Origin: Desulfovibrio sp.
Lineage (GTDB): Bacteria > Desulfobacterota > Desulfovibrionia > Desulfovibrionales > Desulfovibrionaceae
Direction: 5' to 3'
NCBI GenBank assembly: GCA_031273845.1
Contig: JAISRC010000098.1
Location: forward strand, 1 to 52,802
Length of the DNA: 52,802 nucleotides
The translations under genes were made by a program, and so were the position numbers. The notes below the pieces were generated by a model, which did not search any database, had not been told where the DNA came from, and saw only the letters and a program-made list of their open reading frames with translations. Every line of letters begins with the position of its first letter. The stretch's first letter is position 1. Shown in pieces: positions 1-52,802 of this stretch.

Positions 1-86
1 CAGAAAGTTGTCATGAATGCCGGTGAGTTGTCATTGCACAGGGGATTGTCATTGCGAGCGGCGAAGCCGCGCGGCAATCCATGCCT

Positions 87-119
87 TTTAGAGCATTCTC
101 AATTTTGAAATGCTCTAAA
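87..119. repeat. REP-like palindrome, GAGCATTT family
   Basis: The 11-bp arms TTTAGAGCATT and AATGCTCTAAA are perfect inverted repeats around a short A/T-rich centre. Related palindromes built on AGAGCATTT...AAATGCTCT occur in most intergenic gaps of the window (near 12752, 21050, 24277, 35072, 50167 and 50550). A further short hairpin (GGATTG...CAATCC, about 43-80) lies just upstream. Confidence 0.75.
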
Positions 120-138
120 TCCACCACGCTTTCTGTCC

Positions 139-229
139 TGTCATTCTGAGCGTAGCGAAGAATCTATCTTCGGGGTTTTGTTTTTTCAAGGCGCCAAGAT
201 GGATTCTTCGCCTTCGGCTCAGAATGACA
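139..229. repeat. 91-bp inverted-repeat element (TCATTCTGAG type)
   Basis: The outer arms TGTCATTCTGAGC (139-151) and GCTCAGAATGACA (217-229) are perfect complements. The inner arms CGAAGAATC (156-164) and GATTCTTCG (202-210) are also perfect. Nothing within it looks coding. Repeats of this general type are common between genes in many bacteria. The stretch 230-411 shows no gene or repeat I can support. Confidence 0.75.
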
Positions 230-411
230 ATACGCTGTGCGGCAATGCTTACAGGCCTTCCGACTGCACCTCGGAACGACAGGCCGTGGCGGATTATGGG
301 ACCGACAGCGCGCTCTGTCCTCGACATTGCCGCGTTCTTCGTGTTGAAGGAGCGAAATCTTCCCAAAAAATCATTGCCTTTTATGTCTGCTTCATTTAAA
401 TATCAGTAGGG

Positions 412-531
412 CAGATCAACTTTGAAAAAGTGTATCCGCTCTACAAGGATTTGCGGGCAAATCCTTGCCGCAGGATTGGAGCAGGTGGGCTTTGTCCGCC
501 GTAAGCGACAATCTCAAGCGTAAAAGGCTGA
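412..531. repeat. Dispersed palindromic repeat (~120 bp), copy 1
   Basis: This runs from an AACTTTGAAAAAGTG end to a CAATCTCAAGCGTAAAAGG end. It contains internal palindromes around GGATTTGCGGGCAAATCC and a GCAGG...CCGCC arm. The same order of blocks is found at 21171-21260, 27612-27737 (inverted) and 52587-52713. It ends immediately before a small gene. Confidence 0.7.
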
Positions 532-542
532 TTCGAAGCGCC

Positions 543-782
543 ATGAAATATATACTCTGTGAAGATTTTGCCGGGCAACCCGTCCCCTTTCTTTTCCCCG
601 ACCGCGTGTCCCATCTCGACATGCGCGAGCAGCTCCCCTACGCGCGGGTGCTCTCCGCCGGATACGTAAGCTTGGAAGACAATCATTTCGTCTGTTCGGG
701 GGGCGATGCCGAAATCGGCGTATATGCCGGGAAGAAAGACGCGGAATGTATCGCGGCTTTTTTCCGGACCCGCGGGCAATGA
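543..782 (+). CDS. Small conserved hypothetical protein
   Basis: This is an open frame of 79 residues starting MKYILCEDFAGQP. The protein is compact and soluble-looking, with no signal peptide or membrane segment. An in-frame ATG lies further upstream, but that extension is encoded by a repeat, so the start at 543 is preferred. It reads like a real protein (balanced composition, acidic/aromatic core ending CIAAFFRTRGQ), but I recognise no catalytic motif and propose no function. It sits alone ahead of the ribosomal-protein operon and points the same way. Confidence 0.6.
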   Translation: MKYILCEDFAGQPVPFLFPDRVSHLDMREQLPYARVLSAGYVSLEDNHFVCSGGDAEIGVYAGKKDAECIAAFFRTRGQ

Positions 783-902
783 CGCAGGGATCACCCCGCG
801 CCGCCCGCGAAAATCAGAGCATTTCAAAAAGCTGCACTGAACGCCGGGGGGAAGCGTTTCAAAACCGAATTGCTTTTTTTGAGCGATAAAGCCTTTCTTC
901 TC

Positions 903-931
903 TTGACAGGGATACGGTTACGGACTATGTA
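903..931 (+). promoter_or_regulatory. Sigma-70 promoter of rpsL-rpsG
   Basis: A perfect -35 TTGACA (903-908) is separated by exactly 17 bp from TATGTA (926-931). Initiation near 938 would give a leader of about 60 nt before rpsL. This is the strongest housekeeping promoter visible in the window and suits a ribosomal protein operon. Confidence 0.8.
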
Positions 932-1000
932 CCTCTCCCCGACCGGAAGGGTATTCCCGCGGGCAGGCCTGAATTTTTGTTTGTATATCCGGAGGAGATG

Positions 1001-1372
1001 ATGCCCACCATCAACCAGCTCATACGCAAAGAGCGCAAGGCCATTCTGAAACGCAGGAAGACCCCCGCTCTGCAGGCGTGCCCGCAACGGCGCGGCGTAT
1101 GTACGCGCGTGTATACCACCACGCCGAAAAAACCCAATTCGGCCCTGCGCAAGGTCGCCCGCGTGCGTCTTACCAACGGCATGGAAGTCACGGCGTACAT
1201 ACCGGGTGAAGGCCATAACCTGCAGGAGCACTCCGTTGTCATGATCCGCGGCGGACGCGTAAAAGACCTCCCCGGCGTGCGTTATCATATCATACGCGGC
1301 ACGCTTGACGCCGCCGGCGTCGGTGACCGCCGCAAAAGCCGTTCCAAATACGGCGCCAAACGTCCGAAGTAG
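1001..1372 (+). CDS. rpsL: 30S ribosomal protein S12
   Basis: S12 is a component of the small-subunit decoding centre. The 123-residue product has the usual length and starts [13 protein letters not shown]. The TTTPKKPNS loop carries the wild-type Lys43 (E. coli numbering), the residue altered in many streptomycin-resistant mutants. The [13 protein letters not shown] loop is intact. A GGAGGAG ribosome-binding site lies at 991-997. An ATG at 998 abuts that site directly, so the ATG at 1001 is taken as the start. First gene of a str-type operon with rpsG 24 bp downstream. Confidence 0.97.
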
Positions 1373-1396
1373 GCTCGTTTTTCAAGGAGATGCCGA

Positions 1397-1867
1397 ATGC
1401 CGCGCAAAGGTCCCGTTCCCAAGAGAGAAATTCTTCCCGATCCCATTTACAACAGCCGTCTGGTCGCCCGTTTCATCAACAGGCTGATGTACAACGGCAA
1501 AAAAGGCGTAGCCGAAAAGATTTTTTACGCCGCCCTGTCCTCGCTCGGTGAAAAAACCTCCGAGGAACCGTTGCGGGCTTTTGAAAAAGCCCTGGACAAC
1601 GTCAAGCCGCATCAGGAAGTCAAGGCACGCCGCGTCGGCGGCGCGACCTATCAGGTGCCTATGGATGTGCGCCCCGACCGTCAGATATCCCTCTCCATAC
1701 GCTGGTTGATCAACCATGCCCGCGCCCGCGGCGAAAAAAACATGACCGGCAAACTCACCGCCGAATTTCTTGATGCCTTCAACAGCCGCGGCGGGGCCGT
1801 AAAAAAACGCGAGGATACGCATCGCATGGCGGAGGCCAACAAAGCCTTTGCCCACTATCGCTGGTAA
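1397..1867 (+). CDS. rpsG: 30S ribosomal protein S7
   Basis: S7 binds the 3' major domain of 16S rRNA and nucleates small-subunit head assembly. The 156-residue product has the standard length. The N-terminus [16 protein letters not shown] and the block [12 protein letters not shown] are typical of S7. An AAGGAG site precedes the start. It lies 24 bp after rpsL and is surely co-transcribed. A strong stem-loop and a possible new promoter separate it from fusA. Confidence 0.97.
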
Positions 1868-1899
1868 CCCGGACCGTACTTTTGCTGCCGTGCGGCGGC

Positions 1900-1958
1900 A
1901 AACGCCGTTGCCGGCCGGGGCGCGCACCGTAGCGCGCCGGCTGTGAAAACGGCGTTTT
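1900..1958 (+). terminator. Stem-loop between rpsG and fusA
   Basis: The arms AAACGCCGTT (1900-1909) and AACGGCGTTT (1948-1957) are perfect complements. A second GGCGCGC/GCGCGCC pairing lies inside them, and only a short T run follows. It could terminate or attenuate transcription at the end of rpsG, letting fusA be expressed at a different level. Confidence 0.55.
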
Positions 1959-1966
1959 AGTTGTAA

Positions 1967-1995
1967 TCAACATAGACTATCAACAGTACTATACT
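1967..1995 (+). promoter_or_regulatory. Possible fusA promoter
   Basis: TCAACA (1967-1972), a 17-bp gap and TATACT (1990-1995) lie in an A/T-rich stretch just after the rpsG stem-loop. Initiation near 2002 would give a leader of about 17 nt carrying the GGAGA site used by the GTG start at 2019. The -35 matches only four of six consensus bases. Confidence 0.4.
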
Positions 1996-2018
1996 ATAGT
2001 TCCTTTATGGAGAATACT

Positions 2019-4091
<2,073 letters not shown>

Positions 4092-4215
4092 AAAAGGGTG
4101 ACCGGAAGCGAAATCAGGCCTGCCCGACAGATCGGCTTTTTAGAGCCTTCCAAAGTTGAAAGTACTCAGGCGGTGTAAGCGCGAAGCGTCGCCGCCCGGG
4201 GGAAAGGATCCCTGC

Positions 4216-5241
4216 ATGGAACAAGGACGCGTCCTTCTGGACCACGGCGGCGGCGGCGAAGCTGCCCACCGCCTGATCCGCGAGGTCTTTCTGAGCCGCT
4301 TCACCGCCCCGGAAGGAACGGTACGCGACGACGACGCCGCCCTGCTCGACGAAATCCGGGGCCCGCTGGCCTTCAGCACGGACGGCTATATCATCGACCC
4401 CGTGGAGTTTGCCGGCGGGGACATAGGCAGTCTGGCCGTACACGGGACGGTCAACGATGTCGCCATGCTCGGGGCCGTGCCGCTCTATCTGAGTTGCGCC
4501 TTCATTCTGGAAGAAGGTCTGCCCTTTCCCCTGCTTGAACGGCTGGCGCAAAGCATGGCCGATGCGGCATCAGCCGCCGGAGTGCGCATAGTGACCGGAG
4601 ACACCAAAGTGGCCCCGCGCGGCACGGCGGACAAAATTTTTATCACGACCGCAGGCATAGGCCGGGTCATTGCCGACCCCGCGCCGTCCGGCACGCGGGC
4701 CGCTCCGGGCGATGCCGTGCTGCTTTCCGGCTGCGTGGGCGATCACGGCCTTGCGCTGACGGCCCTGCGCGGCGGTCTGCACGCGCTTTCCGACATCCGC
4801 AGTGATTCCGCTCCCCTGAACCGCATGGTCGAAGCCCTGGTGCGCGAAGCCGGGGATCTGCACGTCCTGCGCGATCCGACGCGGGGGGGGCTGGCCGCGA
4901 CCCTGAACGAAATCGCCCGCCGCTCCGCTGTTGTCTGCCTTGTGCGTGAAGCGGACGTCCCGGTGCGGGACAGCGTTGCCGCGGGCTGCTCGGTGCTCGG
5001 CTTGGACCCCCTGTATCTGGCGAACGAAGGCAAACTCGTCTGCATCCTGCCGCAAAACAGGGCCGAGGCCGCCCTGAATGCCATGCGCCGCTTCCCCGAA
5101 GGCCGCGATGCCGCCTGTATAGGAGAAATCGCGCCCTCCGGCGCGGACGGCAAGACCGGACAGGTCATCCTCCACACTCGCCTGGGCGGACGCAGGTTGT
5201 TGAGCATGCCCGAAGGGGAACAGCTCCCCCGCATCTGTTGA
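4216..5241 (+). CDS. hypE: Hydrogenase maturation protein HypE (carbamoyl dehydratase)
   Basis: HypE accepts a carbamoyl group from HypF on its C-terminal Cys and dehydrates it with ATP to a thiocyanate, the source of the CN ligands of [NiFe] hydrogenase. The 341-residue product ends in the diagnostic PRIC, with the acceptor Cys as last residue. It has the AIRS/PurM-like fold blocks DDDAALLDE, FSTDGYIIDP, VNDVAMLGA, VTGDTKV and DPTRGGLA. The ATG at 4216 has AAAGGA seven bases upstream. No other hyp gene is in the window. A degenerate REP palindrome lies just before it (about 4139-4166). Confidence 0.94.
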   Translation: MEQGRVLLDHGGGGEAAHRLIREVFLSRFTAPEGTVRDDDAALLDEIRGPLAFSTDGYIIDPVEFAGGDIGSLAVHGTVNDVAMLGAVPLYLSCAFILEEGLPFPLLERLAQSMADAASAAGVRIVTGDTKVAPRGTADKIFITTAGIGRVIADPAPSGTRAAPGDAVLLSGCVGDHGLALTALRGGLHALSDIRSDSAPLNRMVEALVREAGDLHVLRDPTRGGLAATLNEIARRSAVVCLVREADVPVRDSVAAGCSVLGLDPLYLANEGKLVCILPQNRAEAALNAMRRFPEGRDAACIGEIAPSGADGKTGQVILHTRLGGRRLLSMPEGEQLPRIC

Positions 5242-5369
5242 TTCGCTTTGCACTTCACAACTACGTCAGGGCAATTGCGCGGAGAGCGCCCGACAAACAG
5301 GGTGACTTTGCCTCCTCCTTCTGATAGGAGAGAACCTCACAGTATAATCCGGCAGGAAGGTCCGGCACT

Positions 5370-6470
5370 ATGGCAAGAAAACCCGCCACCGCCCCCGAGG
5401 ATATGCGCGCCGAAGCTCTGGCCGCGGCCCTTGCGACCATTGAAAGACGGCACGGCACCGGCGCCATCATGAAGCTTTCCGATAAAACCCATGCGAATAT
5501 TCCCGTTATCCCCACAGGCTCCATCGGCCTTGATCTGGCACTGGGCGTCGGCGGCATTCCCAGAGGGAGGGTCTCCGAAATTTACGGTCCGGAGTCGTCC
5601 GGCAAAACAACCATCACCCTGCACGTCATCGCCGAAGCCCAGAAACTGGGAGGGGCCTGCGCCTTCATAGACGCCGAGCACGCCCTGGATATCAGCTACG
5701 CCCGGCGTCTGGGCGTAAACACCGACGAACTGCTGATCTCCCAGCCGGATTTCGGCGAACAGGCCCTGGAAATCGCCGACCTTCTGGTTCGCTCCAGCGC
5801 CGTGGACCTGGTGGTCATAGATTCGGTGGCCGCGCTCATTCCCCAGAGCGAACTGGAAGGCAACATGGGCGAAACCCAAGTGGGCGGCCAGGCCAGACTC
5901 ATGAGCCACGCCCTGCGCAAGCTGACCGGCTCCATACACAAATCGCGCACGGCGGTGATGTTCATAAACCAGATACGCATGAAAATCGGCGGTATGCCCG
6001 GAGGCTACGGAAACCCGGAAACCACGACCGGCGGCCATGCCCTCAAGTTCTACGCCACAATTCGCCTGGACATCCGCAAAATTCAGAGCCTCAAGGACAA
6101 GGAAGAAGTCTACGGCAACCGTACCCGCGTCAAAGTCGTCAAAAACAAGGTCGCCCCGCCCTTCCGCACGGCCGTTTTCGACATACTGTACGGCACAGGC
6201 ATTTCCCGCACGGGGGAACTCCTGGACCTCGGCGTGGAAGCCGGAATCGTGGAAAAAAGCGGAGCCTGGCTCTCCTACGGCAAAGAACGGCTGGGACAGG
6301 GCAAGGAAAACGCCCGCCTCCTGCTGGAAGAAAACGACGAACTGCGCCTTGAAATAGAGCGCAAACTTGTCGAACACCTGGGCATGAACCCCGAAGCGCT
6401 GGCCCGCGCCGAAAACGATCTGGAAGAAGAAACGGGCGACTTTGCGCCCGCAGCCGGCGCGGACGAATGA
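5370..6470 (+). CDS. recA: Recombinase A
   Basis: RecA is the strand-exchange ATPase and SOS co-protease. The 366-residue product contains Walker A GPESSGKT (73-80), the FIDAEHALD block, Walker [13 protein letters not shown], the L1/L2 loop regions ([25 protein letters not shown]) and the C-terminal domain. The start follows an AGGAAGG-rich site. A TATAAT (5343-5348) lies 22 bp upstream of the start and is a plausible -10, but the -35 is poor. I saw no obvious LexA box of the CTGT-N8-ACAG type in the 128-bp gap. A terminator-like hairpin follows. Confidence 0.97.
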
Positions 6471-6581
6471 CGTGCGCCTGTCCGCAAAAGCAGGCACGAC
6501 AAAACCGGAAAAGCTTTGCGCCGCAGCCGGCGGATAAAAAGTGCACGCAATTTTATCCGGAAATCGAACAAGGCGGCGTGA

Positions 6582-6611
6582 ATCGGCTGAAAAGCGCGTT
6601 TTTCAGCCGAT
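6582..6611 (+). terminator. Stem-loop after recA
   Basis: ATCGGCTGAAAA (6582-6593) and TTTTCAGCCGAT (6600-6611) form a perfect 12-bp stem with a 6-nt GC-rich loop. No T run follows the stem, so it may terminate weakly or mainly protect the recA 3' end. Confidence 0.5.
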
Positions 6612-6616
6612 GATCC

Positions 6617-6655
6617 TGCAAAAATAATCATAAAAACGACATTGTTATTTTTGCA
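6617..6655 (+). promoter_or_regulatory. A/T-rich inverted repeat upstream of alaS
   Basis: The perfect 11-bp arms TGCAAAAATAA (6617-6627) and TTATTTTTGCA (6645-6655) are separated by 17 bp. The repeat ends 21 bp before the alaS ATG, close to its AAAGGAG site. Position and symmetry suggest an operator or an RNA switch in the leader. I recognise no known motif. Confidence 0.4.
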
Positions 6656-6676
6656 ATCAGACAAAGGAGCGGACTG

Positions 6677-9328
6677 ATGCTCGCCACCAACGAAATACGC
6701 CGCCTTTTTCTCTCCTTCTTCCGGGATCGCGGGCATGAGATCGTCCGCTCATCCTCCCTGATTCCCGGTGACGACCCCTCGCTGCTTTTCACCAACGCCG
6801 GCATGGTGCAGTTCAAAAAAATCTTTCAGGGCCTGGAAAAATCCCGTTCCCCCCGCGCCGTCTCAGCCCAGAAATGCCTGCGGGTGGGCGGCAAACACAA
6901 CGACCTGGAAAACGTGGGCAGAACGGCAAGGCACCATACCTTCTTCGAAATGCTGGGCAACTTCTCCTTCGGCGACTATTTCAAGGAAGACGCCATAAAA
7001 TTCTCATGGGAACTGATCACCGGCGAACTGCGTCTGCCCGCCGGCGAGCTCTACGTCACCGTATTCGAGGACGACGACGAGGCCGCCGATCTCTGGAGCA
7101 GGCACAGCTCCGTCCCCCCGGAACGCATTATCCGCATGGGCGAAAAGGATAATTTCTGGCGCATGGGCGACTCCGGCCCCTGCGGCCCCTGTTCGGAAAT
7201 CCTCATTGATCAGGGCGAACACATGCGCTGCGGTTCGGATTGCGGCATAGGAATCTGCGACTGCGACCGCTTTCTGGAAATATGGAACCTGGTCTTCATG
7301 CAGTACAACGAAAGCCCCTCGGGCAAACGCGAGCCTCTGCCCCGCCCGAGCATCGACACAGGCATGGGTCTGGAGCGCATCGCCGCCGTGTGCCAGGGCG
7401 TTTTTTCCAATTACGACACGGATATCTTCCGCAACATCATCGACACGGCCTGCGCGCTGGCGGGCGTGAAATACAGCAGAAGCGCCCCGGATACGAACGA
7501 CACCGACACCGCCCTCCGCGTCATAGCCGACCACAGCCGCGCCGTGGCCTTTATGGCCGCCGATGGCATCATGCCGTCCAACGAGGGACGCGGCTATGTG
7601 CTGCGCCGGCTGATCCGGCGCGCCTACCGCTTCGGTCGGCTGATCGGCATGCCGAAAACCTTTCTGTACAAGACCGCGGAAGCTGTAGCCGACAACATGG
7701 GCGAAGGCTTTCCGGAACTCACCTCCGCGCGCGCCTTCACCTCCCGCATCATCAGGGAAGAGGAAGAACGCTTTGAAAAGACCTTGGACAAAGGTTTGGC
7801 CCTGCTCGAAGACGAACTGGCGGGTCTTGAGGAACACGCCGAAACGCGCATTCCCGGATACACGGCCTTCAAGCTGTATGACACCTACGGTTTCCCCCTG
7901 GACATCATCAACGATGTGAGCGAGAAACGCGGCTTCTGCGTTGACGAGGAAGGCTTCCGCGTCCACATGGCGGAGCAGAAAAAACGGGCCAAGGCCGGCT
8001 GGAAAGGCGCCGGCGGCCAGGACGCGAACTGCGTCTTCGCCGCCCTGGCCGAGGAAGGCCTGCGCTCCCGTTTCACCGGTTACGACGATCTCCGGGCCGA
8101 AGGACGGATTATCGCGTTGTTGAGCACAGAAGGCGAACGCATCGAGCGGGCCGCCGCCGGGTGCGACGCTTTCTGCGTGACCGGCGTCACGCCGTTTTAC
8201 GCGGCCTCGGGCGGGCAGTGCGGCGACCGCGGCGTCCTGCGCACCCTCACGGGGGAAGCGGCGGTGACCGATACGCTCAAAGCTTCGCCGGATTTGACCG
8301 TACACCGCATCCGCGTGACCTCCGGGGAAATGCTTCTGGATGCCGTCGCCGAACTCTGCGTTGACGAAAGCGCACGCCTGGATGCCGCCCGCAACCATAC
8401 CTGCACCCATCTGCTGCACGCCGCCCTGCGCCGGACCCTCGGCACCCACGCCCGGCAGGCAGGGTCACTGGTGGACAGAGAACGCCTGCGCTTCGACTTC
8501 AACCACCCCGGCGCTGTGAGCGAGGATGAACTCGCCGCCGTCGAACGCGCCGTCAACGCCGCCATAATGGCCGACATTCCCGTCACGACCGGGCAATACT
8601 CCTACGACGAGGCGGTTGCTGCCGGGGCTGTAGCCCTGTTCGGAGAAAAATACGGCGAAAGCGTGCGCGTTGTCGGCATAGGCCGGGAATCGACGGAGCT
8701 TTGCGGCGGCACACATCTGGAGCGCACCGGTCAGGCGGGCCTGTTCTCCATACTCTCGGAAAGCGGCGTTGCCGCCGGGGTCCGGCGCATAGAAGCCGTC
8801 ACCGGCAAAAAAGCCCTGTCCCTGCATACGGAGCAGCGGGCCGAACTGCTGGAAGCCGGAAGACTGTTGAAAAGCAGGGCCGGGGAGTTGCCCCAGCGCA
8901 TTCGGGCCGTGCTGGAAGAGGTGAAAACCCTGCGCCGCGACATGCAAAAAACCGGAGCCCATGCCGCCGCCCACGCCGGGAAAAACATCATGGACCAGGT
9001 GGAAGACCTGGGCAGCGTTAAATTTCTCGCCTACCGCAGCTTCGCGCCTACCGTCAAAATCCTGCGTGAACTCATGGACGACCTGCGCTCCAAGCTGCCC
9101 TCGGGCGTTATCTGTCTGGCGATGGAAGAAGAATGCGGCAAAACGCACATGCTGCTCGCCGTGTCGCGCGACCTGCACTCCCGTTTCACGGCTCCCGCCC
9201 TGATCAGGGATGCCGCCGCCGCCATAGGCGGTTCCGGCGGCGGCAGGCCGGATCTGGCTCAGGCCGGCGGCGGCAACCCCGGCGGCATACCCGAAGCCTT
9301 CAATATCCTGAGAGGCATGCTGCGCTGA
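6677..9328 (+). CDS. alaS: Alanyl-tRNA synthetase
   Basis: AlaS charges tRNA-Ala and edits mischarged tRNA. The 883-residue product is full length. The class II catalytic core is at the N-terminus ([36 protein letters not shown]). The editing domain has HTCTH near residue 574 and CGGTH near residue 676. The C-Ala domain ends in the glycine-rich [15 protein letters not shown]. The ATG at 6677 has an AAAGGAG site. Only 32 bp separate it from the hydrogenase-like gene, so read-through is possible. Confidence 0.97.
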
Positions 9329-9360
9329 AGTATTGACCGCGCCCGGAGGGCCTTGCCGCG

Positions 9361-11094
9361 ATGAACACGCTTTTCCCCGTGTATACCTTAAAAAATGAAT
9401 GCCACGACTGTTACAGGTGTATCAGGGAATGTTTTGTAAAGGCCATTCAGATAAAAGACGGGCATGCGTCTGTTTTGAGCGGCAAATGTCTGTCCTGCGG
9501 CCGGTGCGTCCGCGCCTGCCCTTCAAATGCCAAACGCATCCGCAATGATGTCGGCCGGGTAAAAGCGCTGCTCGGCCGGCGGGAAAAAGTCTTTGTGTCG
9601 CTTGCGCCGAGTTGGGCGGGGGTTTTTGAATATCCGGCCGCCGTGATGGTCGCGCTGTTGAAAAAACTGGGGTTCACGGGCGTCGGCGAAACGGCGCTCG
9701 GAGCGCAGGAAGTTTCTGTCGCAACGGCCGCAATCCTGAGGGAAGGCGGACAGAAACTGTATATTTCCAGCGCCTGCCCGGTCATTGTAGACCATGTGCG
9801 CCTGTATAACCCGCGATTCACCGGCAATATTGTCCCCCTCGCTTCTCCGGCGCTTACCAATGCGAAAATGTTGAAAGACACATACGGGCAGGATATCCGC
9901 GTTGTTTTTATCGGGCCCTGCGTCGCAAAAAAAACCGAAGCGCACAATCACCCGGAATTGATAGATACCGTGTTGACCTTTGAAGAACTGCAGCATTGGA
10001 TAAAAGAAGAATTCGGCGACATGGAAGAGAGCCGGCTTGATACGACGGAAGACGACGGCTTTGTGCCTGAATTTTCCCATGAAGGCGCCCTGTATCCTAT
10101 TGAGGGAGGGATGAACGAAACCATTAAACAGGTCGGCATCCACGATGATATCAATATGATGACCATCAGCTCTCTTAAAATGTTTGATAAAGCCTTAAAA
10201 TCTTTCAATTCAAAAAAAATCAATAAAAAAATCTTTATAGAAGCTCTCGCATGCCTGGGCGGCTGTGTGAACGGTCCGGGAATTTCCGGCAACAAGGCGG
10301 TCATAAATATCACCTCCGGTATTTTGGAAAAAATTTATAAAAGAGAAAAAATTCCGTTGCAGGCACAAACTGTCGTGGAAGAAATCTATCAGTCAACGCC
10401 CATAGAGACGCGGGAGTATTCACTGGAGGACATTGCCCAGGCGATGCAGAAAATCGGCAAATGCAGCGTGGATGATGAATTGAACTGCGGCGGCTGCGGT
10501 TACCCCGCATGTAGGGATCTGGCGAAGGCTCTGCTTTCCGGCGAGGCCGAACCTTCCATGTGCGTTTCCTATATGCGGAAAATCGCCATGAAAAAAGCCG
10601 ATGCTATGCTCCGCTGCATGCCTTCCGCAAGCGTCATAGCGGACAGCGATCTGAACATTCTTGAGGCGAACGACATGTTCATGAGGAGGTTTTGCGGCGA
10701 CAGCTACGAATTTTTCGCATCGCGGCAGGACGGCCTGAAAGGCACGGCCCTGGACAGGATCATAGAGTTCTCCGATGTCATCATGTCGGCGCTGAACACG
10801 GGGCGGGACATCAGCAGGGAACATTTCCCCGTCAACGACAGACTGTACAATATTTCGGCGTTCACCATCGAGCCGGGCGCCCTTGTGGGCGCCATCATAA
10901 CGGATGTGACCCGGACGGAAATAAACAGAGAAAAAATCGTGCAGAGGGCGCGTGAAGTTATTTCCAAAAATGTCTCCATCGTCCAGGAGATCGCCTGTCT
11001 CCTCGGCGAGCACATGGTTGAAACGGAAACTCTCCTGAACTCCATCGCCAGGGATTACGGCGCAAGCGACGGGAAAGGCGATAATGTTCATTGA
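9361..11094 (+). CDS. Sensory-type [FeFe] hydrogenase with PAS domain (HydS-like)
   Basis: The order is two [4Fe-4S] ferredoxin motifs (Cys14/17/20/24 and 43/46/49/53), an H-cluster domain, a [4Fe-4S] motif (Cys376/379/384/401) and a PAS domain (about 415-525). The H-cluster motifs are altered as in group C sensory enzymes. L1 reads SSACP, so the proton-shuttle Cys is Ala138 while ligand Cys139 is kept. L2 reads GPCVAKKTE and L3 reads EALACLGGC. The protein probably senses H2 or redox state rather than turning over H2 fast. Its end overlaps the phosphatase start by 11 nt, which implies coupled translation. The sensing role is inferred from family and context. Confidence 0.88.
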   Translation: MNTLFPVYTLKNECHDCYRCIRECFVKAIQIKDGHASVLSGKCLSCGRCVRACPSNAKRIRNDVGRVKALLGRREKVFVSLAPSWAGVFEYPAAVMVALLKKLGFTGVGETALGAQEVSVATAAILREGGQKLYISSACPVIVDHVRLYNPRFTGNIVPLASPALTNAKMLKDTYGQDIRVVFIGPCVAKKTEAHNHPELIDTVLTFEELQHWIKEEFGDMEESRLDTTEDDGFVPEFSHEGALYPIEGGMNETIKQVGIHDDINMMTISSLKMFDKALKSFNSKKINKKIFIEALACLGGCVNGPGISGNKAVINITSGILEKIYKREKIPLQAQTVVEEIYQSTPIETREYSLEDIAQAMQKIGKCSVDDELNCGGCGYPACRDLAKALLSGEAEPSMCVSYMRKIAMKKADAMLRCMPSASVIADSDLNILEANDMFMRRFCGDSYEFFASRQDGLKGTALDRIIEFSDVIMSALNTGRDISREHFPVNDRLYNISAFTIEPGALVGAIITDVTRTEINREKIVQRAREVISKNVSIVQEIACLLGEHMVETETLLNSIARDYGASDGKGDNVH

Positions 11095-12241
11095 CATCGG
11101 TTCCGCCCGGCATAAAAAATATAACGAGAACGCCTACGGAGATTATTTTCTTTCAAAGCGGACATCGGGAAGGATGATTGCGGTACTTTCCGACGGTCTC
11201 GGCAGCGGAATCAAGGCCAGTATCCTGTCGTGCATGACCTCCACCATGCTGCTGAAATTCATCGAAACGGGCGCGGATATCCAAAGCGCCTGTGAAACGG
11301 TTATGAATTCACTCCCGGTCTGCCGTGTCAGAAAAATAAGTTATTCCACATTTTCCGCCATAGATTGCAGCGAGACGGGAGCGGCGCGCATTGTCGAAGA
11401 AGGCAATCCTCAATTCCTTTGGATTCGCAGCGGCGCAGTCCTGAGTCCCGCCTGCGGGGTGATTTCCTCAAAGGCCTTTCCCAACAGGAAAATGCAGATT
11501 TACAGCATACAGCTTGCCTTGGGGGATCGGCTGATTTTTTGTTCCGACGGCGTAACCCAAGCGGGGCTCGGTTCTCCCGCCATGAAATTCGGCTTGCGGC
11601 GCGAGGGTCTGATCGACTGTGTGCTGAAGAAGCTTGAGGACGCGCCGGATATTTCCGGCCGGGGTCTGTCCCGGCATATTGCGGATTACGCGCAACAGGC
11701 GGAGGTCGATCAAAAAGCCTTGGACGATATTTCCGCCGTTTCTCTGTATTGCCGGAAAGCGCGGGAGTCGCTGGTCTTGACAGGCCCGCCCTACCACGAG
11801 GAAAAAGATCGTCAGTACGCGAAATTATTTATAAGTTTCAAGGGAAAAAAGGCGATTTGCGGGGGAACGACCGCCAATATCCTGTCGCGGGAACTGGACA
11901 TTCCTGTTGAGAGCCGGATTTCCCTATCTTCCGGTTCCGTTCCGCCCGCATCGTACATGGCCGGGGTCGATCTGGTGACCGAGGGTATCCTTACCCTGAC
12001 CCGCGCCGGTGAATATCTGGAAAGTGCCGAGGCGGCGATTCCGGCTGATGCGGCCGGGCAGTTGGTTAAGTTTTTTCTTGAAAGCGACTGCATAAATTTT
12101 ATGGTCGGCGCGAAATTGAATCAGACGCACTATGATCCGAATTTTCCCGTGGAAATTGAGCTTCGTAAAAATATCATAAAAAAAATCGCCAAAGTTCTGG
12201 AAGAACGGTATATAAAAAAAGTCTCTGTACAATATATATAG
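11084..12241 (+). CDS. SpoIIE-family (PP2C-type) serine phosphatase
   Basis: This 385-residue protein has the PP2C/SpoIIE metal-binding blocks VLSDGLGSGIKAS near residue 35, CSDGVTQAG near 150 and DDISAVSLY near 215. They are followed by a second domain of about 150 residues with no motif I know. Proteins of this type dephosphorylate anti-sigma-antagonist or similar partners. No anti-sigma gene is adjacent. Its start lies inside the sensory hydrogenase gene, so it is very probably the output module of that sensor. Its A/T content is slightly higher than that of its neighbours. Confidence 0.87.
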   Translation: MFIDIGSARHKKYNENAYGDYFLSKRTSGRMIAVLSDGLGSGIKASILSCMTSTMLLKFIETGADIQSACETVMNSLPVCRVRKISYSTFSAIDCSETGAARIVEEGNPQFLWIRSGAVLSPACGVISSKAFPNRKMQIYSIQLALGDRLIFCSDGVTQAGLGSPAMKFGLRREGLIDCVLKKLEDAPDISGRGLSRHIADYAQQAEVDQKALDDISAVSLYCRKARESLVLTGPPYHEEKDRQYAKLFISFKGKKAICGGTTANILSRELDIPVESRISLSSGSVPPASYMAGVDLVTEGILTLTRAGEYLESAEAAIPADAAGQLVKFFLESDCINFMVGAKLNQTHYDPNFPVEIELRKNIIKKIAKVLEERYIKKVSVQYI

Positions 12242-12291
12242 GGAAACGCTGAGTTGAAATGCTCTGAAAAACTGTGAATGGGGAAGGAAAA

Positions 12292-12585
12292 ATGGCTGAC
12301 GGGCATTCGACGGATTCCGGCACAGGCGTCAAGCATAAGTTTGAGTTGGTGGTCTGTATGGGTACGAGTTGTTATACGATGGGCGCGGCGGCACATATTG
12401 ACAAGCTTGTTGATACCGTTCACCAAAAATACGGTGAAAGAGTAAATATTACAGCCAACATTTGCCTTGGGCAATGTTTGCTTGAAAACAGCAGGCCGCC
12501 TTATGTAAAACTTGACGACGATATTATTCCCGATGCTACGATAGAAAGAATTGTAGAGAATATAGATAAGCGATGTAAAAAGTAA
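12292..12585 (+). CDS. Thioredoxin-like [2Fe-2S] ferredoxin
   Basis: This 97-residue protein resembles the NuoE/HydC C-terminal fold, with a CMGTSC pair (C-x4-C) and a CLGQC pair (C-x3-C) able to hold a [2Fe-2S] cluster. An ATG at 12274 is in frame, but the ATG at 12292 follows a GGGAAGGAA site and is preferred. It is third in the hydrogenase-phosphatase set and probably passes electrons to or from the sensor. Such small ferredoxins commonly accompany [FeFe] hydrogenases. Confidence 0.87.
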   Translation: MADGHSTDSGTGVKHKFELVVCMGTSCYTMGAAAHIDKLVDTVHQKYGERVNITANICLGQCLLENSRPPYVKLDDDIIPDATIERIVENIDKRCKK

Positions 12586-12688
12586 CGCGACAAGCGGAGC
12601 TTCCATTTCTTTGACAAAACCGCATAAAGGCCCGATGATCGGCGGAGTGGAAGCTCGGTTGGGGGATCTCGGCAAACAGGCCGCGTTA
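12583..12688. repeat. 106-bp nested inverted-repeat element
   Basis: The outer arms TAACGCG (12583-12589) and CGCGTTA (12682-12688) enclose GAGCTTCCA (12597-12605) and TGGAAGCTC (12648-12656). The outer arm overlaps the stop codon of the ferredoxin gene. A further hairpin GGGTACG...CGTACCC follows. TTGACA-N17-GATGAT at 12611-12639 is a possible promoter inside the loop. It may be a transcript 3' structure or a small mobile palindromic element. Confidence 0.45.
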
Positions 12689-12751
12689 TCAAGGGTACGT
12701 CTCCGTAAATTCCGGCGTACCCCTGTGACCGGAGCGTTTGGCGGGGGGATG

Positions 12752-12775
12752 TCTTCTCAATTTTGAAATGCTCAA
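12752..12775. repeat. REP-like palindrome overlapping the amrS stop
   Basis: This is a copy of the GAGCATTTCAAAATTGAG half-palindrome family, read on the minus strand. The minus-strand gene ends ...RRF with its TGA inside the TTTTGAGC end of this repeat. Confidence 0.6.
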
Positions 12776-13668
12776 AATCTGCGTATCCTGAATGGTCCGG
12801 AGCCGGAATAGACATACTTGAGCTTTGCTTCGGCCATAGCCGTAAAGCGTTGCAGCAGGCCGATGTCCGTGGGCGGTTCCGTCCAGCGGTAGCAGGGGCG
12901 GTAACGGGAGATATGCAGGGGGATATCGCGCCCACCTGCCGCGCTCAGGTCGGCAAGCCAATCCAGCTCGGCGGCGAATTCATCCGCATTGTCGCTTATG
13001 CCGGGCACGACAAGTGTGGTGCATTCCACATGCGTTCCGGCCTGTAAAAGGACGCTTACCGTACGCTTAACGACGTCCAGAGAGCCGCCCAACCGGGCAT
13101 AGGCCTGCGGGTTGAAGGTTTTGACGTCTATGTTGGCGGCGTCCATGACCCCGGACAGCGCCGTCAGCAGTTCCTCCGAATACATGCCGTTGCTCACCAG
13201 GACGGCAGCCGTGCCCGCCTCGCGCAACAAAGGTGCGGCTTCCAGTATGTACTCCGCCTGCAGCGCCGGTTCATTGTAAGTATAGGCCACGGAAGACAGG
13301 CCCAGTTCCCGGCATTTCTCGACCAGTTGCCGGGGCGTGACGGCTTGCAACGGGATGCGCGCCGCGCCGCCGCCCGCCGGCTGCGCTATGCTGTGGTTCT
13401 GGCAGAACGGGCAACGCATGGTGCAGCCTAGGCTGCCCAGAGAAAGGATAAAAGAACCGGGCCGCCAGCGGCGGAGAGGTTTTTTTTCAACGGGATCGAC
13501 CGCGATGGAGGAAAAACGACCGAGATGCGGAGAACGCAGTTCGCCCCCGTCGTTGAAACGGGCCGCGCAATACCCCCATTGACCATCCTCCGGGCGGCAG
13601 GAGCGCGGGCACAGACCGCAGACCACCCGCCCGCTTTCCTCATCCGTTTTCCACCATCGGGCCTTCAT
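12772..13668 (-). CDS. amrS: AmrS-like radical SAM protein (AmmeMemoRadiSam system)
   Basis: This 298-residue protein carries the radical SAM motif CTMRCPFC (C-x3-C-x2-C) after SLGSLG. An N-terminal Cys set (CGLCPRSC...GYC), SVAYTYNEP and NIDVKTFNP are typical of the AmrS/PflA-like family. The true substrate of this family is not established here. Family members usually pair with AmrA and AmrB genes, which are absent from the window. The C-terminus KYVYSGSGPFRIRRF is short for the family, and its stop codon lies in a REP-like repeat, so the natural tail may have been lost. It reads away from the MFS-MarR pair. Confidence 0.82.
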   Translation of the reverse strand: MKARWWKTDEESGRVVCGLCPRSCRPEDGQWGYCAARFNDGGELRSPHLGRFSSIAVDPVEKKPLRRWRPGSFILSLGSLGCTMRCPFCQNHSIAQPAGGGAARIPLQAVTPRQLVEKCRELGLSSVAYTYNEPALQAEYILEAAPLLREAGTAAVLVSNGMYSEELLTALSGVMDAANIDVKTFNPQAYARLGGSLDVVKRTVSVLLQAGTHVECTTLVVPGISDNADEFAAELDWLADLSAAGGRDIPLHISRYRPCYRWTEPPTDIGLLQRFTAMAEAKLKYVYSGSGPFRIRRF

Positions 13669-13746
13669 TGTTCACCTTCCACAAACGCGTTTTTATTCGC
13701 GTAGCTCTTCATTCCGTGATTTGTAAAGACCTCCGGCCCGCGGCGT

Positions 13747-14196
13747 TCAAGCATCCGGCAGAGCTTTCCCCCGCGCGGCAAGACCTTGCAATTTTCGCGC
13801 GATGTTCCGCAGAAGCCCCAGTTCGTCCTCAGTGAGCAGTTCCTCAATGCCGCGTTGCGCTTCTTCCCAGAACGGTTGCGCTTCCTTGAATTTCAGGCGG
13901 CCTTTGTCCGTTGTTTCGATGCGGTGTTCCCTAGCTTTCCGTTGCGCCGCGCTCCGCACAAATCCCTGCCGCTCAAGGACGGCGACATTGCGCGCCAAGG
14001 TGCTGCGCTCAAGCCCCAGAGACTCCGACAGGGCATGCAGCGTCGCAGGTTCCAGCAGCAGAATATGCTTGAGCAGGGCATACTGCGTAATGAGCAACCC
14101 GTTGCGTTCCACGGCAAGATCGTAAAATTCCGTTACAGCCCGCGTTGTCCTGCGCAGGGTCATGCACCAGCACGGCGCGCCGGGCGCGGAACTCAC
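13747..14196 (-). CDS. MarR-family transcriptional regulator
   Basis: This 149-residue winged-helix protein has the MarR core ALSESLGLERSTLARNVAVLERQGFV and the wing REHRIETTDKG. The GTG at 14196 has GGAAGGGGG upstream and forms a GTGA overlap with the transporter stop. An in-frame ATG lies further upstream, inside the transporter gene, and is unlikely. Translation is thus coupled to the MFS gene. It probably represses its own operon through the palindrome at 15455-15486. The inducer cannot be deduced. Confidence 0.88.
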   Translation of the reverse strand: MSSAPGAPCWCMTLRRTTRAVTEFYDLAVERNGLLITQYALLKHILLLEPATLHALSESLGLERSTLARNVAVLERQGFVRSAAQRKAREHRIETTDKGRLKFKEAQPFWEEAQRGIEELLTEDELGLLRNIARKLQGLAARGKALPDA

Positions 14197-15425
14197 GGTG
14201 CCCCCTTCCGACGTCCGACGGGCTGTTCCCGGATCGGCAGATTGACCAGAGCCGCAAAGGAGGCCAGGGCGATATCCACATACCATACCCACAGGAAGCT
14301 GCCGGAGTTCTGCAGGGCCAGTCCGCCGAACCAGGCCCCGAGAAAACCCCCGATCTGGTGCGTGAAAAGGGTCAGACCGAACAGGGTGGCCAGACAGCGC
14401 GTGCCGAAGAGCTTACCCACAAGCCCGGCCGTCGGCGGCACCGTCGCCAGCCAAGTCAGGCCGGTCGTGACCGCGAACACGTAAAAGGTCAGCTCGGTTT
14501 TGGGCGACGCCAGATACACGGCGATCATCAGCGCGCGGCCCGCATACATCAGGGCCAGCAGGAATTTCATGCGAAAATGCTTGCCGAGAACGCCTATGCC
14601 TATGCTGCCCGCTATGTTGCTCAGGCCTATCAGGGAAAGACTCAGGGCGGAAACAGAGGCGGAATGCCCGCATAAGCCGATTTCTCCCGGCAGATGCGTG
14701 GTGAGAAAGGCCACATGGAAACCGCAGGTAAAAAAGCCTGCGTGCAGCAACAGATAACTCCTGTCGCCCAAGGCTGCGCGCAGTTGTCCCTTCAACTCCG
14801 CTCCGGACACCTTGCCGCTTGCGGCGGCCGGGCCGGAGGCGGCTTTCACCTCGCCTGTCCGGCAGAGGACGAACGCAGGCAACAGAGCTGCCAGAGACAG
14901 CCCGGACAGGAGCGCGAGACTCGTAGGATAACCCCGCAAATGCATGACGAACTGGACGACTGGGGCGAAAATGAACTGCCCCAGAGATCCCATGGCGTTG
15001 ATGCAACCGGCTGCGACCGAACGCGACTCCGGGGCGAGCCTGGAACTGACGATGCCTATGAGTACGGAAAAACTCCCCGCCGCCGCGCCCGCGGGAGACA
15101 GCAAGCCCTGCGCCAGAACCAGCATGGGGAAAGAGTCCGCCGGGACGGTCAGCAACTGCCCCGCCGCCAGACAAAAAATCCCCGTGCCCAGTGCGGCGAG
15201 CGGGCTACCCTTGTCCGCCCAAGCCCCGAACAGAGGCTGAAAGGCTCCCCACATCAACTGGCCCACGGCCAGAGCCATGCTGATATCCGCCACGGACATG
15301 CCCGTCGCGTCCCTGACAGGATGCAGAAACAAGCCGACGGACTGGCGGATGCCCATGGTGATCATCAGGACGGCCCCGGCCAGAGCTACAGGCATCCACA
15401 GTCGGCCGGCGCGGCTTTTATCCAT
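14193..15425 (-). CDS. Major facilitator superfamily transporter
   Basis: This 410-residue permease has about 12 hydrophobic segments. The N-half begins MPVALAGAVLMITMGIRQSVGLFLHPV and the C-half has THQIGGFLGAWFGGLAL. The style resembles small MFS exporters or anion carriers of the CynX/OFA kind, but the substrate is unknown. An AGGAAG site precedes the ATG at 15425. An ATG at 15440 would place that site inside the gene. It is the first gene of an operon with a MarR repressor, pointing to an inducible efflux or uptake role. Confidence 0.88.
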   Translation of the reverse strand: MDKSRAGRLWMPVALAGAVLMITMGIRQSVGLFLHPVRDATGMSVADISMALAVGQLMWGAFQPLFGAWADKGSPLAALGTGIFCLAAGQLLTVPADSFPMLVLAQGLLSPAGAAAGSFSVLIGIVSSRLAPESRSVAAGCINAMGSLGQFIFAPVVQFVMHLRGYPTSLALLSGLSLAALLPAFVLCRTGEVKAASGPAAASGKVSGAELKGQLRAALGDRSYLLLHAGFFTCGFHVAFLTTHLPGEIGLCGHSASVSALSLSLIGLSNIAGSIGIGVLGKHFRMKFLLALMYAGRALMIAVYLASPKTELTFYVFAVTTGLTWLATVPPTAGLVGKLFGTRCLATLFGLTLFTHQIGGFLGAWFGGLALQNSGSFLWVWYVDIALASFAALVNLPIREQPVGRRKGAP

Positions 15426-15454
15426 TTTTTTCTTCCTCATAGCATTTTATAACT

Positions 15455-15502
15455 ATGTATATACACATTTATCTGTGTATATACATATAAAGCCGATGTC
15501 AA
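15455..15502 (-). promoter_or_regulatory. Palindromic MarR operator overlapping the MFS-marR promoter
   Basis: ATGTATATACACA (15455-15467) and TGTGTATATACAT (15474-15486) are perfect 13-bp arms around a 6-bp centre. On the minus strand a consensus -35 TTGACA (15502-15497) lies just upstream, and a TATACA (15481-15476) falls within the palindrome. A bound MarR dimer would occlude the promoter. The palindrome lies 30 bp upstream of the MFS start. Confidence 0.8.
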
Positions 15503-15585
15503 GAAAAAAGCGGCACCGGAAAAAGAAACCCGGCCGGGAAGGGCTGTCCTGAAGATCAGGATTTTTACGGAATATTTACCGCCGG

Positions 15586-16236
15586 TTACGGTGAATTCAT
15601 TGGGGGTGGGGGGTATACGGTATTCAGCGCAGTTCTGTTCAATAAAGCGTGTGAGTTCGAAGATGCTCCGCTCGGCGGAGCTGTGTTCCGTGCAGATGAC
15701 AAGGTCCGGGGCCTGCGGTTCCTCGTAGCCGGAGGAGATGCCGGTCCAGTTTTTGATCCCCCCCCGCTGCGCGCCCTGATGTAAAAGCCTTTGACGTCCC
15801 GGCGTTCGCACTCTTCCAGGGAGCAGGAAATGTAGATTTCCCGAAAGGATTCGGCGCCGATGATTTCCCTGGCTCTGCGCCGGCTTTCCTCGTAAGGGGA
15901 AATGAAAGCGCAGATGCAGACCGTACCGTGGAGTACGAAAAGTTTGGCCAGTTCCGCGATGCGCCGGTTATTTTCCAGGCGGTCTTCGGGGGAAAAGCCG
16001 AGGTCGCTGCAGAGGCCGCCGAGCAGTATATCGCCGTCCAGAACCGTGATGCTGTAATCCTTCCGGAAAAAATACTCCTCAGCGCTGTACGCCAGGGTGG
16101 ATTTACCCGACCCGGAAAGGCCGGTAAACCAGAAAGCCATGCCGCGGTGCGGCAGACGCGCTTCGCGCATTTCCCGGCTGACTGCGCCGCGCGGGGCGAC
16201 CAGATTTGCGACGCCGCTTGTGGATTGAATGCGCAT
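15586..16236 (-). pseudogene. cysC: APS kinase gene with homopolymer frameshift
   Basis: APS kinase phosphorylates adenylylsulfate to PAPS. The P-loop FTGLSGSGKST, LDGD, DLGFSPEDRLENNRR and CSLEECERRDVKGFY are intact up to RARSG. A run of eight G (plus-strand C8, 15758-15765) then shifts the frame. The expected continuation IKNWTGISSGYEEPQAPDLV and TRFIEQN is present in another frame down to about 15630. Six G (or nine) would restore it. The start at 16236 has an AAGGGA site. The restored frame has no natural stop and would run to 15437, through the MFS operator. It may be a pseudogene, a phase-variable gene or a sequence error. Confidence 0.8.
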
Positions 16237-16319
16237 GCCGGTCCCTTGCGTTCGCGTTGCGGACAACTCCGCCCGGAGGCGGAAAATTTCTCTTTTGAAA
16301 TTACTGCAACGCCCGCATC

Positions 16320-16348
16320 TTGTCAAAGGGCGGTACAGTTGCTATAGT
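16320..16348 (+). promoter_or_regulatory. Sigma-70 promoter for the Bax-inhibitor-like gene
   Basis: TTGTCA (16320-16325), a 17-bp spacer and TATAGT (16343-16348) give a near-consensus promoter. Initiation near 16355 leaves a leader of about 47 nt to the AAGGAG site. Confidence 0.7.
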
Positions 16349-16401
16349 TCCTGAGAATCAACATCCGCACAAACAACCTCTGCCGTGCAAAGGAGTTTTC
16401 A

Positions 16402-17115
16402 ATGGCAATGAACAACAGCGCTACCCTGCGCAGGCCCGTAAGCAGAGTGGAAGTCACCAATGCCTTTCTGCGCTCGGTCTACAACTGGATGGCCTTGGGT
16501 CTCGCTCTGACGGCTGCCGTTTCTTTCGTCCTTACCTACACGTCTTTGAGCAGCATACTTTTCACCCAGCAGGGCATGTACCTGGGCATAGGCAGCATAA
16601 TCGCCGAGCTGGTTCTGGTCTTTTCCCTGAGCCTGGGCATACGCAAACTGTCGGCCCAAAGCGCCACCCTCATGTTTCTGGCATACAGCGCGCTGAACGG
16701 CATCAGCCTATCCTTCATCCTTGTCGCCTATAACGTCGGCTCCGTGGTGCAGGCCTTCCTCACCACCACCTGCATGTTCGGCGTGATGAGCCTGTATGGC
16801 CTTGTGACAAAGCGGGATCTGACGGCCATGGGTTCCCTCATGACCATGGGCCTCATCGGCCTGATCATCGCCTCGGTGGTGAACATTTTCCTGGGGTCCG
16901 GCATGCTGGAATTCGGGATCAGCGTCATCGGCGTGATCATTTTCCTCGGCCTGACCGCATACGACACCCAGTTCCTCAAGGAAATGGGCGAAACGGTTCC
17001 CCAGGACGACGGAACGGCCGTGCGCCGGGGCGCGATTATCGGGGCGCTCAGGCTCTATCTGGACTTCATCAATATTTTCATTATGCTCTTGCGCATCATG
17101 GGAGATCGCCGCTGA
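16402..17115 (+). CDS. Bax inhibitor-1/YccA family membrane protein
   Basis: This 237-residue protein has seven predicted hydrophobic helices. The C-terminal signature GVIIFLGLTAYDTQFLKEM and the final RLYLDFINIFIMLLRIMG are typical of the YccA/YbhL branch of BI-1 proteins. Members sit in the inner membrane, act as pH-sensitive leak channels, and some modulate FtsH. It has its own promoter and an AAGGAG site. lpxK begins 38 bp after it and may be co-transcribed. Confidence 0.93.
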   Translation: MAMNNSATLRRPVSRVEVTNAFLRSVYNWMALGLALTAAVSFVLTYTSLSSILFTQQGMYLGIGSIIAELVLVFSLSLGIRKLSAQSATLMFLAYSALNGISLSFILVAYNVGSVVQAFLTTTCMFGVMSLYGLVTKRDLTAMGSLMTMGLIGLIIASVVNIFLGSGMLEFGISVIGVIIFLGLTAYDTQFLKEMGETVPQDDGTAVRRGAIIGALRLYLDFINIFIMLLRIMGDRR

Positions 17116-17153
17116 GGCCGATCAGGGGCATAAGGCAACAAAGCGGGGGAGCG

Positions 17154-18302
17154 GTGTCTCCCCCTTTTTTCGGCCCCCTCCTGCGACCCTTGGGTGCCCT
17201 CTACGCCCTGCTCATGCGGGAGCGCCGCGCGTTCTATGCGCGGGGCGTGTTCGCTTCCTACACCCCGTCCTGCCCCTGCGTGTCTGTGGGCAACATCGCC
17301 CTCGGCGGTAGCGGCAAGACTCCGCTGGTTTCCTTTCTTCTGGAGCGTGCCGCCGCCGTGGGCAAAAAGGCCGTGGTCCTCAGCCGGGGTTACGGCGGCC
17401 GCGTCGGGGCCTCTCCCCTGCTTGTCGGCCCGGACACCTCGCCTGCAGTCTGCGGGGACGAGCCGCTCATGCTGGCCCGCGCCCACCCGGAGGCATCCGT
17501 GCTGGTTTTCCCCCGGCGGGCTGAGGCCGCGCGTCAGGCGGAGCGCCTGCTCGCCCCGGATATTCTGATTCTGGACGACGGTATGCAACACCTGGCCCTG
17601 CACCGGGATGCGGACATCGTGCTCCTGCGTCCGGCCGACCTCGCGGAGGACTGGGGCAGGGTCATCCCCTCCGGCCCTTGGCGCGAGGGGGCGTTCGCCT
17701 TGGAGGCCGCGACGCTCTTCGCCGTCAAAGAGGATGCCGGGGCGGACGGAAGACTCCCGGCGGAAGCCTCGGCACGTCTTGCCGCCCTTGGCAGGCCGGT
17801 TTTTCCCTTTCATCTTGAACCCTTGGGTTTGCGTCCCCTGTTTCCGGGGAAGGGGCGGGATGTCCCCTCTCCTTTGTTCGGACGTGGGGTCTATGAAGAT
17901 CGTCCGTATCTACTGTTGAGCGGCATAGGCAACCCGGACGGGGCGGCGCGGACGGCCGCCGCGCTCATCGGGCGCGGACCGGAACTGCGCTGTGATTTTG
18001 ACGATCACCGCGCCTTCAGCGCCGCCGACGTCAAAAAGGTGCTGAAGCTCGGGGGCTGTCTGCCCGTTGTGTGCACTCCCAAGGATGCTGTGAAGCTGGA
18101 AGCCTTTGCTGGACTTTTTGCGGACGTGCCCCTGTGGGTTTTGGAAACGCGCGTGAGTTTTTCCGCGCCGCTTTTCGCCGATTTTTCCTTTGCCGAATGG
18201 TGGGAGCGGACCCTTGCGGCAAGCCCGGCCGAGCTTCGGAACGGCAAGGTCCGGAGAATTCCGGGCCGCACGCGGCTTGACATTATTCGCAGACAGGGAT
18301 AG
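17154..18302 (+). CDS. lpxK: Lipid A 4'-kinase (tetraacyldisaccharide 4'-kinase)
   Basis: LpxK phosphorylates the 4' position of the lipid A disaccharide with ATP on the inner face of the cytoplasmic membrane. The 382-residue product carries the P-loop GNIALGGSGKTPLV, the block VLSRGYGG and the DDGMQHLALHRD motif. The start is GTG with a short gap to an unusually G-rich GGGGGAG site (17145-17151). Presence of this gene shows a lipid A-making Gram-negative outer membrane. Confidence 0.93.
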   Translation: MSPPFFGPLLRPLGALYALLMRERRAFYARGVFASYTPSCPCVSVGNIALGGSGKTPLVSFLLERAAAVGKKAVVLSRGYGGRVGASPLLVGPDTSPAVCGDEPLMLARAHPEASVLVFPRRAEAARQAERLLAPDILILDDGMQHLALHRDADIVLLRPADLAEDWGRVIPSGPWREGAFALEAATLFAVKEDAGADGRLPAEASARLAALGRPVFPFHLEPLGLRPLFPGKGRDVPSPLFGRGVYEDRPYLLLSGIGNPDGAARTAAALIGRGPELRCDFDDHRAFSAADVKKVLKLGGCLPVVCTPKDAVKLEAFAGLFADVPLWVLETRVSFSAPLFADFSFAEWWERTLAASPAELRNGKVRRIPGRTRLDIIRRQG

Positions 18303-18356
18303 TTCCGGTATAGTCGTCAATGTTTACCATTTTCACCCTCAGCAAAGGAGTAGACT

Positions 18357-18770
18357 ATGGCCGGGTTACGCACTTTCGTCAGCGCAAAGGACGTTGAAAC
18401 ACAGGTTTTCGACTGGGGCAAACTTCAGTGGCTTTCCGAACCGAGGGTTACCGGGGCCGACCACATGGTCACGGGCATCGTCACCCTTGAGCCGGGCAAA
18501 GGCCACGCCAGACACAACCACGACGGTTGTGCGGAGGTACTCTTCGTGCTCAAAGGGACAGGCGAACAGACGGTGTTCAGCGATTCCGGAACTCAGGTGA
18601 AAAGCGTCGGCCCCGGCGAGCTTATCTACCTCAAGCCGGGCGAATTTCACTCCACCATCAATACCGGCAAAGAAAATATGGAAATTCTGGCCGTATACCA
18701 GTACGCCGGACCGGAAGCCGCCATGCGCGCCGATCCCGGCTGTACGCTTTTGCCGCCGGCGGCGAAGTAG
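18357..18770 (+). CDS. Cupin-domain protein
   Basis: This 137-residue single-cupin barrel has the metal-site block HARHNHDGCAEVLFVLKG near residues 51-68, and the second motif GELIYLKPGEFHSTINTG near 84-101. Both His sites and the Glu are present, so a divalent metal is likely. The reaction is not deducible: similar proteins are isomerases, dioxygenases or sensors. The ATG follows an AAAGGAG site. It lies 54 bp after lpxK and about 220 bp before the Tm-1-like operon, to which it may be linked in function. Confidence 0.85.
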   Translation: MAGLRTFVSAKDVETQVFDWGKLQWLSEPRVTGADHMVTGIVTLEPGKGHARHNHDGCAEVLFVLKGTGEQTVFSDSGTQVKSVGPGELIYLKPGEFHSTINTGKENMEILAVYQYAGPEAAMRADPGCTLLPPAAK

Positions 18771-18776
18771 TCCTTT

Positions 18777-18992
18777 TCCGGTAAAGCGGCACAGTCTTGG
18801 GCTTTCCGCCGGAACCATCCCTCCGTCCGAAACAGGTTTTTTGTATGTTTCAATCCACAACCGGCGGACGGGAGCAGGCCGGTTTGCCCCTCCCTGAAGG
18901 AAGAGGCCGGCGCAGAGGTGCTCCCGGAAATGCCCGGGGCCGGCAGGCAATCTCCCTGAAGGGAAAGCTTTCAAACCACAAAGGAAGTTTGG
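18777..18992 (+). promoter_or_regulatory. Structured leader or intergenic region before the Tm-1-like operon
   Basis: It opens with a TTCCGG...CCGGAA hairpin that may end the cupin transcript. CTCCCTGAAGG then occurs twice (18890-18900 and 18952-18962). GGTTTG (18881-18886) can pair with CAAACC (18972-18977), closing a domain that holds both copies and ends close to the ribosome-binding site at about 18981. I do not recognise a known riboswitch. Confidence 0.35.
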
Positions 18993-20189
18993 ATGAAAAA
19001 AGTATACATTATCGGAACCTGCGACACGAAGTATCCCGAACTGTCCTATGCCGGGAAGCTGCTTGAAAAGGCTGGCGTCGCTTCCGTCCTGGTGGATGTG
19101 GGCATTTTTTCGCACAACAACCCAGTGGATGTCCCCAACAGGGAAGTGGCGAAATTTCATCCGCGGACACCCGGCTTTCTTGACGGCGTCAAGGACCGCG
19201 GTGAGGCGGTGGGAGCCATGGCGGAGGCCCTTGAAGTCTTCCTGCTTTCCCGCGATGATATCGCCGGCGTGCTCGGCATGGGCGGCACCGGCAACACGGC
19301 GCTGGTCACGCGGGCCATGCGCGCCCTGCCGGTCGGCCTGCCCAAACTCATGGTGTCCACTGTGGCTTCGGGCGACGTTTCCCCCTATGTCGGGCCGACG
19401 GATATCTGCATGATGGCTTCCGTTGCCGACGTCGCCGGACTGAACCCTGTCACCCGCGCCGTACTCGGCAACGCGGCGCACGCCGTGGCCGGGATGGTCG
19501 CCAATGCCGTTCCCGCCGTCACGGAGCGGAAGCCGCTCCTCGGCATGACCATGTTCGGGGTGACGACGCCGTGTGTACAACAACTGATCGACATTTTCAC
19601 CAACGAATACGATCCCCTGGTCTTCCACGCCACGGGCACAGGGGGTCAGGCTTTTGAAAAACTTATTGATTCCGGTATGATCAAGCACGTTATCGACGTT
19701 ACGCTTACGGAAGTCTGCGATCTTTTCATGGGCGGCGTCATGAGTGCCGGACCGGACAGGCTCGGCAGCATCGCCCGAACGCGCATTCCGTATGTGGGCA
19801 GTCTCGGCGCGCTGGATATGGTCAACTTCGCGGCTAAAGCGACAGTGCCGGCAAAGTACGCGGACCGGAAACTCCATGTGCATAACGCCAATGTTACCCT
19901 CATGCGCACCAATGCGGCGGAAAACGCGGAAATGGGCCGCTGGATCGGCGAAAAGCTGAATCAGTGCGAAGGTGAGGTGCGTTTCCTGATCCCCGAGGGG
20001 GGCGTATCCGTCATAGACGCGCCCGGGCAGCCTTTTTACGACCCTGAGGCCGACAAGGCGCTCTTTGAAAGTCTGGAGCATACCCTGCGCCGGACGGACA
20101 AGCGCAAGCTCATTCGCCTGCCGCACAACATCAACGACCCGGCCTTCGCCGGGGCGCTGGCCGCGAACTTCCGCGAGATAACGCGCTGA
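18993..20189 (+). CDS. Tm-1-like ATP-binding protein (UPF0261)
   Basis: This 398-residue protein begins MKKVYIIGTCDTKYPEL and carries the family blocks GVLGMGGTGNTALVTRAM, MVSTVASGDVSPYVG, MTMFGVTTPCV and HATGTGGQAFEKL. It corresponds to the N-terminal domain of plant Tm-1, an ATP-binding antiviral protein. The bacterial role is unknown. It has an AAAGGAAG site, and the TIM-barrel partner follows 33 bp downstream, so the pair equals Tm-1 split into two genes. Confidence 0.9.
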   Translation: MKKVYIIGTCDTKYPELSYAGKLLEKAGVASVLVDVGIFSHNNPVDVPNREVAKFHPRTPGFLDGVKDRGEAVGAMAEALEVFLLSRDDIAGVLGMGGTGNTALVTRAMRALPVGLPKLMVSTVASGDVSPYVGPTDICMMASVADVAGLNPVTRAVLGNAAHAVAGMVANAVPAVTERKPLLGMTMFGVTTPCVQQLIDIFTNEYDPLVFHATGTGGQAFEKLIDSGMIKHVIDVTLTEVCDLFMGGVMSAGPDRLGSIARTRIPYVGSLGALDMVNFAAKATVPAKYADRKLHVHNANVTLMRTNAAENAEMGRWIGEKLNQCEGEVRFLIPEGGVSVIDAPGQPFYDPEADKALFESLEHTLRRTDKRKLIRLPHNINDPAFAGALAANFREITR

Positions 20190-20222
20190 CGGCGGAATGA
20201 ACCTGTAACCGTGGAGGTACTT

Positions 20223-21050
20223 ATGGCCCTGTCACGCACTGCCGTTCTGGACGCCCTGCGGGCGAAAACAGCCGCAAAAAAACCCATTATCGGCGGCGGC
20301 GCCGGCACCGGCATTTCCGCCAAATGTGAGGAAGCCGGCGGCATCGACCTGATCGTCATCTACAATTCCGGTCGTTACCGCATGGCCGGGCGCGGCTCTC
20401 TGGCCGGGCTTCTCGCTTACGGCAACGCCAACGACATTGTGCTCGAACTGGCCCGCGAAGTCATCCCCGTGGTCAAAAAAACGCCGGTGCTCGCGGGCAT
20501 CAACGGCACAGACCCGTTCACGAACTGGGATTCCTTCCTGCGCCGCATCAAGGATGAAGGGTTCGCCGGGGTGCAGAATTTCCCCACCGTCGGTCTTATT
20601 GACGGGGTATTCCGCTCCAATCTGGAAGAAACCGGCATGGGCTACGGCCTGGAAGTGGAAGCCGTTGCGCGTGCGCACAAAATGGACCTGCTCACAACCC
20701 CCTATGTGTTCAGCGCCGACGATGCGCGGGCCATGGCCGGAGCGGGCGCGGATATTCTAGTGGCCCATATGGGCCTGACGACGGCCGGCAGCATCGGCGC
20801 GCAAACGGCTAAAAGTCTTGATGACTGCGTCACGCTGATTGACGGGATCGCCGCCGCCGCCCGGTCGGTGCGGCCGGACATCATCATGCTCTGCCACGGC
20901 GGTCCCATAGCCATGCCGCAAGATGCCGGGTATGTGCTGAAAAAATGCAAGGATATCCAAGGTTTTTACGGCGCGAGCAGTATGGAGCGCCTGCCGACGG
21001 AAACGGCCATCAAGGCCCAAGTGGAAGAATTCGCCCAATTGACGTTTTAG
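20223..21050 (+). CDS. Phosphoenolpyruvate hydrolase-family TIM-barrel protein
   Basis: This 275-residue protein has the family features [33 protein letters not shown] at the N-terminus (quoted here as separate blocks [11 protein letters not shown] and [13 protein letters not shown]), [26 protein letters not shown] and LCHGGPIA. It matches the TIM-barrel half of plant Tm-1, annotated as PEP hydrolase-like. The true reaction is unproven. A GGAGG site five bases before the ATG at 20223 fixes the start. It closes the Tm-1-like operon and ends at a REP palindrome. Confidence 0.88.
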
Positions 21051-21260
21051 AGCATTTTGCAAATGAAATTGCGCAATGCTCCGGCGGTGGGTATCCGCCG
21101 CCCGGCCCCGCAGGCGAAACTGCGTTTCGCCGTTAAGCGCCGAAAGGAGCGTCTCAAAATCAAATTGCCTTAGGACGTTTCAACGTTGAAAAAGTGCATC
21201 CGCTCCGCAGGGGTTTGCCTGCAAACCCCTGCAACCATCTCAAGCGTAAAATGCTGTAAA
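21050..21260. repeat. REP palindrome and dispersed palindromic repeat, copy 2
   Basis: GAGCATTTTGCAA...TTGCGCAATGCTC (about 21051-21083) directly abuts the end of the TIM-barrel gene. A copy of the 90-130 bp repeat family follows (21171-21260), with TTTCAACGTTGAAAAAGTG at one end, GGGGTTTGCCTGCAAACCCC inside and ATCTCAAGCGTAAAATGCT at the other end. The rest of the 383-bp gap to 21433 holds no gene I can support. Confidence 0.7.
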
Positions 21261-21433
21261 AGAACAAAATTCCGGCTTCCAAAGCCGGGGGTGTGCCACG
21301 CAGATGAGCCGGCATCAGCCGCACGGCTCTGTCACTTGGAAAGTATGCGGTAATTTCAACAGTTCCGTCCATAGCTTCAACAACCTCACAAATTTTGAGA
21401 AATCGACGCGTTTTGACTACAGTGTATGCGCCC

Positions 21434-24214
21434 TCAGTTTTGCAGCTCTTCAAGACGGTCCGCGACGGCGCCGTATTCCAGACTATCCACCTGTTTCCGG
21501 AGCCAGGCGACCAGATCGGCGCCGGATTCATAATCAAAACGCTCAAGTTCCTGCATGGCTTCCTCCATCAACCCGGAGCGAAACTCCCTGCAGGCATCCA
21601 GCATCTTCGCCAGCACCCCGCCGTCCGGGAAAGGCCTGAGCGGTTTTGCCGCGCGCGGCCCGCTCGTGTCCGCGAACATGGAGCCGATATCCGCCAGCAG
21701 CTTTTCCACCGCCTGAACAAGCGCACCGTTGTCGGCATTCACCCCGGCAAAATCCCCCGCCACGGCCGCAAGTTCCAGCGCCTCCGCACGCTCCGCAACT
21801 GCATCGGCGCAAATGCTGCGGCTGCTCCCCTTCAGCCCGTGTACTGCCACGGCATAGTCCGGCAGACTTTCCCGCGCGGGACAACGCAGCTTTTCCAGAA
21901 GTCCCGGCGTATGCTTCAAGTAAGAGCGGAGAATCTGCAGATAGGCGTCTTCATCGCCGTAACGCTCCATTCCCTTTTCCAGGTCAAGGCCGCAGGCCTG
22001 CGAGCCGTCCGAAAGACGGCCTGCAGGGGAATGTCTGCTCGGGACGGCATGTTCCGCCGTCGTCCGCTCCGCCGCCCGCAGCGTGTCCGCGCTCTGTCTG
22101 TCCCGCACCCATTTGTTGAGCAGCGCGTCAAGGCGCATGATGTCTATGGGTTTCGACATGAAGTCGTTGAAGCCGTTCGCCAGGAACATGGCTTCCTTCC
22201 CCGTGACGGCATCGGCCGTAAGGGCTACGACAGGCACGGTCCGCGCATAACCGTCCCCGCACTCCTGCCGGATAATCCGGGTGGCCTCGACGCCGTCCAT
22301 GCCCGCCATCATATGATCCATGAACACAACATCGTATCTGACGTGTCCGGAACGGATCTTTTCCACCGCCTCCGCCCCGCTCGTCACGCAATCCACATGC
22401 AGCCCGTAGGGCAACAGAAGCCCCTTGGCCACATCCAGGTTGGTGGCGACGTCGTCCACTACAAGCACCTTGCCGTACGGCATATAGGCGCGTGCGAGGT
22501 TTCTCCCTTTTATGCGCCTGTTTTCCAAGAAGCGGAGCGCCGTCAGTTTTCCGGCCATGGCCGCCCCCAAGGGCGTATAGGCGGTCATTTTCTGACGCAG
22601 GCGCGCCGTGAATACGCTGCCTCGGCCGTACTCGCTCTGCACGGAAATATCCCCGTCCATCATTTCCACCAGTTTTCTCGTTATGGACAGGCCCAGTCCG
22701 GTCCCTTCGATGGCCCGGTTCGCCTTTGTATCCAGCTGGCGGTATTCCAAAAATATTTTCTCCCGGTCCTCGGCCTTGATGCCTATGCCCGTGTCGCTGA
22801 CGATGAAGGTGAGCCGGACGTCCTCCTCCGTCCTCTCCCAGCGTATTTCCAGGGTCACACTGCCTTCTCTGGTGTACTTGATGGCGTTGGAAAGCAGGTT
22901 GTTCAGGATTTGCTTGATACGCAGTTCGTCGCCATACAGTCGGGCGGGAATGCCCGCATCCAGTTCCAGAGAGAACGCGACGGGCTTTGAGCCGATGCAC
23001 ACGATATTCAACTGCACTATATCGTTGATCAGATCCGCGACCTGATACTCCACAGGGATAAGTTCGAAGCTCCCGGACTCTATCTTGGAAATATCCAGTA
23101 TATCGTTGATGATGCCGAGCAGGATCGAGCCGGCGCTGTATATTTTTTCCATATCCGCGCGCACATCCTCCGGCAGTTGTTTTTGCATCTGTATCTCGGA
23201 TATGCCCAGGATCACATTCAGCGGGGTACGTATCTCATGACTCATGGTCGCCATGAATTCCGACTTCGCCCGGTTGGCAAGTTCGGCCGCCTCCAGACGC
23301 CGGTGCTCGGTGATGTCGGTGTAAAGCCCTTCCAGAAAAAGCGGCGTGCCGTCGGTTTTTTTCTCTATCACGCGGCTGCGTTCGTGTATCCACTTTACGT
23401 TGCCGTTCTTCATAACCATACGGAAAGTAGTTTGCAAAGGCAGTCCGACGCCGAGGGTACGTTCGGTTGCTTCCTTGAGCGACTCCACATCGTCCGGGTG
23501 CACCAGATCGAAAAATTTCACGGACCTGTTGCCGATAAGTTCCTGCGGCGTGTAACCGGTGAGTTCAAAGCAACCATCGCTCGCAAAGGTAAGGGTAAAA
23601 TCTGGAGGATCGTACAGGCACCGGTAGACCATGCCGGGCACATTGCTCATGAGGGCTTCGGTCCGCAGCATCAAGCGGCGGCGCTCGGCGCTTTCCATCG
23701 CCAGGGCCGTGAAATCCGCCAGAGATGCGGCGAAGTTTTGCTCCTCCACAGTCCAGACGCGTTTTGACGGGAACTGTTCCGTGCGGTCCTGCTCAATGCA
23801 CACGACGCCCCGGACCTGCCCGCCCACGCGAATGGGCGCGTCGAGCAACGCGCAGATGCCGGGGCCGTATGTTTCCTGCAGATCGGGCAGGATATCCGTA
23901 TGCGCCGCATTGTCTATTACAAGGAGCCGTTCGCTGAGCAGCAGTTCCACATAGCGCCGGCGCTCGTCGAGCAAAAACTCGTCCTGCACGCTGCGCGTGT
24001 CGGCGGCAAGGTCATAGCAAACTATATTTCTGAGGAGTGCCAGGTTATTTTCCGTGCTCCAGATGCCCACGCGGGTGGTATTCAGGGCGCGGCATCCGAC
24101 TGCGGCAATGACGTCGGCGGCATCTTTCAATATCCCGGCGGTAAGCGCGGGCGTTTTGGTAATCCGGGCAAGCGCGTCGCTCAGGTTGCGTGCATACTCG
24201 ATACGGCTGCTCAT
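21434..24214 (-). CDS. Hybrid sensor histidine kinase (GAF-PAS-HK-REC-HPt)
   Basis: This 926-residue protein is cytoplasmic-looking, with no membrane span. It has a GAF domain (about 20-180), a PAS domain (about 195-305), a HisKA H-box MSHEIRTPLN with His326, an ATPase domain (DTGIGI, GTGLGL), a receiver with Asp633 in VFMDHMM and an HPt domain with His792 (VHGLKGSS). All phosphorelay residues are present, so it can pass phosphate internally. No output regulator is adjacent. It is a paralogue of the kinase at 46435-49440, sharing HK, REC, HPt and the C-terminal helical tail. CGGAG precedes the ATG. Confidence 0.92.
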   Translation of the reverse strand: MSSRIEYARNLSDALARITKTPALTAGILKDAADVIAAVGCRALNTTRVGIWSTENNLALLRNIVCYDLAADTRSVQDEFLLDERRRYVELLLSERLLVIDNAAHTDILPDLQETYGPGICALLDAPIRVGGQVRGVVCIEQDRTEQFPSKRVWTVEEQNFAASLADFTALAMESAERRRLMLRTEALMSNVPGMVYRCLYDPPDFTLTFASDGCFELTGYTPQELIGNRSVKFFDLVHPDDVESLKEATERTLGVGLPLQTTFRMVMKNGNVKWIHERSRVIEKKTDGTPLFLEGLYTDITEHRRLEAAELANRAKSEFMATMSHEIRTPLNVILGISEIQMQKQLPEDVRADMEKIYSAGSILLGIINDILDISKIESGSFELIPVEYQVADLINDIVQLNIVCIGSKPVAFSLELDAGIPARLYGDELRIKQILNNLLSNAIKYTREGSVTLEIRWERTEEDVRLTFIVSDTGIGIKAEDREKIFLEYRQLDTKANRAIEGTGLGLSITRKLVEMMDGDISVQSEYGRGSVFTARLRQKMTAYTPLGAAMAGKLTALRFLENRRIKGRNLARAYMPYGKVLVVDDVATNLDVAKGLLLPYGLHVDCVTSGAEAVEKIRSGHVRYDVVFMDHMMAGMDGVEATRIIRQECGDGYARTVPVVALTADAVTGKEAMFLANGFNDFMSKPIDIMRLDALLNKWVRDRQSADTLRAAERTTAEHAVPSRHSPAGRLSDGSQACGLDLEKGMERYGDEDAYLQILRSYLKHTPGLLEKLRCPARESLPDYAVAVHGLKGSSRSICADAVAERAEALELAAVAGDFAGVNADNGALVQAVEKLLADIGSMFADTSGPRAAKPLRPFPDGGVLAKMLDACREFRSGLMEEAMQELERFDYESGADLVAWLRKQVDSLEYGAVADRLEELQN

Positions 24215-24276
24215 GCGGACCGGCTCCGGGCGCGGGGAAGACAGTGTTCTCCCCCTTTACGCAGAGGAAAGATTCA

Positions 24277-24303
24277 GAGCATTTCAAAGTTGAAAATGCT
24301 GAG
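24277..24303. repeat. REP-like palindrome
   Basis: AGAGCATTTCAAAGTTGAAAATGCT is a near-perfect palindrome of the GAGCATTT family, upstream of the hybrid kinase. Confidence 0.65.
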
Positions 24304-24346
24304 GCGACAAGTTACACCATCTCCGCCGAAATAGCCATAGGCTGTA

Positions 24347-24481
24347 CTGAAACAGCCAGGGCAATCGAATGAAGCTGACAACCCATTGAAATCTCAAGAT
24401 AAATTTTTGACGTCCTGATTTAAAAATTCTTGTTATTTCAATCTGTTACATTTTTTCATTCGATTGCCCTGCTGAAACAGC
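24347..24481. mobile_element. 115-bp MITE-like element with perfect 17-bp terminal inverted repeats
   Basis: CAGGGCAATCGAATGAA (24357-24373) and its exact reverse complement (24455-24471) bound an A/T-rich 115-bp core with no coding capacity. It is flanked by the direct repeat CTGAAACAGC (24347-24356 and 24472-24481), a likely target duplication. It is probably a non-autonomous derivative of an insertion sequence whose full copy is not in this window. The core is much richer in A/T than its surroundings. The remaining gap sequence to 24538 shows nothing further. Confidence 0.8.
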
Positions 24482-24538
24482 CGTGGGCTCCGACCGGAGC
24501 AGGTTGATTGTCATTCTGAATTGAAAAGCATCGCATTG

Positions 24539-25354
24539 TTACTTCAGAACAGTCCGGTCCGTCTGATCCCGCCGATAAAGGACTTCCAGCAGACTCAGGC
24601 CGCATGCCGGGGCGCAGGGGGAGGACAGGGCGCGGCGGTCCCGCGCGGCCATGATGCCGGGAATGTCCTCCGGGGCGATTTTTCCCAGCCCCACATGGAG
24701 AAGCATGCCGCTGAGGTTGCGCGCCATCTGTTTGAGAAAGCCGTTGCCTTCAAAGACGATGCTTAACACAGGCCAGTGTTCCGGGCAGCGCAATCCGGCG
24801 ATTTCTCCTTTGCGGCAACACACGGAATACAGTTCGCGCACGGTATCCCGCGTTTTCGTGCCGGAATTTTGAAAGGAGGCGAAATCGTGTCTGCCCGTGA
24901 TACAGGGCAGAGCCGAGGCCAGGAGGTCCAGGTCGGGGGGGGGCGTTTGAGCGACGAAATTCCTTATGCGCGGCAGGGCCTTGTCCCTGCTCATCCAGAT
25001 GCTGTAGGCGTAGCGTTTGGCCAGGGCGCTTTTGCGGGCATGGAAAGCGGCCTCAGCCGGGATGCAGGAAAGGACGCGGATGTCGGGCGGCAGACAGGCG
25101 TTCAGGGCCTTGCTCCAATCGGGGGACTTTTTCGCCTCCTCCACGTCCGCATGGCAGACCTGGCCTTCGGCGTGGACACCGGCATCGGTGCGTCCTGCTC
25201 CATGTACGCGCACGGGTCGGCCGTTTATGCGGGCAAAAGCGGCTTCCAGCGTTTCCTGTATGCTCGGGACGGGCCTCGGGCCCCCGGACTGGATCTGCCA
25301 GCCGGCATAGGCCGTGCCTTCGAACGCGACGGTAATTTTCAGCCTCTGCATCAT
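24539..25354 (-). CDS. truA: tRNA pseudouridine(38-40) synthase
   Basis: TruA isomerises uridines 38-40 in the anticodon stem-loop. The 271-residue product has the catalytic block GRTDAGVHAEGQV with the active Asp, KRYAYSIW, GRHDFASFQNSG and a C-terminal GNGFLKQMARNLSGML block. Its ATG overlaps the motE stop as ATGA, so translation is coupled to the flagellar genes upstream. It is the last gene of the fliJ-motE-truA operon. Confidence 0.94.
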   Translation of the reverse strand: MMQRLKITVAFEGTAYAGWQIQSGGPRPVPSIQETLEAAFARINGRPVRVHGAGRTDAGVHAEGQVCHADVEEAKKSPDWSKALNACLPPDIRVLSCIPAEAAFHARKSALAKRYAYSIWMSRDKALPRIRNFVAQTPPPDLDLLASALPCITGRHDFASFQNSGTKTRDTVRELYSVCCRKGEIAGLRCPEHWPVLSIVFEGNGFLKQMARNLSGMLLHVGLGKIAPEDIPGIMAARDRRALSSPCAPACGLSLLEVLYRRDQTDRTVLK

Positions 25355-26109
25355 TGCAGAGGCAACTGCATCCGCGCCAGCGCTTCGGTAAGCTTGGCTG
25401 CGACCTGCGGCCGGACGTAGGTCAGAATTTCTCCGGCCTGACGTCCGCGCATGACTGCCAGAACTTTGACGGACACTTTTTGATCCAGCGTTTCCAGAAC
25501 GGCGGCCGCCTGTTTGGCTTTCATGTTGGAGAGCATGTCCACCAGATGGCGGAACTTGGCGTCCTGCGTGCCTTCGGCTTCCTTGATCATCTCGCTGAGA
25601 CGGTTTTCAAGAATCTGCATACGTTCCAGGCGGGAGTTCAGTTCGCCTTCCAGCACGCGCAGTTCCTGTTCTTTTCTGGCCAGGTCTTCCTGGCGTTTGG
25701 CCATGACATTTTTGAGGTCGGGTTGCAGGGCTGTCCGAGCGGCATCGGTCCCTTCCCCGGGAGCGATGGTAGGCAGGGAACGGGAGGCGTCCGGCGTCGG
25801 TTGCATCGGCGCGATAACGCCGGGGGCCGCGGCCGGGGATTCCACATGGGATTTGACGCCGGCGGGGGAACCGTAAATGCCCGTATCCGGCAGGGTGGCC
25901 TCTATGGCCGGCGGCGAGGCGGCGGGTCCGCCCGCGGCGGCCGCCGAGGCAACGGAGGGTTTGCCGGCGCCGTACAAAAAAGAGAACGATGAATCAGGAT
26001 CAAGAAAAATAAGCCCGATAAGGACGAACTTCAGCGCAAAGGTGAAGATCAGGAGTCTGCAGAGTTTAGACGGCGGCATGCCTGTAGCGGAGGGTGGCCG
26101 TTTCATCAT
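25351..26109 (-). CDS. motE: MotE-like flagellar protein (MgtE N-domain)
   Basis: This 252-residue protein has one N-terminal membrane segment (LLIFTFALKFVLIGLIFL), a long Ala/Pro-rich linker, a coiled coil (about 130-180) and a C-terminal MgtE-N-like domain (LVDMLSNMKAKQAAAVLETL). MotE-type proteins are periplasmic chaperones for flagellar motor components, and the position after fliJ supports this. It overlaps fliJ by 44 nt. A start at an internal ATG (26079), nearer the membrane segment, is also possible because neither start has a strong Shine-Dalgarno. Confidence 0.8.
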   Translation of the reverse strand: MMKRPPSATGMPPSKLCRLLIFTFALKFVLIGLIFLDPDSSFSFLYGAGKPSVASAAAAGGPAASPPAIEATLPDTGIYGSPAGVKSHVESPAAAPGVIAPMQPTPDASRSLPTIAPGEGTDAARTALQPDLKNVMAKRQEDLARKEQELRVLEGELNSRLERMQILENRLSEMIKEAEGTQDAKFRHLVDMLSNMKAKQAAAVLETLDQKVSVKVLAVMRGRQAGEILTYVRPQVAAKLTEALARMQLPLQ

Positions 26110-26506
26110 TGCGTTGCTGCTCTTGTTTCAATTCCGTTAACTTGTGCCGGTCGGCCTGTTTTTTTTCAAGCCTGTCCAGCAGTTCCCGCTCCATGGCTTT
26201 TTCGGCCAGTTGCCGGCGCCGTATGTCCACCTGGTCTTCGGCCGCGTCAAGGGCCTTGACGCAGTCTTTCAGGTCCCGCGCCAGTGCCCCGGCATAGTCG
26301 AGGGTCACAGGGAACTCGGCCGGCTCCAACAGGTCGGGCCGGCACAGCCTCTGCCGTTGCCCGTACAGTTCTTTTTCCGTCGCTTCTTTGCGGATCAGGA
26401 GCCTGTTCCGCTCCATGACCGCGAGAGCCAGACGCTGCATGGCCTGTTCTTCAAGCTGCTTGCGATAGAGCCGCACCTGTTCGAGTCTGAAACGGAAAGG
26501 AGCCAT
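26066..26506 (-). CDS. fliJ: Flagellar export protein FliJ
   Basis: FliJ is the coiled-coil stalk-like subunit of the flagellar export ATPase. The 146-residue product is almost wholly helical, with heptads and many Glu, Arg, Lys and Gln. It begins MAPFRFRLEQVRLYRKQLEEQAM, typical of FliJ. fliI is not upstream: the gene is the first of its operon and is preceded by a sigma-54 promoter, in keeping with flagellar control in this group. Confidence 0.85.
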   Translation of the reverse strand: MAPFRFRLEQVRLYRKQLEEQAMQRLALAVMERNRLLIRKEATEKELYGQRQRLCRPDLLEPAEFPVTLDYAGALARDLKDCVKALDAAEDQVDIRRRQLAEKAMERELLDRLEKKQADRHKLTELKQEQQRNDETATLRYRHAAV

Positions 26507-26547
26507 AGATCACCGCGTCGGAAAATTGTCTGCACGGCATAGTACAA

Positions 26548-26564
26548 GCAACTGCCGTGCCAAA
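26548..26564 (-). promoter_or_regulatory. Sigma-54 promoter of fliJ-motE-truA
   Basis: On the minus strand TTTGGCACGGCAGTTGC matches the -24/-12 consensus (TGGCAC-N5-TTGC) with GG and GC exactly 12 bp apart. Initiation near 26536 gives a leader of about 30 nt to fliJ. A second near-copy lies 70 bp upstream. Confidence 0.85.
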
Positions 26565-26617
26565 GCGCGCGCTCGGCTCCCCTGCAACCCTGCGCGAAGG
26601 AAACCGATCATGGCCGG

Positions 26618-26634
26618 GCAACCGCCGTGCCGAA
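26618..26634 (-). promoter_or_regulatory. Second sigma-54-like promoter upstream of fliJ
   Basis: TTCGGCACGGCGGTTGC (minus strand) keeps the GG/GC spacing but has C for T before GGCAC. About 30 bp around it resembles the sequence around the promoter at 26548-26564, so the region looks like a tandem duplication. It begins a few bases after the htpX stop codon. Confidence 0.5.
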
Positions 26635-26642
26635 GCGCGTAC

Positions 26643-27506
26643 TCAACTCCGGCGCACCCCGGCGGCCATCTCCCGCAGGCGGGCTATGCGCTCGGCCACG
26701 GGCGGATGCGTGGAAAAAAGAGCGGCCATGCCGGATGCGGTAAAGGGATTCACTATGAAGAGATGGGCCGTGGAAGGGTTGCCGCCGCGCATGGGCATGC
26801 TTCGGCTGTAACTGTCCAGTTTGCCGAGGGCGGAAGCCAGGGCCAGGGGTTTACCGCTGATCCGCGCCCCGCCTTCGTCCGCCAGATATTCACGGGAACG
26901 GGAAATGGCGAACTGGATAAGCCCGGCGGCAAGGGGAGCCAGGAAGGCCATGAGCAGGGCGACTCCGGCGTTGCTTCCCCCCTGCTCGTTGCTGCGTCCG
27001 CCCCCGAAGATGGCCGTGAACTGCATGATGTGGGCGATGGTCACTATGGCCGAGGCCAGCACGCCGGCCGTACACTGGATCAGGATGTCCCTGTGCACTA
27101 TGTGGGCCGTTTCATGCGCCAGCACACCGCGCAGTTCGTCCGGGGTCAGCAGGCGCAGTATGCCGCTCGTCACGGCCACCGCCGCGTTCTGCGGGTTGCG
27201 CCCGGTGGCGAACGCGTTGGGGGCGTCCTGGGGAATGAGGAAAATCCGCGGCTTGGGAATGCCCGCCGCTTGCGCCAGTTCCCCGACGATCTCGTGCAGC
27301 ATGGGGGATTCGGATGCGGACAGTTCCCTGGCCTTGTACATTCTGAGTACGATCTTGTCTGAATACCAGTAGCTGCCCAGGTTCATGATCAGGGCAAACG
27401 CCAGGGCGACGACAAGGCCGCTGCGGCCGCCGAGGGCCTGTCCCATGCAGAGGATGACGCCGGTCAACAGACCGAGCAGCAGAAATGTTTTTAATTGGCT
27501 GGTCAT
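26643..27506 (-). CDS. htpX: Membrane zinc metalloprotease HtpX
   Basis: HtpX is an inner-membrane M48 protease for quality control of misfolded membrane proteins. The 287-residue product has two N-terminal hydrophobic helices, the zinc motif HETAH in VLAHETAHIVHRD, two more hydrophobic helices and the third-ligand region SREYLADEGGARISG. The ATG at 27506 follows an AAGGAG site. A longer reading to 27575 would place that site inside the gene. It is monocistronic. Confidence 0.93.
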   Translation of the reverse strand: MTSQLKTFLLLGLLTGVILCMGQALGGRSGLVVALAFALIMNLGSYWYSDKIVLRMYKARELSASESPMLHEIVGELAQAAGIPKPRIFLIPQDAPNAFATGRNPQNAAVAVTSGILRLLTPDELRGVLAHETAHIVHRDILIQCTAGVLASAIVTIAHIMQFTAIFGGGRSNEQGGSNAGVALLMAFLAPLAAGLIQFAISRSREYLADEGGARISGKPLALASALGKLDSYSRSMPMRGGNPSTAHLFIVNPFTASGMAALFSTHPPVAERIARLREMAAGVRRS

Positions 27507-27611
27507 TAGCCGACTCCTTGCCGCAAGGCCGCGGCAGAGCAAACTGTTGCCTGTCGGGAAAAAACAAATCCGCAACGGACGGCTGCCGGGTTACGGCCGT
27601 CGTCCGCGCGC

Positions 27612-27737
27612 GTTACAGCATTTTACGTTTGAGATAGTCGCTTACGGCAGGCTTTGCCCGCCTGCAGCCCATGGCGGGGGTTGCCTACAACCCCCACAGA
27701 GCGGAACAAACTTTTTCAAAGCGTATCCGCTCTGCGG
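27612..27737. repeat. Dispersed palindromic repeat, copy 3 (inverted)
   Basis: It runs from CAGCATTTTACGTTTGAGAT to CTTTTTCAAAGCGTATCCGCTC, with a GGCAGGCTTTGCCCGCC arm and GGGGGTTGCCTACAACCCCC inside. The orientation is opposite to copies at 412, 21171 and 52587. A fragment of the same family (GATCTCAAGCGTAAAAGG, about 27990-28020) abuts the end of the DUF362 gene. The rest of the 517-bp gap contains one short minus-strand frame (27766-27840). Confidence 0.7.
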
Positions 27738-27765
27738 GAAAAACCGATGGGCAGCCGCGTCCTGT

Positions 27766-27840
27766 TCAGCTTGTCCTTTTTATATGGCAGAGGGCGGCGA
27801 TGGTAGCGGCAAGACCGAGGAAGAAGAAAAGAAAGTCCAT
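27766..27840 (-). CDS. Putative 24-residue small membrane protein
   Basis: The frame reads MDFLFFFLGLAATIAALCHI then KRTS and stop. It is a single hydrophobic helix with a basic C-terminus, preceded by AAGGAG at nine bases from the ATG. Small one-helix proteins of this form are often real but are missed by gene finders. No partner or function can be proposed. The good ribosome-binding site is the main support. Confidence 0.4.
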   Translation of the reverse strand: MDFLFFFLGLAATIAALCHIKRTS

Positions 27841-28023
27841 ATCTCTCTGCTCCTTTGTTTTGCAGGTTTGCGCGTCCGGGCCTTCCGGCGGCTTTCGGGT
27901 GTTGCATCCGGGTTTCATGCCCCGCGCATATTCTTCTTATCGGCAGACGGAGCAAAAGCCATAGGCCTGCCGGGGAGATATGCGCCCGCTGTAAACGACG
28001 ATCTCAAGCGTAAAAGGTTACAG

Positions 28024-28947
28024 TCAGGCCGGACCCATCCGTCCGGTGACCAGATTTTCTATGTCCATGCGCCCCAGCTTGCGCTCGTGCGCCAGGCGGA
28101 TGTGTCCCACCTGACCCGGTTGCATCTTGCGCCCGTACCATTCGTAGGAGGCGACGGCCGTGGCGTCGGCGGCCACGGGATCGGCGGAGGCGATGATCTC
28201 GCCGGGAGTGATCACCTTGCCCGGGCCGCCGGGGCCGCCGGTCGTGAGTACGCGGGTGGCGTCAATCACCGCCAGGGTGGGCAGGATTTTTTTGTTCATG
28301 TCCACGATGGAGCTGTCCAGATTATAGCGCGAATGCATGATGCGGCGGTCAAAAATCAACCCCATCTGGCCCTTGAGGGACAGGCTGACGCCGGCGCCGC
28401 TGTGGCTTTTGGCCACAGGGCAGGCGATGAGCACATCCGCCGCCAGCACATCGCGCATAAAGGCGTTCTCGCGCATTTCCGCGTAGTCCGGGATGGGGGC
28501 AGTCACATATTGTCCGGCATTCATCAGGTGGTGGCACAGGTTCTGCTCCACGCCGTCGCAGGCGGGGCGGATGCCGGAGAGATCCATGGACTGTTCCGGA
28601 TTCTGCAGGGAGTGGTCGAGAATACGCACCTGCGCCGCGCCGGCTTCTTTGCACATTATCAGAAGTTCCCGCACCACTTCGGGGTGGGTGTTGGTCGCGC
28701 TGTCCACATCCTTGGCAAAGCTCATGTTGGGTTTGATGACCACCTTGTTGCCCGGCTTGACGAAGCGGCTCATGCCGCCGAGCATATCCACCGCCGCTCT
28801 GGTCGCGGCCGCCGCTTTGCCTTTGACCACCGCCACATCCGGGGCGGCGGTCTCGGCAAAGGCAGGGGCGGCGGAGAGCAACGCGGGACCGGCCGACAGC
28901 CAGAGCAGGCCCTGAGCCTGCCGTTTCAGAAAGGTACGTCTGTCCAT
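28024..28947 (-). CDS. DUF362 protein with Tat-type signal
   Basis: This 307-residue protein starts MDRRTFLKRQAQGLLWLSAG, a twin-arginine leader followed by a hydrophobic stretch and an AFA cleavage site, so it is probably exported folded. The body has the DUF362 blocks GNKVVIKPNMSF, DVLIACPVAKSHSGAGVSLSLKGQMG and NKKILPTLAVIDA. Some DUF362 proteins carry ferredoxin clusters, but this one has no ferredoxin motif. Function is unknown. Its 5' end is partly duplicated upstream (28926-29160). Confidence 0.85.
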   Translation of the reverse strand: MDRRTFLKRQAQGLLWLSAGPALLSAAPAFAETAAPDVAVVKGKAAAATRAAVDMLGGMSRFVKPGNKVVIKPNMSFAKDVDSATNTHPEVVRELLIMCKEAGAAQVRILDHSLQNPEQSMDLSGIRPACDGVEQNLCHHLMNAGQYVTAPIPDYAEMRENAFMRDVLAADVLIACPVAKSHSGAGVSLSLKGQMGLIFDRRIMHSRYNLDSSIVDMNKKILPTLAVIDATRVLTTGGPGGPGKVITPGEIIASADPVAADATAVASYEWYGRKMQPGQVGHIRLAHERKLGRMDIENLVTGRMGPA

Positions 28948-29160
28948 ACTATTTTTCTCCCGATGTTTCCTGATGCTTCAATCGGTAGCCAGTGTGCTCC
29001 CGGCAAAGCCGGGAGTCAAGCGGGAATCGGCCGGTAGGAATCAGAAAGATACGTCTGTCCGTACTCTTTTTCTCCCGATGTTTTCCTATGTTTCCCGGTG
29101 CTTCAATCAATAAACAATGTGCTCCCGGCAAAGTCCGGAGTCAAGCGGGAATCGCCCGGC
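28926..29160. repeat. Imperfect tandem duplication of the 5' end of the DUF362 gene
   Basis: Two units of about 115-125 bp (28926-29040 and 29041-29160) share TCAGAAAGRTACGTCTGTCC, TTTTTCTCCCGATG, GTGCTCCCGGCAAAG and GAGTCAAGCGGGAATC. Unit 1 contains the real start codon and first codons. In unit 2 the start codon is ACG and the frame soon stops, so it is a dead copy. Each unit also has a CTCCCGGC...GCCGGGAG-like hairpin. Confidence 0.75.
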
Positions 29161-29171
29161 ACGAAATTTTT

Positions 29172-30182
29172 TTATGCCGTATTTTCCACGGCGGCGAAGA
29201 TTTCCTCCGGGCTTATGGAAGTCAGACAGCGGCCGAGGTAGGGACAGGAATCCCCGCCGTGCAGGGAGCAGGGACGGCAGGGCAAATTTTTTTCGAGCAC
29301 CGTGTCGCGCGCCCCCGCCGGGTAAAACCCCCACTCGCGCGTGGTGGGTCCGAAGAGAGCGATAACCGGCGTGCCGACGGCCTGCGCCGGATGCATGGGG
29401 CCGGAATCGGCGCAGACCAGAGCGCGGCAGAAGGACAAGAGGGCGCAGAGTTCCCGCAGGGAAGTCGCGTTGCTCAGATCCCCCTTGCGGCCCGTAAATA
29501 CGGAATCGCCCATGCCCAGAATCAACAGGGGAATGCCGCGCCCGTCCAGAAGGGAAGCGAAAGCGAGCAGGTTTTCCGCCGGCAGGGCTTTCAGCCTGTG
29601 CGCCGCATAAGGGTGCAGGGCAAGGGGACGCGCTCCGGGGAAGAAGATGTCGTCGATGCGGGCGCGCGCGTTCCGCAGCTCGCTTTCGGAAAGATTGACA
29701 ACGGGCAGAAGCCGGCCGGCCGGGGGGACATCTTCTCCGAGGGCGGCATAGTAACGTTGGGTGACAGAGGCGGCGCGCAGGTCCTGCCGGAAAAATCTGC
29801 CGCCCGAAGCCAGAAAAAGCCGGCGTTTCAGGCCCGATTTGCGGCAGCGCAACGTCGGGCCGCGTCTGAGCAGCGACAGGAGGCGGGAGCGCGGGGTGTC
29901 GTGCAGGTCCAGAAAAGGCAGATTGTCGTGATGCGCGGCGAATGAGCGGCAGAAACGGAAAAAATTCGCGGGGGCGAGATCCCGGTCCTCAAGGGCGACG
30001 ATTTCCTTGATGAAGGGTAATCCTTGCAGAACGGGAGCGAATTCTTTTTTGACGATATAGATGAAGGAGAGGTGCAGATCTTCGGCGAGCCGCTTCAGGA
30101 CCCCTGTGGTCAGGACGACATCGCCCAGCCGGCCGAGGCGGAATACCACGCAGGCGGAGTTTTTCGGCAGGGCGGGGTGCAT
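29172..30182 (-). CDS. Glycosyltransferase family 9 (heptosyltransferase-like)
   Basis: This 336-residue protein has the GT9 N-terminus VVFRLGRLGDVVLTTGVLKRL and the C-terminal donor-site block CADSGPMHPAQAVGTPVIALFGPTTREW (given here as ADSGPMHPAQAVGTP and FGPTTREW), followed by a Cys-rich CRPCSLHGGDSCP. Such enzymes add heptose to the lipopolysaccharide inner core from the cytoplasmic face. The exact acceptor is not known. It is the last gene of a four-gene unit with the CDF transporter 17 bp upstream. Confidence 0.88.
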   Translation of the reverse strand: MHPALPKNSACVVFRLGRLGDVVLTTGVLKRLAEDLHLSFIYIVKKEFAPVLQGLPFIKEIVALEDRDLAPANFFRFCRSFAAHHDNLPFLDLHDTPRSRLLSLLRRGPTLRCRKSGLKRRLFLASGGRFFRQDLRAASVTQRYYAALGEDVPPAGRLLPVVNLSESELRNARARIDDIFFPGARPLALHPYAAHRLKALPAENLLAFASLLDGRGIPLLILGMGDSVFTGRKGDLSNATSLRELCALLSFCRALVCADSGPMHPAQAVGTPVIALFGPTTREWGFYPAGARDTVLEKNLPCRPCSLHGGDSCPYLGRCLTSISPEEIFAAVENTA

Positions 30183-30199
30183 ACGGATTTTCGCGCGGA

Positions 30200-31174
30200 T
30201 TACGGCAACTGTTCACGGACGGCGTTTTGTTCCGGCGCATCATGGGAAACACCGCGCCAGGGATCAATATGCACCAGGGCGTCAAAAATTTCCCGCCCTA
30301 TATATTCCGCGGCCTCTGCGGTATACAGGGCATACTCGACCCGGTGCGCCGTCTCGTCGGCATCGTACAGGCTCATGTTTCCGTCCACGCTCACATGCAT
30401 GTCCAGAATCAGACCCTGCCCGACCAAGCGCGCGCGCAACTTGTGAAGATCCTTGACCCCGTCGATGCCGCGCGCAAATTCCTTTATTTTCCTGTCCACT
30501 TCAGGGCCGGCATTGCCGTCCAGCAGGGTGTGCGCGGCCTGACTGCAAATGCCGACGGCGGAACGGAGCACGAGCAGCGCGATCAAAAACGCCCCGGACA
30601 GTTCCAGAAAGGCCAGGGAAGGAACCCACATCGCAACGCCCACGGTGATAAGCACCGGGACCGAGGAAAGAGCGTCGGAACGATGCTCCGCGGCTCCCGC
30701 GATCAGGATGTCGGATTTCAGATCTTTTCCCTTTGCCAGGGTCCAGCGATAAAGCAGTTCCTTGCTCACGACGGAAAACAGGGTGACGGCCAAAGCCGCC
30801 GCGCTGCCCACGGGCTTTGCGGACGGGTTGAACATGTTGACGACGGCGTCATAGACGATGCCGATGCCGGCCAGGGCCAGCAAGGCCCCGATGCAGAAGG
30901 ATATAAGCGACTCCAGCCGCTTGTAGCCGTAAGGATGATCCTGTGAAGGAGGCGCCGTCCAGTAGCGCACGCCGATGAGAACAGCCAGACCCGTCGCAAA
31001 ATCGGAAATGCTGTGCACCCCGTCGGCCACCACGGCGCGGCTGTTGCCCGTATAGCCGGACCAGAGCTTGGCCGGGATCAGCAGGAGGTTCAGCAGCATA
31101 CCCACACGGGTAACGCGGCCGACCTGCACAGCCCGTTCCCGTTCGCGCTGTTTTATGAGCAATTTGGGGTCCAC
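30200..31174 (-). CDS. Cation diffusion facilitator transporter
   Basis: This 324-residue inner-membrane protein has six hydrophobic helices. The metal sites are in ADGVHSISDF (D-x2-H-x3-D form) and AAEHRSDALSS, followed by the cytoplasmic C-terminal domain. CDF proteins export Zn2+, Fe2+, Mn2+ or similar in exchange for protons. The HxxxD type fits Zn/Fe/Mn carriers, but the metal is uncertain. The start is GTG with GGGAG upstream. It sits 55 bp after ppiD in the same unit. Confidence 0.9.
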   Translation of the reverse strand: MDPKLLIKQRERERAVQVGRVTRVGMLLNLLLIPAKLWSGYTGNSRAVVADGVHSISDFATGLAVLIGVRYWTAPPSQDHPYGYKRLESLISFCIGALLALAGIGIVYDAVVNMFNPSAKPVGSAAALAVTLFSVVSKELLYRWTLAKGKDLKSDILIAGAAEHRSDALSSVPVLITVGVAMWVPSLAFLELSGAFLIALLVLRSAVGICSQAAHTLLDGNAGPEVDRKIKEFARGIDGVKDLHKLRARLVGQGLILDMHVSVDGNMSLYDADETAHRVEYALYTAEAAEYIGREIFDALVHIDPWRGVSHDAPEQNAVREQLP

Positions 31175-31229
31175 GCCGTAGCTCCCTTGTCCGCCGCCGG
31201 TCCGGCCGTCCTTTCGGAAGGCGTCCGGT

Positions 31230-33170
31230 TCAGCGCAGGCTTATCTTGTCGAGAACATCCGGGGACTCACTTATGGAAGCCTTGTCGAGCAGGGACTGCA
31301 TGAACGCCTGAACGGTCTGCTCCTCTCTGCTCCGACGGTACTGGGAAACAAAAATATCCTTGAGCTGCACCCATTCTTCCTCTTTTACCGCTTCTATGCC
31401 CGTGGTCTGCGCTATGACCGGTCCCTCGTCCGTATCGTAAACCTGCGGGAGCCATACCCCGTCCGAGGTAAAAATTCCGTCCACCAGCTCCGGTGCGGCA
31501 CCCAGCGGCTCCAGGGAGGGAAGGACGCGCAGGCCGGGCTTGCTTTCTGCCGTTTTCTCCTTGAAGGCTTCGGGAATTTCACGCCCGACAAAGGCGGGCA
31601 GGGCCTGCTCGGCGGCTTCGCGGGCCAGTACCCTCGCGCCCTTCGCCCGCAGATCGGCAATGATGCCGGAACGCGCTTCCTCAATGGAAGGAATGCGGGA
31701 AGGCACAGCCTCGTTTATGCGGATCAGGACAATGCCGCCGGTGATATTCAGGGGAACGGGGAGTATTGTCGCCGCTTCTCCGGCGGCAACGGAGGCGACG
31801 GCATCCGCCAGGGCGCGCCGGGATTCCTCGCGCAGGGACAAGGCCGATTCGGCGTCTTCCATAGTGACCGGCCCGCGGCTTTCCGGAGCGACGTTGAATC
31901 CCGCGCCTACAGCCTCCAGAGACGCGCCCGCCGCCAACTCGTCTTCAGCCTTTTTTTCCACGTTTTTGAAGTCTTCCTCGGCCTTTTCCAGGGCGAGGGC
32001 CTCCCTGATGTCTTCGCGTACCTCGTCCAGCGGCAGGACGGCGGCATCCGTCCTGTTTTCAAGGCGTATAAGATGGAAACCGTAAACGGTCCGCACAGGG
32101 TCGCTGGTCTGTCCCGGTTCCAGAGCCAGAGCCGCCTTGTCGAATTCCTCGGCATAACTCTGACCCGGTTCGAGCGGAGGCAACAGCCCCCCCTGAGACG
32201 CGCTTTCCGGATCCTGTGAATATTCCCCGGCAAGCAGGCTGAAATCTTCGCCGGCCTTGAGCCGGGCATTGAGTTTTTCTATGGTCTCCGCCGCCTCGGC
32301 AATTTTCTTCCCGGCCTCCGCTTCCGCGGACCCGTCGGGCGGAGCGGCGATAAAAATATGGGAAGCGGTATAGGACGCGGGACGTTTGAAATCATCCGGG
32401 GAATTCCTGTAAAATTCCTCAATTTCAGCTTCCTGCGGCGCATAATTGCCGGCCAGGAGAGCCGGAGTGAGTCGCAGGTACTGCATGGTGAGAAGCAGAG
32501 GCTTGCGCAGGCTTTCCTTGTTGTTCTCATACCAGCCGGATATCGCCTCTTCGCTGATGTCTACCTTGTCACGGTAATCGCCGGGCTTGAACAGCACGTA
32601 GCGGGCCTTTCTCTTTTCCAGGCTGAACGCGAAAAGTTTCTTGATCTCCGCTTCGGTGAACCGGGCGCTCAGGCCGAGACTGCGTATGAATTTTACCTCA
32701 AGCAGCGTCTTTTTGTTGTCTGTCTCAAATTCCGCAGGGGGAATGTTGTTGGCTTCAAGGATTGTTTTATAGCGTTCCGCATCAAATTTACCGCTTGCGT
32801 CCTGAAATACCGGAAAAGTATCTATATAAGCTTTCAATTCATAGTCTGAAACGCTCAGACCGATGCGTTCCGCTTCCTGTCTGCGCAGAAGGGACAGGAT
32901 CATTTCGTTCAGAACAGTACGCTTGAACTGCGTGAAAACGGCTTCATCCTTAAAAATGTCGGGGTTATTTCTTTTTTCGGATTCACCGATGGTACGCAAA
33001 GCCTTTTCATATTCGTAAAGGGAGATTTGCTCGCCGTTCACAACGGCCGCCGCGCCGGATCCCGCGCTGTTGAAATTGCCTACGCCCCAGAATACAAACA
33101 CCACTATGATAATCAAGAAAATAATCTTGACGGCCCAAGATTGGGCTTTATCTCTGATATTGTCCAGCAT
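31230..33170 (-). CDS. ppiD: PpiD-like peptidyl-prolyl isomerase/chaperone
   Basis: This 646-residue protein has one N-terminal membrane anchor (VKIIFLIIIVVFVFWGVG), a SurA-N-like domain (about 40-190), a parvulin domain (about 260-370: ASHIFIA, LLAGEYSQDPESASQGGLL, VRTVYGFHLIRLE) and a helical C-terminal domain. This matches membrane-anchored PpiD, which helps outer-membrane protein folding at the periplasmic exit of Sec. A GGAG site precedes the ATG. The sigma-54 regulator ends 33 bp upstream. Confidence 0.9.
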   Translation of the reverse strand: MLDNIRDKAQSWAVKIIFLIIIVVFVFWGVGNFNSAGSGAAAVVNGEQISLYEYEKALRTIGESEKRNNPDIFKDEAVFTQFKRTVLNEMILSLLRRQEAERIGLSVSDYELKAYIDTFPVFQDASGKFDAERYKTILEANNIPPAEFETDNKKTLLEVKFIRSLGLSARFTEAEIKKLFAFSLEKRKARYVLFKPGDYRDKVDISEEAISGWYENNKESLRKPLLLTMQYLRLTPALLAGNYAPQEAEIEEFYRNSPDDFKRPASYTASHIFIAAPPDGSAEAEAGKKIAEAAETIEKLNARLKAGEDFSLLAGEYSQDPESASQGGLLPPLEPGQSYAEEFDKAALALEPGQTSDPVRTVYGFHLIRLENRTDAAVLPLDEVREDIREALALEKAEEDFKNVEKKAEDELAAGASLEAVGAGFNVAPESRGPVTMEDAESALSLREESRRALADAVASVAAGEAATILPVPLNITGGIVLIRINEAVPSRIPSIEEARSGIIADLRAKGARVLAREAAEQALPAFVGREIPEAFKEKTAESKPGLRVLPSLEPLGAAPELVDGIFTSDGVWLPQVYDTDEGPVIAQTTGIEAVKEEEWVQLKDIFVSQYRRSREEQTVQAFMQSLLDKASISESPDVLDKISLR

Positions 33171-33203
33171 CGTTCACTCCGGGTTTATATCGGCTCTGGA
33201 ATG

Positions 33204-34733
33204 TTATTTCTCCGACAAATCCGCATCCGGGCCGGCCTGACGGTATTCGTTGAGCTTGTTGCGCAGGGTACGGACGGAAATCCCGAGCAGTTCGGCCGCC
33301 TGGGTGCGGTTTCCGCCGGTCTGCTCCAGTCCTTTGCGGATCATGATGCGCTCCATTTCGCTCAGGGGGATCACTCCGCCCGAAAAATCCGCGGGGGCGC
33401 CGCCGCGCGGGGGTACAAGGCCCTCGCCGGGCGTGCCGGAACCTTCCGGCCTGCCCGTATCCGGCGGGCCGGAAGGCGTTGCGGCGAGGCCGGCCGGATT
33501 TTTTTCCGCCCTGCAGGTCTCGGAGGCATCGGCGGCGGTTTCGGAGAAAAGCGGCCAGTCCTCGTTTTCCAGCAAAAAGTGTCCCGGCAGTATGGCTTTG
33601 CCGCCGGAAAGCAGGACCGCTCTTTCCATAAGATTTTGCAATTCTCGCACATTGCCTGGCCAGGCATAGGCCTGAAGCCATTTCACGGCCTCCCCGGACA
33701 GTTCCACAGGGGGCAGGGCATATTCGCGCAGGTACAGGCCCACAAAAAAACGGGCGAGAAGGAGCATGTCCTCCCCGCGTTCCCTGAGGGCGGGCAGGCG
33801 CAGAGGGATGACGTTCAGGCGGAAAAAGAGATCACGGCGGAATTTGCCCTCTTGCGCCCAGGCGTCGAGGTCGCGGTTGGTGGTTGCAAGCACGCGCACG
33901 TCCACCTTCAGGGTTTCCGAGCCGCCCACGCGGTCTATTTCCCCTTCCTGGAGCACACGCAGCAGTTTGGCCTGCAGGGCGAGGTCCATTTCGGATATTT
34001 CATCCAGCAGGATGGTGCCGCCGGAGGCCAGTTCAAATTTGCCGAGTTTGCGGGCGATGGCCCCGGTAAACGCCCCTTTTTCATGGCCGAAAAGTTCGCT
34101 TTCCAGAAGATGTTCGGGCAATGCGGCGCAGTTGACGGCGACAAAGGGCCTGTCGGCGCGGTCGCTTTCGGCATGCAGATAGCGGGCGAACAATTCCTTG
34201 CCGGTGCCTGATTCCCCGGAAATAAGCACCGTCGCCCTGGATTTGGCCACTCGCGCGGCGAGGGCCAGAACGCGCAACAGGGCCGGATTGGAACCTATGA
34301 TGCGCGGTCCGCTTCCGGAGGACCCGGCGGACGCCCTGCGTCCTCCGAGGGTAGACGAAGGCGCGGCTTTGACCGGCGTCTTGTTCGCCGGCAGAACGGC
34401 TCTGATTTTTTCAAAGCTCAGGGGTTCCGCCCAATAATCCCTGACCCCGAGTTCCAGCAGGCGGGAGGCTTCTTCGGGCGACGGCCGGTCGGAAAAAACC
34501 ACTACCGGGGGAAATTGCGGGTCGTCCCGTCCGACCGCCACGAGATCCTCAATGCGGAAACCGGGCAGGGAAGGGCGGGCCAGGATAAGACCGGGCATGG
34601 CTTTGCGCATGAAGGAAGAGGCTCCCTTCAAGTTTTCAGCTATGCCCACTTCCATTCCCGCCTCGCGCAGTTGCGGGAAGATGCGGGTAACGGTCTGGGC
34701 CGGAGCCAGAAAAAGTATTCGTTGTACCGGCAT
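33204..34733 (-). CDS. Sigma-54-dependent activator with degenerate receiver
   Basis: This 509-residue protein has an N-terminal receiver-like domain (1-120), an AAA+ domain ([23 protein letters not shown]) and a Fis-type helix-turn-helix ([21 protein letters not shown]). The receiver lacks the acidic pair (LFLAPAQ), the phospho-acceptor Asp (Ala52-Arg53 in [11 protein letters not shown]) and the Lys (WAEP). It is therefore unlikely to be phosphorylated and must be controlled otherwise, as in FlrA/FleQ-like proteins. It is the first gene of the unit with ppiD. Its targets could include the sigma-54 promoters at 26548 and 49922, but no evidence links them. Confidence 0.9.
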
Positions 34734-34741
34734 AATTGTTC

Positions 34742-34770
34742 AGCATATACTTTTATCCCGCGTTGATCAA
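34742..34770 (-). promoter_or_regulatory. Promoter of the sigma-54 activator (near-leaderless)
   Basis: On the minus strand TTGATC (34770-34765), 17 bp and TATGCT (34747-34742) form a good sigma-70 promoter. Initiation would fall about 2 nt from the ATG at 34733, and no Shine-Dalgarno is visible, so the mRNA may be leaderless. Confidence 0.5.
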
Positions 34771-34824
34771 CAGCGTAACGCGGCCGGTCAGCGCCGAGAA
34801 TGGTCGGCAGACGGGTCAGACAAT

Positions 34825-35048
34825 TTAAGGAAGCACTGATTTAACCGGGGCGCTGCCCCGAACCCCGCCGGGGGAATTACTGCAAGATTTTGTCCGCCTT
34901 CATTTCGTTCAGGACGGACAGGCCCTCCAGACCCCCCTCAAATATGACCTGCCGAAATATCTATTGAGGGTGCAGGGGCATCATGCCCCCGCCGGGGGAG
35001 TTTGAGGGGGCGGAGCCTCCTCAAAGAAATAAATCAGCGTTTCCTTAA
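34825..35048. mobile_element. MITE-like element, family TTAAGGAAACGCTGATTTA, copy A (224 bp)
   Basis: The left end TTAAGGAAGCACTGATTTA and the right end TAAATCAGCGTTTCCTTAA are inverted repeats of 19 bp. Inside are GGGGCGCTGCCCC, GGGGCATCATGCCCC and GAGGGGGCGGAGCCTCC palindromes and a segment AAGATTTTGTCCGCCTTCA absent from copy B but present in copy C. No coding frame. It lies in the 618-bp gap between the sigma-54 activator and the dehydrogenase. Confidence 0.8.
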
Positions 35049-35071
35049 CAAGGGACCGGGCCGGATGTTTC

Positions 35072-35105
35072 GGAGCATTTTGCAATTTCACCCGCAAAAT
35101 GCTCC
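35072..35105. repeat. REP-like palindrome
   Basis: GGAGCATTTTGC and GCAAAATGCTCC are perfect 12-bp arms around a 10-nt centre. It follows MITE copy A by 23 bp. The remaining 35106-35351 stretch holds a possible promoter, TTGACC-N17-TATTTT (35226-35254), and nothing else I can support. Confidence 0.7.
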
Positions 35106-35351
35106 AAAACCAAAATCGTAAAGAAATTTTCGCGGCACCCGAAAAGCGGTGCGTCGGTACAGGGTTCGAGGACTTGACACCGGCACGGCGAATCCTGCCC
35201 GGTATCCCGCGGGACTACTTTTTCTTTGACCTTTACCCGGCAAGTGGATATTTTTACCAAAAGTCGGCCGACATTCACAAGGAAAGGGGTGCGGGCACGG
35301 CAAAGCCGATAAAATCGATCCCCATCCTGAAGGGTAAAGCAGCGATTGGTT

Positions 35352-36320
35352 ATGAACGGAAACACAGTGGTCTTTCTGGATGCCGGAACCATAGGCGATG
35401 ATTTCGACCTGCCCGACTTTTCCTGCTTCGGCGAGGTCGTCATGCACGACCGGACCCGGCCGGATCAGGTAACGGAACGGATCAGGGATGCCGCCTTCGT
35501 CCTCACCAACAAGGTGGTCATCACCGCCGAACACATAGCCGCCGCGCCCGCGCTGCGCTTTATCGGGGTGCTTGCGACAGGCTTCAACCAAGTGGACATC
35601 AGGGCGGCCGCCGCGCGCGGCATACCCGTCTGCAACGTGCCGGACTATTCGACACACTCCGTGGTCCAGCACGTCTTTACCCTGATACTGCTCCTCAGTT
35701 CGCGCGCCTGTGCGCTCACGGCCTCCGTGCGCCGGGGCGATTGGAGCAAAAGCGCGCACTTCAGCTACTGGGACAAGCCCATTATCGAACTGCACGGCAA
35801 AACGATGGGCATAGTGGGATTCGGGAACATAGGCGCAGGTGTAGCCCGTACAGCCAACGGCTTCGGCATGAATGTCCTGGCATACGCCCCCCGGCCCAAG
35901 CCGGCGCCGGATTTTCAGCCTTTCGCCTTTGTCGGCCTGGAAGACCTGTTCCGCCGCTCCGACGTCATCAGCCTGCACTGCCCCCTGAACAGGGAAAGCG
36001 AGGGCATGGTCAACGCCCGCCTGCTGGGGCTGATGAAGAAACAGGCTCTGCTCATCAACACGGCGCGCGGTCCCCTGATCAACGAGCAGGACCTGTTGCG
36101 CGCCCTCGAAAACGAAAGCCTGGGAGGCGCGGGACTGGACGTTGTGGCCGTCGAACCCATGGCCGACGACAACCCCCTGCGCTTCACCCCGAACTGCATG
36201 ATCACCCCGCATGTGGCCTGGTGCAGCGTTGAAGCCCGCATCCGCCTTATGGAGCGCGTGCGCGACAACATCAGCGCCTTCCTGAACGGTAAGCCCGTCA
36301 ACGTGGTCAACGGCGTATAG
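35352..36320 (+). CDS. D-2-hydroxyacid dehydrogenase (glycerate dehydrogenase-like)
   Basis: This 322-residue enzyme reduces a 2-keto acid or oxidises a D-2-hydroxyacid with NAD(H). The Rossmann motif is in GKTMGIVGFGNIGAGVA. The catalytic triad is visible as Arg in INTARGPLI, Glu in DVVAVEPM and His in TPHVAW. The overall form resembles HprA/glycerate dehydrogenase, but the substrate is uncertain. The ATG at 35352 lacks a clear Shine-Dalgarno. Its last 14 bp overlap the convergent AsmA-like gene. Confidence 0.9.
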   Translation: MNGNTVVFLDAGTIGDDFDLPDFSCFGEVVMHDRTRPDQVTERIRDAAFVLTNKVVITAEHIAAAPALRFIGVLATGFNQVDIRAAAARGIPVCNVPDYSTHSVVQHVFTLILLLSSRACALTASVRRGDWSKSAHFSYWDKPIIELHGKTMGIVGFGNIGAGVARTANGFGMNVLAYAPRPKPAPDFQPFAFVGLEDLFRRSDVISLHCPLNRESEGMVNARLLGLMKKQALLINTARGPLINEQDLLRALENESLGGAGLDVVAVEPMADDNPLRFTPNCMITPHVAWCSVEARIRLMERVRDNISAFLNGKPVNVVNGV

Positions 36321-39300
36321 GCATGGTGCTTCCCCGGACAGGCGGCTTGGCGGGCGCGGCGCTTCCGGCCCCCGGCGTCTGTCCGCGCGGCGTTTTTTGC
36401 GCCCGGCCGCCCTTGGGGTCGCTTTCAAAAAGCGATCCTATGCCCGTAACCGCTTTTGCGGGAAGTTCCAAAACTCCCCTGATCAGCCCGAAGAGCCCCG
36501 TACCCGCAGCCTGCATCGTTTCCAGCACCATGTCCACTCCGCGTATGTTCATGCGCGGGGAAGCGGCGTTCCCGTAAAAATGCACGGGCAAAGTCGGTAC
36601 CTTGGCCAAGGTCACGCTGATTTGGATATCCAGATCTCTGGTGTTGAGGTCGTACCAACCGCCGCCCTTCATATCCACCATAGGGCCGCCGAGCATGAAG
36701 TTGTCCGAGCGGATGACTCCGCGGTCCAGCGGACCCGAGGCTGAAGCCAGGGAAAAGGTGTTGCTCAGTCGGGAGTCGGGGCCGGAGAAAAAGGCCGGGT
36801 ACAATCCGTCTTTGATCTTCAGGTTCCAGGAACCGGAAAGGCCGGCCGGGAAATCGACGCTGCGCGCAAAAAGCCCGTTCATCTCGGCATCCAGGTCCGC
36901 CGTGCCCGCATAGGATCGTTCACCGGCATAATCGACCATCAGCCCGCCCAGGGCAACGCCGCGCAGCCGCAAGCCGCCCCGCTGCAACCTGACCTGCGAA
37001 TCCGGATGCACCGTTCCCTGCAAAGACAGATCGCATGCGCCGCCGTAAAATTTGTCCGTCGTGAAACGCAGGGAAATATCGTTTTTGCGCAGCATGGCCG
37101 TGAAAACGGCATTTTCCGCCGTCATTCTGCTCTTCCGGATGTTCCTGGCCTGTATGCGCACATCCGCGGCCAAACCCTTCACAAAGGAAAGATTCCAAGG
37201 CTTTTCCGACCCGGCGCGGTTTTTGCCGCCGTCCGTCCGCGCCGCCTCCCGCTGCTCCTGTTGTCCCTGCCCTTGCTGCTCGTCGGCCGGGAAAAAGCTG
37301 TCCAGGTCCAGTTGCTCGGAGAACAGCCGCACCGTCCATAATTCCCGCAGACCGGGGTCGGCCGCCGCGCCGTTGTTTTGCCGGTCCCGGAGATCGGCGG
37401 CAAAAGGAGCCCAACGCACGGCAATATCGCCGCTCAAGGGGGAAGAATCGGCTTCGGCCTTGATTTTTTCAAGGGAGAGGCCGCTGTTGTCTATACGCAG
37501 TTCCGTCCGTCCCGAGAAGACCTTGGGGACCTGCGCGGCTTCGGGTATGCCGATTTTCCAGGCTGCAAAGAGTTCGCGCGGGCTGAGCTTGAAGGACGGC
37601 GCGGCCTGCACGGAGCTTGCCGGCCCGGAAAAATCAAGGGATGCCGCCGATTCCGCGTAGCTGCCCATGCCTTCAAAAACGGCTTTCCTGATGTGCAGTT
37701 TTTCCGCGTGGACGTTCCAGGTAAAGTCCGCCGTTGCTTTGCCCCTCAGCGGGGCGAAAAAAGACGCCAGAGGCAAGGTCATGACCCCCGTCAGGGAGCT
37801 TTTGCCTTCCACTCGTTCCACGGTGTAGCTCTGTTCTTTCCCCTCGCCTCCTTCGGCCCGGTCGGGAGGCATGGGCGGCCATAGGAGGGTTCCGGAAAAA
37901 TTCCCCTTGACGGAATCGTCCCCTGCGGGACTCCAGGAAGCGCGCAGGGCGCGGCCGTCCAGGTTCCAGTCACCGACGATGCTTACTCCCTTTTCGAGCA
38001 CGGCGTGTATGGAACCGGCCCCTTTTCCGGCGGCGGACCCGAAGAGCAGGGACCAGTCCTCACCCCGGAATCTGCCGCTTATCTGCATATTCCTGACCAG
38101 AACATCAGCGCGCAACGGCCAGTCGTCGGCAATGGCCCCGTCCTCCCGTACGGGCATGTCGATCTCGCATACTCCGGTCGCGATCCCGGCGATACGCGTG
38201 ACGCTGCCCTCGTTTTCCGGCAGCATGCCGAGGTCCATGTCCGCGACATTGTAACGCATGAGCAGGCCGGCGGCGTCCACGTCTATATACCCGTCGGCCC
38301 GGCCGCGCAACAGTCCTTCCGCCTTGATGTCCACGCGGGTTCTGTTCGACCCGTCGGGGGCCGGATGCACGCGCACGTCGAGGGGCCCGCCCTCTACCCC
38401 GTGCAGCAGTATGTCGTCGGCATGGATGTTGATGTCGTAGCCCGGCACAATGCCTTCGCCTGTCGGGGGAGGAGGGGCCGACGGGTCGTCGGGGTAAGGA
38501 GCCAGGGGAGGATGATCGAAGGAGGGAGGCTGCGGATCGGGGAGACGCCGTCCGGCAACGCCGAGAAAGGGGAGCAGCGCATCCAGGTCCGGTCTGCCCG
38601 CCAGTTCGACCCGCACCACGACGGCCGGGTCGCTGAAGTCCGGCGTGCCTACATAGCCCTGCAGGTTCAATCCACCCGCCGCGGCCGCCAGATTGTGGGC
38701 CTCGACCTTGTTGCGGTTGAACACCAGATCGAATTCCCCGCTCATGGCGTGCAGGGCCTGACGCAGACCGGGGGGAAGAACGCGTCCGAAGCCGAACCAG
38801 CGGGTAAGGCTGAGTTTGTCCAGGGTCACCTTCCCCGTGCATTCCGGCGTGCCGAGGTCCACACGCAGATCCCCCCGCAGGGCATCGCCTTCGGCATTCA
38901 GAGAAAATCCGGGCAGATTCAGGACGGAACCGTCTGTACTCAGGTCAAAGCCGGAGGAAAATTCCGCCTTTATTTCGCGGCTGCCGGGGGGGGCCATGCC
39001 CAGCACGCCGCCGATGCTTCCTTTCACGGGCGAGGCGGTGCGTCCTATGCCCGCGGCCAGAGAGAAGCGCAGGGAAAGATCGGCATCAGGCAGGGCAAAG
39101 GCCGCGGAAACATGAAAATTTTCGCCTTCCGTTGTCGGCGAAAAACTGCCGTTGACCTCGCGCAGGCTGAGCAGAAGGTCACCTTGGGCGGTATAGAAAA
39201 AAAATCTGCCTTCCCTGACGACGATGGGCGGCATACCGTCGCCGGGCGGGGAACAGAGCAGATTGACCGCCTCGCGCAGTATCGCCAGGCGTGCTTCCCG

Positions 39301-39870
39301 GCTTGCGGCTTCGCTTTCTTCGTCGTTTTGCGGGGTACCGCCGTCCGCGGCATCGTCCCGTCCCGTGCCGTCCTCCGCGTTCTCCTCCGGACGGCGCAGC
39401 CAGAGGGGCCTGCCCTCGCCGTCATAGCTCAGGGTGATGACAGGCTTGTAAAATTCGGCGCGGCTGACGCGGAATTTGCCGCGCAACAGGCTTAAAGGGT
39501 CCAGGTAGACGCCGAGGCCGCGGGCGCGGGCCAGAGGTCTTTCGTCGCCCGCCGGTGCGATCTTGCCCGCCGCGGCTATAAATACGTCCGAGGCTTCAAG
39601 ACCGGGAAGGGGGAAGAACACAGGACGCAACGCGCCGCGGATGCGGAAAGGCAGCCCTGTGGCGTCGCTCAACATCTTCTGCACCTCTGCAGCGACCAGA
39701 TCCGGTTTGGTCAGACAAAGAATATACAGGGAAGCCGAGACGGAAACGATGAGCAAAAAAAGGGTTGCCGCCGCTCGCAACAGGAAACGGAACAGACGCG
39801 GGCGCCGCGGACCGGGTGCCCGCAAGGGCGGGATATGCGCCGGCAAAACCGGATGAAGCATGCCGCTCAC
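36307..39870 (-). CDS. AsmA-family protein
   Basis: This 1187-residue protein has a single N-terminal membrane helix (LLRAAATLFLLIVSVSASLYI) followed by a long beta-rich body. The C-terminal block includes NLKIKDGLYPAF, GVIRSDNFMLGGPMVDMKGGGWYDLNTRDLDIQISV (given as two blocks) and VPTLPVHFYGNAASP, typical of AsmA/TamB-like bridge proteins. These are thought to move phospholipid between the membranes. It is encoded 18 bp after the DUF401 permease gene and convergent with the dehydrogenase. Confidence 0.87.
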   Translation of the reverse strand: MSGMLHPVLPAHIPPLRAPGPRRPRLFRFLLRAAATLFLLIVSVSASLYILCLTKPDLVAAEVQKMLSDATGLPFRIRGALRPVFFPLPGLEASDVFIAAAGKIAPAGDERPLARARGLGVYLDPLSLLRGKFRVSRAEFYKPVITLSYDGEGRPLWLRRPEENAEDGTGRDDAADGGTPQNDEESEAASREARLAILREAVNLLCSPPGDGMPPIVVREGRFFFYTAQGDLLLSLREVNGSFSPTTEGENFHVSAAFALPDADLSLRFSLAAGIGRTASPVKGSIGGVLGMAPPGSREIKAEFSSGFDLSTDGSVLNLPGFSLNAEGDALRGDLRVDLGTPECTGKVTLDKLSLTRWFGFGRVLPPGLRQALHAMSGEFDLVFNRNKVEAHNLAAAAGGLNLQGYVGTPDFSDPAVVVRVELAGRPDLDALLPFLGVAGRRLPDPQPPSFDHPPLAPYPDDPSAPPPPTGEGIVPGYDINIHADDILLHGVEGGPLDVRVHPAPDGSNRTRVDIKAEGLLRGRADGYIDVDAAGLLMRYNVADMDLGMLPENEGSVTRIAGIATGVCEIDMPVREDGAIADDWPLRADVLVRNMQISGRFRGEDWSLLFGSAAGKGAGSIHAVLEKGVSIVGDWNLDGRALRASWSPAGDDSVKGNFSGTLLWPPMPPDRAEGGEGKEQSYTVERVEGKSSLTGVMTLPLASFFAPLRGKATADFTWNVHAEKLHIRKAVFEGMGSYAESAASLDFSGPASSVQAAPSFKLSPRELFAAWKIGIPEAAQVPKVFSGRTELRIDNSGLSLEKIKAEADSSPLSGDIAVRWAPFAADLRDRQNNGAAADPGLRELWTVRLFSEQLDLDSFFPADEQQGQGQQEQREAARTDGGKNRAGSEKPWNLSFVKGLAADVRIQARNIRKSRMTAENAVFTAMLRKNDISLRFTTDKFYGGACDLSLQGTVHPDSQVRLQRGGLRLRGVALGGLMVDYAGERSYAGTADLDAEMNGLFARSVDFPAGLSGSWNLKIKDGLYPAFFSGPDSRLSNTFSLASASGPLDRGVIRSDNFMLGGPMVDMKGGGWYDLNTRDLDIQISVTLAKVPTLPVHFYGNAASPRMNIRGVDMVLETMQAAGTGLFGLIRGVLELPAKAVTGIGSLFESDPKGGRAQKTPRGQTPGAGSAAPAKPPVRGSTMPIRR

Positions 39871-39888
39871 CGCTCCGCCTCCCCCGCC

Positions 39889-41190
39889 CTAGAACCGCGC
39901 CCCTGCGGCCGCCAGAATGCAGGCCAGAAGCACCCCGCCTGCGAACAGCCCGGCCACTGGACCGACCAGCGAACGCCAGATGCGGGGAAGTTCCGTGTTG
40001 AAAAATTCACAGGTCACTACCAGACATACATGCAGAGGAGAGAGAAGTTGCCCGCAGTTACCGGCCACAAGACTCAGCACTATAAGCGGGACGGTATATT
40101 CCTGCAGCCCGGCATGCCGGATAAGGCCGAGCAGGACGGGAAAGGAAAGGCCGACGAAACCCACCATGATTCCGGTCAGCAGCCCGGACAGGAAGGGTAT
40201 GACCACGCAGGCCGCGGCGACCATGGGCAGGCCGGAAACGGGCCCGCTGAGGTCGCGCACGATCCCGCTCGTGATGATCAGCTCTTTGAACAGAAAAATT
40301 GCGAACAACAGGATAATGATGCGTCCGGCATCGGCGGAAAAGGCCAATTTGACCAGTCCGCCGCGCAGACGCCCGCGGCACTGGGCAATGGCCGTGCCCA
40401 GCGCGGGGCACAGGGCAAGGGCGAAGGTCGTCTGTGCCGGCGCTTCCGGGAACAGACGGTCCAGAACAGGGCTGAAAATCGCCGCTCCGGCGAGGACTAC
40501 GGCTATGGGCAGGAAATTGAGCAGCAGGGAAAAAATGTTCTTTGCCGGCAAGTCGGCGCCTTGCCGCGCGTCCGCCGGCCGGGGAAGCCCGGACACGTCG
40601 CGCAGGAAGAAAAACCAGCCCAGGCCGGCGGCCAGGAAGACCAGGGGAAAGGTATAGCGGCAGATGACGGTCAAGGACAGGCCGAGCATCGCGCAGGCCA
40701 GTATGTAGCCTGGGTACAGGGGCCATGCCGATTCCCAGATATGCCTGAACCAGTAATTGATCAGTGTTTTCCTGCTCTCGCTGATTTCCATGTGCGCGGC
40801 GGCCGCCCTGATCATCGGGCAGGAGAACAGCGCTCCACCCGGCATGGGGAGCAGCCCGATCAGCGCGGGGAAGATAAGCAGACGCAGGCGCGGGTTATGC
40901 ATATATCTTTCCAGCCCGTCCACGAAGCGCGCGCTTTGCCCTCCCGCGTCCTGCACGCCCGAAAGCGTGAGCATCATCCAGACCATGAAACAAAGGAGGA
41001 GAAAATCCGCATCCGTCGCCGTGCGCAGGACTATGCCGGGCCATTGCTCCGGCCCTGTGCCGGACAGCAGGGCCGTGCACAGGCTTGCCGCGAGCAGGGT
41101 GAGCCTGAGTTGCACATGCAGACGCAAGAGCAGAATGATGACGGCAAAAATCAGCAGGAGTTTGAAGCAGGCAAGGCCGGCCGGTTCCAT
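39889..41190 (-). CDS. DUF401 family membrane transporter
   Basis: This 433-residue protein has 10-12 hydrophobic segments and the DUF401 blocks LIGLLPMPGGALFSCPMI, FRHIWESAWPLYPGYIL and NCGQLLSPLHVCLVVTCEFF. The family resembles the citrate/arsenite ion-transporter fold. The substrate is unknown. The ATG at 41190 is chosen over an upstream TTG at 41223. It is likely co-transcribed with the AsmA-like gene, which starts 18 bp downstream. Confidence 0.85.
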   Translation of the reverse strand: MEPAGLACFKLLLIFAVIILLLRLHVQLRLTLLAASLCTALLSGTGPEQWPGIVLRTATDADFLLLCFMVWMMLTLSGVQDAGGQSARFVDGLERYMHNPRLRLLIFPALIGLLPMPGGALFSCPMIRAAAAHMEISESRKTLINYWFRHIWESAWPLYPGYILACAMLGLSLTVICRYTFPLVFLAAGLGWFFFLRDVSGLPRPADARQGADLPAKNIFSLLLNFLPIAVVLAGAAIFSPVLDRLFPEAPAQTTFALALCPALGTAIAQCRGRLRGGLVKLAFSADAGRIIILLFAIFLFKELIITSGIVRDLSGPVSGLPMVAAACVVIPFLSGLLTGIMVGFVGLSFPVLLGLIRHAGLQEYTVPLIVLSLVAGNCGQLLSPLHVCLVVTCEFFNTELPRIWRSLVGPVAGLFAGGVLLACILAAAGARF

Positions 41191-41281
41191 AACTTTCTGG
41201 CCCAAGCGGGCCGCCTGCCGCAAACGTCTTCCGGGGCGGGCCGCGGACCGGGCGGGTCTGTACGATCCGCCCAGCCTTTGT

Positions 41282-41956
41282 TTACTGAATCTTCAGCGAT
41301 TTTACGGTGTTCATTATGTCCTGTTCGGCTGCGCCGTTGTCCGGATCGCATTCCGCGCGCACGGCTATCCCCGCCCCGTCCGGCAGATAGATGTCCCAGC
41401 GCAGGGAGCGCAGGGGCACCCCATTGGCATCGGACACCAACACCCGGTGCAGCAGGGCGAATTTGCCGTCCACTCTTTCACGGGACAGTTTGAGTTCCAT
41501 CAGATTGACCTTACTCTTGCTCTTTTTTGCGGCCGATTTTTCCTGCTCGAAAAGTTCCGCGCTTATGGAATCGAACTCATGAGGCTGGAGTTTTTCCGCG
41601 AACTCGCGGGGCATGAAATTGCGCTGTTCGTTGAGCAGAAACAGGGCAATCACGGATTCCAGGCCTTTGGGCGAAGGAGCGGCCGTTGCGCCGAAAATCA
41701 TGATGCGTTCGCCGCCCTTGCGCCGCTGGTCGAGGGATGCCTTGGGGGCGGCGTCGGGCGCGAGTTCGGCGGCCACGGTCCAGGTCGGCGGCAGGCTGAG
41801 GCTGACACTGTAAGCCAGATGTTTGCGGTTCGGATCGTCCTGCTCCTGCTTCGCCGCGTCTTTGGGCACGCAGGACGCGACGGAGAACATAAGGACCAGG
41901 AGACAGGCAAGTCCGGCCAGGATTCCGCCGCTGAAACGGGAAGTCATATTGTTCAT
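41282..41956 (-). CDS. Putative lipoprotein
   Basis: This 224-residue protein has an N-terminal hydrophobic stretch ending in the lipobox SVASC, so Cys29 is probably lipidated after cleavage. The body is a single domain with SVSLSLPPTWTVAAEL and a C-terminal IMNTVKSLKIQ, as in proteins that resemble PsbP/DUF1795 stress lipoproteins, though this assignment is loose. The start at 41956 has an AAGGAG site. It follows ftsH by 44 bp. Confidence 0.75.
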   Translation of the reverse strand: MNNMTSRFSGGILAGLACLLVLMFSVASCVPKDAAKQEQDDPNRKHLAYSVSLSLPPTWTVAAELAPDAAPKASLDQRRKGGERIMIFGATAAPSPKGLESVIALFLLNEQRNFMPREFAEKLQPHEFDSISAELFEQEKSAAKKSKSKVNLMELKLSRERVDGKFALLHRVLVSDANGVPLRSLRWDIYLPDGAGIAVRAECDPDNGAAEQDIMNTVKSLKIQ

Positions 41957-42000
41957 GAAAAAACTCCTTTGCCGGCAGAGCCGTGAATAATAATCGACTA

Positions 42001-44124
42001 TCATGACTGATCTTTTTCTTTTTTGCCCGTATCGTCTTTTTTATCCGTATCATCCGGGGACAGCGCCGCTCCGAGCGGTGAGGAAGATTTTTTTCGCGTT
42101 TTGCCGGATTTGTCGTAAGTCCGCGAAGCGGCTCCGTCATTTTTCGCGCCGGATTCCGGGCTCGCGCTTTGCTCCTGTGCGGGGGCATTCTCGTCCTCCG
42201 CGCCCGGAGAAGCGGATCCGTCCCGCGCCTGCGCGACGGAATCTTCGTCCCTTTTTTTGCTTTGTTCCTCCAAATCCCTGGTCGTGACCAGCTTGCGCGG
42301 ATTGCTTTTCAAATCAAGGGGAGGCAGGCTTTCGCCGCGCATGAGTTTGGCGACTTCCTCGCCGGTGATGGTTTCGCGCTCCAGCAGGGCTTCGGCCACG
42401 CGGTGCAGGCTGTCGATGTGTTCGCGCAACAGGCGGTCGGCCTCCTGCGTGGCGTGGTCTATGATGCGTTTGACCTCCGCGTCCACCATGCGTGCCGTTT
42501 CCTCGCTGTGATCGCGGTTGGATATCCATTCGCGGCCTATGAACACCTCCTGGTTCTGCTCGCCGACGGCCATGGGGCCGATGACATCGCTCATGCCCCA
42601 TTTGCAGACCATGGCCCGCGCCGTGTCCGTGGCCCGCTTGATGTCGTTGGCAGCGCCCGTCGTATGCCTGTTGAAGATGATCAGTTCGGCCGCGCGTCCG
42701 CCGAAGGCCATGGTGATTTTGCTTTCCAGTTCGACCTTGTTGAGGGTGTTCTTGTCTTCCTCGGGCAGGTACATGGTCACCCCCAGGGCGCGCCCGCGGG
42801 GTATGATGGTCACCTTGTGCAGGGTGTCGGTTTCGGGCAGGAGCATATTGAGCACGGCATGCCCGGCTTCATGGTAGGCGGTGTTTTTGAGGTCCTCGGG
42901 GGTCTGGACCATGGTGCGCCGTTCCTTGCCCATGAGGAGTTTGTCTTTGGCGTTCTCGAAGTCGGCCATGCTCAGGGCGTCCTTATTTTCTCTGGCCGCA
43001 GCGAGGGCCGCTTCGTTGACCAGATTTTCCAGGTCGGCCCCGGAGAAGCCGGGCGTACCCTTGGCCAGGATTTCCAGGTTGACGTCCTTGTCCAGAGGGG
43101 TGCGTTTGCTGTGTACCTCAAGTATCTGCTTGCGACCCCTGATGTCCGGCTGCGGCACGACCACCTGACGGTCGAAGCGGCCGGGACGCTGCAGAGCCGG
43201 ATCCAGCACATCGGGACGGTTGGTGGCGGCGATGAGGATGACCCCTTCGTTGGTTTCAAAGCCGTCCATTTCCACCAGGAGCTGGTTCAGCGTCTGCTCG
43301 CGCTCGTCGTGCCCGCCGCCCAGGCCCGCGCCGCGCTGCCGGCCCACGGCGTCAATCTCGTCGATAAAAATAAGGCAGGGGGCGTTTTTCTTGCCCTGAG
43401 CGAAAAGATCGCGTACCCGCGATGCGCCGACGCCCACGAACATTTCCACAAAATCCGAACCGGAAATGGAGAAAAAGGGCACCCCCGCCTCGCCGGCAAC
43501 GGCCTTGGCCAGCAGCGTCTTGCCGGTGCCCGGAGGTCCGATGAGCAGCACTCCTTTGGGGATGCGCCCGCCCAGACGCGTGAATTTTTTCGGATTGGAC
43601 AGAAAATCCACGACCTCGGTCAGTTCCTCCTTGGCTTCATCCACGCCGGCCACGTTGTCAAAGGTGACCTTGGCCGACTCCTGGGAAAGCATGCGCGCCC
43701 TCGCCCGGCCGAAGCTCATGGTTTTCCCCCCGCCTCCCTGCATCTGGCGCATGAAAAACACCCAGAAGAGGATAAGCAGGATCATGGGCGCCCATGAGGT
43801 CAGGAAGATCACATACCAGGGCGACTCGTCGGCCGGCCCGGCCTTGACGGTCACCCCGTTCTGCAACATGGTGTCCACCAGACCGGGGTCGTCCGGGGCA
43901 TAACTGGAAAAAGCCGTGCCGTCGCTGAAACGTCCGTTGAGCCGGCTGCCGGAAAACTTGGTGCTCTGCACCAGCACTTCCGACACCTGCTGTTTTTTGA
44001 CCCGCTCCAGAAAGTCGGAGTAGGAAATTTCATTGCTGCGAACCGGCTGTTGATAGAAAACATTGAAAGCCACCAGCAGTATCATGCCCACCAGGGCCCA
44101 GACCAGATAATTTTTTTGGTTCAA
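42001..44124 (-). CDS. ftsH: ATP-dependent zinc metalloprotease FtsH
   Basis: FtsH degrades membrane and short-lived cytosolic proteins. The 707-residue product has two membrane helices (about 8-25 and 108-125), Walker A GPPGTGKT, Walker [12 protein letters not shown], the zinc motif HEAGH and the third ligand region. The tail after about residue 615 is long, charged and low in complexity (Asp/Lys/Ser-rich), longer than in E. coli. The start is TTG, with AAGGA 9-10 bases upstream. The lipoprotein and FtsH may share a transcript. Confidence 0.96.
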
Positions 44125-44253
44125 GGCGGATTTTCCTTGGAAAACTTTAAAGCTGTTTGCTGTTGAAACGCCTCCATCGGCGTTTAACGGCGGAACACTG
44201 TTTCGCCTGTGCCTGCCGGGGCGGGCGGCGTATATCCCGCCGCCGGAATATTA

Positions 44254-44967
44254 TCAATAGCCCACGATGGTGGACATGACTTCGGGTCTGTGGAAATTGA
44301 ATTCCACGCGCGCGTTGCGGGCTGCCGCTCCCGGCCCGGACGGGGAGAGCGGACGGGTATCGGCGTAAGCCACGCTGCGCATCAACATCGGATTTATGCC
44401 GTGCGCGACAAGATAGCGCACGGCGGCGGCGGCCCTGGCCGCGGACAGCTCCCACTTGGAAGGATAGTTCGGCGCGCCGGTTTCCGAAGAATCCGCATGC
44501 CCGCGCACCACCAGATATACCTTGTACTTGTGCATGACCTTCATGACTTCCTGCATCGCCTTTTCGCCTTCCGGGGTGAACTCGACCGTACCGGGCTTGA
44601 ACATGAGGTCCGAGGTCAGATGCAGCAGCACGCCCACGCCGTCCGAGGTCAGCCCGCTGGAGGCGGACGGCACCGCGTCCTTGAGCAGGTATTGTTTGAT
44701 ACTCTGGGCAATGGCGTAATCGGATTCTTCCGCCTCGCTCATCGGCGGGCGCGTATCCAGCTTGTCCACATACTGGATCAGCGAGTTGTTGGATACGCCG
44801 TAAGGCGAAATCGTGTTGGAAGAATACTTCGCATCGGCTTGAAAATAGCCGGAAAGCCCCTTGAGGGTTTCCGGCGGAGCCATGTTCAGAAGCCACATGA
44901 CCAGAAAAAAGGCCATCATGGCGGTCATGAAGTCCGCATACGCGACTTTCCAGGAAGAACCTGCCAT
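44254..44967 (-). CDS. motB: Flagellar motor stator protein MotB (OmpA-like)
   Basis: This 237-residue stator subunit has an N-terminal membrane helix with the proton-binding Asp12 in AYADFMTAMMAFFLVMWLL, a plug region and a C-terminal OmpA-like peptidoglycan-binding domain (VVRGHADSSE, SAARAAAAVRYLV). The ATG at 44967 has GGAGG six bases upstream. An upstream in-frame extension is unlikely. It lies 185 bp after motA, with no separate gene between. Confidence 0.92.
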   Translation of the reverse strand: MAGSSWKVAYADFMTAMMAFFLVMWLLNMAPPETLKGLSGYFQADAKYSSNTISPYGVSNNSLIQYVDKLDTRPPMSEAEESDYAIAQSIKQYLLKDAVPSASSGLTSDGVGVLLHLTSDLMFKPGTVEFTPEGEKAMQEVMKVMHKYKVYLVVRGHADSSETGAPNYPSKWELSAARAAAAVRYLVAHGINPMLMRSVAYADTRPLSPSGPGAAARNARVEFNFHRPEVMSTIVGY

Positions 44968-45152
44968 TTTTTTCCTCCGGTCGGAACCGTTATCCGGATT
45001 CGGACAACAATGCGTCCCGCAATTGTTATCCGCCGGCAACGGCGAAGGCATGCTTTCGCCGCTGCCTCCGAAATACTTCGCATTTCGGCGCGGCAGGATG
45101 CCGCATCGTAATGAATCCGGATCAACGGGACAGTGCCGATTCGGATTCGGGA

Positions 45153-45998
45153 TTATGAACCCTTGAGTTTCTGCTCCATCTCCAAAAAGGTGGGCCGGAA
45201 CGTCATGGGTATGGCGCGGCGCCCGTATTCCAAGGCCACGATGGGCGACGATCCGCGCACCGCGGCGGCCAGGGCTTCGCGCATGGCGCGGTAGAACAGG
45301 TGCTGCTCGTGCGCCAGCACTTCCAGTTTGGCGCCCAGAGGCCCGACAAAGCCGTAACAGAGCAGTATGCCCAGAAAGGTGCCCACCAGAGCCGCGGCCA
45401 CGGAGAGACCGAGTATATCGGGGCCGTCGTTGATGTGCCCCATGGTGACGACGATGCCGAGCACGGCCGCGACGATGCCCAGACCGGGCAGGGAATCGGC
45501 CATGTGCGACAGACCGTGCGCGGGCAACAGTTCCTCATCGTTCAGGACGCCCATGTCCACGCCCATGAGTTTGTCCAGTTCCCCGGCGTTGCCTGTGGTC
45601 AGATAAATGCGCAGGGTATCGCCTATGAAGAAGCAGGCGTGCCTGTCCTTGGCCATGTTGGGGAAACGCTGGAACAGGGCGCTGGATTCCGGTTGTTCTA
45701 TATCCTTTTCCACGCTGATGATGCCTTCGCGCTGCATCTTGGCGAACAGCCCGTATAGCAGGGCCAGCATGTCCATATACTTCGCCTTGGAGGGGCCGTT
45801 GCCGAAAACGCGCTTGAGCCCGCCGGCCGCCAGCTTGAGGGAGAAGGCGGAGTTGGAAGCGATAAAAGCGCCGACCCCCGCGCCGAAAATGATCAGCAAC
45901 TCGTTGGGCTGAACCAGAATGGCGAAGTTGGAACTGTGTATGGCGTAACCGCCCAGCACCGAGCCGAGAACTATAATAAAACCTATAAGAACAAACAC
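45153..45998 (-). CDS. motA: Flagellar motor stator protein MotA
   Basis: This 281-residue inner-membrane protein has four membrane helices (about 1-20, 32-50, 170-190 and 200-222) and a large cytoplasmic loop that touches FliG. The LPGLGIVAAVLGIVVTMG segment holds the conserved Pro of the ion path. The GTG start has AAGGA upstream. It precedes motB as the usual stator pair and is preceded by a MITE-containing gap. Confidence 0.94.
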   Translation of the reverse strand: MFVLIGFIIVLGSVLGGYAIHSSNFAILVQPNELLIIFGAGVGAFIASNSAFSLKLAAGGLKRVFGNGPSKAKYMDMLALLYGLFAKMQREGIISVEKDIEQPESSALFQRFPNMAKDRHACFFIGDTLRIYLTTGNAGELDKLMGVDMGVLNDEELLPAHGLSHMADSLPGLGIVAAVLGIVVTMGHINDGPDILGLSVAAALVGTFLGILLCYGFVGPLGAKLEVLAHEQHLFYRAMREALAAAVRGSSPIVALEYGRRAIPMTFRPTFLEMEQKLKGS

Positions 45999-46186
45999 CT
46001 TGACGATCCTTTGCGGGGTGATTTTTGTTTATTCATGTGCAAAATCAGCCGGATATGGTCGTATTTGCAAGGTGTTTCAACGCTAGCACGTTTTTCTCCA
46101 TAAGAAAAGCGCAAATAGTGCGTTTTGCGTATGAAATTGCGGAGCACTGTTTCCTTTGCTTTGCGGCAGACGGTCTTCAGAGCATT

Positions 46187-46369
46187 TTAAGGAAATGCCG
46201 ATTTAATCGGGGCTCCGCCCCGAACCCCGCCGAGGGAAATTATTTCCCCCGGATCCCCTCAAATATAACCTGCTGAAATATTTGTTGAGGGTGCTGGGGC
46301 ATCATGCCCCTGCCAGGGGAGTTTGAGGGGGCGGAGCCTTCTCAAAGAAATAAATCAGCGTTTCCTTAA
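46187..46369. mobile_element. MITE-like element, copy B (183 bp)
   Basis: The ends TTAAGGAAATGCCGATTTA and TAAATCAGCGTTTCCTTAA are inverted repeats with two mismatches in 19. Internal palindromes GGGGCTCCGCCCC, GGGGCATCATGCCCC and GAGGGGGCGGAGCC match copies A and C. Copy B lacks the roughly 40-bp TTTTGTCCGCCTTCA segment. It fills much of the 436-bp gap between motA and the second kinase. The rest of that gap holds nothing else I can support. Confidence 0.82.
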
Positions 46370-46434
46370 AGTTAAACCGCCCTAATTACGCCGGAGAAAA
46401 TACCTGTAGCCGACTCCTTGAGTTGCTTGACCCG

Positions 46435-49400
46435 TCAAACGCCCTCCGTCCCCTCCAGGCGTCTTTGAATCGCCTCATATTCAAGATTGTCCACCTGTTC
46501 CCTCAGCCAGACAAGCAATTCCGCATCCTGTTCGTACTCATAACTCTCCAACTCCGCCAAAACCTTCTCCATGCCGGTGATGGAAAATTCTCTGCTCGCT
46601 TCAAGGAGTTTCCGGAGCAGGGTCTTGTCGGGATACGGCCTTACAGGTTTAATCCGCTCGTCCGTCTGAAGGTCATTGAGCAGGGCGTTCAGATCTTGCA
46701 GGAGTTTTTCGACCTCATGTATGAACGGTCCGTTCTTTGCCAGTATAGTCTCAAAATCTCCGGCCTTGGCGGCAAGCTCCAGCACCTCCGCCCGGCGGGC
46801 CAGCGATGCGGCGCATATACCGTAACCCGCGCCCTTGATGCCGTGCACCGTCACGGCATAATCCTTCAGTCCCCCCGGCGATACATGACTCAATTCCTCA
46901 AGGAGCGACGGCGTATGCAGACAAAAAATACGGAGTATCTGGAGATAGGACTCCTCGTCATACCTTTTCATGCAGGCCGCGAGATCAATATCCGCCGGCA
47001 GGCGACCGTTCAGTATGCCGGACATGGAGCCTTCGCTGCGCTGTTCTGCCTGCAACCGCTTGTCGACGGGTACCCAGGCGTCCATCAGCCTGCTCAGTTT
47101 GTTCATCTCAATCGGCTTGGTCAGGTAATCGTTGAAGCCGTTTTCCAGAAACATCTCCCGCATTCCGGTCATGGCGTTAGCCGTAAAGGCTATGAGCGGC
47201 ATTTCGCGGCAATGTTCACAGGGCAGGGCACGTATCGCCGTCGCGGTCTCTATCCCGTCCATACCGGGCATCATGTGGTCTATGAGAGCGAAGTCATAGC
47301 GGTTCTCCTTCACCAATGCTATCGCCTCGACCCCTGACCCGCAGCATTCCACCTGCACTTTGTAGGGGGCTACGAGGCCCGATACAACCCTGAGATTCGT
47401 CTCAATGTCGTCCACTACCAGAATTCGGGCGGTCGGCGCCGTAAAACCGATATATATATCGTCGCCCTCGCGGTAGTTCCCGGAAAGCGACGAGCGATTC
47501 AACACGGAAGCGATTGTCACGCTGTATGCCGGCATGGGCAGGGTGCGGACTCCGTCCAAAAGCGGCGACTTGTCGACCTCGGACAGGACGACCAGCGTCG
47601 TGCATGATTGCAGACCCCCGGCGTAAGCCCTGATCTCGTCGTAAATCTGCATCGAGATGAAGGCGAAGCGGTACTCCAGACTCTCGGCCTCCCTGCGCAA
47701 TTCCCCGGCATCGCGGACAAATTTGCTACCGACGCCCAGGTTCTCCAGAGAACGGATTATCGACTCAGAGCGGACGGACACCTTGTCGCAGACCAGAACG
47801 CGCTTGTCCGCCGTATCCTCGACCGCCGCAAAACGCGCGTTCCCCGCTGTCCTCTGCGGTATGACGGCCGTGAACACGCTGCCTTCCCCGGGCCGGCTCT
47901 TCACGGCGATGCTGCCTCCCATGAGACGGCAGAGGTTCTGCGCGATGGAAAGACCGAGTCCCGTCCCCTCTATCATCCTGTTTCTGTAGGTGTCGATCTG
48001 GGAGAAGTCTATGAAGAGCTTGTCCATATCCTCTTCTCTGATGCCGATGCCGGTATCGGAGACGGTGTAACGCAGCATCGTCCGCCCCGGCCCGTCGGGC
48101 GCGCCTTCGACCGTGAAGGCTATGTGCCCGGAGTGGGTATACTTCACGGCGTTCGTCAGCAGATTCAGGAGAACCTGCCTTATCCTGATTTCGTCCCCGA
48201 TAAGCCTGTCCGGAAGAGAAGCGTCTGCATTCACAACGAAATGGACGGGTTTCTCCATTATTCTCATACGGATAATGCTGACCACATCGTTAATCAGAGA
48301 GGCCGGGGAATACTCGGCCTCGATAATGTCCATCTTGCCAGATTCTATCTTGGAAAAGTCCAGAATGTCGTTGATGATCGTGAGAAGATTCATTCCCGCC
48401 TGCTTTATCCCCGCGGCGTCTTCCATGGCGCTCTTCGGTATGTCCTTGCGCAGAAGCAGCTCGGTCATCCCCAATATCGCGTTCATCGGAGTGCGTATCT
48501 CGTGGCTCATCCGGGACAGAAATTCGCTTTTGGCTGAATTTGCCTTCTGGGCTTGCCTGATATCGTTGACGTTGATAATCCCGCCGATGAGCAGCTTCGG
48601 TCTGCCGTCTTTCCTCTCCGCGATATGTCCGGAGGTGATTACCCAGAGATATTGCCCGTTCTTGTTCCGCATCCGCAGCTCCGCCCGATAAAAATCAGTC
48701 ACCCCCCTGAGATAGTCCTCTATTGTTTTCATGACGCGTTTTCTGTCGTCTTCGTGTATTATATCCATCCATTTATGAGCGGCGCCGCTGTTCGCCCTGT
48801 CAAAATATCCGACAGCATTGATCTCTTCAGGGGCGTAGCCGTATTCATTCTCGAAGTGTCTGCTGAATATCAGACAATCGTTCTCGCAGTCCCACTCCCA
48901 ATAGCTGAGTCTGGATATCTCGGCCACGGTGTCCAAATGTTCCTGTTTTCTCCGCAGGGCGTGTTCGACGGCCTGAGTGTTGTCAAGTTCCTTGCGGAGG
49001 CGTTCGTTCATTGTGTTGCCGGCTTTGACCGCCGCATGCAAAGACTCTTCCGCGCGTTTCACGGCGGTGATGTCCTGCAGTATGCCCGTCAGGTACAGCG
49101 GTTTCCCGTCCTTGTCCCAAGCGGTGACGATGCTCCGGTTGCTGAGCTTTATTACGGCCCCGTCGCGGCGTTTCAGCCTGATCTCAACGGCAAAATCCGC
49201 GGCCGATCCGGACGCGCATTTATCCTCCATCTCGTCGACAAGAAGCATGTCCTCGTCCGCCACGAGGCGCTTTCTCATGCCGGGCGTGCGCGACAGTTCC
49301 TCCCCGGCGTATCCGCTTATCTCCATCCAGTTTCCCAGAAAAACGATTTCGTCGCTTTGCAGGTTTTTATTCCACAGGGTGAATAGGGCAGTGTCGGCGC

Positions 49401-49440
49401 ATGAGCGGGGTATCCCCTCGAAGCCGGCCGCTTGCATCAT
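46435..49440 (-). CDS. Hybrid sensor histidine kinase (PAS-PAS-HK-pseudoREC-REC-HPt)
   Basis: This 1001-residue protein has two PAS domains (about 20-130 and 170-300), an H-box MSHEIRTPMN with His313, an ATPase domain (DTGIGI, GTGLGL), a degenerate receiver (about 545-655, no acceptor Asp), a true receiver with Asp721 (LIDHMMPGMDG) and an HPt with His866 (VHGIKGAG). No membrane span. It is a paralogue of the kinase at 21434-24214, differing in the sensor part and the extra pseudoreceiver. It has a GGAG site. No cognate regulator lies beside it. Confidence 0.92.
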   Translation of the reverse strand: MMQAAGFEGIPRSCADTALFTLWNKNLQSDEIVFLGNWMEISGYAGEELSRTPGMRKRLVADEDMLLVDEMEDKCASGSAADFAVEIRLKRRDGAVIKLSNRSIVTAWDKDGKPLYLTGILQDITAVKRAEESLHAAVKAGNTMNERLRKELDNTQAVEHALRRKQEHLDTVAEISRLSYWEWDCENDCLIFSRHFENEYGYAPEEINAVGYFDRANSGAAHKWMDIIHEDDRKRVMKTIEDYLRGVTDFYRAELRMRNKNGQYLWVITSGHIAERKDGRPKLLIGGIINVNDIRQAQKANSAKSEFLSRMSHEIRTPMNAILGMTELLLRKDIPKSAMEDAAGIKQAGMNLLTIINDILDFSKIESGKMDIIEAEYSPASLINDVVSIIRMRIMEKPVHFVVNADASLPDRLIGDEIRIRQVLLNLLTNAVKYTHSGHIAFTVEGAPDGPGRTMLRYTVSDTGIGIREEDMDKLFIDFSQIDTYRNRMIEGTGLGLSIAQNLCRLMGGSIAVKSRPGEGSVFTAVIPQRTAGNARFAAVEDTADKRVLVCDKVSVRSESIIRSLENLGVGSKFVRDAGELRREAESLEYRFAFISMQIYDEIRAYAGGLQSCTTLVVLSEVDKSPLLDGVRTLPMPAYSVTIASVLNRSSLSGNYREGDDIYIGFTAPTARILVVDDIETNLRVVSGLVAPYKVQVECCGSGVEAIALVKENRYDFALIDHMMPGMDGIETATAIRALPCEHCREMPLIAFTANAMTGMREMFLENGFNDYLTKPIEMNKLSRLMDAWVPVDKRLQAEQRSEGSMSGILNGRLPADIDLAACMKRYDEESYLQILRIFCLHTPSLLEELSHVSPGGLKDYAVTVHGIKGAGYGICAASLARRAEVLELAAKAGDFETILAKNGPFIHEVEKLLQDLNALLNDLQTDERIKPVRPYPDKTLLRKLLEASREFSITGMEKVLAELESYEYEQDAELLVWLREQVDNLEYEAIQRRLEGTEGV

Positions 49441-49516
49441 GAAAGTCTCCTCAAAATCGGGATCGTATGCGGAGGTAGTCGGGTTTCATATTACTGCCGG
49501 CTTACGCGCGGAAAAA

Positions 49517-49562
49517 TAAGCTTTTCACGGAAAAAGTAAGCTTTTCGAAAAGTAAGCTTTTC
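49517..49562. repeat. Three direct repeats of TAAGCTTTTC
   Basis: Copies at 49517-49526, 49537-49546 and 49553-49562 start 20 and 16 bp apart, upstream of the second kinase, whose gene reads the other way. They could be a binding-site array for the kinase promoter or a decayed repeat. Region 49563-49768 holds nothing else I can support. Confidence 0.5.
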
Positions 49563-49768
49563 AATGCAGAATTGCCGGCCGTAAAACGTGGTTTCAGCCG
49601 ACCCGCGCCGGTCGGATTTTCGTCCGGCCGTTACCCGGCGCACGATAAGAATGTGCTTCGGGCAATAGTAGTCAATATCCGTATAATGCACAATATCCCG
49701 TTAAAAATTTATCGATTTGCATCCGGCAGCGGGCGCGGCGCGTGCCGCGGGACATGCAATATTTGTAG

Positions 49769-49824
49769 TGTGCGGAAACGCTCTATGGTGTGCGTAAACG
49801 CACATCATATATGTGCGCAAAGCG
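49769..49824 (+). promoter_or_regulatory. Triple repeat TGTGCG-N-AAA, candidate enhancer sites
   Basis: TGTGCGGAAACGC (49769), TGTGCGTAAACGC (49789) and TGTGCGCAAAGCG (49812) are 20 and 23 bp apart. The middle copy is the inverted repeat TGTGCG-TAAA-CGCACA. They lie about 110-170 bp upstream of the sigma-54 promoter at 49922, the usual position of sites for a sigma-54 activator. An A/T-rich stretch (about 49873-49910) between them could bend. Confidence 0.6.
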
Positions 49825-49921
49825 GGTTACGAGCCGGGCGGGCTACCGGCACGCCCAAAGCATCCTTTCTCTAATATCTTTAAATACAATGATAAAAAAT
49901 AAAAGAGATGAAGCGGCATAT

Positions 49922-49938
49922 TTGGCACACCCTTTGCT
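49922..49938 (+). promoter_or_regulatory. Sigma-54 promoter
   Basis: TTGGCAC (49922-49928) and TTGC (49934-49937) fit the -24/-12 consensus, with GG and GC 12 bp apart. Expected initiation is about 49949. The only product visible downstream is the hairpin-rich RNA ending at the terminator near 50098. Confidence 0.8.
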
Positions 49939-49948
49939 TATTAAAAAA

Positions 49949-50098
49949 TGACCGATGCGGTAACGTGTCCCCCACACGGTGCCGGCCTCCCCCCAAGGTG
50001 CAGTCGGTTTCCTGATAATCCGGTTCTACCTATTCCGGATTATATGAAGTCCCCCCACTTCATGTAAAACCCCCGGTTCCCCCCATCCGGGGGTTTTC
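49949..50098 (+). ncRNA. Candidate small RNA with C-rich loops
   Basis: This is about 150 nt from a sigma-54 start to a terminator. Perfect stems are CGTGT/ACACG with a C5 loop (49964-49978), ATAATCCGG/CCGGATTAT (50015-50043), ATGAAGT/ACTTCAT with a C6 loop (50044-50063) and the terminator AAAACCCCCGG/CCGGGGGTTTT (50066-50097). The octamer TCCCCCCA occurs three times (49988, 50050, 50078), plus TCCCCCA at 49968. These C-rich loops could pair with G-rich ribosome-binding sites. A frame of 39 codons starting at 49948 exists, but it lacks a Shine-Dalgarno. No known RNA family is recognised. Confidence 0.7.
50066..50098 (+). terminator. Rho-independent terminator of the small RNA
   Basis: AAAACCCCCGG (50066-50076) and CCGGGGGTTTT (50087-50097) form an 11-bp stem with a TTCCCCCCAT loop followed by a T run. 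A third TCCCCCCA lies in the loop. Confidence 0.9.
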
Positions 50099-50166
50099 TG
50101 TTCGAGAGCGTCGACTGAAGAATGTTTTCAATGCACAGCACCAATAAAGCGCTTTTAGGGCATTTT

Positions 50167-50193
50167 AGAGCATTTAAAAGTTGAAAATGCTCT
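50167..50193. repeat. REP-like palindrome
   Basis: AGAGCATTT and AAATGCTCT are 9-bp perfect arms around AAAAGTTGA, between the small RNA and the small membrane protein gene. A degenerate relative lies at about 50550-50574. Confidence 0.65.
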
Positions 50194-50261
50194 GGCGGCG
50201 CATCGGCTTTGCCTGCCCGGACGGAATATGCTATGCTTCTGCCGACGATGCCGAGGGAAAT

Positions 50262-50456
50262 ATGATTTTCAAGTTGCGCTTTGATACCGGAGCTTTGCCT
50301 CCTCTGCTGTTTTCCGCGGCGCTGATCGCCGCGCCCTGGGTGCTGGAAGTCATCGGCCGCCCGCTCGCCGAGAGCGATTCAGACATACTCATGGCCGCCG
50401 GCGGTCTGGGTTTTCTTTACTCGGCCCTGGCCCTTATACAGCGCAAGGACGAATGA
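50262..50456 (+). CDS. Small hypothetical membrane protein
   Basis: This 64-residue protein starts MIFKLRFDTGALPPL and has two hydrophobic segments (LLFSAALIAAPWVLEVIG and ILMAAGGLGFLYSALALIQ) separated by an acidic turn, ending RKDE. A GAGGG site lies a few bases before the ATG at 50262. A longer reading from a REP palindrome at 50181 is unlikely. No function is known. It lies 184 bp before the RluD-CoaE gene, and may or may not share its transcript. Confidence 0.6.
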   Translation: MIFKLRFDTGALPPLLFSAALIAAPWVLEVIGRPLAESDSDILMAAGGLGFLYSALALIQRKDE

Positions 50457-50640
50457 CCCGGAGGGGCGGATGCCCGGATACCGACCTTGCCGACAGACCG
50501 GCTGCGCTTTTTACAGATTTCCGCATGGAAATCTGAACAACAGCCGTCAGAGCATTGCAAAATTGGAAATGCCCGGACAGCGTTGCGCACCCGGAAGCGG
50601 TATCCGCGCCGGACAAATCCGCCGCCGAACGAGTTGAAGC

Positions 50641-52410
50641 ATGAATCTCAATACCGGGAGCAGGGTCATACGCTTCAGTGCCGGAGAAGGAGCCGCCCGC
50701 CTGGATCTTTTCCTCGCCCGGCATCTGCGCCCCGAAGGTATTTCCAGGGAAAAAATCAAGAGGCTGATCCGCGACGGCAAGGTCAGGGTCAACGGAGCGC
50801 CCGCCCCGTCTCCCAAAGAAAGCGTATCGGCCGGGACAACGCTTGAAATATCCCTGCCGGCCCTTTCCTCCTCCTTGACGCCTGAAGCCGGCTCCCTGAA
50901 AGTACTTTACAGCGACGCGGCCTTGGCCGTGATCGACAAGGAAGCCGGGCTGACGACGCACCCCGCGCCCGGATGTCCCGAAGGCACGCTGGCGCACAGG
51001 CTGCCGCTCCATTTCCCCGAACTTGCCCGCATGGAAGGGTTCCGCCCAGGCATAGTCCACCGCCTGGACAAAGACACAGGCGGCCTGATGATCATCGCCC
51101 TGAGCGAAAAGAGCCGCCTGGTTCTGGCGGCGCTCTTTGCCGGGCGCGGGATATTCAAGGAGTACCTGGCCCTTGTGCACGGCGTTCCAACTCCTCTCAC
51201 GGGCAATATCAACGCGCCCATAGGCCGGGACCCGGCGCGCAAAACCCGCATGGCCGCGACGGCTTCCGGCCGGCCGGCCCGAAGCGCATACCGTGTGCTT
51301 TATGCCGACCCGTCAGGGCGCTTTGCCCTGACGGCCGTGCGCATCTTCAGCGGCCGCACGCACCAGGTGCGGGTGCATATGCAGAGCATCGGGCATCCGC
51401 TGATCGGCGATGCCCTGTATACGGACCCTCGATGCGCGGAACGCTCCCGGAGCATGGCAAGATCGAAAAGCGACCGCAAACTTGCCGAACTTTTCAGGCC
51501 GGGACGACAGATGCTGCACGCCCACAGGCTTTCCTTCGTCCATCCCATGCCCGGAGCCATAAAGCACGAGGCTTTGCGGGAGTCTGTGCTCCCCGCTTCG
51601 GAATCCGGCGCGGCGTACCGTGTCGAGGCAAGGGGTTCGGAACTGTCTTTCGTCTGTCCTCCTCCCCGGGATTTTGCGGACTGCGCAACGGCCCTCGCCC
51701 GCAGAGCGTTGCGCGTCGTGCTGACGGGATCGCCGGGCTGCGGCAAATCGGCTTTGCTGACCATGCTCGCCGAAGACGGGACGCCTGTGTTCAGCGCCGA
51801 CCGGACAGTTGCCGACCTGTACGCGCCGGGCGGCGATGCCGCGCATCTGTTGCGGGCGCGTTACGGAGACCGTTTCGTAGCCCGCGCCGGCGCCGGCGCC
51901 GGCGTCGACAAAAAGGCATTGGGGGAGGCCATGGCTGCGGACGCCGGGCTGCGCCGGGAGGTAGAGAACACGGTACATCCCCTGGTGTTTCATGCCCTGC
52001 AGGCGTTCCGCTCGGAATGCGACGCGCTGTGTCTGCCTTTTGCCCCGGCCGAGGTGCCGCTGTACTTCGAGGCCGGCGGGGAATGCGGCAAAACAGAGGG
52101 GCGCGTCGTCACCGTCGGGGTGCATTGCCCCTTCCCCGTCCGCCGTGAGCGTCTTATGCGCCTGCGCGGGTGGTCCGACGAAATGGTCACCCGCATGGAA
52201 TCCTGGCAATGGCCGGAGGACAAGAAGATATCGGCCTGCGATTTTGTAGCGGACAACACCGGAAGCCTGGAAGATCTCAGGAGGGAAGCCGGGCGTCTTA
52301 CGGCATTTCTGGAGGATGCGCGAGCCGTTGAGGACGCGGAGCTTGAGCGCATGTTCGCGGCGCTTTGGGACGGCCGGCAGGGCCGGGGAAATGATGATTT
52401 ATCTCTCTGA
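50641..52410 (+). CDS. Fusion of RluD-type pseudouridine synthase and dephospho-CoA kinase
   Basis: This 589-residue protein has two catalytic parts. Residues 1-330 are an RluA/RluD synthase: an S4 domain (RLDLFLARHL) and the catalytic loop HRLDKDTGGL. Residues about 355-580 are a CoaE domain: P-loop GSPGCGKSAL, FSADRTVADLY and EVPLYFEAG. CoaE phosphorylates dephospho-CoA, the last CoA step. No separate coaE was seen in the window. The start has only a weak ribosome-binding site. The last residues lie within a MITE-like repeat. Confidence 0.9.
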   Translation: MNLNTGSRVIRFSAGEGAARLDLFLARHLRPEGISREKIKRLIRDGKVRVNGAPAPSPKESVSAGTTLEISLPALSSSLTPEAGSLKVLYSDAALAVIDKEAGLTTHPAPGCPEGTLAHRLPLHFPELARMEGFRPGIVHRLDKDTGGLMIIALSEKSRLVLAALFAGRGIFKEYLALVHGVPTPLTGNINAPIGRDPARKTRMAATASGRPARSAYRVLYADPSGRFALTAVRIFSGRTHQVRVHMQSIGHPLIGDALYTDPRCAERSRSMARSKSDRKLAELFRPGRQMLHAHRLSFVHPMPGAIKHEALRESVLPASESGAAYRVEARGSELSFVCPPPRDFADCATALARRALRVVLTGSPGCGKSALLTMLAEDGTPVFSADRTVADLYAPGGDAAHLLRARYGDRFVARAGAGAGVDKKALGEAMAADAGLRREVENTVHPLVFHALQAFRSECDALCLPFAPAEVPLYFEAGGECGKTEGRVVTVGVHCPFPVRRERLMRLRGWSDEMVTRMESWQWPEDKKISACDFVADNTGSLEDLRREAGRLTAFLEDARAVEDAELERMFAALWDGRQGRGNDDLSL

Positions 52411-52588
52411 GGGGGCTCTGCCCCCTCAGGCTCCCTTGGCAGGGGCATCATGCCCCTGCACCCCCGATAGATATTTCGGCAGGTCATATTTGAGGGGGTC
52501 TGGAGGGCCTGTCCGTCCTAAACGAAGTGAAGGCGGACAAAATCTTGCAGTAATTTTCCCGGCGGGGTTCGGGGCAGAGCCCCGGTTA
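52395..52588. mobile_element. MITE-like element, copy C, ends missing
   Basis: It is the reverse complement of the copy A interior (GAGGGGGCTCTGCCCCCTC, GGGGCATCATGCCCC, GGCGGACAAAATCTTGCAG, GGGGCAGAGCCCC) but lacks the terminal 19-bp repeats. The left edge (TGATTTAT) forms the final codons of the RluD-CoaE gene. The right edge abuts another repeat at 52587. Confidence 0.75.
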
Positions 52589-52713
52589 GAGCATTTTGAC
52601 TTTGAAATTGTATAAACCGACCTGCGCGGGTTTGCCTGCAAACCCGCGCAGCGAGATTGGAGCAGGCGGGCTTTGCCTGCCGCAAGCGACAATCTCAAGC
52701 GTAAAATGCTCTA
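52587..52713. repeat. Dispersed palindromic repeat, copy 4 (127 bp)
   Basis: This is the best-preserved copy. TAGAGCATTTTGACTTTGAA at the left and CAATCTCAAGCGTAAAATGC plus TCTA at the right are inverted ends. GCGGGTTTGCCTGCAAACCCGC and GGCGGGCTTTGCCTGCC lie inside. After it, 52714-52802 is A/T-rich with no gene I can support. Confidence 0.75.
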
Positions 52714-52802
52714 GGAGTTTGTCGGACTTTAAGCATGTATTTTCTGTAACATACTGATATTTTTATATATAGCAAATCCGATCAATGAAAGCCGTATATA
52801 AT

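Follow-up and report, generated by a model that had tools for sequence, protein, structure and literature searches.

A conserved small RNA with C-rich hairpin loops and a predicted sigma-54 promoter in a Desulfovibrio-like genus

Comparative sequence analysis identifies positions 49950-50098 of the window (the whole 52,802-nucleotide stretch of Desulfovibrio sp. DNA analysed here) as a real, conserved regulatory RNA, with a degree of conservation far beyond chance. The RNA gene, its fold, its promoter, the putative upstream activator sites (UAS) and the linkage to a regulator can all be read from comparison of related sequences. Together they make it probable, in our judgement, that a Desulfovibrio-like genus, which we take from the isolate names of the matching Desulfovibrio sp. 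MAGs Nm470 and Nc350 to come from termite guts, uses a regulator-driven, sigma-54-dependent, trans-acting RNA whose C-rich loops would block mRNAs carrying G-runs, with adhesin genes as the best candidate targets.

Structure and conservation of the RNA

An earlier sequence-only reading of this DNA had proposed a transcript of about 150 nt made of compact hairpins and closed by a terminator. Its coordinates were right. The predicted fold of the region 49949-50100 has an energy of -58.3 kcal/mol (z = -4.7), and 0 of 200 shuffled sequences are as stable. The predicted architecture consists of a three-way junction with two C-loop hairpins, a hairpin with a TTCTACCTATT loop, a further C-loop hairpin, and a terminator that itself carries a C-loop (Table 1). 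The same reading had counted the octamer TCCCCCCA three times and TCCCCCA once, and had assigned three of these copies to hairpin loops; the counts hold, as does the placement of C-runs in loops, but the number was too low, since all four C-rich octamers and heptamers occupy loop positions. The octamer occurs exactly three times in the 52.8-kb window, a count that is itself unremarkable (3.1 copies expected from base composition), and what is unusual is that all three copies sit in hairpin loops inside a stretch of 98 bp. The C-run in the loop of hairpin D is confined to the window copy and missing from close homologues.

Table 1 Features of the RNA locus in the window.
Feature	Position	Strand	Sequence and evidence
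Putative activator (UAS) site 1	49769..49784		TGTGCGGAAACGCTCT; 2 mismatches to TGTGCG-N4-CGCACA
Putative activator (UAS) site 2	49789..49804		TGTGCGTAAACGCACA, perfect palindrome; sole exact match in genome G000
Possible half or degenerate UAS site 3	49812..49827		TGTGCGCAAAGCGGGT; sequence only
Predicted sigma-54 promoter (-24/-12)	49923..49938	+	TGGCACACCCTTTGCT; 0 mismatches to TGGCAC-N5-TTGCW; -24/-12 element in 13/13 copies
Small RNA gene	49950..50098	+	Covariance-model matches in 12/15 genus genomes; 36/49 pairs changed on both sides
Three-way junction	49950..50009	+	Closing stem 49950-49956 with 50003-50009, around C-loop hairpins A and B
Loop of hairpin A	49968..49974	+	TCCCCCA; fold and sequence
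Loop of hairpin B	49988..49995	+	TCCCCCCA; fold and sequence count
Hairpin C	50015..50043	+	Loop TTCTACCTATT in the window copy, CCCTCCTTTT-like in relatives
Hairpin D	50044..50063	+	Loop TCCCCCCA at 50050-50057
Intrinsic terminator hairpin	50067..50098	+	Loop TCCCCCCA at 50078-50085; helix 7 with all cells paired

A DNA search recovered a second copy in the genome of the window (G000, for which genome-level statistics rest on ~0.44 Mb), on contig C104 at 77% identity, together with copies in three congeners. A covariance model (R1) built from these five sequences retrieved 13 copies in 12 of the 15 genomes of the genus, two of them in G000, with several scoring just 53-80 bits. Across the 13-copy alignment 94% of cells were paired and 36 of 49 base pairs had changed on both sides, including 5 of the 7 pairs of helix 1, the closing stem of the junction. 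This alignment was fitted to the model and hence favours structure, but the controls lay far below it: 0 of 500 shuffles showed covariation as high, and sliding the pairing partner by 1-3 columns left only 5-10 such pairs. Stems thus vary across the 13 copies while the C-rich loops persist. The sequence-only reading had staked itself on the conservation of stems and loops in relatives, and the covariance-model search bears this out strongly.

The copies differ in their surroundings. The second G000 copy (G000:C104:14270-14418; L011, L054) lies 3' of gap and near purA, a position common to G013, G003 and related genomes, whereas the window copy lies elsewhere and adjoins a divergently transcribed hybrid histidine kinase gene (46435-49440, minus strand; PAS, HisKA, HATPase and receiver domains). 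Another HATPase protein is encoded divergently from the RNA in G009 and G006. These contexts bear on two readings of the element other than a trans-acting RNA. As a cis-acting leader or terminated attenuator it would serve the small ORF at 50181-50456 and the rluD-like gene at 50641-52410, both of which it precedes on the same strand; this is highly improbable, given that the element has its own terminator and that the downstream gene varies between genomes, which contradicts such a role. The other reading, that the element codes for a short protein or is a dispersed palindromic repeat with no small-RNA function, could account for the differing genomic contexts and for the one open frame seen in some homologues, but has in our judgement almost no probability. 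No frame is open in every copy (in the window, the one beginning at ATG 49955 ends after two codons), on which ground the coding reading was rejected, and promoter, UAS sites and stem covariation are maintained together at all loci.

When the R1 search was extended across the family, it returned outside the genus just two terminator-like chance matches, in G154 and G077. A further candidate (L006, genome G039) was rejected as an RNA homologue, its similarity being confined to the promoter stretch. Rfam scans at the gathering threshold gave no match for the window RNA and, at six related loci, nothing but one FMN riboswitch. Relatives in other genera, too diverged for R1, were therefore located via the regulator.

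Promoter, activator sites and regulator

The proposed sigma-54 promoter upstream of the RNA is an exact match (Table 1) and predicts a transcription start at ~49948-49950. Taken alone this match is weak evidence, since the window holds four sites with at most one mismatch to TGGCAC-N5-TTGCW where 1.9 are expected by chance; across the genus, a -24/-12 promoter precedes 13 of 13 RNA copies, 25 to 29 nt ahead of the covariance-model start. One other exact match in the window, TGGCACGGCAGTTGCT (26547-26562, minus strand), lies upstream of a truA-like gene.

Farther upstream, outside the interval 49922-50098 covered by the sequence-only reading, the window copy is preceded by the putative UAS sites (49769-49827). 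At least two TGTGCG-N4-CGCACA-like sites (at most 3 mismatches in 12 positions) are found within 300 nt upstream of all 13 RNA copies, while 1% of random 240-nt windows of G000 hold two or more. Away from the RNA loci, the motif is on the whole no commoner in the 15 genus genomes than a reversed control. It was therefore rejected as a sign of a wider regulon, and the activator that would bind it seems to be dedicated to the small RNA.

A candidate for this activator is suggested by G014, in which the gene directly upstream of the RNA encodes a response regulator combining a sigma-54 activation domain with a Fis-type HTH; elsewhere in the genus the two are not linked. Orthologues of this NtrC-type regulator (68-71%, where other homologues reach about 52% at most) occur in 12 of the 15 genus genomes, including G000 (G000:C36:87319-88803), where no kinase gene adjoins it. 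RNA and regulator were both found in 11 genomes and neither in two (G007, 96% complete, and G011, 65% complete); G010 has the regulator without the RNA, and G012 (82% complete) the RNA, with the regulator not found. On its own this co-occurrence table is weak, coming from 15 mostly incomplete genomes.

The wider distribution of the regulator links it to similar RNAs. Within the family, 37 of 149 genomes, belonging to 10 of 44 genera, have an orthologue, and none was found outside the family in an order-wide sample. Genera g9, g49, g32 and g26 all have, immediately after the regulator gene, palindromes of the same type, a sigma-54-like promoter and a predicted RNA whose poly-C loops contain 5-10 C. 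One genome of g9 carries three tandem RNA copies at this position and another carries two (L094, L095), and every copy has UAS sites and a sigma-54 promoter of its own. In g22 and g27 a small ORF comes after the sigma-54-like site, and poly-C hairpins lie beyond the ORF; judged by eye, this ORF (L112 3160, L113 3130, L114) seems to encode a degenerate receiver-like protein. C-runs of at least five C are unpaired in the predicted folds in 96 of 115 cases. In g49, the poly-C RNA is followed at a short distance by an FMN riboswitch (L101 3606-3766).

The regulator carries the motif GAYTGS in g49, g32, g26 and g22, and GAFTGS in the genus of the window. A two-component system is likely, given that in those same four genera the gene ahead of the regulator reads as a histidine kinase with a PAS domain. 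The hybrid histidine kinase beside the window copy is possibly the sensor of the system. Conservation, UAS sites and the proposed activator together lend support to the earlier suggestion of an activator-gated, sigma-54-controlled small RNA with conserved C-rich loops.

Candidate targets of the C-rich loops

The sequence-only reading had further suggested that the loops face G-rich ribosome-binding sites and had named lpxK and a MarR gene, both in the window, as targets. The general idea is plausible in light of the adhesin comparison below, though short of proven. The two named genes found no support. A G5 run does stand ahead of the lpxK start (GCGGGGGAGCGGTG), but giant adhesin genes elsewhere in the genome are better candidates. 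Strings of GGAAGGGGG occur in the window at 39605 (plus strand) and 14209 (minus strand).

A scan for G-runs in G000 pointed to a pair of paralogues that encode large adhesin-like proteins with BapA-prefix domains, each gene having a G-run before its start. Among RNA-bearing genomes, a G5-G7 run just before the ATG was found in 6 of 6 BapA-prefix adhesin genes, two in G000, two in G005 (AAGGGGGGTTCATCATG and AAGGGGGTCGCATATG) and one each in G004 (AAGGGGGGGTTAAGATG) and G012 (CAGGGGGAAGCCATG), as opposed to 0 of 3 homologues in G007, which is without RNA and regulator. The homologue in G011 has a G5 site, though neither RNA nor regulator was found in that genome (65% complete). As a baseline, G5 at the same position before any early start occurs in 5 of 240 G000 genes (2.1%), and the predicted loop duplexes of the two G000 adhesin sites (-20.5 and -17.3 kcal/mol) are stronger than those of all 240 sampled genes.

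Since the two G000 genes were found via the G-run search, just the genomes other than G000 test the adhesin idea. The comparison draws on a small sample, with close homologues in few genomes, weak matches for distant ones, and shared ancestry, so that, with two of the six positives forming the discovery set, the pattern amounts to support rather than proof. Pairing with the C-loops would be the simplest explanation, because the adhesin G-run stays while the surrounding sequence differs; possibly, the G-run by itself enhances translation. On this sequence evidence, the BapA-prefix giant adhesin genes are the best candidate targets.

Any target set is probably small. Family genomes that have the system show no excess of G-runs before ATG over those that lack it (median ratio to control, calculated by hand, ~2.2 versus 3.4), so a global role is unlikely, and a broad usage of poly-G start sites was rejected on this ground. 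A scan for GGGGGGA-N3-8-ATG in five genomes, in which many matches fell away from gene starts, likewise found no gene start conserved genus-wide; apart from the paralogous adhesins, the only sites to recur in that scan were PhnH, in two close relatives, and one within a carB-like gene, in three genomes. The phnH-like genes, in which GGGGGGA immediately precedes the start codon (G006:C58:12553-12568 and G009:C128:3752-3767), are possibly a further target. In the window's own genome, G5-G6 runs also precede the starts of two genes for large membrane proteins (L317 10830-13817, minus strand; L307 14170-17427, plus strand) that by eye look like sensor kinases.

The lack of enrichment of G-run start sites in carriers would also fit a different role, in which mRNA pairing by the loops is secondary and the RNA acts as a multivalent decoy titrating a C-rich-RNA-binding protein, as in CsrB/CsrA or CrcZ (also sigma-54-dependent)/Hfq/Crc. 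A stable RNA that repeats almost the same single-stranded motif several times is typical of decoys, and loop runs of 5 to 10 C are tolerated across genera. We nevertheless consider a decoy unlikely. No C-binding partner was identified here, the adhesin G-run before the start tracks RNA presence in the genomes compared, and the closest studied C-loop small RNAs pair with G-rich mRNA, according to the parts of the reports drawn on here (PMC10470900, PMC3771888). Less likely still, in our estimate, is a Desulfovibrionaceae two-component system whose main or only output, its binding sites being no commoner elsewhere in the genus genomes, is a poly-C-loop RNA that works as a multivalent decoy, titrating a C-rich-RNA-binding factor, and perhaps pairs with adhesin mRNAs too; no such poly-C decoy is known to us in bacteria. 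Pairing with G-run mRNAs is the reading that we favour.

Proposed mechanism and comparison with known systems

We infer a course of events that runs from a signal through regulator binding and transcription to loop pairing and repression. The signal would act through a kinase to yield the phosphorylated NtrC-type response regulator, which would bind the TGTGCG-N4-CGCACA sites and drive sigma-54 polymerase at 49923-49938. The product, a stable trans-acting RNA of ~150 nt, would present four C-rich hairpin loops able to pair with G-runs at or beside Shine-Dalgarno sequences, so that ribosome entry would be blocked. The outcome would be less adhesin, and the system would be a control of surface attachment. 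The first biochemical steps are modelled on those established for NtrC-type regulators, and the pairing step on the precedents of B11/6C and sX13. If this is true, a phosphorelay controls giant biofilm adhesins post-transcriptionally, with a bearing on how sulfate reducers attach in guts and to metal; D. vulgaris relies on a pair of giant adhesins for its biofilms (PMC11784015). A recognition code made of C-loops and start-site G-runs would also gain a further independent example.

The sequence-only reading had announced a new regulatory system. This stands for the combination, plausibly a C-rich-loop RNA controlled by sigma-54 and a two-component system, for which a first target class can be suggested, but not for its components, since C-rich-loop small RNAs (6C/B11, sX13) and sigma-54-controlled ncRNAs of Desulfovibrio were already described. 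The RNA has the several hairpin loops with C-runs that mark the former group and, as predicted from sequence, the -24/-12 element at fixed distance and the putative upstream enhancer-binding-protein sites that mark sigma-54-dependent small RNAs. Among these, Qrr and CrcZ/CrcY likewise combine a sigma-54 promoter with an NtrC-family activator, sometimes in several copies per genome. They differ from the RNA described here in sequence and structure, Qrr pairing through non-poly-C regions and CrcZ using A-rich motifs that titrate Hfq/Crc.

Similar hairpin loops are known from RNAs of other lineages. The actinobacterial 6C/B11 RNA (Rfam RF01066) has hairpin loops of about six C that repress via G-tracts in 5' UTRs, with compensatory mutants, as described in the part of PMC10470900 used here, which reports no sigma-54/NtrC control. 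It has two loops, compared with four or more here, and belongs to another phylum; RF01066 scored 28.7 bits against a cut-off of 47 (E = 0.035, on the 3' half), and Rfam membership was rejected, the C-rich matches being weak and sub-threshold. Similarly, sX13 of Xanthomonas presents three apical C-rich loops (C4/C5) and acts without Hfq to repress mRNAs that have G-rich motifs close to their start codons; sigma-54/NtrC control is unreported in the corresponding part of PMC3771888. This RNA comes from another lineage and has no sequence relation to ours by Rfam scan.

Closest in organism and control are the sigma-54-controlled ncRNAs already described in Desulfovibrio, associated with DVU0679 (Dv_sRNA2) and DVU0653. 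In the sections of PMC3333781 and PMC4641369 consulted for this comparison, DVU0679 of D. vulgaris is an enhancer-binding protein with the unusual motif GAYTGS that regulates the ncRNA directly downstream, Dv_sRNA2, to which no function is assigned and for which no C-rich loops or targets are described. The likeness lies in an NtrC-type GAYTGS regulator with a sigma-54-regulated ncRNA right behind it, within the Desulfovibrionaceae, and extends to the GAYTGS orthologues of g49, g32, g26 and g22 with their predicted poly-C transcripts. The genus of the window differs in having GAFTGS and, except in G014, an RNA unlinked from the regulator. Setting the two side by side by description rather than by sequence, we infer that the system here is the DVU0679/Dv_sRNA2 system. 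The present analysis would then equip a group of sigma-54 ncRNAs from sulfate reducers, whose function goes unrecorded in the portions of the literature cited, with a structure and a binding motif, and would name a likely regulator and targets open to testing.
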